Below, in pieces: positions 1-64,000 of a stretch of 64,000 nucleotides of DNA. This DNA comes from Gossypium raimondii (Eukaryota; Streptophyta; Magnoliopsida; Malvales; Malvaceae), in contig NC_068569.1 of NCBI RefSeq assembly GCF_025698545.1, positions 744,001-808,000 on the forward strand, read 5' to 3'. The notes beneath the pieces are model-generated. The model had not been told where the DNA came from, searched no databases, and saw only the letters and a list, made by a program, of their open reading frames with translations. A program made the translations under genes and the position numbers. Each line of letters begins with the position of its first letter. Positions within the stretch are counted from its first letter, which is position 1.

Positions 1-153
1 GAAGTGAATTCCGGACTCGACTTCAATCGATTGCATAACTGTCTCCACCAATGTAGTCTCATTGCAATCGAGCTCAAACGAATGTCCGTTTTCAGCTATA
101 TGAACCAAAAGCTTCCCATCAGGAATCAGATTATGTGTAATACTTGAGCTCAT
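1..153 (-). CDS. ATG11: Autophagy-related protein 11 (ATG11), first coding exon, partial
   Basis: Seen: an open frame of 51 codons runs from an ATG at 153 to the window edge. It contains a GKLLVHIAENGHSFELDC stretch followed by an ETTLVE segment. Known: this is the conserved start of plant ATG11, which begins with a ubiquitin-like region and goes on to a long coiled-coil scaffold of over 1100 residues. ATG11 links the ATG1/ATG13 kinase complex to autophagosome membranes and supports selective autophagy, including mitophagy. Only about 4% of the protein is present. The start is chosen because family members begin with the same Met-Ser-rich residues, and the sequence upstream does not continue the frame. 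A purine-rich AG ending just before the ATG would fit a 5'-leader intron acceptor (inference). Confidence 0.85.
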   Translation of the reverse strand, partial: MSSSITHNLIPDGKLLVHIAENGHSFELDCNETTLVETVMQSIEVESGIHF

Positions 154-953
154 CTTTTCTTCAGCTCCCCAGAAACTACAATGTAAATCCCAAACAAACC
201 GCTCAAAATTCAATGTCTTGGCAAACTAACCCACACAGAAATGGGGAGAATTTACCAAAATCTCAGCCCTTAATGATAAAATCCTTAAATTTTCACCAAA
301 TATACACGAATAAACCAGCGAAAGCCTTCAGGATATGTCAAACCAATAAAATCCCCAAATTTAACGTTAAATCATTCTCAAAACCCTTAAATCGAAACAG
401 ACACACCAGAAAATTTCTTTAAAAACGCCGAAACTCAACAGACCCAGCAAATATAATGCCACCAAAACCCTGATTCTCGTCAGCCCACCACCAAATACAA
501 TAAATTAATACAGACCCAAAAATATCAACCTTCGAAATCTTCAGATAATCCTCCAAATATCCCTTTTTGTTTAACAGAAAATAATAATAAAAACCTCCGA
601 CCCAGAAAAAATCACAGAAAAAAAAAGGCTTGGAATAAGAAAGAAAGAGAAAAATAAAAAAACCCAGAATCTGCGAGCAAACGAAATCAAAGGCGAATAC
701 GTATAGAGAAGGGATCGTGTTTTTCTTTAGGGTTGAAAACAAAGATTCTCTCCACGAAACCCTTCCGATATACCCCCTTTAAATTTTTTTTTTAATATTT
801 ATGTCTTCTTCTTTGGCTTTTTTTTTTTTCTTTATAATGGGAAAAATCACAGAGAAGCTTCAGCGGGAAGTGACAATGAACGACGTTAGCAGAAGAGCTC
901 TCTTTGTTTCTTCTTTATCTCTCTCTACTTGGAAAAACGCATCACAAAATCAA
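154..953 (-). promoter_or_regulatory. Probable leader and promoter of ATG11
   Basis: This stretch has no convincing coding frame. On the minus strand it is pyrimidine-rich near the gene, with CTT/TCT tracts around 580-660 and 780-950 as often seen in plant 5' leaders and leader introns. No clear TATA element could be assigned. The open frames at 144-422 and 419-742 have low-complexity composition and no family resemblance. Confidence 0.4.
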
Positions 954-3900
954 AAAAGCTAATCAACTTTTATAATTTAATTTAATCAAATTGTAGCATT
1001 TATTTGTTAATTTTGAGTAATTATTTTTTCATTAATGGAACTAAACTTTTTTTCATAGTTGGATACTTGGAATTGGATTTGGCATGATAAGTACTAATTT
1101 AACAGCAAAACTATTTTTCTTTTATTTTCGTTTTTAGTTGAAAAAAACTAATTACTTGGTGGAAAATATTATTAGTATGAGTATTATTTCCTTTTAAAAT
1201 CTAAATAAATTTAGATTATATTCAAATTTCATGATATCTATCATTGAATGGATTTATATTATCGGAATACAATTTGAACTTTTCTTGACGATTCCAATAT
1301 CTCGGCCCGATAGACTTGGTCCGTACAAAAAAGAGTTTGCACGGAAGTTTTAAAATTCATTTTATGATTAATTTTAATTGGAAAAATAATATTTATTTAA
1401 ATTTAATTTATACCAAGATAATTATATTTATAAAAATTAATATAATCAAAATAATATTTAGTTGAACAGGAAAATATAAAAATTAAAATTTATTTTTATT
1501 TTTGATTTGAATTATACTAGATTATGAAAGACTCGTTAACAGAATTATATAATAATTATATTTATAATAAATTTATATAATTAACAAATGAAGTTTATTT
1601 GGATGGCAAAATACTACCCAATTAATTTATGGCAAAAAATCAATTAGAATCAACCACTCTCTAACGGATCAATTATTCTTGATACCATTTTAACTCTAAT
1701 TATTTTAATTTTCCTGATAATTTTAAGGTTCAGAGTTAATACTATAATTTAGAATTTAAGGTGTAAAATTTGGAGTTTTAAGTTTCATGATTTTAGGGTT
1801 GGAGTTGAGTTTTAATATATTTTTAAAAAAATAAGCGTTTAGGATATTTTGTTTGTATAGTAATTAGAGTTGAAAGTTAATGAGAATTAATTTGATGTCA
1901 CACATATTATTAATGGATGCTTAAAAATGAATCTAAATCTGAACTAAACTCCAATATTAATATAAAAATATAGTAACAAAATAGACTTTTAATTCTCAAA
2001 TTATATCCCCAAACTGATGTATTTATAATCAATCATATCTCATCATTAGCAGCGCTACTACTTTCTACTTATCCATCTTTGCAAAATCATTGCTTTCTTT
2101 ATCTAAACAAACTTATATTCACTTCAAATACTAAACATTTTACAAAAGAAGAAAAAATAAATAAAAAATAAAAAAGAAATTGAAGGATTTAGATGGACAA
2201 AATGGTGAAGCAGTCATTGTTTTAAGCTCCAAATGGGGTAGACAATGAAAATGGCAAGGATTTTGCTTTTTAGTAACATTATCTTGAATTGGTAAAACAA
2301 AGTAGAGCCACGTCTCAACCATGCTTACTGGTTTTTTATTTCTTTTCACATTGTTAACATTAAAGCCACAATTTTAGTGAAGGTGATTTCTGAATTTTAG
2401 GCTAGCTATTTCTTGGCAACTTCCATATCTACCCCACTTAGCTATAGGCAGAGGCTGCTTTTGTTATTTTCCGATATGCAATGCTTTGCATGTGTCTCAA
2501 TTTTATTCAAAGTCAATTCCATGAAAATTCTACATTTAATTTATTAAATCATATCACTTTTACATGTGTAAATTTAATTAACTTTTACAACTCAAATTAC
2601 ATGAATAATAAATCGATGTAAATAATTTTGTGTCCCTAACCATTTTGAAAATGTATAAATTGATCTCTTTTTAAAATTAACCCAATTCAAAAACTTTCAA
2701 ATTGAGTTAGAATGATAGCAGTTTGAATTTTTTTCACTTTATTCAACTTAATTCAATCAAGTGCTCACCCTTAAACATTATATTTAAGTCCCTTATTAAA
2801 TTTTGTCATGAATCAACTTTATATTCACTCGCTTGATAAATAACTAAAAACTTTTATACATAAAAATTACAAATATTTTATTTTTTATATTTTATATGAA
2901 ACTAAAAGAAACAATTTAAAATTTAAAAAATCCCCAAAAATATAACACTAAAATCCTAAAACTCAATATTATCATTCTAACCGATGAAATTTAAATACAT
3001 GTATGTCAGAAAAAATTTTCGTGTGTCATAATTATATATAAATGGAGATTGTACCATTGTGCAGGACCGGTATTAGCTACCCAACTCAAGACTTTGTGGT
3101 CCTTCATTGATTGGTTTCATATCTGGTGAAAAGATTAATTCCTACCCAAAAACAAAAAATAAGCATGTGGGATTTTCTCAGGGGATCCAAAAATCATGTG
3201 AATTCATTTTACACTTGATTAATGACAATAAATAATAAAAATAATGTCCACTTTTCAGGCTACGAATGAGATCTGTGGATGCGGTTTTCGTGTGGAGAGG
3301 GAAAAGTTAATATTTTATTTGAGTTTCGATTTCATTAGTAGATGCATGTATCTCATATTCCAGAGCTTTCTTTTTCGAAATTAAAGTTTAATAATCTTGA
3401 TTTTGAATTTAATTTAACGATTATTATTTGATAGTATAATTTTTTAAAGATATATGTCGAGATTAAAATTCTATTGATGATGTGTGAAATATTTTTAATT
3501 TATTTTATTTAAATTTGAAAAATATCTTTTTATTACGGATAAAATAAATTTTAAATGTTGTTTTGTTAATTGTTGGGATAAAGTTTAAAATTATACAAAT
3601 ATTAATATTATTTTCGATATAAGTATATATATAAAAATAATTATATTTATCAAATATAAAATAAATTAATATATTTATTTGAATATGTGAATTCAAATCA
3701 CAATCACTATTTCACATATTCATTCAAATCGCAATCAAAATTTATAAATATTAAATTACTCTTAAAATTAAAATTAATATTTACCATTCACTTAATTTGC
3801 AAAAATTTTATGAGAAAAGTAAAGATGCAACAATCATGTAAAAGGTGAAGTATAATAATAACGTGTATTGATTTCAATGTGGTAAAGGTGGAAAGAATGA

Positions 3901-4825
3901 TTCCACCAACTTTTGTTTTGGTAAAATCATTGACAAAGAATTAGTAATAGAAAAAAGACTTAAACTAAATCATATCATATAGTTTAGTATATTAATCAAT
4001 CATATGGGGGCTCTGTGTTGGAGAAATGACTTTGTCTACTTTAGATTTACGTGTGGATAGTATCTCATCTTTCTTGTGTTTGTGAATTTTATCACATTGA
4101 TTATTTAAACTTAAAATTTTCACATATATATTAATTTCGTTATTAAATTTTAATTATCTTTTATGTTGGGTTATTTTCAATTTGATATTATTAGAACTTA
4201 TTTTGGAAACGAAATTGGATTGGGTCGGCTTCCGTAGATGCTTGTGAATTAAAAAAAAGGAGAGGCAAAGGCAGACAGAGCACATGGGGGGAGCTGCAAG
4301 AGCAACTGCAAAATAAGAGGGTGATGTGTCAGCATCAGGCAGTTTGAAGGTTTGATTCCAAGGACCACTCAGACAGTGTGCTTGGGATTAGGGTTAAATA
4401 GAAAGAGCAGCAATTATTAATGGCAGCCTCACGTGTTTCTCCTGCTTAGAGTTAGAATCTCCTTGGATCACAAGCTGCCCTTATTTCTCCCTTTCTCCTC
4501 CTGCTTTCCTCTCTGCCACTGAGTCTATCTGGGATAAAACTTGACTTAATCATTCAACTCGTTTCATTTACGTATATTTATTTATTTATTTTTATCACAA
4601 GCATTGAAATTTAATTTTAAATGTTGAATTATATTTAATTACACATTTTAGTTTTTAATATATGGTTCTAGATTTTATGAATAGTTATAATATATATATA
4701 AATCTTTGAATACTTGGTACGGTAAAAATATGAATCACAAAACTCAAAATAAAATAAAAATTCCATATTTATTTATTTTAAGAGCTTTTAAATAAATACG
4801 TCACATAATCTATTTAATAAAGAAT
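954..4825. other. AT-rich intergenic spacer
   Basis: Nearly 4 kb of very AT-rich DNA lies between ATG11 and the first MITE. No frame shows conserved protein character. The small frames at 2140-2349 and 3505-3696 are low-complexity. The only compositional change is a GC-richer patch at 4240-4560, listed separately. Confidence 0.6.
4240..4560 (+). other. GC-richer island with a potential long-stem RNA fold; identity unknown
   Basis: About 320 bp stand out by base composition in an otherwise AT-rich spacer. Two segments, 4338-4364 and 4460-4480, are imperfect inverted copies: about 20 pairs in blocks of 9, 4 and 7, with one 5-6-nt and one 1-nt bulge, and a loop near 95 nt. A G-box-like CACGTG lies at 4431-4436. 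No protein frame is apparent and I do not recognise a known microRNA. It could be a noncoding-RNA exon, a distal regulatory region or a fossil transposon end. Confidence 0.25.
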
Positions 4826-5176
4826 GGTTAAAATCTATCATAGCTCCTCTACTCTTCTCAAATTTTAGAATTTAGTCTTTTACTTTTAAAATTTTACTTT
4901 TTAAAATTTAAATTCAAATCTAATTGTTAATATTATTAATTTTTTGTTAAATTTATTGACGTGATAGTTTGAAATAAAAAATACTTACTTAATAACAATG
5001 TAATTAAAAACAAAGTTTATAATAAAATTGATTTTAACAAAATAATTATTATTATTATCAGTTAGATTTAAATTTTGAAATATAAAAAAACAAATGATTA
5101 GATTCTTAAAATAAAAATATAAAACTAAATTTTAAATTTAAGAAAAATATAAACACCTATAACATATTTTAATAAG
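4826..5176. mobile_element. MITE with about 130-bp imperfect terminal inverted repeats
   Basis: The left segment (GGTTAAAATCTATCATAGC onward) reappears inverted at the right end around 5040-5176, so about 130 bp at each end can pair. The internal part resembles the element at 21737-22017, showing a repeated family. The element is short, AT-rich and has no coding capacity. Superfamily is uncertain because I could not fix a target duplication. Confidence 0.6.
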
Positions 5177-6232
5177 AATAACCTACATAATATTCTCTCT
5201 GTATATTAATAGAATCGAGCAAAAATGTATGATTACAATACTGAGATTTTCGTTAAAAGAAAGAAAGAAATAGTGGAGATTTCAAAGGAGTGATAGATTA
5301 CGATTCCAAAATCAAATAAATAAAATCTCTACGATTTTTAATAAAGTTTGTAGTTATTTTAACGCTTTTTGGGTACACCAAAATCGTTGAATTTCTTTAA
5401 AACCTTCAAAAACGAAAACGAAGGATTACAAAGGAAATGATTGAATAAGACAGCAACTTGACAAGTGTGAGCCTACAAGAATGATTGTATTTAACATATT
5501 TACATTTTCTATGAGAAATAGGATAAGAATTGATGTTTGAAATAAAATAAAATAAAAAAGAGAAATTTCTGTGTTGAGTTTACATTAGTTACGTAAAAAT
5601 GTGAATCTAAAATATGATATATCGCGAGTATTGATTGTTTGGTTTTGGACGGCGAATTAAAATAGCATTAAAGTCAGAATCAATCCAGCATCTATGGAGG
5701 GAGGGGGAACTCAATTTTTATTCCTTTCAATACAAACATCATTACATATTTTTTTTAAAATAGTTTGAACCATTTGTATTTTTAAATATAAAGAGAGAAA
5801 TTCATAATAATTTACAAGTTTTGGCTCAATTTCTCATAAAAAGGAAACGAAGCCTTTGCTTTTCTTATGCAAAAAGGAATAGGGTCTGTAGGAATAGGTG
5901 CTTTTGTAGGAGGAAGTTTATAAAGTAAAGCAATGAAAAATATTAATTATGCCTCCAAACCTTTGGCTTAAACTTTAAGCAAAACAAAAACAAATCATAT
6001 TACTACCCTTTAATAGTTTTGGATGAAATATGATAAAAATAATTAACTTCATATAACCCAATAAAATATGTGGCTATATTTTTCGAAATAGTTTAATTTT
6101 ATATAATATTTTAAAAATGAAAATATCCATACAAGATATATCACCAATAAGGTTATTAATGTGACTAAATAATTATTTACTAAATGTTACGAAAATTTGA
6201 ATCCTATATTTATTTATTGTTAGTAAATGTAT
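5177..6232. other. AT-rich spacer, nothing recognisable
   Basis: No conserved frame, RNA gene or clear repeat was seen. A purine tract (GGAGGGAGGGGGAA) sits near 5696-5709. Confidence 0.5.
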
Positions 6233-6537
6233 TATAGAGACCTTTATACTAAAAGTTAAATTGTATTTTTTTCGTTTATAAAAATAAATAAATTTATCTT
6301 TTCGTTAGATCTCAAAACAAATTGATCATTTCTATTAAAATTGGCATAATAGATAAAATAACTAGATAGTTACACGCAATGTGTCTCATTTTAAGGTACA
6401 AAACCAATTTTTAATAGCAAAATGTATGAAATTTTAATTGAAAGATCAATTTACTTTTTTATCTAACGTAGAAAAATCAATTTGCCTATTTTTTTGTGTA
6501 AATGGGATAAAATACAATCTAACTCCTAATACAGAGT
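6233..6537. mobile_element. MITE of about 305 bp with long inverted ends
   Basis: The 5' end reads TATAGAGACCTTTATAC and leads into a segment with TTAAATTGTATTTTTT. The reverse complement of the 3' end (CTCTGTATTAGGAGTTAGA, then TTGTATTTTATCCC) matches it. Further inward, AAATTGATC and CGTTAGAT blocks also pair. Both arms together cover most of the element. I recall this as a very common Malvaceae-type MITE (memory, not a search). It has no coding capacity. Confidence 0.7.
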
Positions 6538-6929
6538 CGTCATGTTAAACTTACCTTTATTGTTATATGCTATGTTGCAAAATAGTATATGTCGCGATGT
6601 AAGGCATTGTTTTCAAGCTAACAACAGTACCAGCAAAAAAAGGCATTAGTTGTTCATTAGTTGATAATACTGCGTACTTACAAGCCTACAGGCTACTTTC
6701 AGTGCAAAAATACAAATGGATTTTATAGTCTTTCAAAAAATCAAAGGACCATAACCTCTAAACCTTGAAACAAATCAAATCTGTAAACCCATTTGTATTC
6801 ACTTTCCTATGCATTCAAGAGTCAAATGATTTCTTACAGTGTGGTTAGAGATGGCATAGGATCGGTGCTTGTCTAAATCCTCCAAACATCTTGTCCTTTA
6901 ATTGCTTGAAACTATGACGCTAGCTAAGT
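6538..6929 (-). other. 3' flank of the RRM gene
   Basis: This lies immediately downstream of the stop codon at 6930-6932 on the minus strand and probably includes the 3' UTR. No other feature was seen. Confidence 0.4.
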
Positions 6930-9900
6930 TCATAATTCTGCATCAATATGTTCTACTGTCTCTGTGCTTTTATGGCTTTTATCATGAGCATCATACACGT
7001 AGTTCATTTGCTGAGGTACATTCGGGTCATGAGAGTGTTTTTGTTTGAAGATAGCATTCCTCTGTCTGCCATATTGAGAGTGGGTTGGCTTCACTGTTAC
7101 CTTTCCTGCTTTTCTTACCTGAATGAAATAGCAGCAACAGCAGCAGTAATAATGCTAGAGAGACTAAATGCCTCATTTGGTTACTAGTGTACGGAGGAAA
7201 AAGCTTATTTATTACATTATGTATTACAATAGTTAGACATGAAATAAAGAATAATTGTACAAATTTAAACTGAATTTTCTTACTAACCCATATGATCCTG
7301 GAAAAGAAGTTTGTCCCATTCAAAGCCAATGCCTTGTCCACTGACTCCTTGTTGGCAAAGGTAATGTATGCAGACCTGGTGAGCCAACGTCATGTTTAAT
7401 CAGCCCGCAAAATACATGATAAAGTGTGGAATGCAACACAATATCTCAGGTGACATTCGTACCATTTTTGTGCGATGGTTGATGTGTCGGTCAACTTAAT
7501 AACTCTGTTAATGGATCCACACTTGGAAAAGTAAGATCTCAGAGCATCTTGAGTGGCTGCAACATGAACCTAAAGTTTTTTTAACCACAAGGAATTATTC
7601 CCATAAATGTTTCAGATTTAACAGTAGCAAGTTTAAAAATAGTTCCCACATAGGACATTAGAGACAGAGTCACTGCTGTTGCAGGTGAATTTACAGTGTT
7701 AATTGTACTCTGGTTAATAGAGCTACCTTGATGAGAGCAATCAAATGATAGGAATGCATGGATTTGACTTAAAACTATATCAATAGAGTTATTATATTTC
7801 TCGATTTTATGGATATAAGAAGCTGATAAAGACGACGCTGACAATCAAGATGTGATAAAATAACATAATGCATATAATACAAGTATTCAGTTGTTTTATG
7901 TAATACTACAACTCAAATCAGTCCTAGGAATCGGCTATACTGACAAGTTTTTATTAAAAAGGATAGAATAAGGAATGGTAATTGGCATTCTATTATAAAC
8001 TTTGACAGTATGAAGCCTCTAAGTCACTATGATCATAACAGAAGAATCAGTCGGCCAATCCTCCCTTCCAATTCAAATTCATCCAAGATTAAATGAAAAC
8101 GAAAACCAAATGTATGATTGAAGTTTCAAATACCTTTAGGTGCCTGTCAAATCATTCTGGAAAGGAATAAATTACACAAAGAACATATAAGGTAAATCTA
8201 TAATAAATTCTTTTTTCCTTGGCAGAACAGGGAAATCTTCAAACTGTAAACGATGAGAAATCCTCAAGCATAATGCCCACATTCATGTTAAAAGAAGAAA
8301 CAACCCACCACAGTGCTTTCCTAAGCACTAATATCACACAAGTGAAGGAAAAAGAAATTGTAGCAGCAACCAAACAAAACTACATTTCAAGGTAAAAGAT
8401 GTTTGACTCAGAAGTGATTCATCTCACCCACATTTGTAACAAATACTGTCCTCGACTCAACCCCTTCCTTAAGCGGATCAACTGAACCTGAAATAGCCCA
8501 ATTTGACATTATTGAGGCTGGGAAAAAGTCTCCCACATACAAAATTTCACATAAAAACAACTCAGCCAAGCCACAGGCCATGAACAAAACAACTTGATTC
8601 CAATTTAAGAGACTCCAGAAAGAATTTATAGAAAATTCAGGGAAATTTCTTAAGCAAAGATAACTGTACTCATCAAAAAGCATCTCACCTGAAATAATCT
8701 TACCGGAGCTAGAGGATAAGGCATGATACCTATCCTTGTTCCGTGGCATTGATTTTAGCATGCAAATTTCTCTTTCAAGTTTCTGTAATCTTAATTTCAT
8801 ATCAACCAATTGCTGCACAAGTCAAAAACTTAAGCATGTTAATTAAGCAAACTCGACTCAAATTGAACTTCATGAAAGCAACTGATGTTTTTGCCAAGCA
8901 GGTATTTCCTTACAGCTTTGACAGGCCTAACTCCTCCAGTTTCTGCTGGAAAAGCACCAACAGATATCAGTGTCTGAGTAGATTCTCGAGCTTCCACACC
9001 CAACTTCTCTTGAGAAGTTTTTTCTGGTCTATATCTTAATGATGCATCCAAGCCTGATTTCAAGCTTTTATTGCAACTTTTTGATTCATACAAAGCATCA
9101 CTCTTTTTCAACATCAAAGTGTGTTTTTCAGGATGTCTTGTAAATGTTCTGGACATTTCTTCTTCATGGTCCTGAGTATCTGAAGTGGTAGGAGAAATAG
9201 GAATGAAATCATTTAATTGCCTCTTTCTACCACCATTGGTTCTATAGGTATTCACGTTATAGTATCGTGACGGATTTTGGTTGACTTTGCCATCTTGAAC
9301 AGTAGGAATCAATGTAGTTTGGCCAAACCCCAGGGACTTCTGTTCCGACATGGGCCTCTTTATATTTTCATTCACTTGAACATTCACAGAAGTGTCATTC
9401 TCATCCAGCTTTCCCAATCTATCCCAAACATTACCATGTGTGCTTCGATTGGTTCCATTCTGATGAAAGATGGCATCAGCTGCCCTGGAAAAGAGCCTCC
9501 TCCCACCAACATTGGTCACCTGAGGACGCTTGAAAAGTGGGCTTTCTGCATAGAAAACAGATTCAAGCTTTCAGGTTAAATTTATACAGACGAAATCCAA
9601 TAACAAGTTTTTGGGTGAAGTGTACTATCTTCTACAGAAAATCTTATAAAATACTTATTTATCTGATACAATAGTAAAACTTAGAGAGTCATTTTAAATC
9701 ATTATGATTACCACTATCAGGGAGTGGATATCATATATAAATCAATGCAGACCAATAACAGGGGAAAATACACCCTTGATAGTTGATATAAAATAATTCA
9801 CTATATGCATTAACGATCAAACCCCACCGTATTTAAAATACACATACGCCAACAGGACAGAGCATTGAACAAGTTATAATTAACAAACATTTAAGATTTG

Positions 9901-10865
9901 ATATTCGTGGAAAGTAGTTTGCTTTTGGATCAATGAGAAGGCATACATACATACATACATACATACATACATACATACATACATACATACATACATGTGG
10001 TGTTCCAAAAGATCCAAGTTTCAGTAATTAGACAGAGATAATAGCTAACAAATAAATAAAAATGATTAAGAAAGGCTTACTACATTGCACATTTTGCTCA
10101 TATGAAAGCACGACTTCAGCAGATGGCTTCGTTTTAAATGAACAACCATTTAGGGACCTATCTTGATTATTCTCAAAAGCTCTTAAGTTTTCATTAGATT
10201 TACCATAAAATGTCGAAGCATACTCATTCGTTTCCTCATCCAAAGTGGTAGAGAAGACCGGAAACCGGCAATGAGGAACTGATCCTGGTCCAGATTTTTG
10301 TGACTGCTTATCGGCAGAAGCATCATCAACATCAGAGGAACTTGGACGAGTAGTGTTCTCCAAATCGGAGGAGCTCTTACTTGCATTACAATCATTAGAA
10401 CCTTCTGATAAAACATCCCATAGCCTAAACAAAAAGAAAATATTCATCGTTGGAAGCAACAAATTTCAATGAAACGAAAAGAAAACTGGAGAAGAAACAT
10501 GATAAAGTTACCAAGATACAAACTCAGTGGTAGTATCACCAAGAAACGGTTCCAACTCAGAGTTTGCTTCAGACTGAGACTTACCGTTAGAAACAAGCAC
10601 GACAACATATTCCTGAAACAATAAAATTTACCAAATTTCAATGAATGCTATGAAGCCAAACAATGGTGAAAGAAAAGAAAGGGAGTTATAATATATATAT
10701 AAAAAGAAACGTAGTTACAGTGAGGACTTGGATGCTATCGGAAGTGTAATTAAAACGGCGAAGCAAATGAAGAAGCTTTTTGGAAACAGAAGATCTGGGA
10801 ATGGAGTTAGACGCCGTTATTAAAGGTGTTCGTTTCTTGAAATGGTTGATGTTTTCTTTGGTCAT
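6930..10865 (-). CDS. PWI/Nab2-like N-terminal domain plus PABPN1-like RRM protein (595 aa)
   Basis: Nine exons on the minus strand: 10865-10719, 10612-10512, 10424-10081, 9545-8914, 8812-8689, 8487-8432, 7569-7463, 7375-7288, 7118-6930. They join into one open frame of 595 codons plus TGA. Residues about 25-80 form a helical region (KKLLHLLRRF, EYVVVLVSNGKSQSEA, FVSWLWDVL) like the PWI/Nab2-type fold. Residues 90-400 are low-complexity and charged. Residues 461-537 form an RRM with RNP2 VFVTNV (464-469) and RNP1 SAYITF (505-510), closest in my recollection to PABPN1-type RRMs. Inference: a nuclear poly(A)-RNA-binding factor in mRNA 3'-end processing or export. The donor at 8431 is the weak GTGGGT; the frame and the VHVAAT motif support it. 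Domain assignment is firm for the RRM and moderate for the N-terminus. The function in plants is not known to me. Confidence 0.8.
9942..9996. repeat. (CATA)n microsatellite in an intron
   Basis: About 13-14 uninterrupted CATA units lie in the intron between exons 3 and 4 of the RRM gene. An uninterrupted array of this length is likely to vary between individuals. Confidence 0.95.
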
Positions 10866-12197
10866 TTTCCTTTATTTTCAGTGTTTCTTGAGAAACGACT
10901 ACGAGAGAGTTGTACATAAGGACAGTGTGCTAGTGTCGATGGAAGGCACCGATTCGTTTCATTGTGTGCACGGGCTTCATTTTCACTTTATTTTCTTCTC
11001 TCTCTTTTTTTGACATTTTCCTTCTCAAAATCTGAAAAAAAAAGAAAAGAAAAAAAAGCACGCGCTCATTTCTGTTTCCAATTCATACTCGAATCGTAAC
11101 ATTGGCGGTCAAAGAGAGAATAATAGTTTAGATTTCGATTATATAACTATATACTACGATTATTGTACAAATAAATGTTAACATAAAAGTAATATATATA
11201 CAGCATATAATACAATCTTTAAATTACTTTAAATATAATTAAAAGCTTCAAGATTTTATTTTATTTTGCTTGTTTGGTTTGCCATGTTTAGCTTCTTTTT
11301 TAGCCATGTATGGGTTCATTGTGCCCGTTTGAATTATTTAGATGACTGAAAAGTTCTTTATTTAATTCTTCTATAGTTATATCTAACAAAGCATTGCAAA
11401 TAAATCCCTTTATGATGCAAAATGTAATTCTTAAAAGTTCCAAATTTAATCAACTTATGTGAATATCTTAATTACTTCCAATAAGTTTAAACTTAGAATA
11501 TTTTGTTCCATAAACCATTTATATTCTCTAATAAACAAATTGCAAAATGAAAGATCAAGCCACTCCTTGATAGTTTCTTCACCAAATTCGAATTATTAGT
11601 TTTTTATAATAAAAATCATGATTTTAAACATTAAATAATGAAAAAAAAAAAAAGAGAGAAGATCAATTTCATTAAGATGGGGGATTTTAAGGTTACATAG
11701 GTTGCTCTGATCATCAGGACATATTATTATTACTCAACGAGTGCTCCATTGCTACAACAAATACAAACATGAAATAAATAAAACAATTGCCTTGCTTACA
11801 TTATTTCAAAAAAAAAAAAAAGAAGACGTCTTCTGTTGTCCTGATGATTAGCTTCTGCAGCAGAAAAAAAGTTCGCTGCGATGTATTTCGTATTTCGCAT
11901 CGCTCTCACTTCCCAGTAAGGCAACAAGCATCAATCTATGTCCTAACACACTTCCATGTAAGCAGAAACCATGTTTCTGTAAATCTCAGCCGTGGCAAGG
12001 GATGTCCACAATCTAGATTAGAACTAACTGGAAAAAGCAGGAAGCAGTGTGGCCTTGGTTTCCCGAGTTTCGGTTGAGTCCCACATGGATTTTCTCCTTA
12101 GTCCTCAATGAAACTTTGTTGATTCTCAAGGGCAAAAGAATGTACAAGCTAGCACTGTTTCTGCAAATGATATAAAAATGTTGTTTTGCTCGGAGAA
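10866..12197. other. Spacer between RPOT3 3' end and the RRM-gene promoter
   Basis: This holds the 3' UTR of RPOT3 (next to 12197) and the upstream region of the RRM gene (next to 10866). An A/T-homopolymer-rich stretch covers 11030-11060 and 11640-11660. The frame at 11787-12077 has no family resemblance and lies in probable 3' UTR sequence. Confidence 0.5.
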
Positions 12198-15100
12198 TCA
12201 GTTGAAAAAGTACGGCGATTTGAGAACCTCACGCAAGTCAAAGTTGCCTCTCTCTGGGAGAGGAGGAAAAACCAACGTCGGGTATGATGTCTCAAAGCTT
12301 TCAAGCAACTGCATAGAATCAAAGTAAAATTAATATGATTAACAAAATGAACGAGACACAAATTTCAGTACTTTCTAATAATTGAAAGACAGGAATCACC
12401 ATACTTACATTCTCAAGAACTGGCATGCTGTAAAGCTCCACAAATTTTTCTCTAAGTATCTGGTTCATCTTCTCCACATCACATGCGTGTGTCCAAAAAG
12501 AGTCATGGACCCCTGCAAATAGATTTATATGATAACGACACAAGCATTTAGATTACAGAAAAAAAAAAGTTATTTCAGACAGTTTTCCCCAATATCATCT
12601 TCAAATAGACCAGGTTTATGATTTCCTAAAAGAAAGAACTTTTCCCTATTAAGATAACATGTCAAGGCTCTATGCAAGTTATCTTGGCTGTTCTCAAGCA
12701 AATCAATCTAATATTTGTCTAAGCTCTGCCTGAGTAAAAGTTAGCAAAACAGACCTGCAAAATATAGACCCGCGTCTCTGCATGCAACAGCAGTCATCAT
12801 CATGTGAGAACCATCAAGTGAATGCACAAAATTTGGAGGGAACGCTGTTCTCTGTTTCCTAACTTCTACCTGGAATTGACAAAATATGAGTGTTTCTACT
12901 TGCTTGGGAACAAACCAAAAGCAGAAATAGGATCTCAAAATAAGAGCCAGAATAAGGAACTTACTGAGTTGCCCTCCCGCTGCAAGGCTAATACTTGGAG
13001 AGTTGTTCTTATCTGAAAAGAAGCAGTGAATTTTGTTACTCTGATATCAATATTTATTTAATTGAAAGATTATTAAAGCATATCCTCATTCAACTATAAT
13101 ACTTACGAGATGTCGTTCACTTTTATAGTAGGGCTGAACAACAGGGAGACCAAGAGGTGTTGTCCACCGCACAGGTTGATTCTCTGAAGCAATAACCTAC
13201 AATACATAGATTTAACACTAGTAAATTGATTGTACTAAAACTCATTGCTCCTTAATTACGATAAGGTAGTTTGCATCATGATTCTTGTAATATAAAAAGT
13301 CATACCTTTGCACAGTCACCTAACCAACCCATTATGTTGCGTGCTGCTTGGAATAATTCTCCGAGGGCAGCCAATGTCACCTGTTAAAATTTTATGACTT
13401 TAGCATAATCTTCTATTGTTAATTATTTAAATTCAACAGAAACACCAACAAACACATACACAGCATGCACACATAAAATAGAACATCTCTTCCATCCTAC
13501 AAATCCTCTGATATAACAGTATAGGAACCATACCCTCATAAAATAAAAGGAAAAACAATTTAGAACACCCATTTGATTTCATCTAACAACACTACTTTTC
13601 AGTAAGATACCAATGTCAAGAAATTGAGAAAAGGAAGGGTACTGAGAACAACTGAAGAGAAAGAGATCTAACTGGATGCATGTGCACAGAAACCAAGCAT
13701 CGTGTATTTATAGTGCAGAGGTTATCACAATTAATGCTTGCGGAGTATATAATACTAAATGGATTACTTACTTTAGCAGTATAACAAGCTGCAGAAAATA
13801 GCAGCCTATCATCAGTTATATGACCCTTCTCCTCTAATCTTCGTTTTATTTGCTCACGTGCCCCAACAAAAGTTACACCATATACTGAAGTCATTACCGT
13901 TTGCTTTACTAATTTTCGATCCACCTGAAAGTTTCCAACATTTTAATCTGTTAGTTAAAGGGGGGAAGTCCTAACTCAAAATCAAGTGTAAATAGTTTAG
14001 ATGTTAACTGTTCAAGGAAATCTAGTAAATTGAGTAAATAAAACCAAGTCCAACCTGATCAATTAAGAGCTTTGCCAATAAAGCATTGGGATTCGTCGCA
14101 GGATCCTTGTTACTGTCCCTCTTCATTATATTGTGAACCCTGTTAATCCCCAGAAGATATAAACAGTGACGAAGAATAAGGACATCCTTTATTTCTCATT
14201 TTCTAGTACTAAATTTCAGAATACACAGAAATAGATTTTTTTTTCCCCAGAAACTAAAGCAGCAGCAAAGAGAAATGAGGCTGACATAAAATATATATGG
14301 GACTAAACATTAAAGGTTTGAATTTTCCTTTGTTACTTCAATAAAGAAGAAGTATGTTTACGCCTTCGGTTGTTTTTTCTCCTTTCCTCATTTTTAAGCA
14401 ACAACTAAATGCAGCCAACATTATCAACAAGAAAATTTCTGAATGGAGCAAGACAAGTTTATATGCAGCATGCTTATATACGCCCTATAACGAGTTTTCT
14501 AGATAATAACTAAAAGGATTTAATATACCTCACAGCGATTTCAGAATAAACATCAGCTGGTTTCTCTCCAGCAACCAAGTTAACAGCTGCAGCTTCCAAC
14601 TAGGGAACAGATAAAAGATGTGAGACCATAGATGCACTTTTAATAACTAATCCAGAAAAACTGGCTAACCATAAACTGATAATTAGTGGGTAATAATTTT
14701 GTAACAAAGATAAGTTGAACTGGAACACAACTTCAGGTTCTAAAATATATTGAGAAAACATGTATCTGTGTGTGTGTTTGTGTGTAACCCAAACATGACG
14801 ATATCAATTGTGGATTATTCAGAACAAGGAAAAAAGCTTATCTACAAACCACAAACATACATTGTCTCTTCCCAAGGCTGCATAGTGCTGTAAGCCATTG
14901 CAGGAACCATCCTGTAATAATTTTTTAAGGGAGAGAAGGAAAGGAAAAGAAGCGTGAGGCACATGAAGTAGTTAAGGGGAAAAAATGAAATAAAAACTGT
15001 TACGATCTTAGCATCCACAACAGAAACAAGAAACAATAAAGCTAATTAAACAACTAAGAGAAGATAATTTTAAAATGTTCATGTAAGGTATATTGAAGAG

Positions 15101-18100
15101 GAAAAAGATTCAAATGCATGTAAGGGAAACTGATAAACAATACCCTTTAACCAGGGAGAATAGAATCAAAATAATGCAGGTAATTTCTAGCTAGAGGTGT
15201 GCATGGGCCAGGCCAGTTTTGGGCTGGGTTCAATTAAAAATTTAGGCCCATTTGCTAGGCCTGGGACCGGCCCAAAAAATGGGCCTAAAATGTTTCACAA
15301 GCCCGACCCGGATAAAAATGTTAAAACTCAAGCCCAACCCGGCCCGCCCATATTAATTTTTATATATTTTTTATATAATTTTAAAAAATATATAATACAT
15401 CAAAAATATTAAAAACATCAAAATAAATATTTCCCAACAAATTGAAAATAAATTTTAAAAAATATGTATACTTAAATAACACTAATATAGATGCAACTTA
15501 ACAAGCAAATGACTCTATAATAATAACAAAATTAACAATAAAATAAGTTTTATACAATATCCAAACAATAACAACAAAATAGTAGCAACATAATAGTAAA
15601 ATGGTAGCAAAATAGGGAGAAAACAATAAGAAAATAATATATATATTTTTTAAAAACAGATTTTTTTTTGTCCCTTAGTGAATTCAAGCCGGGGCCCAGG
15701 CCAAAAATGCCTTACCTGAGGCCCAGCCTTTTTTTTAAATGGGCCTTATTTTTTGTCCAAGCCCATTTTCCAGGCCTATATTTTTGCCCCAACCCTCTCA
15801 CATTTCGGGCCGGGCAGGGTGGCCCGACCCATTAACAGGTCTATTTCTAACCAATCATTTATATAAGTTACAATCCTAAGATGTGGCAGCAGTAAAAGGT
15901 CATTACAAGCAACGAACATATCATGTCATTCACAGAACGCAAAACTATTGAAATTGGATGATCATGGCAAAAGAGATAAGTATATTATTTAAATCAATTG
16001 AATTTCGACTTTGAAATGTTGATTGTGCAGAAATGTAACTCAACAAGCAACCTAGAGAAATTTACTTATCATATGTTTCAGCTTAGGCATATGGAAATTG
16101 TCCTTGTCTTTGCTTCAAGGACCCTAATGAAAATTTACCTGATGAATTGGCAGGTAAGAGATCATACTATGTGGTGATGTGCTCTTTAAGGCTTCTGACA
16201 GGTTCATACAAGCAGCTAAGCACTGAAAAGGATCCTCAGCGGTTAACCACCATCGGTTTCCATTAATAGGGTTTTCTGCTGAATCAAATATTTCATCTAA
16301 ATGGTTATCAACAAATGCCAGACGCCCGTCATGGGAAAGCTTTTCAACACCTCCTGAGTACAGGTTTGCTAAATGTATTTTCAGCCAATGTAATCCTGAT
16401 CTCCCCAATGGTCGTCCTTCAGCAAATTCAAGAACTCCTCGACAGAGATCAGAACTTAGATGATTCAAATGTGGATGCATGGGGTATGCACGGCCTCGAA
16501 AATCAAGATTGTGAGGATAATAAAAGCCTTCCTCATTTTCCATTTTCCGAGCCACCTGTTTTAGGGCAAGCTTCTTAGAATGCGTAGGACAAAATGAAAC
16601 AAAACCAGAAGGGAAACATATGAAAAGACATGCACAGACAGGCGATGCATCAAAGTAAAAACCATTAAGCAAAGCACACATTGATACACATGGGAGGGGG
16701 AGAGATGTTACAGAAAGCTTAAGTTCGGTGTCGCATCGCTGAGAATGTCTTTCACGATTAACCTTGTTTGCCTTTCTCACGCTCCATTTCCACTCTTGGA
16801 TTTCTGTTGAATCCTCTGAATAAGGTTTCTCTGGTATAGGAATCTACAAAGCACAATGAAGGTATATTTCAGGGAGAGAAAGGCTGTAAATATGCACTCA
16901 TACCAAATTAAATGGCTAAATATTATTTGGCATGCAGTGGAAGAAAAAAGCAGACAGTAAGCACCTTAGAATATTGAATTCGTTATGATGTTGATTCACA
17001 GTTTTTGTTTGTTCCACAAAGTAAAATAATCATAAACAATTTAAAGAGTACCATTCAAGCAGTGTTAGCAGAAAAATAATAATAACCAAAAAGTAAATTT
17101 CAAAAGCGAAAATTGAAGATGTGCTCACATCATTACGATCAACCAAGCCTGCAATGTTGCCACCACTAGCCCAAATACTCTCTACCACGGCAAGCACCTT
17201 GTTATTCACTCTCCATTTGGTGCTTCCAAGTGTATCCAGGGCCTGCACACATGCCATTCCGGCAAGTCAAGCAGCATTAGCTATTAGAGAGATACTGACA
17301 ATAACCACTCCTTCAAGGCAAGCTTTCAATTGCTCAAAAGAGAATTTATAACAAATTCTCACAGTTCTAGGTCGTTGCTTTCAATCATATCATTATTCAA
17401 AACGATTAGATATAGAAACTCAACTCAAATCTCATAAGAAATTGGCACAGGAGAATTTTTCAAATTATCCTTTCCATAAGAAGGTATTTTAGAATAATCA
17501 TAAGAAATTAGGGGGAACCTTTTCGTTTTCCTTTTCTTAAGATAAGGAACATGTGTTTTTACATCCACATATGTACGAGAACTAGATGGAAGGTAAATTG
17601 CAAGATTTGGGAGAAGGGCAAACCTTTTAATTAAACAATAAAAAATATCAGGAAAACACAGAACTGTAGAACTTATTACATGACATGTCCCAGACGAATT
17701 TTGCAAGTCAGGTCAACAAACATCTTTGGCCTTAAGTTATACAACAAGAAAGTAATGCGTGAAAATAAGAAAACAAGAAGCTCCAAGTTATTACCTCAAA
17801 TACTTTCCGCATATTTTTTACATTGACACCCTTAAGCGCCTCTTGTTGTTTCCTTGATCCATGAGTTCGCATGACATAAGAAGGCAAGAACAAGTAGCCA
17901 CCCTTGTCGTACCTGAAAGGAGTTTGTAAATACATAAGTGTAACTTAGAGTTACTACCCTGAGTGCCTCAGTGCAGAATACATTATACCTTCAGCTTAAT
18001 GTCTAATAACTGATTTATATTTTTGTTTGTTTATTTGGCTTCAGACAGGGAAATCAATAAAAGGAATGTAGAAATGTAACATGTTGACTCCTTTTAATTT

Positions 18101-20559
18101 ACAGAAAACATATCTACTTTTTTTTTCTTTTCTTTTTGCAGAAAAACATTTTGACTCCTGCAAGCTACATGTAATAAAATTTCTGGAGAGCAACTATCAG
18201 TCCATTCTAATTTTTCTCTCTAGCATACCCTTTCCATTTTTTGGGAGGCACCAACATTGGTACATAAGGAATCATCATATGCTTAGCCTGCACGCAAACA
18301 AAAGAAACAAAATGTATTTGAGTTTCAGGAATCCAAGAGAGTCAACATACAATTTATTAAGTCAATGCCCATATTGCTGACTAGAATGCGTTCTGAGCTT
18401 AGTTATCAGTAATTATCATTCCATTGTCTGATAATAAGTTGACTAGTGTACAGCTTTATGCGTGTGGCTAGACTAACAAAAGTAAACATTGGAAGCATTA
18501 AACAGGAAGTATTAAACTATAACCTCACAAGATAATTAACTGTTAGATTTCCAGAATAGAAAGAATAAATGAAAAGAAATGTCAACTTACAGATTTGTCA
18601 AGCCCAGAACGTATCAGAGGATCACATTCAATAACACCATATCTCTTCTTAATCTTTTGCCTACAAAACCCATTATTTAGAAAAATTATTGCTACTGGAA
18701 AAACACAAAATGAAAATAGCATTGATTGCACCCCTCCATCCTCAAATGTACCACACACACTTTGTGTGTAGATTCCGAAAAAGAACGACATCAAATGCAG
18801 TACCAACTGACATAGAAATCAGATCTAACATATGCAGACAATTCCACATCTAAGAAATAGCCTAGTGACTAATTGCCTAGAAAATGATTTAGCAGAAAAT
18901 AATTAGGGGCATGGGGTACATCCTGCAAAGATAAATTGCTGAGCAAAAAGAAGATGGAGTCTCACCCGGGGCCCCTCGAGATAGTTTTAAATTTATGTCT
19001 AAAAGCAGGTCGAACGTCCAGAGGGCTATCTCCTGACTGGTCAATTGGAGGTTGTACATAAGCTGTTTCAGTTAATAGTTCTAGAAGACGACTTCCAAGC
19101 TGCACGATAACATTCAGCCAAGAAAGGGTTTTCAAAATCTAAAAGATAGAGGAAAAACCTTTTAAAATAATCAATCATTAAAAAAAAAGAAGGTATGCAA
19201 AAGGCTGCAAACCTTGGCTTGAGCATCTCGACCCCAAGGTTTAATTTCTTCATTTTTTACCAGCTTCTGCACCTCAGTGAGTCTTCTCCTCCTAATCAAA
19301 CTATTAACACGTTTCCTAAGTATCTCCTTCTCCTTGCTCGCCCCTTGAACCTCATCTACAATCTGCTTCCTCTGATAGTTCTTAGTTTTCTCCAAGAAGC
19401 TATGAATTCTAACCTGAGACAAAGTAGAAATAACAAAGCGTCATCCTCATTATAACAACAATAAAAATAGAAAGAGTCAACTGAGAAGGCCAACACCCTG
19501 AAGTAGTAGATGCTGATAAATGAAATTGCATAACGTGAAGAAATAAATTGCATTTACATATAAGGTAAAGATTGAAAGAATGACTTATATGAACCACAAA
19601 GCTCCAACTTGTGAATCTTCAACATAAAATTGAAGAAACCCAAACTTTGCCTATTACCCTTTCTTAATTCGTTTGCAATCTAAATTTTCAATCCCTCCCT
19701 AACTTTCTCAAATCCATAAAAAACAAAACATTACGCTAAAATAATAATAATTTAAAAAAGAAGCGAAAACTAAGCTTGATAGGCAAACCTCCTGTTCAAT
19801 AGCCACTCCAATATGCACAGCAGCCTGAACAACCTGCACATACCCATCTTCCTCAGCTCCCATAACCAATCCCATCATCTTATGCATAACTATAACCGCC
19901 AATTTATCCGCCGGTAACAATTCAATATGCGGCGCATAAGCCGCTCTAAGTTTCTTGTTTTTTCCCTTCTGCACCTTTTGTTCCTTCGCAATTGCCTCCC
20001 TCAACGGCTCAAACCATCCCAGAAACAACCCTTTCACGTAAGGCAAATTGGGAGCCAATTTCTTCTCACACATTTCCCTCTCCAATTCCCTGTACTCTTC
20101 CACCATCTTCTCCCAAGCTTCAGTCTCTTCCTTTACTTGTCTCCTCCTAAGCAAATTATACTTCCTCTTCTCGATCTCTTTGTGCTCTATTTTAACAGTC
20201 TGGTTGGTCATTTTGTAAAGACCCTTCCAAAATAAAGCTGATATCCAAGGTGGGTCTTGGATAAATATCCTTGGGGCAGATTCTGGGGAAAGAATTTGGC
20301 GGCTGTGAGCATTGGGTAACAATAATTTTTTTGGGTTTTCGATGTTTTGTACGATGTTGTCTTGGAGAGAGTCGCATAAAGGGAGGAAACGAGGTGGCTT
20401 TGTAGGGTAATTGAGACTCCGATGGATAGGGAAAGAGAAAATAAGAGGAAAGGCCTGTTTGGGAAGGGAAAATAGAGGTTTTTTGTGAGGTTTTTGGGAT
20501 GTGGGAGGCTTTGAATAAGTTGGGTACTGAGTTAAGGGAAGTGAGCCAGTGGCAGCCAT
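12198..20559 (-). CDS. RPOT3: Plastid phage-type RNA polymerase RPOT3 (RpoTp), 972 aa
   Basis: Single-subunit T7-like DNA-directed RNA polymerase that transcribes plastid genes. Nineteen exons join into 973 codons including TGA: 20559-19789, 19413-19213, 19099-18966, 18660-18591, 18287-18229, 17912-17795, 17242-17129, 16843-16712, 16555-16139, 14911-14861, 14599-14529, 14139-14055, 13924-13772, 13380-13306, 13196-13107, 13012-12965, 12869-12755, 12512-12409, 12308-12198. Polymerase motifs are intact: motif [11 protein letters not shown] (D673), motif [11 protein letters not shown] (K748, Y756), HSLDGSHMM (879-887), and motif C VHDSFW (H904, D905). These match the catalytic Asp/Lys/Tyr/Asp set of T7 polymerase. 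The N-terminus is rich in Ser, Thr and Pro with few acidic residues, as in plastid transit peptides. The IQDPPW segment after it agrees with the plastid paralogue more than the mitochondrial RPOT1. Length is close to the family norm of about 980-990. The large intron 14912-16138 carries a transposon. Confidence 0.93.
15191..15842. mobile_element. hAT-like MITE (about 650 bp) inside an RPOT3 intron
   Basis: Direct repeats ATTTCTAG (15183-15190) and ATTTCTAA (15843-15850) flank the element, an 8-bp target duplication with one change. The ends are GC-rich imperfect inverted repeats: AGAGGTGTGCATGGGCCAGG on the left, and AGACCTGTTAATGGGTCGGG as reverse complement on the right, with 16 of 22 positions identical. 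The interior is AT-rich with further GGGCC/GGCCC blocks near both ends. An 8-bp duplication fits hAT elements. No transposase frame is present, so it is non-autonomous. It lies between the exons that encode the segment before motif A and motif A itself. Confidence 0.75.
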
Positions 20560-21736
20560 TTTTGGTGGTTGGGGAGATAAGGAGGGGTTTTCAGGGCGGT
20601 GAAGAATGAAAGAGGAACCTCCCTAAAACCTCTGGAGTATATGTCCTTTTGAATGATATTTTTTTGCTGTCAATTTCAAAAAGATAATAGTAATAAAATA
20701 AAAAATTGGACGAGGATAAATAATTGATAAGTTTTTATTTTGTTGATTAAAATTTAAAAAAAATTATAAAATTGTGATTAAACTGTTTTAAAATTTTATT
20801 TAAGCTAATTTGGGTCGTTGTGTATGGTTTATTTGTTTGCATTTTCTTTTCTTACCATCTAGCTTTCTTTTCATAAACAGTTTTGAACATCATTAATTTA
20901 TATAACAAAGTTTAAAATACTTTCTTTTTCGATTTATTGATACCGATTATCAAATCAACTTGTATCTAAGTATGCACTTTTACTCATCTATGGATGTTAA
21001 CCTATCATATTAATTGTTAAATCGTCACTTAGAGTTCGTTAGTCAAATATTTTTCTTTTTAAAAGAATAACAACTCAATAACTTGAATAAAAACTTTCAA
21101 ATAGTTCAATAATTAACCTAAATGTTTTTCTTTTAAAGAATGAAAGTAAGATTATCGAGAAATAGAATTTAAAAATTGTGTAAGTTAAACATGATCAGAA
21201 TTTTATTATTATTTTGTCTCTAATTGAGTAGAAATTAAAAAGTATAGTTAATTAAAAACATTGGTATGAAATTAATTGATTTACATGTAAAAGGTTTTAC
21301 GAAAATTGTTGTTTTGCATTTTCTATGTTTGTTTAATAGAAAGCGACTTGGTAAACGAAAAATATCATACAAGTAATTTTATTTTTATATAAAATTAACT
21401 TAAATCAAAATTAATATTATTATGTTGATAATAAATTTTATTTTCACTTTTAAAAATATTTAAAATATTAATATAAAATATTATATTTTTCATTATTATT
21501 AAACATACATATTTAATTATTTATATTTAGTCATATAATAAATTATTAATATAAATAATATAATTTATTATTTCAATAATTTATTTAATATTTCAACTTT
21601 ATTTTAATAATAAATTTTAAAATGATAATTTTAAATAATATTATTCACATACTATTAAAAATATTCAATATTAATATTTTAATAATAAATATTTATTACA
21701 ATTATAAATATACTAATAATAAATGTTTTGTAGTAT
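20560..21736. other. RPOT3 upstream region and AT-rich spacer
   Basis: The first 100 bp beyond the RPOT3 start are GC-richer and probably form the leader. Beyond about 20650 the DNA is very AT-rich and no feature can be supported. Confidence 0.45.
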
Positions 21737-22017
21737 AAAGGTTAAAATATGTCATAAATCTATGTACACTTCACAAATTTGCAATTTAATCTCTATACTT
21801 TTATTTTCAAGAATTTAGTCCCTCTACTTTTCAGATATGGAAATCAAGTTCAATTGTTGACATTGTTAATTTTTGTTTTCAATTTTGTTGATTTCATATT
21901 TTTAAATAAAAATACTAACTTAGTAGTCATATAACTAAAAATGATATTGTAATGAACTTGAATTTAACAAAATATTTTTAATATATGCAAAAAAAAATTC
22001 AAAATATAAATTTATAA
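21737..22017. mobile_element. Truncated MITE, same family as 4826-5176
   Basis: The start reads GGTTAAAATATGTCATAAATC, followed by segments (AATTGTTGACATTGTTAATT, ATACTAACTTAGTAGTCAT) that match the element at 4826-5176 in order. The 3' inverted arm is largely missing. Confidence 0.55.
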
Positions 22018-22739
22018 ATATAAAATAAATTCAATAAAACAATAAAAATATAAGAAAATATCAAATTTATATTTGTTTTATTGAAAACAAATTTTATAAA
22101 ATATTTGTAAAAAATCGCCAAGCAATAGAAAATATTTTACAGATTTATCAAAACATCGAAAATATTAACTTATCCAGAAAGTAAGTCATTTTCCGTAAAT
22201 CATTTCCGAAAATCATTTTCATTGAAATAAATAGATCATTAGCTTAACTCGACATGAGCATTGTTATTAATGTAGAAGGATGTGGGTTCAAATGTGTTTA
22301 AATGTATTCTTTATTATTTTATTCATATATAGAATATTATATATGATAAAATATTAATATTTACATTTAAAATTACTATTATAACTATACTACATTAACA
22401 AGTATACTACAAAGCATAATATATGAAAAATGGAAATATATATATAAAGATTAAACTACACAAATTTCATACATAACATATGCACATGATGGGACTAGAA
22501 ATTCGCACATCACAATTGAGTATTATGAGTAAGTGTGTGCATTTTTAATTTTAACCAAATTAATCGACCGAATTGAATTAGTTTGGTTAATCGGTCAAAC
22601 ATTGAATCTAATTCGATCTAAAGTTTATTAAATGTTTTTTTTTAGTTTCATTTATCAATTAATTCGATTCAAAGCCAGATAATTGTTAATAATATCTAAC
22701 CAAAATGAAATTATTAACAATATATTATAGATCCAATAT
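22018..22739. other. AT-rich spacer with a possible SINE-like fragment
   Basis: No gene was seen. Around 22239-22300 the words TTAGCTTAACTC and GTGGGTTCAAATG lie about 45 bp apart and faintly recall tRNA A- and B-boxes. This is too degenerate to call. Confidence 0.35.
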
Positions 22740-24230
22740 ATAAATAGGGACTAAATAAGGCTTATAGGTCGGTTTTAAAATTTATTTAGGCATTTAGGCT
22801 AATTTTAAAATTATTTAGGGAAATAGGTCGATTTTGAGGAAAAGCTCGTCCAGCTGGGCGAGCTTTCCATACACGTGTCAAGAAAGCTCGCTTAGCTGAA
22901 CACATTTTCCCTTAAGTTGCAATTTTTTACTTTTTAAATTCAATTAATTTCTTTAGTTGGATGATTAAATATTGGTGGTTTTGTCATTGAGTCTCAGGTT
23001 TGATTCATTTTCTACTCACATTTATATTTTTATTTCATATTGTTTTAAGCTTCTTCTTTTAGCTTCCTTAGTTAATCGATTAAATAATAATTATTTCATT
23101 ATTGAGACCCAATTTTAATTCCCTTTTCTAAATACATTTGTAATTTTATTTCATATTGTTTCAAGTTTTTCTAATTAATAAATATATTGTTTTTAATTTT
23201 ATATTTTAATTCATCGTTTTAATTAATAAATCTTTTATTCATTAAATCAAATAATAAATATGTAATTATATAATAAAAATATATACTTTACATACATCAT
23301 TATGTTGAAAATATTTGAAATCAATAACTCCTTTATATATAATATAAACATCAACTAATTTTTTGATGTATTTTTCTTTATATATAATATTTACATGTCA
23401 AATATTTATTTTCTCTACATATATTGTGGGTATGGTGATTTTTAAAATTATAAAACGAAATAATTATTTCAAATATAAGAATTATTTTTATATGCAAAAT
23501 ATTTCAAATTTTGTTTTTCATCTACATTATTAGTATGATATTTCAAATATTTTTATATGTGAAATATTTTAATTAATTATTTGAAATGTCATTATGTTTA
23601 CATGTGAAATATTTTAAATACACATACAAAAATATTTACTAATTTACTAAAATTAATCATATTTATAATAATTATTCGATTTTAATAAAAGATTTATTAA
23701 TTAAAAGATGAATTAAAATAAAAATTGAAAATAATATATTTATTAATTAAAATTAATAAAACTTAAACAATATGAAATAAAAATTACAAATATGTTTTGA
23801 AAAGGAATTGAGCATGGGTCTCAAAGATGAAATCATTATTATTTAACCATTTAACTAAGGAACCTAATATGTTAAAAACATTTGTTGAAAAAAAGAAGAA
23901 GCCTAAAACAACATGAAATAAAAAATATAAACATGATTGGGAGAGGAATCAAATTTGGGATTCAAGAACAAAATCACCAGCATTTAACCATCCAACCAAA
24001 GAAATTAATTATATTAAAAAAAGTAAAAAATTGCAACTTAAAAGGGAAAGTGCGTCCAGTTGGGCGAGCTCTCTTAACACGTGTATGGACGCGCTTTCCA
24101 AAAAGCTCGCCCAACGAAACAAGTTCTCTCAAAATCAACTTGGTTCCCTAAATAATTTTAAAACCGGCCTAAAGACCTAAATAAATTTCAAAATCGGCTT
24201 ATAGGACTTATTTAACCATAAATAGGTGCA
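22740..24230. mobile_element. Large foldback element (about 1.5 kb) with arms of about 550 bp
   Basis: The left arm (22740 to about 23330) and the reverse complement of the right arm (about 23690-24230) agree block by block: the CTAAATAAGGCTTATAGG region, AATTTATTTAGG, TTTAAAATTATTTAGGG, then a GC-rich palindromic cassette containing CAGCTGGGCGAGCTTT and ACACGTGT, then AGTTGCAATTTTTTACTTTT, and further inward TAATTAATAAATATATT. The central 350 bp or so form an AT-rich loop. There is no transposase frame. A transcript across it would fold into a very long hairpin. Boundaries are approximate because no unambiguous target duplication was found. Confidence 0.75.
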
Positions 24231-24644
24231 ATAATCCAAAATATAAAAAATTAATATATTTACATATATATATATTCTTATAAGACTTAAAAAATATTAC
24301 GAAAATTAAAATTATTTGAAAAATAAAACAAAATTAAATTTTAAAAAAATTAAAAAAAACTGTAAATTCACTCGATTAATGAACTTAATTCTTTATTAAG
24401 GTAAATTTTATAAACTCATTAAAATTACATTTTTTCATCTAAACAATGGAGTCTTACATATTCAAACTGATCTCCTTTGTATTGATTTACAAAATATAAA
24501 AATAACTTTTGTGGTTATTTTCATATATAATACTGATAAAAAAGAAGAAGAAGATGTATTCAATGTTATTACTAAAATACTAAAATTACCTAGTTTGTCT
24601 TAATTATGTAGTTTGCCATTAAGCAATGCATCATCCCCCGTTAA
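24231..24644. other. AT-rich spacer downstream of the RING pseudogene
   Basis: No feature is supported. The part next to 24644 may have been the 3' UTR of the former RING gene. Confidence 0.4.
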
Positions 24645-25385
24645 TTAAAAACACGAGCAGATAGCACATTTTCCTCCCAATAATAACTCAAACCTGCACA
24701 TAGGGCAAGATTTTTTCCTCCAAACCCATCGAGCAATGCATCTCCCATGGAAAGCATGCGAACAAGGTGTCTTTACACAGGTTCCATTAGACAGCCCTTC
24801 CAAGCATATAGCACACGTGCTACCATCAGCCGCCAATGTCTCACCACCACGATCACATGCTTCAAACGAACCCAATCCCGGCACCGGCACCAACATCATC
24901 AAAAACCCAGACCTTAACTCCAACGAGCATGTCAACCTCATCAAAATACCTTCTTCGTCAACAACAGCTTCGCCATTATCAAACCATCCTCTTTTATAAA
25001 CTTGACAACCCATCTTGCCAAAAACCCATGTTTGGTTTACATCAACAACGATGAGCACTTTAGGTGAGTCGGGTTCAGTGATTGTTTCAAGCCCAAAACT
25101 GTAATTGTCAGCGAGTTATTTCGATATGCTGTTGGTCAATGATTTAACGTTGGTTTCCTCGAAAATCTGTTTGGTACTGAAAACGGCTTCGTAAACCAGT
25201 TGCTGGATGCTGTTTGGGGAAGACAAGCGTTCGAGGTTAAATCCGAACATGTAGGAATTTGGGTCCCAAGAACAACGATGTTTGATTTAAAACACGAATT
25301 GTCCTGGAAAAATATGGCGATTGTCTTGTAATTCGGCACTTAATTCGAAGACGCGAACTTGTTCTTGAACTGGAACTTCCATCAT
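24645..25385 (-). pseudogene. RING-H2 finger E3 ligase-like pseudogene with two in-frame stops
   Basis: A single continuous 247-codon frame starts at ATG 25385 (second ATG 25382) and ends at 24645. TAA codons interrupt it at codon 33 (25287-25289) and codon 90 (25116-25118). The frame itself is kept on both sides of each stop, so these are point changes, not frameshifts. The C-terminal part holds a complete RING-H2 pattern: CAIC, then CSHAFHGRC, then CPMC, with ligands spaced as in plant RING-H2 ubiquitin ligases. A protein of up to 138 codons could still start at internal ATG 25058 and would keep the RING, so residual function is not excluded. The N-terminal part is not recognised as a known domain. 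Confidence 0.75.
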
Positions 25386-25936
25386 TTTTAGTGACAAGAA
25401 GAATAATAAGCAGTAGGCTTAATTATGACTTTGCGGCAAATAATAGGCGTATTATTTAAATAACCCTAAAGTAGCCCTAACATTTATGGATTGCCTATTT
25501 TTTTTTGATAATATGGATTACGTATATTTTAAATAAAGAAATAAAATTATCTTCTATTAATTGGTTTTGCTTTTTATTATTTAATAGTGTAAGCATCTGA
25601 CGTGTTTTAATATTTTCCTTTTAAGTTTTTATTTATATTTGATATCAATAACTTTTTTGTTAAAATTGAATTAAATGCAAGTTTAAAGTATTTAAATTTT
25701 ATTTGAATTTAAAAATAAATTAATCATATTTTAATTATATAGTACAACCTATGGCATTAATTAAAAATAAATTAATAAACAAATTTAAATTAATTATTGC
25801 AAATTTAAATTTGCATGTTTCATTCTTTAAAGATAAAAAAGATTTCGACCAACCTATGCAAACGTGGAAATTGGTCAAACCAATGTAATCCGGAACAAGA
25901 AAGGAAAAAGATATATGAATTAGTGATGTAGTCCTT
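25386..25936. other. Spacer upstream of the RING pseudogene
   Basis: Beyond about 25500 the DNA is AT-rich. The small frame at 25735-25971 has no family resemblance. Nothing else was seen. Confidence 0.4.
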
Positions 25937-26842
25937 GGGCAATTTACCAATAAAAGTCTTTTTTTTTTCAAAAATTATCGAAATGGGCTTATTTTTAATT
26001 ATTTTCCGAAATTATCTTTTTTCGGGGAAATCACGTCCACATCAATAGCGATGTCGAGTGCAGCGTCGAAATCGCGTCCAAGTCGGTAGCGAGATCTTGA
26101 CGTGGAAGGAAATCGCGCTTTCAAGGAAGCGATTTCCTTCCACATCAAGATCTCGCTACCGACGTGACACGATTTCGGCCCTCGCGTGAACAGTACCCAA
26201 TGGTCAAAAAAATAAAATATCCGGGCCCATTTCGATAAATTTTAAAAATATAGGGCTTTTTTGGTATTTTGAAAAAATAAATTTTGAATCTTTTATTTTT
26301 TTAATCAATTAACTCTTCAATATTACATCAATAGCAACAAGTACAAAAAAAATTCAAAATTGTTACCAACAAGATTTGAACCAAGATACTAAGGAAAAGA
26401 GCAAGCATCTTAACCAACTAAGCTAAACTAATTAATTAACATATTATAGAAATATTGTTATTATCTTAATTATATTAATTACGTTCTAACGATTTATCAG
26501 ACCTATTTCATACACATGTCAAATCAGAAAAAATAATACAACAATTATGTAAAAAATCCGGTGTTTACTTCAAATAAATAAGGAAAATAATGATTTGAAT
26601 GTTTCAAAATTCAATTTTAAACAGAAAAAATCAAAATTTAGGGGCAAAAAAGAATCTTTTTCGATGAAAACTGCGGCAAACCGCCTTCTGTTTGTTTGTC
26701 ACAGTGATCTCGAAAAGTTATTCGAAATCAAAAAAAAAATCGTCTTAATCGGACAACCGAGCTAAAAGTTATGACCTTTCAAAGTTTTCCAAGCTAAAAA
26801 ACATAAACTGTTGATCCACGTCAACAAATCGCGTCCTCGTAG
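25937..26842 (-). mobile_element. Non-autonomous element with tRNA-like body, copy 1 (truncated)
   Basis: The first 340 bp (25937-26276) form a foldback cassette: GGGCAATTTACCAATAAAAG at one end and, inverted at the other, CAAAATACCAAAAAAGCCC. A GC-rich centre carries repeated CGCGTCCA and GACGTGGA words. The body follows in reverse orientation, with a tRNA-like segment at about 26365-26437, then a segment (26640-26810) matching 34335-34500 of copy 2 inverted. The end at 26842 stops inside the far arm, so the element is truncated there. No protein-coding capacity. Confidence 0.75.
26082..26163. repeat. 35-bp near-perfect inverted repeat
   Basis: Arms at 26082-26116 and 26129-26163 agree at 34 of 35 positions when one is inverted, with a 12-base loop. 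The arms contain GGTAGCGAGATCTTGA and GGAAGGAAATCGC. It lies in the GC-rich centre of copy 1. Confidence 0.9.
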
Positions 26843-27703
26843 GCATATAATTAGTAGCTGATTTTTCTTGAGTTTTTAATTACATATAATGATGAAAGTG
26901 ATATGCGCTTACTTGGCATAGTGTCGTTGTTTTAACTTTTACGCAATCTTATTCGAAACATTCATGCCACATCAGCATATATTCTATTAAAATCATACCA
27001 CGAAATCATATAAAAAAATTATATTTGTTTAAAAAAGTAACTGAATTATTAAGTAATTGCTAAAATAATTTTTAAAGCTTAATTATGACATGCGACGCAG
27101 AAACGATAACATATACCTATCGTAATTACGGCCATCTCGATATTATCAAATATAATTATTCAAAATAGTAGTAATTTTATATTTCAAGCTATATGGCTTG
27201 GTTCTTTGCTTGATTGCCATGGATGGGAAAGTCTTTGCTGGAATCATGCATGTGCTACTTGGAGATAAATGGGGTGCCACTAGTAACCGGCTTTGTTCTA
27301 TTTAGTTCTTTGTGCGTAAGGCTTACTCTTCTTTTTATTTACCCAGAAAAAAATATGAACTTCAAAAAAGAAAAAAAAACCCAGAACCAAGTCCCTTTCA
27401 TAACATTGGGTGAATAAATATCACTACATAATAATGAAAAAATATACTTGTAAAATTACACAACATCAACATCGAACTTCATCAGCAATACCACGTAGAC
27501 GAATAGAAGTGAACACAAAGATACTAGGGTTGTTGGTCTTAGGTCCCAATCTGTGTTACAAAACATATAAATTCCTCGAGACATAAACTGATATCATGCA
27601 CATGTATGGCCTCCGACATCTCTTTTTTCTCTTTGGTTATATACACAATAGCCAACTTGAAGGAGAGACAGCATTTACCGGAATAAAAAGATCCGAAAAT
27701 GAA
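26843..27703. other. Spacer and CESA1 3' flank
   Basis: AT-rich DNA. The 200-300 bp next to 27703 are probably the CESA1 3' UTR. The frame at 27214-27417 shows no family resemblance. Confidence 0.45.
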
Positions 27704-30700
27704 CTAACAGTTGATGCCACATTGACCATTAGCGGCAGCTTTTGTAGCTTCTGAGGTGAAGGGGTCGATACGCACCCACAGCAATGAGAAGATGGAAGCA
27801 AGAAGTATAGACCACACGATGACAATTGTAGGGGTACGATTTTGACGACCCACCAAACCTTTCAAGAAAGGATACAAATGAGCAATCACCCAGATGGCAA
27901 AGAAAAGCTTGCCAAAAAGAGGACCCCAGGATTGGTAACCACTGTTTATAGCATACGACACGCCGGCCACAATGCCCACCAGGTTGATAATGAGTACTGT
28001 GGTTGGAGGAATGAGAAGTGATGTCCATTTGAAAACATAAAGTTCGGCAAAATCGCCATCATCATCAGACGCCTTTGAAGTGACAGTGAAGTTGGTATCT
28101 ATTCCAGCAAGCACTTTCAGAAGACCCTGGAAAACAGCAAAGAGATGAGCTGATGTCCCACCAATGACCCAGAATTGTTCATTTCTCCACCAGTCTTCGA
28201 TACTGACACCACTCCACCTAAGCTCAAGTATTCCAGTGGCAAAAATGGAGACGAAAAGGAGAATGAACCACATGCTAGCAAAGTTGCTTATCTGCAAAAA
28301 GATTGGAGGAAGAACATACATCAGTGTCAGAGGAAATAGTTTTTAGAGGGCTACAGGGGTAGAAATCAGTTTCAAAGGAAAAAGGGAAGCTCTAGTAATC
28401 ACTTACCTCAGGAATGATAAATTTTCCTGTCAGAAGGCAAAAGGCAGGAAGCATACAATAAGCAAGCAAAGGAATAGAGGTGAGGGGGTAAACAATGGTG
28501 TTAATGTATGCCAGTCTCTCCAGAAGCCTCAATCTTCCTTTGTAACCATACCATATGGGGCAATGTCTACTCAGCAAAATCTCAATAGAACCCAAGGCCC
28601 ATCGAAGCACTTGGTTCAGACGATCAGAAAGATTGATAGGAGCAGATCCCTTAAATGCTGGACGAGGAGGCATGCAATAGATTGATATCCACCCACGAGC
28701 ATGCATCTTAAAACCAGTCAAAATATCTTCTGTAACAGAACCATAAATCCATCCAATCTAGTGACAAGAGGGAAAAAAAAAAAAAGGGTTAACACATATA
28801 AAAAGGGAAACCAGGTAAGGGCACTACTAAAGGCCATGATACTTCACAACTGACCTCCTTGCCCCATTCAGTCTTGTCCTCGTATCCACAACTAATAACA
28901 TGGATTGCTTCTTTTAAAAGTGTTGCAGGATTGGTTGATGGTGGAATGCCTCCTTGTTCCATGAAGGTAGCAGCAATAAATACCGGGGACTGACCAAATC
29001 GCTTCTCTAGTCTCTTCTGAGACATGAGAAGAGATCTTTCTTCCTCATATCCTGCAGAAAATAATAAATGAAATTGAGACCAGTCAGACCATGGGCAATA
29101 CTTTTATACAAACTGCATGATCTTGAATAATGTTGATTCTGGAAAAATATGATATAATAAAAATTTTAAGACAGCCACGCTGAAAAGGGAAGAACCCACA
29201 CTGTATCATATGCAATATAGAATGATAGGATCTAGTACTATATTAGAGATAAAAATCAGAAAGTAATAGAGTAGTTTCGACCAAAAGCCCACCTTCTACA
29301 CCCTCCTCAATGTCTTCCATATTGAAAATAGGGATGGTCGATTCAGTTCTCTTAGCTGCCCTCTTCTTGTCAATGTATTTTTTATTCCCACTCTTTCCCT
29401 TCTTTCTTGAACCACAACAACTCTTAACAATAATATTTGGTTCCAAATCTGCTTCTGTCAGAACCGGATCATACCCATATAGAGCTTGCCTGTTGAAACA
29501 GCAACCAGTTCCCACATAGACAGGACCTTGGATGCCATCTAACCCTTTCAAGTTAATCTGCAAAATACAAGCACAAAATGAACTACCATCCCCCGTTAAC
29601 TAGTAATTTGAAACAAGTTCTATAATGAAGCCAAATTAACGGGTCATACATCAAAGAACACAATATTCCTATTGGCATATCGATCGTGCAAGTCAATGCC
29701 ATCAAAACGTTGAGGGAACTGCACATAGCACGTCTTCCTTCCATAGGCAGGATCCATCATGAAACACATTGCTTCTTTAAGAGCTTTACTGTTATTGAAG
29801 TAGTGATCACAATCGACATTCAACAAATATGCCCCATTGGTAAGAACAGCTGAAACTCGAATCTGAGGATCAAAAGATGCCCAGGTTAGAAAATGAAACA
29901 GACAATCGCCCTACCAAGTTGCAAGGGCAGAAGGTCTAAAACGATTTTCCTGACAAAAAACTGGCCCATATGTCTACACGACACATTCCTTAGTAAACAA
30001 TATCCAGCAAAGGAACCAAGGAAGGATTATTGCAAAGGTATGCAACTGACTATAAATATTATGCTCTAAAACATTTCGGTTAGATGCAGTCCCGGAAAAA
30101 GACCAGAGGACATCTGTGACTGCTTAAGAGATACATAGTGAAATTGAAAAAGGGCAGAGAATTGCATACCAAAGCATTCATGGCTCCAGCTTTCTTGTGG
30201 TGTTGGAAGCCAGGTCGCTTCTCACGAGAAACATAGATAAGGCGAGGTAGCTCATTTCCATCAGTATCAAGCCCCCCACTATGACCTAGAAACACCTGTT
30301 GTTCAACAAAATTACATTAGAAAATAGAAAGAACCATGATAGTAAGTAATCACAGAACCAACTTTACTGGAATGCAACTCAGTTGAAGGATAATACCTGT
30401 ATCATTCCTGGATGATCTCTTGGGTTATTTCCAGGCCATGGTGTTCCATCCTGCATTGTCCAACCTTCTTCAGGCATTTTCTGAGCTTTGGCAACAAGGG
30501 CATTGATCCGCACCTTGAATTCTTCATATTCTCTCTGTCAAAAGAAAATTTCACCTTTCTCAATGTTAGAAAATGTGACATCTTTTTCCCATTTAATAGG
30601 AAATAGTGAGTGGAAGAAACATTTTTTTAGATTTTATTTTCTCACGTTCTAAAAATTTTCATTGTACTTGGGTTGGAACCCACTTAGGCCTATTGCGGAA

Positions 30701-33700
30701 TTCTTTCTTCAGTTTTTTATTTACTTATTTATGCAGTGTCTAACTGCAAAAAAATATACGAAGGTATGGACAGTTTCAAGCAAAGCTTACCAAGAAATAC
30801 CCACAAAAAGGACAGGAAATCATTTTAAGGTCTATTGTAAATTAATAAATATCTTAATAGGTCCAGGAATCAATGTTTAAGAAGGCACACATAAGCATAA
30901 TTAGGCATCTTTACACCGACCTTCATTGCACGACGCTCCTTGACAAAAGAAGGCTTTATCTTGTCCTTTAGATAATCAATCTTTTGAGCAAAATAAAACT
31001 CAGGAGCTCTAGGCTCTATACTGTGCTTCTTGCAGAAAGGCACCCACTTCCTTGCAAACTCTGCAGTTTCAGAGAGGGCTTCAAAAGTCAGCATAGCTGA
31101 ACCATCATCAGAAACATAGCAAGCTACTTTGTCCACAGGGTAATCCACCGCAAGGATTGACAAGACAGTGTTCGCTGTGATAAGCGGAGGCTCTTTGAGT
31201 GGATCCACTGTACTGACAAAAACATCTACAGGGGATAGCTGTGATGGTTCCCCATCCCGGTCATATCTAGAAAACAGAGCCAACCAATATTAATGTTATG
31301 ATAACAGACAACAGCACAAAAAATATACATAGGCAGACAAGAGCAAAGGATTTTTTCAGCCAAATATGAAACAAACCATCAGCGAGGTAATAGAACTGAC
31401 CTCAAAGCTAGCCTGTCAAGGTAGGTCTCACGATTAATGGGATACCATTTTGGAAACTGATCTAGAAGCCAAGATAAAGCAAACCAAATCTCACAGATAA
31501 CAGAAGTTAGCCACAATGGATATGCATCTTTCACTGGATGTGTTGCACGATATTGCAAGAAAAAGCCCAAAATGATGAGACGGAGAATGATGACAACACG
31601 ATAAGGGGTCAGGTGAGACGAAGAAATAGGCACCACACGACTCAAAGGTTGACGAGCATCATCAGCCCTGTGGAACAAGAACCATCAAACTTCAAAATCA
31701 AATGCATAGATGACATCAACTGAGTAAAAAATCATTCCAATTATGACTACAAAGTCAAAAGGAATGGACACAACTTGCATCTAGAGATAGAAATATAAAA
31801 AAAGTGACAATACTCCAAATTAAAATTTGACCAAAAAATTAAGTATGAAAAAACAAAATTAAAGATTGAAAAAATAAACTTAATGTAACTTATATGGTCA
31901 TTTAGATATATAAAAACACTCAATGGAACATGGTAAACTAATTTAAATTCTATTCCAGACAAGATAAGCTCACATTTGCAATTCATCCCCATTCGAACCA
32001 GTTCCTTCTATATCTCCCTTCCCTTCAGGGTATCTATTGTTCATATGCATCACATTTTTCTCCTGTTTGAGTTTCCAACTTTCAACCCTTTCCTTCCAAT
32101 CAACATTCCCAAGGCCATAAGAATTCAAGTCCTTTGTTGGATCCACAATTCTCACCGGGACTACAAGAACAGATGACATATAATTGAGATAATAAACACT
32201 TCAAAAAGGGGGAAAAGAAAAATCTCGTAAACAAACCCAATGACTTAATTACCTGGTTGCCTTGGGTCAACATAAGGAGAAGAACTAACATTCTTTTCAG
32301 AAGGACCCAAAGGACCTGATGTCGTTCGCACCGATCGATTGTCCGGTGTAGCAATTTCTCCAGAAACCTGAAAATGTTGGCCTATCAGTTAGAAAAATGA
32401 CCATTTAAGTAGCAGAAATCATAAATCTCATGGTATTAATCAGCAGAGAATATATTAGCAAAGCTAGTCACTTCCCCAAATACAAAAGGCTTTTCTTATG
32501 ATTTAACCAAACCATGTTGGGCTATACATGAGAATTAAAAGGCTGATGATAGCAAGATTGCAATGCTACAAAACCAAGCAAGAATGAAATGATTTTGCCA
32601 ATTAAATCTAAGTAGGAGAAACCATAATGTATGACTTGAGTTTTCCAACTTTGAAACGGAAACTCAGGAATTGAACAGCACAGCTTGATCACCAAGTAGA
32701 TAGATGAAAGGGTACTAAAAGATGAAACAGATAATCGCATCTTTGCAAACTCCATAACATGAATAGGTACAGAAGCACATAAAACGCCTACCGTATGGCC
32801 ATTGGTTAGAAGAGGGATTGGTTGTTGAGATTCATGTCTCGAGGATGAAGAAAGATCCACATCTTCACCCTGCCATTGCCTCCTAGCCTTACTGAGTCCT
32901 TGAGCATAATCAAACTCATTCTCCAAGTCATCAACATCTTCCTCATCATCATCTCCCTCCACTCTAGGACTCCCTGAAATATTCAGAAATTACTTACTTC
33001 ACACATGATATAAAAATCTTAGAAGCCAAATCATAAAACGAAATTCCTAAGAAAACAAAAAAACCTTTATGCCTCTTGTATCTAGTCTTGCACTGGGGAC
33101 AACACTGAGTCCCATCTTTCCGTTCATACTCATAACAAGGCCGGCAAACTGGGAAGGCACACTCATTGCAAGCAACGAACACATCACCGGCAGCACCAAC
33201 TCCAACATTATCACCACAGATCTGACATGTCTGCCCATTCAAATTCTTTAGCGGTTTGGGCTGCATTCAGAAAGGACAATTAACGCAGTTAGAAATCTTC
33301 TGAAAATTTGCAGTTGAACCAAATAAAACCATATGCTTAAATATAAAACCAAATAGCCACAGCAAATCATCGAATGACCAGACTCTACAGATGAGTGTCT
33401 AGAATAAAAATCAGAACCAAATCTCAAGATCTGATTATGTTCACTAACCAATCATTCAATTCCTCAGTCAATAAGCTTCAAAGTAAAGAATTGAATTTAC
33501 TTTCACTCAAATGACCGTTAGATCTTAACAACTATGAACTTTTTAAGTCCTTTTCTATGATAACAAAACTCAGATCTTAACATCACACTATTAGAATAAG
33601 TAAAAAATGATAAAAGAAAAATCAAACTAGAATAATGAAATAAGAAATGAGACAAACCCCACTATCAGAATCATGGCGAATCCGAACCAACTGGTTAGTC

Positions 33701-33738
33701 CGGTGAGAACCGGCCACCATTCCAGCACTTGCTTCCAT
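27704..33738 (-). CDS. CESA1: Cellulose synthase catalytic subunit, primary-wall CESA1 type (1083 aa)
   Basis: Plasma-membrane glycosyltransferase (GT2) that makes beta-1,4-glucan from UDP-glucose in the primary-wall rosette complex. Fourteen exons join into 1084 codons including TAG: 33738-33658, 33260-33065, 32973-32792, 32367-32253, 32160-31974, 31667-31401, 31266-30921, 30534-30397, 30295-30170, 29862-29650, 29557-29293, 29051-28855, 28757-28407, 28291-27704. The N-terminal RING-like zinc finger has eight cysteines (C39, C42, C58, C61, C66, C69, C81, C84). Catalytic motifs are intact: DDG 396-398, DCD 563-565, TED 780-782, QVLRW 820-824, and FTVTSK at 956-961. Two transmembrane helices precede the catalytic loop and the rest follow it. 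The N-terminus ([20 protein letters not shown]) and the [12 protein letters not shown] segment are CESA1-type. The C-terminus ends in CGINC. Paralogue call is by recalled similarity to Arabidopsis CESA1 (1081 aa). Confidence 0.95.
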
Positions 33739-34117
33739 TATATTGTTATTACAGATCAAAAGGGAAGGGTATTAAATGAAAAATATAGATATTAAGAGAA
33801 GTGAGAAAAAGCTGTCGGCAATTTCTCCCCTTCAACAAGCCGTCTCCATCTTCCCCATACTCATTCCAGCTATTGTGTGGGCTTAATGGGTTGTCCCTTT
33901 TATCACTTATTTTTTTCTAATTATTTAGTATTTTATTATTTTCTATGATGTAACAAATTTTACCGGGTGAACCAGTTGCTATCTCCCTCCCCCTACTACC
34001 TAACACTGCTCGGCTTTGCTGATTTTGTCATTACGGCTCGGCTGCCTCAGCTTTATAGCCTCCTTTGACTTTTTAATTAAAAACTTCTTTATTACATTTA
34101 ATTTCAATGATAAATTA
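33739..34117 (-). promoter_or_regulatory. CESA1 leader and proximal promoter
   Basis: Upstream of the CESA1 ATG, the first 150 bp include pyrimidine-rich minus-strand sequence typical of a leader. Further out is a C/T-rich plus-strand patch (33975-34060). No TATA element was clear. The promoter is cut short by the transposon starting at 34118. Confidence 0.4.
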
Positions 34118-35189
34118 GGGTAAATTATACATAAAAGTCCTTTTTTTTTAAATTTATCGAAATTGCCCGGTATTTTATTATTTACCGGAATGGGCCATTT
34201 TCCCCGAAATTACGTCCACGTCAGTGCGATGTCAGGGGATGTGTCAGCAAATCGCGTTCACGTCAGCGCGATTACTTATGTGGCAACAAATCGCGTCCAC
34301 GTAAGCGCGATTTGCTGACGTGGAAGTAATAATTCATTAACAGTTTGTGTTTTTTAGCTTGGAAAACTTTGAAAGGTCATAACTTTTGGCTCGGTTGTCT
34401 GATTGAGACGATTTTTTTTTCGAATAACTTTTCGTGATCTACGCGCTGACAAACAACCGAAGGTGGTTTGCCGCAGTTTTCGTCGAAAAAGATCCTTTTT
34501 TACCTCTAAATTTTGATTTTTTCGGTTTAAAATTGAATTTTGAAACATTCAAATCATTATTTTCCTTATTTATTTGAAGTAAACACCGGATTTTTTTTTA
34601 CAGAATTGTTGTATTATTTTTTCTGATTTGACACGTGTATGGAATAGGTCCGATAAATCGTTAGAACGTAAATAATATAATTAAGATAATAACAGTATTT
34701 TTATAATATGTTAATTAATTAGTTTAGCTTAGTTGGTTAATATGCTTGCTTTTTCCCTTAGTACCTTGGTTCAAATCTTATTGTCAATAAATTTGAATCT
34801 TTTTGTACTTGTTGCATTTATTTTTTAATCAATTAACTCTTCAATACTATATTAATATATATTATTAGTACAATAGTATACACGGATTGACAATTTGAGC
34901 TACAATATTATGAATATTAACTACAATACATAATTTGAGCTACATATTACAGTAATACATTAATATGTATTATTAGGAGCAAAATACTAAAAAAAGGGGC
35001 AAATTACACATAAAAGTCCTATTTTTTTAAAATTTACGCTGACGTGGACGCGATTTGCTGACACGCCCCCTGACATCGCGCTGACGTGGATGCAATTTCG
35101 GGGAAAATGGCCCATTCCGGTAAATAATAAAATATCGGGCCCATTTCGGTAAATTTTTAAAAAATAGGCCTTTTTTGGTATTTTGCCCC
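34118..35189 (+). mobile_element. Non-autonomous element with GC-palindromic ends and tRNA-like body, copy 2 (most complete)
   Basis: An 8-bp direct repeat ATAAATTA flanks it (34110-34117 and 35190-35197). The left arm starts GGGTAAATTATACATAAAAG. The right arm, inverted, starts GGGGCAAAATACC. About 160 bp of arm match, including GGAATGGGCCATTTTCCCC and repeated CGCGATTTGCTGACGTGG words. A copy of the left terminus recurs internally at 34997-35038, so the right part (34997-35189) looks like a self-contained foldback. The body (34331-34996) contains the tRNA-like segment and is shared, in inverted orientation, with copies 1 and 3. No transposase frame. An 8-bp duplication suggests hAT, while the long arms resemble Mutator-like elements, so the superfamily is open. 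Confidence 0.75.
34723..34790 (+). other. tRNA-like segment with pol III A- and B-box matches
   Basis: TTAGCTTAGTTGG (34724-34736) fits the A-box consensus TRGCNNAGYNGG. GGTTCAAATCT (34768-34778) fits the B-box GGTTCGANTCC with two deviations. Spacing is about 32 bp, as in a tRNA body. The acceptor stem cannot be formed cleanly, so it is not called a tRNA gene. Corresponding segments occur inverted near 26365-26437 and 49395-49465. Confidence 0.5.
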
Positions 35190-35760
35190 ATAAATTACAC
35201 CTAAGGTCAATAAATTATTAATAAATTTATGTTTTAATCATTTAACTTCAAAAATTACAAATGATCCACTAAACTATTTGAAATTTTTCATTTAAGTCAC
35301 TAAACTGTTCATAAGTTTTAATTTAAGTCACTGAGCCACTAAGGGTTTTTTTTTTTTTTAAATCTGGATAGCAAGTTCCAAACGTGAATCGACGATTGGT
35401 ATGACGAATCTATACCCATCACAAGTAGAAAAATATACCTTAGATTTAAATCGATCTGACAGTTAATGTTAAAAACCGAATAAGAAAGTTGTTTAGATTT
35501 TGGTTCACAAATATATGACATTCAAAGATATTTCATGAATTTTTTTTAACTATAGAAGAAAAAGGGAATGAGAACTTTTAATTGGTGCAGGCGGTGCAAA
35601 CAGAAAATGCCATACAACACTAGGTTATGACAACTCAATGACTTAAATGAAAACTTTCAAATAGTTCAGTGACCATTTTGTAACTTTTTAAAGTTATGTG
35701 ACCAAAACATAAACTTATTAATAGTTTAATGACTTTGGGTGTAGTTTACCTTAATCTCAA
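35190..35760. mobile_element. MITE with about 130-bp inverted ends, abutting copy 2
   Basis: The left end (TAAATTACACCTAAGGTCA, ATTATTAATAAATTTATG, then CACTAAACTATTTGAAA) matches the reverse complement of the right end (TAAACTACACCCAAAGTCA, CTATTAATAAGTTTATG, then CACTGAACTATTTGAAAG). The internal part is unrelated spacer with no coding capacity. Its left terminus coincides with one copy of the ATAAATTA duplication of the neighbouring element. Confidence 0.7.
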
Positions 35761-37709
35761 ATATGTACAAAATATGATATTCATAGATGTTTTTAACCAA
35801 CTAGTGTTGGACAACGATAAGGCATATTGCAGTCTCGTGAAGAGAGCTTGGGTTCGAATCTTGGAAACAACATTGTTAAGAGGAGTAACTATGAACTCCA
35901 AAAAAGATTAATCTTCATAGACCATATAACAAACATGATAGCTTCAACTTGTAAAAATTAAAACCTAAATTATAAACACTAATTATAAAAAATCAAAATT
36001 AAACCTGAACACTAAATCGAATAAATTTATGTTGTAAAAGAGTAAACATAAACATGTAAATCATGTAAAAAATTGTAGTAAGTAATTTGTAGAAATTAAA
36101 ACATAAATTAGAGATCAAATTGATATAACTGAAAAATGCGTAGGACTTAAAAATAAAATTAATCTAAATAGAATTAAATTTTGAATAAATCATATAATAA
36201 TTTTAAAATTAGCCTTAAAAGTAAAATTTAAAAGCCTCTTAAAAGTGCGTTCCTTGGTTACCAAAAAAGTGTATTCCTATAATATAATATGTATGATTTC
36301 ATAGGTAACAATTTTACATGTTGTAATTTCTTTTTTTTAATTTTATTTTTCTGAAAAAGAATTTATTTTCTACAGTTATTCTCGTATTTTTATTAGCAAA
36401 TCTAATAGATGATTTATTATTAGTCGTGAACAAATTAAAGAATAGGATTATAGATATTCCAAACCCTCGTGTAATTTACAATTATATAGTTTATCATTTG
36501 TAATTTAAAAATTTATATTTAGTTATCTTTTATATGCTTACAAACCAAAGATATATGAGATAATTCATCTATATTAATTTACACTCAGAACTAGCCGTTT
36601 AGCTTAGCCACACGGCTCTTCACCCCTTTTTACTATTTGCTTACCAACCCGGTAATATTGTTACACGTGTTCAGCTGACACTTAACCACTTTCCTTCACG
36701 GAAATGGACAACTTACACATTATACAACGTTTTTCCTTGCTGGCAATAGCCTGTTCTTAAAAGTACCGGTTATTGCCGGTACTCCGCATCTGCCACTCCT
36801 TTGCCTGTCGGTGGACTCAATAGTCTATACTCCTCCAAGTTCTTAATTTTACAGGATTTCAACTCATTCCGAATTTACAAATATACCCTCTACCTTATGG
36901 TGCGAGAAGTGTTTTTTTTTTCTGTTAAACTCACAGTGGAATTATTTTCAACTTTTTTCTAATTTAATAATTTTTTTTTAAATTTCATTGATGAAAGTAT
37001 TTTGATTAATTGAATCAATTAATATTTTATTTTATTTTTTCATAAACAATTCTAACAAACCATTAGAATTTAAAATAATATAAAGAAAAATACAAGTCAA
37101 GACAGCCAATGTTGGGGCTTTCACAAAAGCAAATTAGTGAAAATAGTAACTAGAAATATGCCAGTAATAAATAACTACGGTACTATGTTTCATCATTTGG
37201 TTCTTGTGATTTGAGAACTGATGGTATTTTTTCTTTCAAAACACCACACACATAAAAGTAAAACACAAGTATTTAACAACAATCATAACTGGTGCTCATT
37301 GAAAATTATTACTAACAACAAAATACATCAATGAAAGTAAGTTACAAAGAATTTCCCAGTTTACTCTAAAAAAAAAAATTCCCAGTCTAAATACCATCCT
37401 CAAGAAGTCAAAATTGCAAGAATCATACCTCTTTCAATGAACAGTAACCCCAAAATCTGTTCATGCACAACGTATCTTCAAGGGTATAAGGAAACAGGAA
37501 GCATGAACCAATGAAAATCTAAAGATCACCAAAAGCTTGAACTCGAATGATCCGATTATTATAGGTATTCTCCCAGTTCTATAGTTAGAAAACCAACCAA
37601 TTATAGAACACAGGCATGGAATGTTAAACATACTGTTAATTACATTTAACATGCCACAATTGGATGACAGCCCAAACTATATTATTCAATGAGCTGAATG
37701 GTTATTTCA
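35761..37709. other. Spacer upstream of CESA1 and 3' flank of the PPR gene
   Basis: Mostly AT-rich. A GC-richer patch lies at 36590-36840, with ACACGTGT near 36663, but no frame is convincing. The last 250 bp are probably the PPR-gene 3' UTR. Confidence 0.4.
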
Positions 37710-40097
37710 TCACCAATAGTCTCCACAAGAACAAAGACCATCTTTAAAATGATGGAACCGATTAGCATCCCTAACCACGATGACTCTCTCAGTGATCTTG
37801 GATATAAATTTAGTGGCAGTATGACAATCTACACAAACTCGTAGATTCTTGAAAATTCTAATTTCAGTTCCAGGGTCTGTAGCAATAAGACCAAAAGCAA
37901 TGGCTAATTTCTCACTGTGAACATTTATCATTAGTTCCTTCTCTTCCTCTTCTACATCATGCAATGCGGTATCAATCTCAGTCTGAAACCCTGCCTCCTT
38001 CATTTTCCTTATTAATTTTTCTAGCATTGCATAGATTGCTGATGCTTGAGGATGGGACTGATCACCAGATGTAAAGACATGTGGAGTTTCACTGATCTCA
38101 ATTAAAGTGCATCCAGGAGTCTTTGCCAACTTCCTTTTCTTAACATTTTGCCGGACCGAAGCAGCCAGTCGATAGTTCCTCTCAACTGAGTATAAATTTG
38201 ACAGTAAAACATAATATCCTACACTTTCAGGATCCAATTCAAATAGCTTTTCAGAAGCCACACGAGCAATCTTTTTATCCTTGTGGATCACACAAGCACC
38301 AAGCAATGCACCCCATTCAGCAGCCCCTGGCTCAACTGGCATTTCCTTTATAAACTTTAAGGCCTTTTCTAGTTGGCCGGCTCGGCCAAGGATGTCAACC
38401 ATGCAGGCATAATGTTCAGGTAACGGCTTATAGTGATAATCAAGGATCATAGACTGGAATATTTTTTCTCCTTCTTCCACCAAGCCAGCATGACTGCAAG
38501 CATATAAGAGAGAAAGAAATGTCACACCATTTGGTGTAACCCCAGAATGTGACATCTCAGAGAAGAGCTTTAGTGCATCCTGGCCCTGGCCATGAAGACC
38601 ATAACCTGAAATCATTGCATTCCAAGTCACCACATTCTTCCCCACCATCAAGTCAAACAATTCTCGAGCCTCGCTAATGCCACCACATTTTGCATACATA
38701 TCAATTAAAGCAGTTGAGACATATATGTTAGACTCAAAATTCTTGCTTTTAACTAGGCTATGTACCCATTTCCCCAGACTAAGAGTTCCAAGCTGAGCAC
38801 AAGCTGAAAGAATGCTTGTAACCGTGACAGGGTTGGGACTAACTTTGGATCTCTGCATTTCTTGAAAAAGAGATATTGCTGCTTCGGTCAATCCATTTTG
38901 GGTGTACCCTGAGATCATAGCATTCCAAGAGGCTGGTGTTTTCTCAAAAGACTCGTCGAAAAGCAGCCGTGCAGATTTAATCTCATTTAGTCTGCTATAA
39001 ACAGTAGTTAATGCTGTTGAAACAGAAGGTTGTGAGAGAATACCAGATTTCACACAGAAACCATGAATACAGTCAGTAAGACTTAAATAACCAAAAGGAT
39101 GAAAGACAGGAATCAACCCCACAATTGAGCTTGAATTGACCTTTTCCCCGGAACCAAGGAGTTGTTTAAAGAGCCTTACTGAACACTCACTCTCACCATT
39201 GCTAGTATACCCCGAAATCATTGCATTATAAGAAACCAAATCTGGTCTGCGTATCTCTCCAAACAATAACTTAGCTGCCTCAATGTCCCCACATTTTGAA
39301 TACAATGAAATAAATCCGGTAAGCACATGAACATACGAATGAAACCCCAGTTTTATAGCTAAACACTGAACCTCCATTCCCAAAGTCAATTCTTGCAGCT
39401 CAGCCAAAGCCGGTAAAATAGCTGCCACAGTGGTTGAATCCAAAGGAATCCCACCATCTTTAAGCATACGCTCAAACACCCAAACCGCATCATCAAAACA
39501 ACAATTTCTAACCAACCCAGAAATCATAGAATTCCACGACACTGTATCTCTTACAGGCATTTTATCAAACACCTTTCGCGCCAAGTCAATCCGCCAATTC
39601 TTTAAGTAAAAATCAACAACGGCAGTGCCCACAAACAAATCCGATCCATACCCATCAACAACCGCATGTTGATGTAACAAAATCCCCACTTTCTCATCCG
39701 AAAGGGTTGAAGCAGATGCGATAGCGAAAGCGTAAGTGAAGTTATCAGGCTTGAGATGAGTGCATTTCCTCAAATGGGTGTAGAGCGAAATGGAATGGGC
39801 GTTAGAGAAGCCTTTGATGAGGACATTGAAAAGGAAGAGATCGGGGTTAGGGATGGAGAGGAATAGGTGACGTGCGTAGGAGGTGGCCTTGAGGTCGAAG
39901 AGCCTGTGAGTGAGTTTAGTAATGGTGGAGATATCATTTTGGAAGTCATTAAGGATGATCTGAGCGTGGGTTTGGGTGAGATGAGAAAGGGTTGTGGATT
40001 TCTTGAGTAGGTTGAGGAAAAAGTTTCGACTTCCTGTGGGGGAGTAAGTGCTTGTTATTGCGGACTTCATTAACATCTGCTTTACTATGCAAACCAA
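37710..40097 (-). CDS. DYW-class pentatricopeptide repeat protein, At4g30700-type (795 aa)
   Basis: Intronless frame of 795 codons. A short, weakly hydrophobic, Ser-rich N-terminus fits an organelle presequence. It is followed by a long tandem of PPR motifs of the PLS type (repeated VSWNSMISG, VSYNAMISGYT, ASWNAMISGYTQNG, VTWNAMISGYG units), then E/E+ motifs (VEPGAAEWGALLGAC; PGCTLIEI) and a complete DYW domain. In the DYW domain the cytidine-deaminase-like HSE is at 727-729, CVDCH at 755-759, CSC at 789-791, and the protein ends in DYW. Known: DYW-type PPR proteins bind specific organellar transcripts and convert C to U. Closest recollection is Arabidopsis At4g30700, reported as mitochondrial editing factor MEF29. 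The target site cannot be inferred here. The first ATG at 40097 is used; later in-frame ATGs within the presequence are possible starts. Confidence 0.92.
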   Translation of the reverse strand: MVCIVKQMLMKSAITSTYSPTGSRNFFLNLLKKSTTLSHLTQTHAQIILNDFQNDISTITKLTHRLFDLKATSYARHLFLSIPNPDLFLFNVLIKGFSNAHSISLYTHLRKCTHLKPDNFTYAFAIASASTLSDEKVGILLHQHAVVDGYGSDLFVGTAVVDFYLKNWRIDLARKVFDKMPVRDTVSWNSMISGLVRNCCFDDAVWVFERMLKDGGIPLDSTTVAAILPALAELQELTLGMEVQCLAIKLGFHSYVHVLTGFISLYSKCGDIEAAKLLFGEIRRPDLVSYNAMISGYTSNGESECSVRLFKQLLGSGEKVNSSSIVGLIPVFHPFGYLSLTDCIHGFCVKSGILSQPSVSTALTTVYSRLNEIKSARLLFDESFEKTPASWNAMISGYTQNGLTEAAISLFQEMQRSKVSPNPVTVTSILSACAQLGTLSLGKWVHSLVKSKNFESNIYVSTALIDMYAKCGGISEARELFDLMVGKNVVTWNAMISGYGLHGQGQDALKLFSEMSHSGVTPNGVTFLSLLYACSHAGLVEEGEKIFQSMILDYHYKPLPEHYACMVDILGRAGQLEKALKFIKEMPVEPGAAEWGALLGACVIHKDKKIARVASEKLFELDPESVGYYVLLSNLYSVERNYRLAASVRQNVKKRKLAKTPGCTLIEISETPHVFTSGDQSHPQASAIYAMLEKLIRKMKEAGFQTEIDTALHDVEEEEKELMINVHSEKLAIAFGLIATDPGTEIRIFKNLRVCVDCHTATKFISKITERVIVVRDANRFHHFKDGLCSCGDYW

Positions 40098-41465
40098 GAG
40101 TCGAACTCTCTCTCGCTTTGAATCATACCAGAGGTAAAATGGCGGGAAACAGAGAGCAATGGCAAATCCTGATAATTTTATTGAATCTGTTGATTTTGTG
40201 AATAAAATTTTATAAAATTTCTAATATTTAATATTAAAAATGATAGATAAAAGATAACTAATAAAAAAAATAAAAGCATAATGGTCTTAACGATTAAAAT
40301 GAATATTATTATCAATCCATTAATGTGTGAATTGAGTATATTGAAATGTATTATTCTCATCAATGTTATGGGAAGTTATAGTATAGATATAATCGAACCT
40401 ATAGTTTTAACTGTTTGAAACTTTTTAAGTTAAAATTAACTCACGACCTTTTAAAAAAATAAATTTAGCCATTAATATTTTAAAAATAGTCACACTATAT
40501 TTTTAACATAAACATCAATTAAAACATTAAATTTTAAATACCTCATCCAGCATGTCAATTTGTGTGTATTTTATGGTTTTTTTAATTCTTATGAATATTT
40601 TATAATTTTTAAATTATTTGTTGATGTGTAATATAAAATAAAAAATCTAATGTCGAATGAAGTACACGAGGAGTGTTATGTTGGTTGCCATTCCAATATC
40701 ATTAAAAATAATGTATTAGTTAACATTTTCATTTAAAAAATTATTTGACTCTTTTAAAATGTTAATGATCAAAATTAACACAATAAAAGAATAAGGGCTA
40801 AATTGGCAAAGAAAATGTAATATTGAGGGTTAAATTTATTATTATACTAAAATTAAATTCAATAGAAAAATTGAAAATTATATAAATTGACATTTATGTT
40901 TAGAGTATGATACGAGAATATCTTTTATTTGAGTAACCGTACTTTTGAATGGTAGCGATTCTTGAGACTATCTCTAATGGTGGTGATGGTCGGACAATCA
41001 AAAAAAAATTCGGCCTGGTGAATTGGAATCACCGGATTTGGGGGACATTATTACATGTTTTATTTCTCATTTAAACTTTTTCTTGTAGATTAAAAAATAC
41101 TCAGTGAATGACGTAACTGATTTCTTGTTTTAAGCAACTCATAAATGGAATTGGCATTGGGCCGACCAAGCTATTCTTTCAACACGGGGATTACTTAAAT
41201 TTTCAATGGATTTATGTTCCTCAACACCAAAGAAAAATAGAAGAAAATTGGAATGCTGTAGAGAACAAAAACATTTAGCAATTACACGGAAGTGATCACA
41301 AAGTTGAGCTATTTTCAATTGAATGACAAAACTTATAGTTGGTACAATGAATATATAACTACACAAAACTTTCACTCTAATTTTATTCTGTCTTGTGCAT
41401 CTCCATTCTTGTTTGTTCATACATCACATACCATAATCTAAAAGAACCACGCAAGATGATTTTTT
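40098..41465. other. PPR upstream region and CESA7 3' flank
   Basis: AT-rich spacer. The frames at 40178-40363 and 41139-41420 are not conserved-looking. The stretch 41200-41465 probably contains the CESA7 3' UTR. Confidence 0.45.
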
Positions 41466-44400
41466 TCAACAGTTAATGCCACACATTGTAGTGTCTGGTC
41501 CTTTGGTTTTCATCACAAATGGATCAATTCGGACCCAAAGCAAGGAGAAGATTGAAGCTAATAGCACTGACCATATAACAACAATGGTTGGGGTCCTGTT
41601 TTGTCTCCCCATTAAACCTTTAAGGAATGGATAGAGATGGACAATCACCCAGAAAGAGAAGAAGAGCTTCCCAAAAAGAGGTCCCCATGATTGGTATCCA
41701 TTGTTTATGGCATCTGAGATGCCGGCAACGACACCGACTAAATTGATGATTAAGACAGTAGTTGGAGGAATTAGAAGGGTTGTCCATTTGAAAGTATACA
41801 ATTCCCCGAACTCCTCGTCATCAGTTGCCTTGGATGTGACAGTGAAATTAGTGTCAATACCAGCTAGAACTTTCAACAAGCCTTGGATAACCGCGAACAA
41901 ATGTGCTGAAATGCCACCGATGACCCAAAATTGCTCATTCCTCCACCATTCTTCAATGCTTACTCCACTCCACCTTAGCTCGAGAATACCAGTTGCAAAG
42001 ATTGAAAGAAACAAGGCAATGAAGAATAGACTTGCAAAGGTGCTTATCTGTATGAACAAGAAAATAAGAACATTAGCAGGTAAAACTATTTAAACTTCAA
42101 ATGGTTGAAGGAGAGTTTGTTTATTTACCGGTGGCATGATAAATTTATCGGTAAGTAAACAGATTGCCGGCAGGGTACAATAGGCGAGAAGTGGTAAAGA
42201 TGTGAAGGGGTAGATGGTTGTGTTGACATATGCGAATCGTTCAAGCCATTTTAGCTTTCCTCCCTTGAAACCATACCATGCAGGGCAATGATGACTAAAG
42301 AAAATTTCAACAGAACCGAGTGCCCATCGAAGGACTTGGTTTAGTCGATCCGATAGATTGATGGGAGCTGAACCCTTGAATGCAGGCAACTTTGGCATGC
42401 AGTATATTGATCTCCATCCACGGCAATGCATCTTGAATCCTGTTAAGATATCTTCTGTAATCGAGCCGTAAATCCAGCCAAGCTGCACGTACAAAAGATA
42501 CATAAGTCTTGGTGTTTAAACTTGAAAAACATTATAAAGTTTCAAGAGGTTGGCAATGGCATTTTAAGTACCTCGCTTCCCCATTCGGTTTTGTCTTCAT
42601 AACCACAACTAATTACATGAATGGCTTCTTTGAGCAAAGCTGCAGGGCTTGAAGAAGGAGGGACACCACCTTGTTCCATCAGTGTTGAAGTTACAAAAAT
42701 GGCTGATTGTCCAAATTTCTTTTCAAAGTTCATGTGGGACATCAATAACTCCTTGTCATCTTCGGCTGCTGTTAGTATATAAAAAAGATTTTGAAGTTAG
42801 GCGAAGCGAATAAACAATATAAAAAATGTAATGCCATTGGTAACAACCTTCTAGGCTTAGACCATTTGCATTTCCACCATCCTTAGAGTGCTTTTTGTCC
42901 TTTCTGCGGCGTCCAAAGCAAGGGCAGCAACCACAGGTTACCATTTTCGGGCGCTTAGGTCCCTTTGGAGGTTCATAACCATAAAGAGCTTGCCTTCTGA
43001 AAACACACCCCGTGCCGACATATACAGGGCCTTGTATACCATCTAGACCTTTCATGTTAATCTGCAGAAACCATTGAACAAGAGTTAAAAAAGTTTGATT
43101 CATTTATTAGTCCTTATATCATCTTATAGTGTACAAGAACATGCTGCACTTACATCAAAGAAAACTGTGTTCCGATTGGCATATCGATCATGTCTATCAA
43201 TACCATCGAAACGTTGAGGGAATTGGACATAGCAAACCTTTCTTCCAATTTGAGGGTCCATCAAGAAACACATAGCCTCTCTTACAGCCTTGCTGTTATT
43301 TAAATAATGGTCACAATCCAAGTTCAACATAAAAGGAGCATTTGTAAGCACCCCCGAGACACGAACCTGAAATTTTTGTATAGAATTAACATAATTATTA
43401 TCAAATAAAGTAGGGTCTTAGAAAGGAAGGGGAACTTGAATGAAACAGGAGTTAGCAAATGCTTAAGATCTTTACAAGGGCGTTCATGGCACCAGCTTTC
43501 TTGTGATGCAAGAAACCTGGCCTTTTCTCTCGAGATACATAGACGAGACGAGGAAGCTCATTTCCTTCGGTATCATGGCCTCCACTTTGACCGAGAAATA
43601 CTTGAATCATACCAGGGTGATCTTTAGTATTGTTTCCTGGCCATGGTGTCCCATCTTGCATGATCCACCCTTCTGGAGGAACCTTTTGGGCTTTGGCTAC
43701 AAGTGCATTTATCCTAACCTTGAATTCTTCATATTCTCTCTGTTAAAGCACCATGAAAAAATGGTTATTTTTACATAAACCAGCTCACTGCAACTTAAAA
43801 CTCTGAACTTTTTGCATATAAACAGACCTTCATAGCTCGACGCTCCTTCACGAATGTCGGCTGGACTTTGTCTTTGAGGTAATCTACCTTTAAAGTAAAG
43901 TACATCTCCGGTGCTCGGGGCTCTATAGCAAATTTCTTACAGAACGGCACCCATTTTCTAGCAAATTCAGCTGTTTGAGACAATGATTCAAAGGTGAGCA
44001 TAGAAGCACCATCGTCAGAAATGTAACAAGAGATTTTATCCACTGGGTAGTCCATGGCCAAGATCGATAGAACTGTATTCGCTGTTACTAGAGGAGGTTC
44101 CTTCAATGGATCCACTGTACTGACAAAAATATCAACAGAAGCAAGCATGTTGGGCTCACCTTCCCTCTCATACCTGCATCAAACATTAATTATGAGCTCA
44201 AATCAATGCTACACTGTTCACTAGAACATTGTGAAATCTGTTTACCTGAGGGAAAGGCGATCGAGATACGTCTCGCGGTCAATAGGGAACCATTTAGGGA
44301 ACTGATCAAGGATCCATGAAAAGGCAAACCAGATTTCACAGATCACAGAAGTTAGCCAAAGCCCAATTGCATCATGTACCGGGTTCAAAATCCGATAGCG

Positions 44401-45565
44401 AAGAAAGAAAGCAAGGATAACTAGACGAGCCACAATCACCATACGATAAGGATTGATTTTGCTCGATGCAATTGGCACTTTCCTTGACAATGGCTGCCTA
44501 GCTTCATCAAGCCTGTAAAGAAGGTTCTGCGTGAGAAGAACTCGTACAAGTTCTTTTTCACATGGAAGCACATAATAGCCATAATTACTTACATAGCCAT
44601 GTCAGCATCATAGGCATCATCAGGTTCAGGACCCAAATTCCCTTGCTGCATTTTCCAATCATCCATCCTTTCTCTCCATCCTCCCTCTTTCTTTTCATCC
44701 CATCTTGCACTTCCTTTGGTTTGGCAAATATTTAATACATTATAGATGTAATACAAAACAAATATATATATATACAAGTACTTTTAGATAATACAAGATT
44801 AAAAGCATACCAGGTTCAGACATAGGATATGGATGAACTCGTTTATTTGACATGTGTTCCCCATAAGCAAGAGAGCTTCCTATTGGGAACTCCCCGCTCA
44901 CCGGCCGAGATCGAACACCAGCTAAACCGGGTGGGATTTGCAAACCTTCATCGTCTTCAGGGCCTCTCCCGTAGCTCATCTTTCCATGAAGCATCGATTC
45001 AGCGATATTTCTATACTTGTTTTGTTCATCATCAATGTTGAATTCATGTTCGATATCATCCACATCCTCTTCATCTTCATCTCCCTCCACCCTAGGACTC
45101 CCTTCACCGTACAATCAAAACCAAAGGGGAAATGAAATGTGAGTTTATTTCGAAGAATCAATGGCGGCTGCACCAAAGGATGTAAATGAGTAAATGGCAA
45201 TACCTTTGAGACGCTTGTATCTAGTTTTGCATTGAGGACATTGTTGACTCCCTTCTCTCCTTTCATACTCATAACAAGGCCTACAAACTGGAAAACCACA
45301 CTCGTTGCAGGCCACGAAAAGATCTCCATCGACCGTCAACCCAATTTCATCACCACAAATCTCACAAACTTGACCATCCAAGTTCTTCAGAGGTTTAGGC
45401 TGAAATGCACCACAAACACAAACACAAAATCAAAACCCATCTCAAAAAAAGGTATAAGTGAACTGTTCCATAAAGCTGACGTTCTTTTACCTCTTCATGG
45501 CCATGAATGACAACAAGTTCATTGCGGTTGTGAGAGCCCGCAACGAGTCCGGCGCTGGCTTCCAT
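41466..45565 (-). CDS. CESA7: Cellulose synthase catalytic subunit, secondary-wall CESA7 (IRX3) type (1039 aa)
   Basis: GT2 cellulose synthase of the secondary-wall complex, which works with CESA4 and CESA8 in xylem and fibre. Twelve exons join into 1040 codons including TGA: 45565-45491, 45399-45204, 45101-44811, 44713-44593, 44512-44246, 44173-43828, 43739-43476, 43366-43154, 43061-42848, 42768-42572, 42482-42129, 42047-41466. The zinc finger has C37, C40, C56, C59, C64, C67, C79, C82. Catalytic motifs: DDG 370-372, DCD 537-539, TED 737-739, QVLRW 777-781. CESA7-type signatures are the [15 protein letters not shown] start, [23 protein letters not shown] and the cysteine/basic [12 protein letters not shown] stretch. 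It ends [10 protein letters not shown]. Length matches Arabidopsis CESA7 (1026 aa). Exon 7 (264 nt) equals CESA1 exons 8 plus 9 without the intron. Confidence 0.95.
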
Positions 45566-45584
45566 TGGAGGATATGAAAGGAGG

Positions 45585-45611
45585 GAATGAATGAATGAAT
45601 GAATGAATGAG
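45585..45611. repeat. (GAAT)n microsatellite in the CESA7 leader
   Basis: Between six and seven GAAT units lie 20 bp upstream of the CESA7 ATG, so they are probably transcribed in the 5' UTR. Confidence 0.9.
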
Positions 45612-47289
45612 GAACAATACGATGAAGAGAAGAGATGAAATAGAGTTTTGTTGGGAGCTGAACATGTGCCTTAAGGGACTGTGTTCGTTTGTTGCAGAGT
45701 CTACATTGCCTTGAAGTTAAGCTTTCCTCTGTCTTCTTTTTTTCAACTACCATTGCCTTCCCTGCTTTTACAAGTTTCAAGCTTCAGCGACCTCCCAGCT
45801 GTCTATTTTTCATCATTTCTTTTTCTTCTTTCCCGTAATTGAATCATGCTTGGGTTGCCTGCCGAATTTCCAAAGGCTTTTCCAGATACTGTAAATAAAT
45901 ATATATTTCATTGATCTTTTCCGATATCATAAGTATTTTCACTGAATTACTTAGTGGTAATGTAAAAGTAAAACTAAAATATCAATTCAGAGAAGGTGAT
46001 ACTAAATTTGATCCGTGTAGAAGCAAAACAGTCAAAATTGATGTGAAAGAATATTTTAATATCATCAAAATTCTGGTCACCGTGTAACAATTTTCCAAGT
46101 GCATACAACATTTTTTAATTTCTATTTTAGTCTCGAATTAATCTACATTCTTCTTTTTTAATATACTTTTTTTTTACGCTACATGAAATTTTATTTTATT
46201 TTTGGAACATTTCTAAGAATAGAAGCGTAGATGGGTTGATCTAAAGCACCAATTAAATGCTGAATCCGATGTTAGCATCAAATATGAGTATATATATATA
46301 TATAAAATAACTATTTGGGAGTAAATATTAATATTTAAAAATAAAAATCTGAATAAAACTATATGTGAATACATGTTAAATATTAGTATTTTCTTTTAAA
46401 TAAAATTTCTCAATAAAATAGTCAAGATCATGAATAACGAAAACTAGTTATATCATTACACAAAATAAAAATTTTAGCATGATTAATATTGTATCAAAAG
46501 TTTTTTATATATTTATATCAATATATATTAATATTTGCATTTGTTCGAACCTAAATTACATAAATTATAATCATGGTATTAAAATTAGTATTATAATTAA
46601 TAATAAATTTTAATATCTAAAAATATCTTTTAAATAACCTTAAATAATTTTCTTCAAAAGAGAATTCGTATACAGGTACATCGTAGTTAGACCAATTAAA
46701 AGCATTTGATGTTGTTGAAAGGAGAATTCAAATACAAGCAATATTGGAATAAGAGACCCCCCGAAACTATACAATACAATAAAATAAATTTAATAAATAT
46801 ATATATATAGCTTTATTTGGTGGTGAAATGGTGATAAAGAGAAGAAGAAGAAGAACGTGAGAAGCATGCTTGAGGATGGAAGAACTTAAAGGCAAAGCAA
46901 AAGTAGCAATCGTTAGGTAAAGACATGTTGAAATCTCTCCATCTAATATTGTAGACAAGCCTCCCACCGTTTTATATACTAACTCAGACTGCAAATTTTA
47001 TGATTTCTCATTGAATTGAACCGTTGATGATGCAGTCAAAAATTTCAGCATTGATATCCACCAAGAAAATTTCCTTAAGTCTATGAGCAATGCATGAAGC
47101 TCGCAAAGATTATCATCAGGTGACTGCTTTGATTGCTAGAATCTAGCATTTTTCAAAATGGGTGAAAGGAATAGCAGGGCATGGTGGTGACTAAAGCTGT
47201 TATATCAATGTTGGTTTTATAGGTGTCAATCAACATGTTTAATATACTTTGTTTGGGTCATGCCAACTTCTCTAAAGAAATACACAATA
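45612..47289 (-). promoter_or_regulatory. CESA7 promoter region and spacer
   Basis: The first 300 bp are GC-richer and probably leader. A minus-strand ATATATATTTATT stretch at about 45893-45906 could serve as a TATA region about 330 bp from the ATG (inference). Farther out the DNA is AT-rich with a (TA)n run near 46288-46304. Nothing coding is visible. Confidence 0.35.
46912..46919 (+). promoter_or_regulatory. Possible MYB46-type secondary-wall element
   Basis: GTTAGGTA fits the M46RE consensus (R-K-T-W-GGT-R) reported for secondary-wall genes. It lies about 1.35 kb upstream of the CESA7 start. An eight-base degenerate match is expected by chance in a region this size, so this is suggestive only. 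Confidence 0.2.
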
Positions 47290-47850
47290 TCAACATAAGC
47301 AGCTTTAAAATAAAATTAAGGTTAAAAATATCAAATAAGTTTTCTGAAAATAATTTTAAAATAATTAATTAACTATTTGTTATAAGTTGACCCAATTAAG
47401 TCCTTTGAATTATTATTTGTACTTAAATTGAGCTATTTGAATTCATTTTTCATTAGAAATCCATAATGAATCGTTAAGTGATAAGTGACAACTTACATGA
47501 CGACTAACATAAAAATATAATTTTGGGGTAATTGATATGGCAAGTTGACACGACATGGAGGGCTTAATTGATTTTTTTATTGTTTTAGGTGAGACTAATT
47601 AATTTTAGTCCTATTTAAGGAAAAAATAATTAAGTCTTTCATGTCATTATTTTTTCTCGTCATCTTGCTATGTCAACTGTCTTGTCAACAAATGAATTCA
47701 ATGATTCAATTAGACACAAATCATTATTCAAATGGTTTAAGTAGATGCGTTTTTGATGAGAATATAATTAAATTTTAATCATTTTCAAAAGAATTTTAAT
47801 ATGTTAACAAAAAATTTATTAACTAGTTTTTAAAATGAATAATTATATTC
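47290..47850. mobile_element. Foldback MITE, about 560 bp
   Basis: The left arm (GTCCTTTGAATTATTATTTG, then TTGAGCTATTTGAATTCATTTTT) pairs with the reverse complement of the right arm (ACCATTTGAATAATGATTTG, then TTGAATCATTGAATTCATTTGTT). The middle includes TGTCAACTTGCC/ATGTCAAC-type words. Boundaries are approximate and there is no coding capacity. Confidence 0.55.
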
Positions 47851-48961
47851 TCGTTGTATTTAATTTTATTACCCAACATGATTTTTTAAGAACATATAGA
47901 ATCAAAATAGAATTATTTTTCCATTTAAGTAAACATGTGTATCGTATTTTTATGCACAAAAACTGACAAATTAAAAAAAAAAAACTTCATTTTGTTGGTA
48001 ATCAGTATTGTATAGGTGAGTGTATCGTTTTTCTATTAAAATTGATACATATTGATATCAATTTATTTTGATGTATCATTTTAAATTTATTAATTTTAAA
48101 AATTTAATATATCAAATGAATTAAATTAAATAAATTTAAATAAAATATTAATTGATTATATAAAAATTCATTAATAATTTTCAAAAATAAAATTTTATCA
48201 TTTAATAAATTTAAAATAAATAAGAAAAAATTCCACACATTAAACCACAAAATTATTCACAAATTTATTTAAAAATATACAATAAGATCGTCTCGTACTA
48301 AATATATAAAATAAAAGTTTAATAAAACATACGTAAAATATTTTGTGAAGCATGTAAAAGTTTTATTTATTTTTTAATTTGTTTGATATATAAATTTTTG
48401 TTTTTTTATAAAGTTCAAATTTTAAATTTGAAACTTAAACACCTCCGTTTAGCATTGCTTTTTTTGGTTGAAAATTAAATAGTTCCATTTAATAATGATT
48501 GCAGCCTTACACCTTACAAGTGGAAGGCTCTTTTTGACGATACCGCAATCAAAATCTTATAATGTCAAATTCGTATATTCTGATTGTCATCTCATTTACT
48601 CCGCAAAATCCAACCCTTTTGCTCTGATTTGTTAAGCTTTTCGTAGCTTGAATTTAAGGTTTTTTTTTTTAAATTGTGTGAAGTTTATTTATCTAAAATA
48701 TAAATTTGTGTTAAAAATAATATAAAAACAATAAAATGTTAATGAATAATGATATGTATGATTTGTTAATTACAAATAACAAATTGTTTTATTATTATTT
48801 TATATTGATTTGTTATTTTTAGTTATTAAAATGAATCTTGTTTCAAATAATTAAAAGAAAAAATTGAACAGTAACATTTCAATGAAAAAGAGAATCTTTA
48901 TCGACAAAGTTCCATCAAATAAAACTATGATTTTTTTTTTTTGTAAAACTAAAAGTATAAC
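47851..48961. other. AT-rich spacer
   Basis: No conserved frame, RNA gene or clear repeat structure was seen. Confidence 0.5.
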
Positions 48962-49650
48962 AAGGGTAATTTACCAATAAAAAGTCTTTTTTTTAATTAC
49001 CGAAATGGGCCTATTTTTTAATTATTTACCGGAATGGTCATTTTCCGGGAAATCACGTCCACGTCGGTAGCGATGTCGAGTGCAGCGTCAGAATCACGTC
49101 CACGTCGAGACGAGATCTTGACGTGGAAGGAATCGCTATCAAGGACGCGATTTCCTTCCACGCTAGCATCTTGCGCTGACGTGGACGCGATTTCGGCCCG
49201 TGCGTGAACAGTACCCAAGAGTCAAAAAAATAAAATACCGGGCCCATTTTAATAAATTTTAATAATATAGGGCTTTTTTGGTATTTTGAAAAAATAAAAT
49301 TTGAATCTTTTTGTATTTGTATTTATTTTTTTAATCAATTAACTCTTCAATACTACATCAATAGCAACAAGTACAAAAAAGATTCAAAATTGTTACCAAC
49401 AAAATTTGAACCAAGGTACTAAGAGAAAAGAGCAAGTATTTTAACCAACTAAGCTAAACTAATTAATTGACATATTATAGATATCTGTTATTATCTTAAT
49501 TATATTACTTACGTTCTAACGATTTATCGGACCTATTCCATACACGTGTCAAATCGAAAAATAATACAACAATTACGTAAAAAAATCCGTGTTCACTTCA
49601 AATAAATAAGGAAAATAATGATTTGAATGTTTCAAAATTCAATTCATAAG
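48962..49650 (-). mobile_element. Non-autonomous element with tRNA-like body, copy 3 (truncated)
   Basis: Same order as copy 1: a foldback cassette (48965-49293) with AGGGTAATTTACCAATAAAA at one end and an inverted CAAAATACCAAAAAAGCCC at the other, GC-rich CACGTCCACGTCG centre, then the reversed body with the tRNA-like segment near 49395-49465. The match to copy 1 ends at about 49650, about 130 bp before the LTR-like unit. Confidence 0.75.
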
Positions 49651-49777
49651 CAAATAAATGCTGTTAATTTTGAATAAATATGAATTTTATATGCTGATTT
49701 AAATTTTATGAATATATATAAGTGTTGGCCGAATGTTTAAAAGCTTGGGAGCTATGTTTACGAGATCGATTCGATCG
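49651..49777. other. Short junction sequence between copy 3 and the LTR-like unit
   Basis: About 127 bp that belong to neither neighbour. No polypurine tract precedes the LTR-like start, so it is not clearly retrotransposon interior. Confidence 0.3.
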
Positions 49778-52600
49778 TGTAACAACCCGATTTCGATCCT
49801 AATCGGAATAGTAGTTTCGAAACCATAAATCCGAGTAAAAAACAATTTTAAATATTATTTTTTGTGTTTATAATTTGTGAATTAATATGTGTGAAAATTT
49901 TGTGATTTAATTTTACTGTTTGTGTGTTTAATTTGATAAAAGGACTAAATCGCATAAAGTGTGAAAGTTCTATTTTACAATCTAAAGGTGTCTAAAAGCT
50001 ATAGAATATTAATTGGAGGTCCCTAATGTGGAATTAGGCCTTGTTTAGGGTGGTGGCTGGCCACAGGGACAAAGAAAAGATTTGGTCAATTGGTTAGGTA
50101 AAAATTTGGTGACTAAATTGATTTTTATCATAAAATAAAGAAAAGAGTGATATCATCTTTTCTTCTCCACCTTCACCACCGAAATTTAGCAAAATAGGGG
50201 TTTGAGAGCTCAAAAATTTCGGCAAGCTTTTCTCCTTACAAGTAAGTGTTTTGATGATCATTCTTTGATAATTTTTGTACTTTTGGAACCCTTGTAGCTT
50301 GAGCTAGCTAATGAGGGGACTATTTTGCAAATGGTTGGAAGTCTAGGGTTTTGCCATGTGAGCCTTTATGTTGGTTGCTGCATTTTATGGAAGAAAATGA
50401 GTCTTAGTTGTTAAATAAACAACTTTTGTGAAAGGTGTTACCATGAAAACACCTAAAAGGACCTTTTTTGTAAAGGTTATAAAATAGGTGTTAAATATGT
50501 GAAATAAATGACATGTATGGACTTATATTACTCTAGGGAATATTCGGCCAAGCTATAGTGTGGTCAAATTTGGAATATTTTGTATTTTGTGAAATAGGGA
50601 CTAAATTGTGAAAAATGTGAAATGTCAGGGCAAAAGTGAAATTTACTTATTTATGCGTTTTTTGACTGAATTGAATGAAATTATGTTTGAATGAGTTTAA
50701 TTTGAATATGTTTAGATCAAGAATTAAAGAAATCGAACTTGGATCGGGGGAAAACGAAAGTCGTCGATTAATCGTTCCGTTCCGGTTTATCGTTGTCTGA
50801 GGTAAGTTTATAAGAAAATAGATGATATAAATTCTAAATAAATATTAGTTATATATATGCTGAAATGAAAACATGCAAATATATATATGTAGCCGAATGT
50901 GTTTAAGTTCGGGTAATAGAAATAGACGTGGATGTGATTTACCGATATTTAGCACTGAGTGTGCGAGTGTGGAATAGCTATGGCTATACGAACAGCACTA
51001 AGTGCGCGAAACTAAAATGACAATGTTGAATAACGGGCACTAAGTGTGCGAAACAAAAATGACGATGTCGAATAACGGGCACTAAGTGTGCGATATCAAT
51101 ATCAATTTGGTTAAATAAGATAGAGCACTAATTGTGCAACGTCATTATAGCTTCGACAAATTATTTAGCACAAATTGTGCAAATCCAATGAATGATGAAT
51201 GTGACATATAAGTACATGATATTACAAGTATGTAATAGTTAAATAATATATGATATCAAGGTAAGTTGGTTATTTCAATTGTGATACAAATTAGATGATG
51301 CAAATGAAAGTATGTGTGTGTATTAAAGATTATATTTGGCCAAATGGTAAGTGTATGTGATATCACAATTATGTTTTTTTTATGCTTATATATATATGAA
51401 TATGAATTGAATAATTGGTTATGTGATATTGAACTATTAATAACATTGAATTGTTTATTTGCTTATGACTTACTATGTGAAAATGGCTTATTTACATGTG
51501 AAAATGTTTGCTATGTTTTGTTAATAGTGTGGTAAATATTTTGATATATATATATATATAAATTCGGTTATAGCATATAGGTGGAGTGAAATTGATATGT
51601 ATTGTTAATTATTGAAACCGATTAAGGTTTAAGTTCATTCGAAAATACTATTATGTATTCATATAAGGTGATGTTTGATTATGTATTCGGCAATAAATTA
51701 AGTAATAGATGTTAGTTAAGTTATAATACGTATTAGCTAGGTAATAGACATGTTATATATGCATGTGGCGTACTTGACAAATGTTTGATTTGCATATGTG
51801 AGTGATTTTATAATTTGGTTTAGTAATGAAATGAATGAATGGAAGCATGTATTGATTGTAAAAAAAGAAGTTAATTGTGTCCGTTTGGAATGATAAGTTT
51901 GCATGAGTATTTGGTTTAGAAATGGTGAACAGTTGTTTATGAAAATATTCGACTATGATTTTGAATTTAATTTGATAAGTACGAAATATGATATAGGACG
52001 TGTATAATACTGAGCGTTCTTGGTTGATTTGATGGAATGGATTTGATGTATTTAGTATAAAAGTAGAATTTTTAACCGAATATAGAGGTTTTGGATATGA
52101 TAGAGTATTTGAAATTTGACATGAATTATTACATAGGATTTAGGTAATATTTTAATTCGGTCTAGGTGTTGAGTTTGGTAATCTATTAAAGGTAGGTTAA
52201 ATAAACGTTATATGAAAGATTTATTAAATGACCGATTATGAGATAAGTTAGCTTAGTTGTGTGAATGAAATTTGGAATGATTTAAAGCATATGGAAGTGG
52301 TATGTTTTGATTCGATTAAGTTCATGGAAAATGGTCAATGAATGTCAAGTGAACATTATAATATTTTATAAATAAATGTTGTAATATGTGCACTTGGTTT
52401 ATAAAGCGGAATATGTTTGATTATAAATTAGGTATTCGAATATCATGCATGTAATGCTTGTATATTTTGAATAATATATATTTTTAAGTAAAGTAGTTTA
52501 ACTTTGAACCATGAAATGTAATGAATGCTTGCTTTGAGCTATGTTCTGTACAGTAATACCTCGTAACCCAAATCCGGCGATATGGATTAGGGGTGTTACA
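49778..52600 (+). mobile_element. LTR-like unit (2.8 kb), probably a solo LTR of a plant retrotransposon
   Basis: It begins TGTAACAACCCGATTTCG and ends GGGGTGTTACA, so both termini carry the TG...CA boundary within an inverted TGTAACA/TGTTACA. Its composition and start resemble long plant Ty3-type LTRs as I recall them. No gag or pol frame is present inside or next to it. The right flank has no primer-binding site and the left flank no polypurine tract. The flanking five bases (GATCG and ATTAC) are not a duplication, so simple solo-LTR formation is not proven. Confidence 0.6.
50952..51182 (+). repeat. Six spaced copies of a palindromic GCACTAAGTGTGC motif
   Basis: Copies start at 50952, 50995, 51037, 51079, 51125 and 51168, with spacing of 42-46 bp. 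The first three-base half GCAC is mirrored by GTGC in each. The last two copies are degenerate (GCACTAATTGTGC, GCACAAATTGTGC). They lie in the middle of the LTR-like unit. Confidence 0.8.
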
Positions 52601-54118
52601 ATTACACTCTCCTGTAATCGTAAAGAATTGTAACTCCTTAGACTTGTTTGGTTTGACACAATATGATTATATTCTCTATCATATTTAGTAGTGCAAACTG
52701 TAATTACAAATAGGAATTACGCAATTAAATAATTTATTAAAAATATTAATTACTATCAAAATTACTACTATGATAAAAGAAATTATGAATGAGTAATAAA
52801 ATTAAAATCAAATTAGCACATGTAATATATCAATTTAAGAAAGTAATCTATAATACAATTAATAGTAGAAATAAAAAAGTAAACATCATATGCAATTTTA
52901 TTTAATTGCTTTAGCATTCCATATTTGTTGGGTTATTCCTTTTAGCATTTAACATATGCTCATTGATATCATTTGTTAGTCTTTGACTAAACTCTTCATC
53001 ATTCGAATTCAAATTTGAATTTACATCATTAAAATTATCAATATCTCATCCTTTCATGTAGCCTTCAAAGTGTGGATGATTCCAATTTCATCTATGAATA
53101 AAGTTACGAAGTATGCAACATGTTAATACAATCCAAACTTTATTTTTATGTTATACTAAGATGATGCCAATAAGTATTTGTTTAGAACGACAATTGTTAT
53201 CTCAACGACATTTTAAAGCTTAGAATGTGTCAAATTAAATATTTCGTGAGCCGTTTCTAATGCTTGTGTCCAGCTCCATTTTCTCAAATGATATCGTACC
53301 CATGATATTGTGTAATAAAACTTTTTATATTCAGTTAACTATCATATACTGCAAAATATTTAGGTTCATAGTGTAACCAATATGTAGTTTTGATTATAAA
53401 ACTCATATAAACTTAATTTAGAGAAAATTTTATACTAAATTATAACTTTTTTTAAACTTAAATTAATATTAAATTTTATAACATATAACCTTTATAAAAA
53501 AATTAAAAGTTCCAAATAACTCATAAATAATATAATTTTTACCATAATTTTAAAAGTTATTTTTTTTATAAATAAGTTATAACACTTCTTTTTTAATAAA
53601 CAAAATGTATTATTTTATGATATATAAAATGGACACGAAATAAGTTACATTCATTTTTTTCTACAACTTTTACATTATAACATTTTATAATATACTTTTT
53701 GACCACGACTTATAGGATTTAAATAATATAATTTTTGTTATAACTTTATAAAATACATAAATTATTTTTACGATATACTTTATTAAGATTTATAATATAA
53801 CTTTAAAAATTTTAGATATAACCATCTCAAACATTCATATATATTCATACTTATAATATAATTTTCACAATTTAAACTTTATAAAAAATAAAAATTTAAA
53901 GTTAAATTATACATGAGTGTTTGAAAAGTCATAGGGTAATTGGAGTTGGGTGTAATTATCTGCGTAATTATTGATTCTTGCACACACTCTAAGAATTGAA
54001 AAGTGTAATTGAAGTGCTTTAATTACAATAATTATTCAAACATGTCATCATTATGTAATTATAAGTAATAACACCCAAATTCAATTACTAGGTGGCTTTC
54101 TAAACACTACCTAATGTG
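52601..54118 (-). mobile_element. Decayed PIF/Harbinger transposon
   Basis: On the minus strand, two disrupted coding pieces are recognisable. About 53285-53140 reads AHEIFNLTHSKL, stop, NVVE; about 53130-53040 reads IVLTCCILRNFIHR followed by HPHFEGYMK. These match the HARBI1-type DDE transposase C-terminus (HS-LRNVVER; IV-ACC-LHNFIR). Stops and frame changes show it is dead. The ends contain related TGTAATTAC-rich words (52608-52720 and 53940-54090) that look like degraded inverted termini. The outer limits are approximate. Confidence 0.65.
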
Positions 54119-55680
54119 TAAATTTATACATTATTTGTTCGCCAAAAAGAAAAACATTATTTCCTTTGCTAGACGTAATATTTTAAGCATATTTTAGCAG
54201 ATGAGTTAATAATAAGCTAACTTTGATTTTTTAGTATAAAATATTTCAAACACATTTTAGCACATGAGTTAGCAATAAGCTAATTTGGTTATTTAATTTT
54301 AGTCACTCACATAATTTATTTATAAAAAAATTTATTTGAAGAGGTATTGTTTTAGAATTTCCATCCTTTAATTTAAAGCTTAATTTTATATTAACTATCT
54401 TCTATTCTTTTAATATAATTATAGTTCAAATCAAGTTATTTTTAAAAATAAGCAATCGATAATAAACTATAACTTAAGTCAAATGTTTAATTTTTTAAGT
54501 CGTATAATATTTTGGGTCAAAACAAGTTTTGATAATATCTATTTTTTAACACAATATGTTTAAAACTATCCATAATCCATTTCTAACCCATAAATAGGAG
54601 AATAATAAGCTTCAACAAATTCGAATCCACGTCCTCCTGCATAAACAATAATATTCATACTAACCGAATTAAGACTCAATCGGCATTACTATTTATATTT
54701 TCATACTAGATCTAACGTAATATTATACTATATCGCTGCAATTAATGATAGGAAAATCAATGAAATTATCATGTAAATAATATTAAATCTTATATAACAT
54801 ACTTATAAACATTAACTCATACACAGTCAGTCAACAGGTAATATCATATCTTTAACATTTATAAAAATAAATACGAATAATTTTACTGTTAATAATGTTT
54901 ATGGCGAAAGGCCTCTTTAAAATAATTACATTTATGAATAAATTCATTACAATTAACGATAGTATCACGAAAATACATTTTGAAAATAAATAAGAATAAA
55001 TATTAAAATTATACATGAACTTGATTTAACGTGTGATGTTATGCATAAATTTTAGTTTTACGTGGTTTTATACATAAAATTTTATTTGATTTAATATTCA
55101 TAAGTCATTAACAACATTATCGAGTTAACACTATTTTACATTTATATATTGCATATACAAACAATTGTATTAATTTAATATACAAATAAATATATACAAT
55201 TAAATCAAAATAAAAATTTATTATTTATAATTATATCTAAATTTAATATTTATCCCAGTAAAATAACTCCACATATATCATGTAATTAACGCTAATTAGC
55301 AATGGGATGGTAGTTTTCTTTTTATTACATTTATTTCTCTTTGGAATTTATTAAACAAGTGGAAAAGAAAATTTAAATTACAAATGAGTTTTCCCCGGAG
55401 AAACAGATAGTAAAATAACTAGAGAACCGTAAAATTTTAGGAGTTTTTAAAAGTCATCAAGTGATTTAATAAAATATAAACTATATTTAAAGTTGATAAT
55501 TATACATTCTTTATTATTTATTTTAGTATTTTTATAAATTTTGTGACTGAATTTATGTTGGATTTAATAATATTGAAAACGTTAAATTATTATTTTTAAA
55601 TGTCTCATATTACAACGTAAATTCCGACTTCGAGCAGAGGTAAGGGTAAAGTTATCAATTAACGCCAAAGGCAATCTAAG
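54119..55680. other. AT-rich spacer with a short direct repeat
   Basis: A 43-bp unit is present twice (54178-54220 and 54241-54283), sharing ATTTTAGCA, ATGAGTTA and AATAAGCTAA. Otherwise no feature is supported. Confidence 0.5.
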
Positions 55681-55699
55681 GGATAAAGACGTAATTATG

Positions 55700-55708
55700 T
55701 ATATAAAA
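55700..55708 (+). promoter_or_regulatory. TATA box candidate of the eIFiso4G gene
   Basis: TATATAAAA lies about 350 bp before the ATG and just before a purine- then pyrimidine-rich leader (55755-55960), a usual layout for plant promoters. Confidence 0.5.
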
Positions 55709-56060
55709 TAATAAATATAATTCAGAATCAGATGCATATAAATCAAAATATCGACTCAAAAAAGAAAAAAGAGAAAAAAGAAGAAAAGAAAAACCCTTTC
55801 CAAAGAAGGGTTTGTTTTTCCTCAACACCGTCCTCACATCCTTTTTCTCTTCTCTTCTTTGCGCCACCCGCAGAAGAGAGAGAGGAAAAAAGAAACTCAC
55901 TTTCATCACGTCTCTCTCTCTTAGATATAAAAAATCTTACTTCCTTTTCGGGTTCTTCTTATTCAACATTCAGATTCAGCGTTTTAGATACCGCTGAGTT
56001 GTTGGTTTTTATATATCGGACGGCTGAGATTGGATCTTACCTGAGAAAAGAAATCGAGGT

Positions 56061-59000
56061 ATGCAGCAAGGTGATCAGACAGTGTTGAGCTTAAGACCTG
56101 GTGGTGGTCGAGGGAGTAGATTCCTTGGTGGTGGTGGTTCTTCTTCATCGTCATCATCTTCTTTATCTTTTGGTTCACTTTCTTCTGATCTTCCACTTTT
56201 CCTTCCTCATGGCGGTGCTCCTTCTTCCTTTTCCATCAAGGTTATATGCCTGTTTTTTTTGGATCTAGCCTTTTTGATGTTGACTTTAGTTGCTTTTTTT
56301 TTTTAAATAAATTAAACTGCTAGTGTAGCAGCTATTACGCACTACTCTTTTGAGATTGAATATTTGATAGTAGATTTGATTTTATCTGAGATAAAACATT
56401 TACATCTTTTGTTTTTCGTGACTTAGTTTCTAACCTTATCCTTTTTGGTTTAGTAGCATACTTGTATTTTCTTTAAATGGAATGGCGCAGGGAGATATCT
56501 TTTGGGCATTTAAAAGAGGAAGAATGTGTTTAGCTTTGTTCTAATTCTTGGTGGGGCACTTAGTATGTGTACTTGACAAAGAAAAAAAATGTAGTCCTTA
56601 GTTGGGAATTTTTTGAGTTGAGTGCCTAAAGAACCTACAAACCCAAGTATCTTATATATATTTTTTGAAACAAATATAGATATTCCGTTTTTTGAAGAGC
56701 AATGCTTGTCCCAAAGTTTATTTCAGCACACGGGCAAGTTTTTTTAGCACGCAGGAGAACATATGAAATCAATCAAATTCAGTTGTGGAGTTTTGAAATA
56801 TTAGATAATAATATATAGTTCTATAGTTTCAAATTCTATTTACTTGGAGAAAATTAGCTAATACAATTGAGTTGATGTTTTAATTGTATGGACCCTTTTT
56901 TCCCATAATGAGTAACTAATTTATCAGTTGCTTTACTGTTGTAGGCAGGAGACTCACGATTTGATGGGCGTGAATGTGTGCGGTACACTAGGGACCAGCT
57001 TTTGCAGCTTAGGGAGGTAATTGCACGAACTTGTGCTTAGTAATACACTTAATCTGTGCGTCAGCAGCCTATTGTTGCATTTTACATCTAAAAACCAAAC
57101 AGAAAACCAGTATGCCTTTATTTGCATGCAAGGAAGTTCTTCAATGTTGTTAGCATTCTGCTTCAATTATAATGAGTTAGTCATGCAAATAAGCTGTTCA
57201 GCATTTTTCCTAATTGGTTTTGGTTCTACTGAATTGAAAGTTAGGGCAGTTTGACTTTTCGTATAGAATATATGATTATGTTTGCCATCACTTTAGGCTG
57301 TAGAGGTTTCTGAGGAGATTCTTAAAATCAAACGAGAAATTGAAGTGGAACTCTTTGGTGAAGATCAGAACTGGGCTCGTGGAGAAAGCAATGTAAGCTC
57401 TAAGTGCTTGCTTGTTTTTTTTTTTTACTTTTTAACGATCTTATTCTTGTAGCAACAAACCGCCATGACAAAATTCCTGTATTTCCAAATATTACTACCA
57501 AGCAGTCATTCTTTGTTAACATTTGTCTATTTTATTATTATTATCTTTTTCTAGTCATCAAATCAGGTTCCGACCCGTTATACTGAGCCTGACAATCGTG
57601 ATTGGCGCAACCGCTCAGCACAGTTTCCTTCTACTGGAGAGGAGAGGTCCTGGGAATCACTTCGGGATAGAGAATCGGGAAACCGATATGACTCCAGACA
57701 GCCTGAAGCTAATCAATTTAATCGACAAGATCAGCCTAACCCTCAGTTCTCAAGGGCACAAATCTCTTCTAACCAGGGGGTAATTCTCATAAAACGAGAT
57801 TCTTTTTGTTTTTGAGATATCATTTGCCTTTTTTTCTTTTTGTTACAGGAGATATCACTTCTTGGGGTTGTTAGGTGGGTATTTAAGGCATTTTGTGACA
57901 TATTACTTGGTCAATGAGCTTTTTGTACGTAAATTTACATTGGGCATTAGTGATGCATTTGCTGTTCTGCTCCACTTGACATCTTGACCTCTAGGCATTT
58001 AGTTCAATCAGAGAAAATTAATTGAATGAGTACACCATTGATTTTTTGTTTTTAATAATTTTTATGTATGATAATAGATGGTTAAACAGTGTTGGTAACC
58101 TTATAGTTAGGATTTTTCTTTTCTATTATTTATTAACTCATCTGCTTCATTTCCGATGCATTTTCTCAATTTTTACATAGTGATGACATTCTATGGACTT
58201 TGTCACCTGCTTTGTTCATATTATTTACTCCTGTAACTCTTAGGAGAATCAGTTATTTCCTGCAGCAATATATGTCTATAATTTGGTTTTGGCATTAATA
58301 TTCCTTTCCTTTGTTGGACCAGGGAGGACCAACTCCAGCCTTGATTAAGGCTGAGGTGCCATGGTCAGTCAGAAGGGGTAATCTTTCTGAGAAGGAGCGT
58401 GTCCTAAAAACTGTAAAAGGGTAAATATATTGAAAATATGTTTCTTGCATCTTACATTGAATCATACACATTCTATTGATTTTATTGATAAACCATTAAT
58501 TTAAATGGCTGGTCACATGGGAAGATATTTTTTCTTTCATAGCCAAATTTATCTTCTATTGTGCATGCAGTTATTGTTCACAGTTTTTTAAAATCTTGTA
58601 AAGTGGTTTTGATATCATTTTATGATATTGATAGTTAATTACTGTTTCTTGTAAATGGTTTTGTTTTATGTGCAGTATATTGAACAAGTTGACTCCTGAG
58701 AAGTATGATCTTTTGAAGGGCCAACTTATTGATTCTGGCATCACATCAGCTGACATCTTGAAGGTTATTATTTTTGCTTTCTTGTTATTTTTTTTACTTC
58801 ACTGCACAATGTTTTGTGCATTCGCACTTGTTTGTACATTCTATTTGTATGAATGTATATATATGCATACCAGCTTCATACGTTTCACTTAATATTTGTG
58901 TTCTTCTAGTTACTGTATTTGCAAGTGACATTAGTAGTGACATCACTGATGGTATCTCTATTATCTTTACAGGGTGTTATTTCTTTAATTTTTGAGAAGG

Positions 59001-60774
59001 CTGTTTTGGAACCCACATTTTGCCCTATGTATGCTCTTTTATGCTTTGATCTTAATGATAAGCTCCCCTCATTCCCATCCGATGAACCTGGTGGAAAAGA
59101 AGTTACTTTTAAGCGAGTCCTGCTGAATACCTGCCAGGAGGCATTTGAGGGAGCTGATAAGCTCAGGGAAGAAGTGAGGTTGATGACATCTCCCGAGCAA
59201 GAGATGGAGCGCAGGGATAAAGAAAGGATGGTCAAGCTCCGGACTCTTGGTAACATTCGTTTAATTGGTGAGCTTCTGAAGCAGAAAATGGTACCTGAGA
59301 AGATAGTCCATCACATTGTGCAGGTTATTGCCAATACTACGTTTCTCATCAATCGAACTTGAATAATTGGTAATTTACTAAAATAAGCTTTTTGCCTATT
59401 CTGCTGGACAGGAACTTTTGGGTCAAGATTCTAAAGCTTGCCCTGCCGAGGAGAATGTTGAAGCCATTTGTCAGTTCTTCAATATTATTGGTAAGCAGCT
59501 TGATGAGAGCCCAAAATCACGGCGCATAAATGATGTGTACTTCAACAGACTGAAGGAATTGACTACAAATCCTCAGCTTGCACCGAGACTAAGATTTATG
59601 GTTCGTGATGTTCTTGATCTGCGTGCAAACAACTGGGTTCCAAGGCGTGAGGAGGTAACTCATAAATGCCATCAAATTTTTTGTTAAGATTAGATACAAT
59701 GTTGAGACGTCCATTTTAATGGGTTTTGATGTCCCTTTTTTGCATTGATTTTTGTAGGTGAAAGCCAAAACAATTACAGAAATCCATTCAGAGGCTGAAA
59801 AGAATCTTGGGCTGCGTCCAGGCGCTACTGCAAGTATTAGAAATAGTCGTGTTGTTTCTGTTGGTCCAATGAGTCCTGGTCCTGGTGGTTTTCCTATCAA
59901 TCGTCCTGGTACTGGGGGTATGATGCCTGGAATGCCAGGAACTAGGAGGATGCCTGGAATGGATAATGATAATTGGGAGGTTCCTAGAAGCCGGCCAATG
60001 CCAAGGGGTGATGGACTGGGTACCCAGTCTGGAGGGCGTGGTGCCTCACCAGTAGTCAATAAGTCAACTTCAATGAATCAAAGGCTATTACCTCAAGGTA
60101 GTGGTGGCCTAATGAGTGGTAGGACAAGTGCCCTGTTGCAGGGTAGTTCAACCCCTCCTGCTAAGCCACCCAACTCAATTTTAGGTGCTGAGTCTGTTGC
60201 ACAACCTTCTCTTTCCCCTAAACCTGCTCCGGTGGAGAAACCACTAACTCAGGCTGCAAGGCTGAATACAGATGATCTTCAGAGAAAAACACGGGCATTG
60301 TTAGAGGAATATTTCAGCGTTAGGCTACTAGATGAAGCATTACAGTGCGTGGAGGAACTAAAATCTCCAGCATACCACCCTGAGGTTGTTAAAGAAGCGA
60401 TCTCCATTGCTTTGGAGAAAAGCCCACCTTGTGTTGAACCCGTTTCAAAGCTTCTGGAGTACTTGTTTATTAAGGAAGTTCTCACAGCTAGAGACATTGG
60501 TACTGGATGCCTACTTTATGGTGCCTTGTTGGATGATATCGGCATTGACTTGCCGAAAGCACCAAATAATTTCGGAGAAATAATTGGAAAACTTGTTCTG
60601 GCTGGGGGATTAGATTTCAAGGTGGTGAAGGAAATCCTTAAGAAGATGGAAGATGACATGTATCAGAAAGCTGTATTCGATGCAACAATGAGGATCATTA
60701 GCTCAGATCCTTCGGGGAAAGCTCTCTTGGATGCTCAGGCGATCAACATTGATGCATGTACGAGTCTATTCTAA
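56061..60774 (+). CDS. eIFiso4G: Eukaryotic translation initiation factor isoform 4G (eIFiso4G), 789 aa
   Basis: Plant-specific short scaffold of the cap-binding complex eIFiso4F in the cytosol. Nine exons join into 790 codons including TAA: 56061-56240, 56945-57016, 57297-57392, 57555-57779, 58323-58420, 58676-58763, 58973-59323, 59412-59654, 59758-60774. The start [18 protein letters not shown] is the conserved family N-terminus. The eIFiso4E-binding motif YTRDQLL is at 74-80 and fits YxxxxL-phi. A MIF4G (HEAT) domain for eIF4A binding spans about 215-450, starting near [18 protein letters not shown] Gly/Pro/Met-rich linker follows. The MA3 domain begins about residue 623 ([21 protein letters not shown]). 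Length is close to Arabidopsis eIFiso4G1 (780 aa). All domains are intact. Assignment between paralogues 1 and 2 is not made. Confidence 0.93.
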
Positions 60775-62094
60775 ATTTTGCAATCTACTTCACGTTACTA
60801 TATCTGTCCGACCATCCATCCATCCATCCGTAGCTTTTTATCACCACTTCAAGATAATGTCCCCTGCCGGTTTTACCTGTCTTCGAGGCGAGCAGCTTGT
60901 AGTATTTTTGATTGATGAAGTTAGAGCTACCTGCAAAGGACAGGTGAAATTTTATTGAGTTGTATGTTTTTCTCCGGGTTGATAGAGGTGTTTTATTGAG
61001 AAAAAAGAAATCCAAACATAAATGTCATGTACATTACCTTTTAGGAAAAGTGCATGCCAAAATTCTCGGGGAAAATTGGTCTCCCTTCATTTAAGGGATC
61101 CAGTTGTTTTTTTGACACAGTTATTTATTTAGTTTATTGAACTTGGTCAAGTTTTGTTCCGTCTTTAATTGAACCCAACATAATTTAAATTTCATTTCAT
61201 ATATTTATCTCTATATAAGCATGAATGTTTGGAGCTGCATTTGTCACAATGCTTGCATTTTATGTTATGTACATATTTGGTGTGCCAGACTGCCAGCTAA
61301 AGTGAATTTCTTTTTTCTATGAAATTGTGGTTTGGTTGGTGATTGTATCATGATTTTTCAAAGACCAGCACGAATTATTGAGTTTTACTGATTGGAAATT
61401 GATTATTTGTTTTTGTTAATTTTGAGCTAATATTATACAATGAAACAGTTTTAAATGGTAACTCCTTGCACTGGAATTATTATTTTTTATAATATATGAA
61501 GATAAATGTGAAACTAGGTTTAATTTCAATGAAATTAAATAATTGTTTAAATCGTTTATTTAGCCTCTAAACCTAACAAATTTAAACTAAATATGGTCAC
61601 ATGAAATTGATGATTCTTGTAAAATTGGTATTGATGATTCTTCCAACTTTGGAAGGTTTAGGTTAAAATAATTTATTTAGATAAATTAAATTAATTAAAA
61701 TAAAAGGTTGGCTTGAGCTTATTAGTCTTATATATTATATGATTTGTAGCATAAATAAATTAAAATAATACAACTTTTTGTAAAAGAAACGTGGAACAGC
61801 TTCAAATGATTTTAGTTTTTTCTTTTCGTATTTCATGTTTGTTTTATAATTCATATTTGGAATTAGTAATCGTTCCTTTCAGCAAAATTGATTTCAAAGT
61901 TTGAATTTACGTTTTCTTTTTGAGAGTATAATACATCTTACCATTACACTTAATACTTGTTGGAAGATTAATATTTATAAGTATGAAGTGTATTAATATC
62001 ATATATAAATTTGAGTCGAATATGACAAAACTTGATCATGAACACTTCTTACTGTAGGGGTGGCAATGGAGCGAGATAGGAGTTGATGTAGTTA
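60775..62094. other. eIFiso4G 3' UTR and spacer
   Basis: The first 250-500 bp are probably 3' UTR, including a CATC-type tetranucleotide run (60812-60830). Beyond that the DNA is AT-rich without supported features. Confidence 0.45.
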
Positions 62095-62391
62095 GAGACA
62101 GATCTAGGAGGCTGAGAGGAGCCTTAACCCCTTAAAATGAAAAATTTTCTATTTGAGTATTTTATAATTTATAAAATTTTAAATTAGTAATGATAAAATT
62201 ATATTTTGACCCCCAAAAAGATAAAACTTTGATTTAGACCTCTAAAAATTATAAAGATATAAACTATTAAAATAACAAAATTAAATTTTTACTATTATAA
62301 AAATGTATAATTAATTCCGGCCCATCCCAAAATTTTTGGACTTCACCTGCCCCTAAATCATATTTCTAGATCCGCCACTGAATGTAGTTAA
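62095..62391. mobile_element. MITE of about 297 bp with 9-bp target duplication
   Basis: ATGTAGTTA occurs directly before (62086-62094) and after (62392-62400). Inside, the left end GAGACAGATCTAGG and the inverted right end TCAGTGGCGGATCTAG share GATCTAG. A 9-bp duplication fits Mutator-like elements. It is inserted in sequence (62050-62460) whose two sides (GGAGCGAGATAGGAG and inverted GGAGCGGTGTAGTTGG) themselves look inverted, suggesting an older MITE around it. Confidence 0.7.
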
Positions 62392-62400
62392 ATTTACCAC

Positions 62401-62866
62401 TACTCCATAGTTGGTGTGCTTTGATCCACCAACTACACCGCTCCGTTATAAATATGTATTCTTAAAAATTATTATTACTTTCAAAGTGTTGATATATCCA
62501 TTTCTACCCCACTTCTGCTTTAACTTTCTTTTTAATGGAAAGGCTCCGTTTAAATTTAATTTATGTTATTTTAATATTTTCAATATTTTTTAATAAAATA
62601 TTTAAACATAATTCTTCAAATAATTTAAACATAAAACATATAAATTTTGTGAACATATTATTACAAGTTTACCCTTTTTAATATATATAATTAAAAAGAA
62701 ACCTCATTTCTAGTTTCCCTTGTCTACATGCATCTCTCATGAATCACGCGAGTATTGATTGTGTCAGCGCCGTGTCCGATTCGTGTTTGATTTCTTTCGT
62801 TCCGTTTCCCGGCGTTTCAGACACCGGTACGAGGGTTTCCAGCATTAGTGCTTTAAAGATTGGAGA
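62401..62866 (+). promoter_or_regulatory. SGS3 proximal promoter and leader
   Basis: An AT-rich stretch contains TATATATAA at 62682-62690, about 180 bp before the ATG. It is followed by a GC-richer, pyrimidine-rich leader (62700-62866). The nearby transposon at 62095-62391 limits the compact promoter. Confidence 0.45.
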
Positions 62867-64000
62867 ATGAGTTCGAGAAAAGGAGGATCAAAAGGGAAAG
62901 AGGTATCTGGAGTCTCTCGTCCCAAGGTTGACCAGCTAAGCCATGGTGTAGCGGAAATGAACATGGATTCTTCACAAGATGATGGTGAGTGGGAAGTTAT
63001 TCAAAGAAAACCCAAGAATACAGGTGGAAGCAGTGGTGCAAAGCCATGGGGTTCTCAAAATTCCAACCCTAAACCTTGGAATGGAGGCATGCGGGGTAAT
63101 GCTGGACCTGGAAGAGGCACCGGCGGCAATGCTTGGGCTAATCATGGTGCTGATTCTAGGATAGCAAGTGGCCGAGGGAATTCAAGGCCCCAAATAGTCA
63201 ACAAGAGCTTGGACAACCACCAAGTGCCTTCCAATCCTGTCATTCGCCCGCCTCTTGAGCATGGTTGGAATTGGCAGTCAAGAACTGGTTCCAATCCATC
63301 CAAGGGTTTTCAAGATGGATATGAGAAAGACAATGTCAACGCTGAGGCTGAAAAAGACAACGATGTTGATGATATTGAGGATGATTCGGATGATGTTGCT
63401 GCTGATGATTCTGACAATGAGCTTCTAACCGATGAATTTGATTCAGATTCAAGTCAAAAGAGCCACGAGACAAGAAAGAAAAATAGATGGTTTAAGAAGT
63501 TTTTTGATAGTTTAGATAAGTTGCGCGTGGAAGAGATCAATGACCCAGCAAGGCAATGGCATTGCCCGGCTTGCCAAGGCGGTCCTGGTGCCATTGACTG
63601 GTATCGAGGCCTTCAGCCATTAGGGACACATGCGAAAACTAAAGGATCAAAAAGGGTGAAACTCCATCGTGAACTTGCTGAGCTCTTGGATGAGGAATTG
63701 CGTAGAAGGGGTACTTCAGTTATCCCTGCAGGTGAAGCTTTTGGGAAATGGAGGGGTTTAAAAGATGACGAAAAAGATCATGAAATAGTCTGGCCACCTA
63801 TGGTAATCATAATGAATACAAGGCTTCAACAAGATGATAATGATAAGGTACCCCGAGAACTTGTACTATTTCTGTTTTCCAGTTATAATTCAATGGAATT
63901 TAATTAAATCTTTGTAATTACCGAGGAGCTATTTATGGCGTTGTGTACTTCAGTGGATTGGTATTGGGAACCAAGAGCTGCTTGACTATTTCAGCTCATA
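62867..64000 (+). CDS. SGS3: SGS3 (suppressor of gene silencing 3), 5' part
   Basis: Exon 1 is 62867-63847 (327 codons). Exon 2 starts at 63954 and leaves the window. The protein binds double-stranded RNA and works with RDR6 in cytoplasmic granules to make trans-acting siRNAs and to spread silencing. Seen: a Gly/Asn/Trp-rich disordered N-terminus, an acidic stretch (about 160-195), then the zf-XS zinc finger with C233, C236, H255 and H267 in WHCPACQGGPGAIDWYRGLQ and following residues. The XS domain begins near VWPPMVIIMNTRL (309-321) and continues across the splice with WIGIGNQELLDYFSS-like residues. The remaining XS domain and coiled coil, about 300 residues, lie outside. The GT at 63848 is a standard donor. 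Confidence 0.93.

Follow-up and report, generated by a model that had tools for sequence, protein, structure and literature searches.

Tm1, a Mutator/Foldback family described from root-knot nematodes, is reported to have target-site duplications of 8-10 bp, most often 9 bp, at 45 of its 53 complete elements (PMC3169594). Mutator-like elements (MULEs) in general are described as typically carrying terminal inverted repeats (TIRs) of over 100 bp together with duplications of 8-10 bp (PMC5225508). We analysed a 64,000-nucleotide stretch of the Gossypium raimondii genome (hereafter the window) and identified a three-copy repeat family, previously undescribed and of a known kind (compare Tm1), the members of which are probably non-autonomous cut-and-paste foldback DNA transposons, most likely Mutator-like, carrying a passenger. 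Among the matches listed from open-licence papers, none describes a foldback element or SINE of such kind in Gossypium. The preliminary description of this locus had set the repeat outside the textbook classes, a placing that is not supported: compound ends and a passenger inside a foldback element are already known from Tm1 and from MULEs with passengers. With this family the known plant foldback elements gain one that has clear limits and a conserved passenger; for transposon biology it is one more example of a known pattern.

Three related repeats within the window

Three related repeat copies, at 25937-26843, 34118-35189 and 48964-49644 (copies 1, 2 and 3; Table 1), are alike across both a GC-rich cassette and an AT-rich body, with GC contents of 53-56 % in the cassette cores and 24-27 % in the bodies. 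In blastn comparisons within the window copies 1 and 3 align over 697 columns at 87.1 % identity (823 bits), copies 1 and 2 over 518 columns at 88.4 % (661 bits) and copies 2 and 3 over 287 columns at 91.3 % (386 bits). The likeness of cassette and body among the three copies is far above chance, the best score for copy 2 across 20 simulated windows (order-2 Markov) being 39.2 bits. Three copies with a common cassette-body order had been described at nearly these places, and both the blastn comparisons and the Markov control bear this out. The proposed layout of a cassette beside a body stood in part: the adjacency is real, but in copies 1 and 2 cassette sequence flanks the body on both sides, so that the body lies inside the element. 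In copies 1 and 3 the order runs from a similar terminus through a palindromic core and an inner terminus to the body.

Counted over ungapped aligned bases, the bodies are identical at 299 of 312 positions between copies 1 and 3, 461 of 492 between copies 1 and 2 and 263 of 279 between copies 3 and 2. The cassettes of copies 1 and 3 agree at 297 of 328 ungapped aligned bases (aligned pieces up to 26279 and 49297), and are thus less alike (90.5 %) than the bodies of the same two copies (95.8 %). No fourth copy was found in the 64 kb (blastn, E up to 1e-4); the sole matches outside the copies, at 35691-35748 and 50807-50863 (57-58 columns), come from flanking bases included in the queries. Searches of viral contig, genome contig and plasmid collections, which are not plant collections, returned no relatives, an absence that says little.

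Copies 1 and 3 lie in one orientation and copy 2 in the other. The relative orientation of 41 bases close to the tRNA-like part of the body (34817-34857 in copy 2) is reversed in copy 2 with respect to the other two copies. By eye, short inverted repeats at 34789-34857, 26285-26360 and 49297-49392 surround the reversed loop, which suggests recombination between these short repeats.

Table 1 Features of the three repeat copies (positions are those of the window)
Feature	Positions	Strand	Evidence
Copy 1 foldback cassette with outer and inner terminus	25937..26271	+	297/328 ungapped bases as in copy 3
Copy 1 hairpin, Rfam MIR7486 on both strands	26079..26166	+	75.2 bits on -, 73.7 on +, cut-off 67; fold z -13.1
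Copy 1 body, orientation opposite to copy 2	26272..26812	-	Alignment to other copies
Copy 1 tRNA-like box A to box B	26372..26425	-	0 and 1 mismatches
Copy 1 remnant of far cassette (26834-26843 doubtful), then element end	26813..26843	-	Aligned to copy 2 across junction
Left copy of 8-bp target-site duplication ATAAATTA	34110..34117	.	Exact match to 35190-35197
Copy 2 left TIR and GC-rich foldback cassette	34118..34335 (inner boundary approximate)	+	About 150 bp pairs with right end; 34215-34330 folds
Copy 2 AT-rich body (passenger)	34336..34975	+	34306-34815 matches copy 1 at 88.4 %
Copy 2 tRNA-like box A to box B	34725..34778	+	Box A 0, box B 1 mismatch; cloverleaf call not specific
Copy 2 inner terminus in duplicate, as two head-to-tail variants	34976..35037	+	Sequence and self-matches
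Copy 2 right cassette and outer TIR	35038..35189	-	Self-match to left end
Right copy of 8-bp target-site duplication ATAAATTA	35190..35197	.	Exact repeat of 34110-34117
Copy 3 foldback cassette	48964..49288	+	Alignment to other copies
Copy 3 hairpin, sub-threshold MIR7486	49101..49184	+	42.3 bits, cut-off 67; fold z -5.4
Copy 3 body, far side missing	49289..49644	-	Alignment to other copies
Copy 3 tRNA-like box A to box B	49402..49456	-	0 and 2 mismatches

The neighbourhood contains two tandem cellulose synthase genes on the minus strand (27704-31289 and 41466-44178), three frames of each matching Pfam Cellulose_synt, and copies 1 and 2 flank the first of them. Dispersal of the repeats by a segmental duplication along with these two genes was considered and rejected: copy 2 is inverted, and the 1.5-kb flanks of the copies share only two short matches (36 and 81 columns, 36.5 bits each). 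A PPR-DYW gene lies at 37710-40220, and ARAGORN places a tRNA-Ile inside it (39431-39526, minus strand), probably a false call. A plus-strand frame at 62849-63907 has zf-XS and XS domains, a type which we take to be that found in the small-RNA pathway protein SGS3.

Copy 2 is delimited by inverted ends and a target-site duplication

The outer ends of copy 2 are inverted repeats of one another, with 135 of 149 ungapped aligned bases identical and 5 gap positions, although their first bases differ (left GGGTAAATTATAC, right GGGGCAAAATACC). The 8-mer ATAAATTA stands exactly repeated directly outside both ends. An exact flanking 8-mer occurs in 3 of the 62,880 window intervals of the same length, the interval of copy 2 itself included, and in 27 of 8,983 sampled intervals when 3 bp of slack is allowed at each end. 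Copy 2 lies within, and splits, the left end of an older inverted-repeat element at 34098-35762, the right end of which (GGTGTAGTTTACC) is found at 35738-35750. The two ends of this older element agree at 104 of 122 ungapped aligned bases. An imperfect repeat of 11-12 bp (TTAATTTCAAT at 34098-34108, TTAATCTCAAAT at 35751-35762) flanks the older element, which, judging from its ends, is presumably Mutator-like. In an empty-site alignment the joined site and the right flank alone score equally (74), so this alignment by itself does not prove the 8-bp length of the duplication, for which the support is the exact repeat and the fit to the end of the host element.

The inverted outer ends and the exact 8-bp duplication indicate that copy 2 is a whole mobile element, and the nested order fits transposition of 34118-35189 as one unit. 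They also favour the foldback DNA transposon of the preliminary description, and the terminus that it had placed in duplicate inside copy 2 is present. The combination of inverted repeats at both outer ends with a target-site duplication, as in TIR DNA transposons, was found in copy 2 only. Copies 1 and 3 retain one outer end each: in copy 1 blastn homology extends some 20 bases into the far cassette, to 26833, and copy 3 is truncated inside the body at about 49644. Neither shows a duplication: near the far end, the closest counterpart of the intact end's 8 bases differs at 3 positions. A duplication in only one of three copies counts against the transposon reading of the family as a whole, as do the weaker agreement of the cassettes than of the bodies between copies 1 and 3 and the absence of a transposase match among the long window frames described below.

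As to how such a unit arose, two neighbouring small foldback MITEs may have trapped the body, their outermost ends then moving the whole block. All three copies have inner termini (26262-26271, 49279-49288 and 34976-35037), as if the left cassette had once been a complete MITE. Gradual expansion of the ends, as is proposed for foldback families in PMC3169594, gives however the same picture, and no free MITE copy was found within the window. We regard this composite origin, which is a sub-case of the foldback transposon reading, as a tentative possibility.

Coding capacity and class

None of the 25 window frames of at least 120 amino acids matched a transposase (Pfam, E up to 0.001). There was no sign of coding in the 6 frames scanned against Pfam, all from copies 1 and 2, out of 53 of at least 30 amino acids in the copies; one sub-threshold match had an E of 0.2. 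The element would consequently depend on a transposase made elsewhere.

With TIRs of over 100 bp and a duplication of 8-10 bp, copy 2 fits the definition of MULEs in PMC5225508. Long compound ends with internal repeats, the marks of a foldback element, are present, and a cassette folds on itself in each of the three copies, the right cassette piece of copy 2 excepted. The family could instead belong with hAT or P elements, and the duplication of exactly 8 bp is typical of both; Galileo, moreover, is an existing foldback of P type. Elements of the hAT group have short TIRs with hAT-type end bases. The ends found here (GGGGCAAAATACC and GGGTAAATTA) are not of that form, and TIRs of about 150 bp combined with an 8-bp duplication agree with MULEs as described in PMC5225508. 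The first bases also resemble those of the adjoining older element (GGTAAACTACACC), for which a Mutator-like nature is itself our presumption. A hAT- or P-like affiliation is accordingly rather unlikely in our judgement.

For a non-autonomous foldback transposon of Mutator-like type, a transposase supplied from elsewhere would bind the outer inverted ends (GGGGCAAAATACC / GGGTAAATTA) and the GC-rich subterminal repeats, and would move the whole unit, leaving an 8-bp duplication. The interior would be a passenger of about 500-650 bp, possibly with a decayed tRNA-like stretch, that was inside the element before the copies split. Recombination or template switching between inverted repeats would account for the differing lengths and layouts of the compound ends.

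Palindromic cores and the MIR7486 family

Folded as DNA, the cassettes give z-scores of -13.1 in copy 1 (26067-26180), -4.7 in copy 2 (34215-34330) and -5.4 in copy 3 (49100-49195), so that the self-folding described for each copy is confirmed in all three. No such fold was obtained for the right cassette piece of copy 2 (34996-35120; z 0.07), and in the same copy 34725-34870 is no more stably folded than shuffled sequence (z -1.24).

Against the Rfam family MIR7486 the copy 1 hairpin aligns with all 87 model positions and scores 75.2 and 73.7 bits on its two strands (cut-off 67), a match that the preliminary description had not foreseen. It is the only copy of the three above the cut-off, copy 3 reaching 42.3 and 37 bits and copy 2 30.3 (part of the model) and 25.2 bits. 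The same hairpin also matches unrelated microRNA models below threshold (mir-3156, 44.9 bits, cut-off 76), and hairpin shape alone therefore gives part of the MIR7486 score. Members of the family are named in cotton papers as ghr-miR7486a/b and gra-miR7486d (PMC11945813, PMC6537205, PMC8335595). Mentions of miR7486 extend to several papers that are not on cotton.

The cassette might accordingly be read as a bona fide microRNA gene and the repeats as duplicated microRNA loci, a reading to which the above-threshold match in copy 1 and the cotton names lend weight, together with the tubby-like targets predicted for gra-miR7486d in one of the three cotton papers. However, the two strands score nearly equally, the ends and duplication of copy 2 are those of a transposon, the copy 1 hairpin resembles unrelated microRNA models as well, and ghr-miR7486a is given no predicted targets in the study of PMC6537205. 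Plant transposons, mostly MITEs, are described as a known source of annotated microRNAs (PMC3086885, PMC10004981), transposon hairpins among them (PMC3086885). We consider a genuine microRNA gene very unlikely.

The simplest reading is that MIR7486 is another microRNA annotation of a transposon hairpin. Under the foldback transposon interpretation the palindromic core, if transcribed, would form a double-stranded RNA hairpin, a likely source of the 'MIR7486' small RNAs. The MIR7486 family may thus be transposon-derived, and the whole Rfam family might have arisen from this foldback element. A plain transposon origin is thereby suggested for sequences that are treated as ordinary microRNAs in cotton target-prediction papers.

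The passenger and its junctions

The 20-base junction TGGTATTTTGAAAAAATAAA between cassette and body is identical in copies 1 (26262) and 3 (49279), and the far junction between body and cassette is common to copies 1 and 2 apart from a 12-column gap. Since each of the two junctions occurs in two copies, the union of body and cassette is older than the dispersal of the copies, and the three copies are separate insertions. Chance nesting, in which a small MITE of foldback type came three times to lie next to an AT-rich repeat unrelated to it, finds some favour in the stretch from the body to the right cassette, which differs in copy 2 (34858-34995; 34858-34975 is without a blastn counterpart in either of the other copies at E up to 1e-4), and in the cassettes of copies 1 and 3, which have an outer and an inner terminus and resemble a complete small MITE, but it is scarcely probable given junctions shared to the base or nearly so and a duplication in copy 2 that encloses body and cassettes together. 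Three chance nestings had been named beforehand as the outcome that would overturn a single element, and within the window the shared junctions contradict them.

The body contains a box A without mismatches in all three copies and a box B with 1, 1 and 2 mismatches in copies 1, 2 and 3, the two lying at tRNA spacing as in tRNA-derived SINEs. A looser cut-off for the two boxes gives 23 matches in the window, of which the three copies account for 8, whereas 20 simulated windows average 12.65, and the loose scan therefore says little. With no mismatch in box A and at most one in box B, a cut-off picked after the hits were known, the window has 2 matches (copies 1 and 2), while 1 of 60 simulated windows and none of 2,000 simulated bodies have any. 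ARAGORN at a 60 % threshold calls a cloverleaf in all three copies, in 137 of 1,000 simulated pieces and in 187 of 941 other pieces of the window, and these permissive calls are not specific to the copies. At 80 % it calls one of the three copies (12 of 1,000 simulated and 12 of 941 other window pieces), and at 90 % none of them. The Rfam tRNA model gave no match in the three copies at E values up to 5. Where a tRNA-derived SINE would have a 3' tail and a target-site duplication of its own, only AT-rich TTAATTAATTA-like words on both sides were seen by eye, and no SINE ends were defined.

The tRNA-related body of the preliminary description thus draws some weak backing from the Pol III boxes and none from an Rfam tRNA match, a specific cloverleaf or SINE ends. 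At best, the tRNA-like part of the passenger is tRNA-related sequence in decay, possibly of SINE type. It could also be imagined as a Pol III-type internal promoter that drives the element's own hairpin, a self-contained small-RNA cassette giving rise to the MIR7486 small RNAs. Copies 1 and 3 have the boxes directed at the hairpin, but in copy 2 the boxes face the non-folding right cassette and have the folding left one behind them. Runs of T, which terminate Pol III, follow right after box B and count against transcription of the hairpin from such a promoter, and we find this arrangement extremely improbable.

Comparison with known foldback elements

As described in PMC3169594, Tm1 resembles the cotton family in several respects: its terminal inverted repeats are compound, differ in length and contain internal repeats; it has non-autonomous copies, and some of these may have picked up sequence from the host; and some copies are without an end motif or the duplication. 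It differs in its nematode host, in having a known putative transposase and in an inner sequence that is a histone hairpin, the two being likened by anatomy. As far as anatomy shows, the cotton family would work in the same way as Tm1.

MULEs of the Pack-MULE type are described as having, like copy 2, TIRs of over 100 bp, a duplication of 8-10 bp and foreign DNA between their ends, whereas the ends here are palindromic and compound and the passenger is not recognisably gene-derived. By description, FARE of Arabidopsis and Galileo of Drosophila share foldback-type compound ends with the cotton family; FARE is reported with a MULE-domain transposase and Galileo with a P-type transposase. In comparison with Rfam MIR7486, the hairpin is here the palindromic core of a putative transposon end, with copies 2 and 3 falling below the cut-off of the family to which copy 1 is matched.
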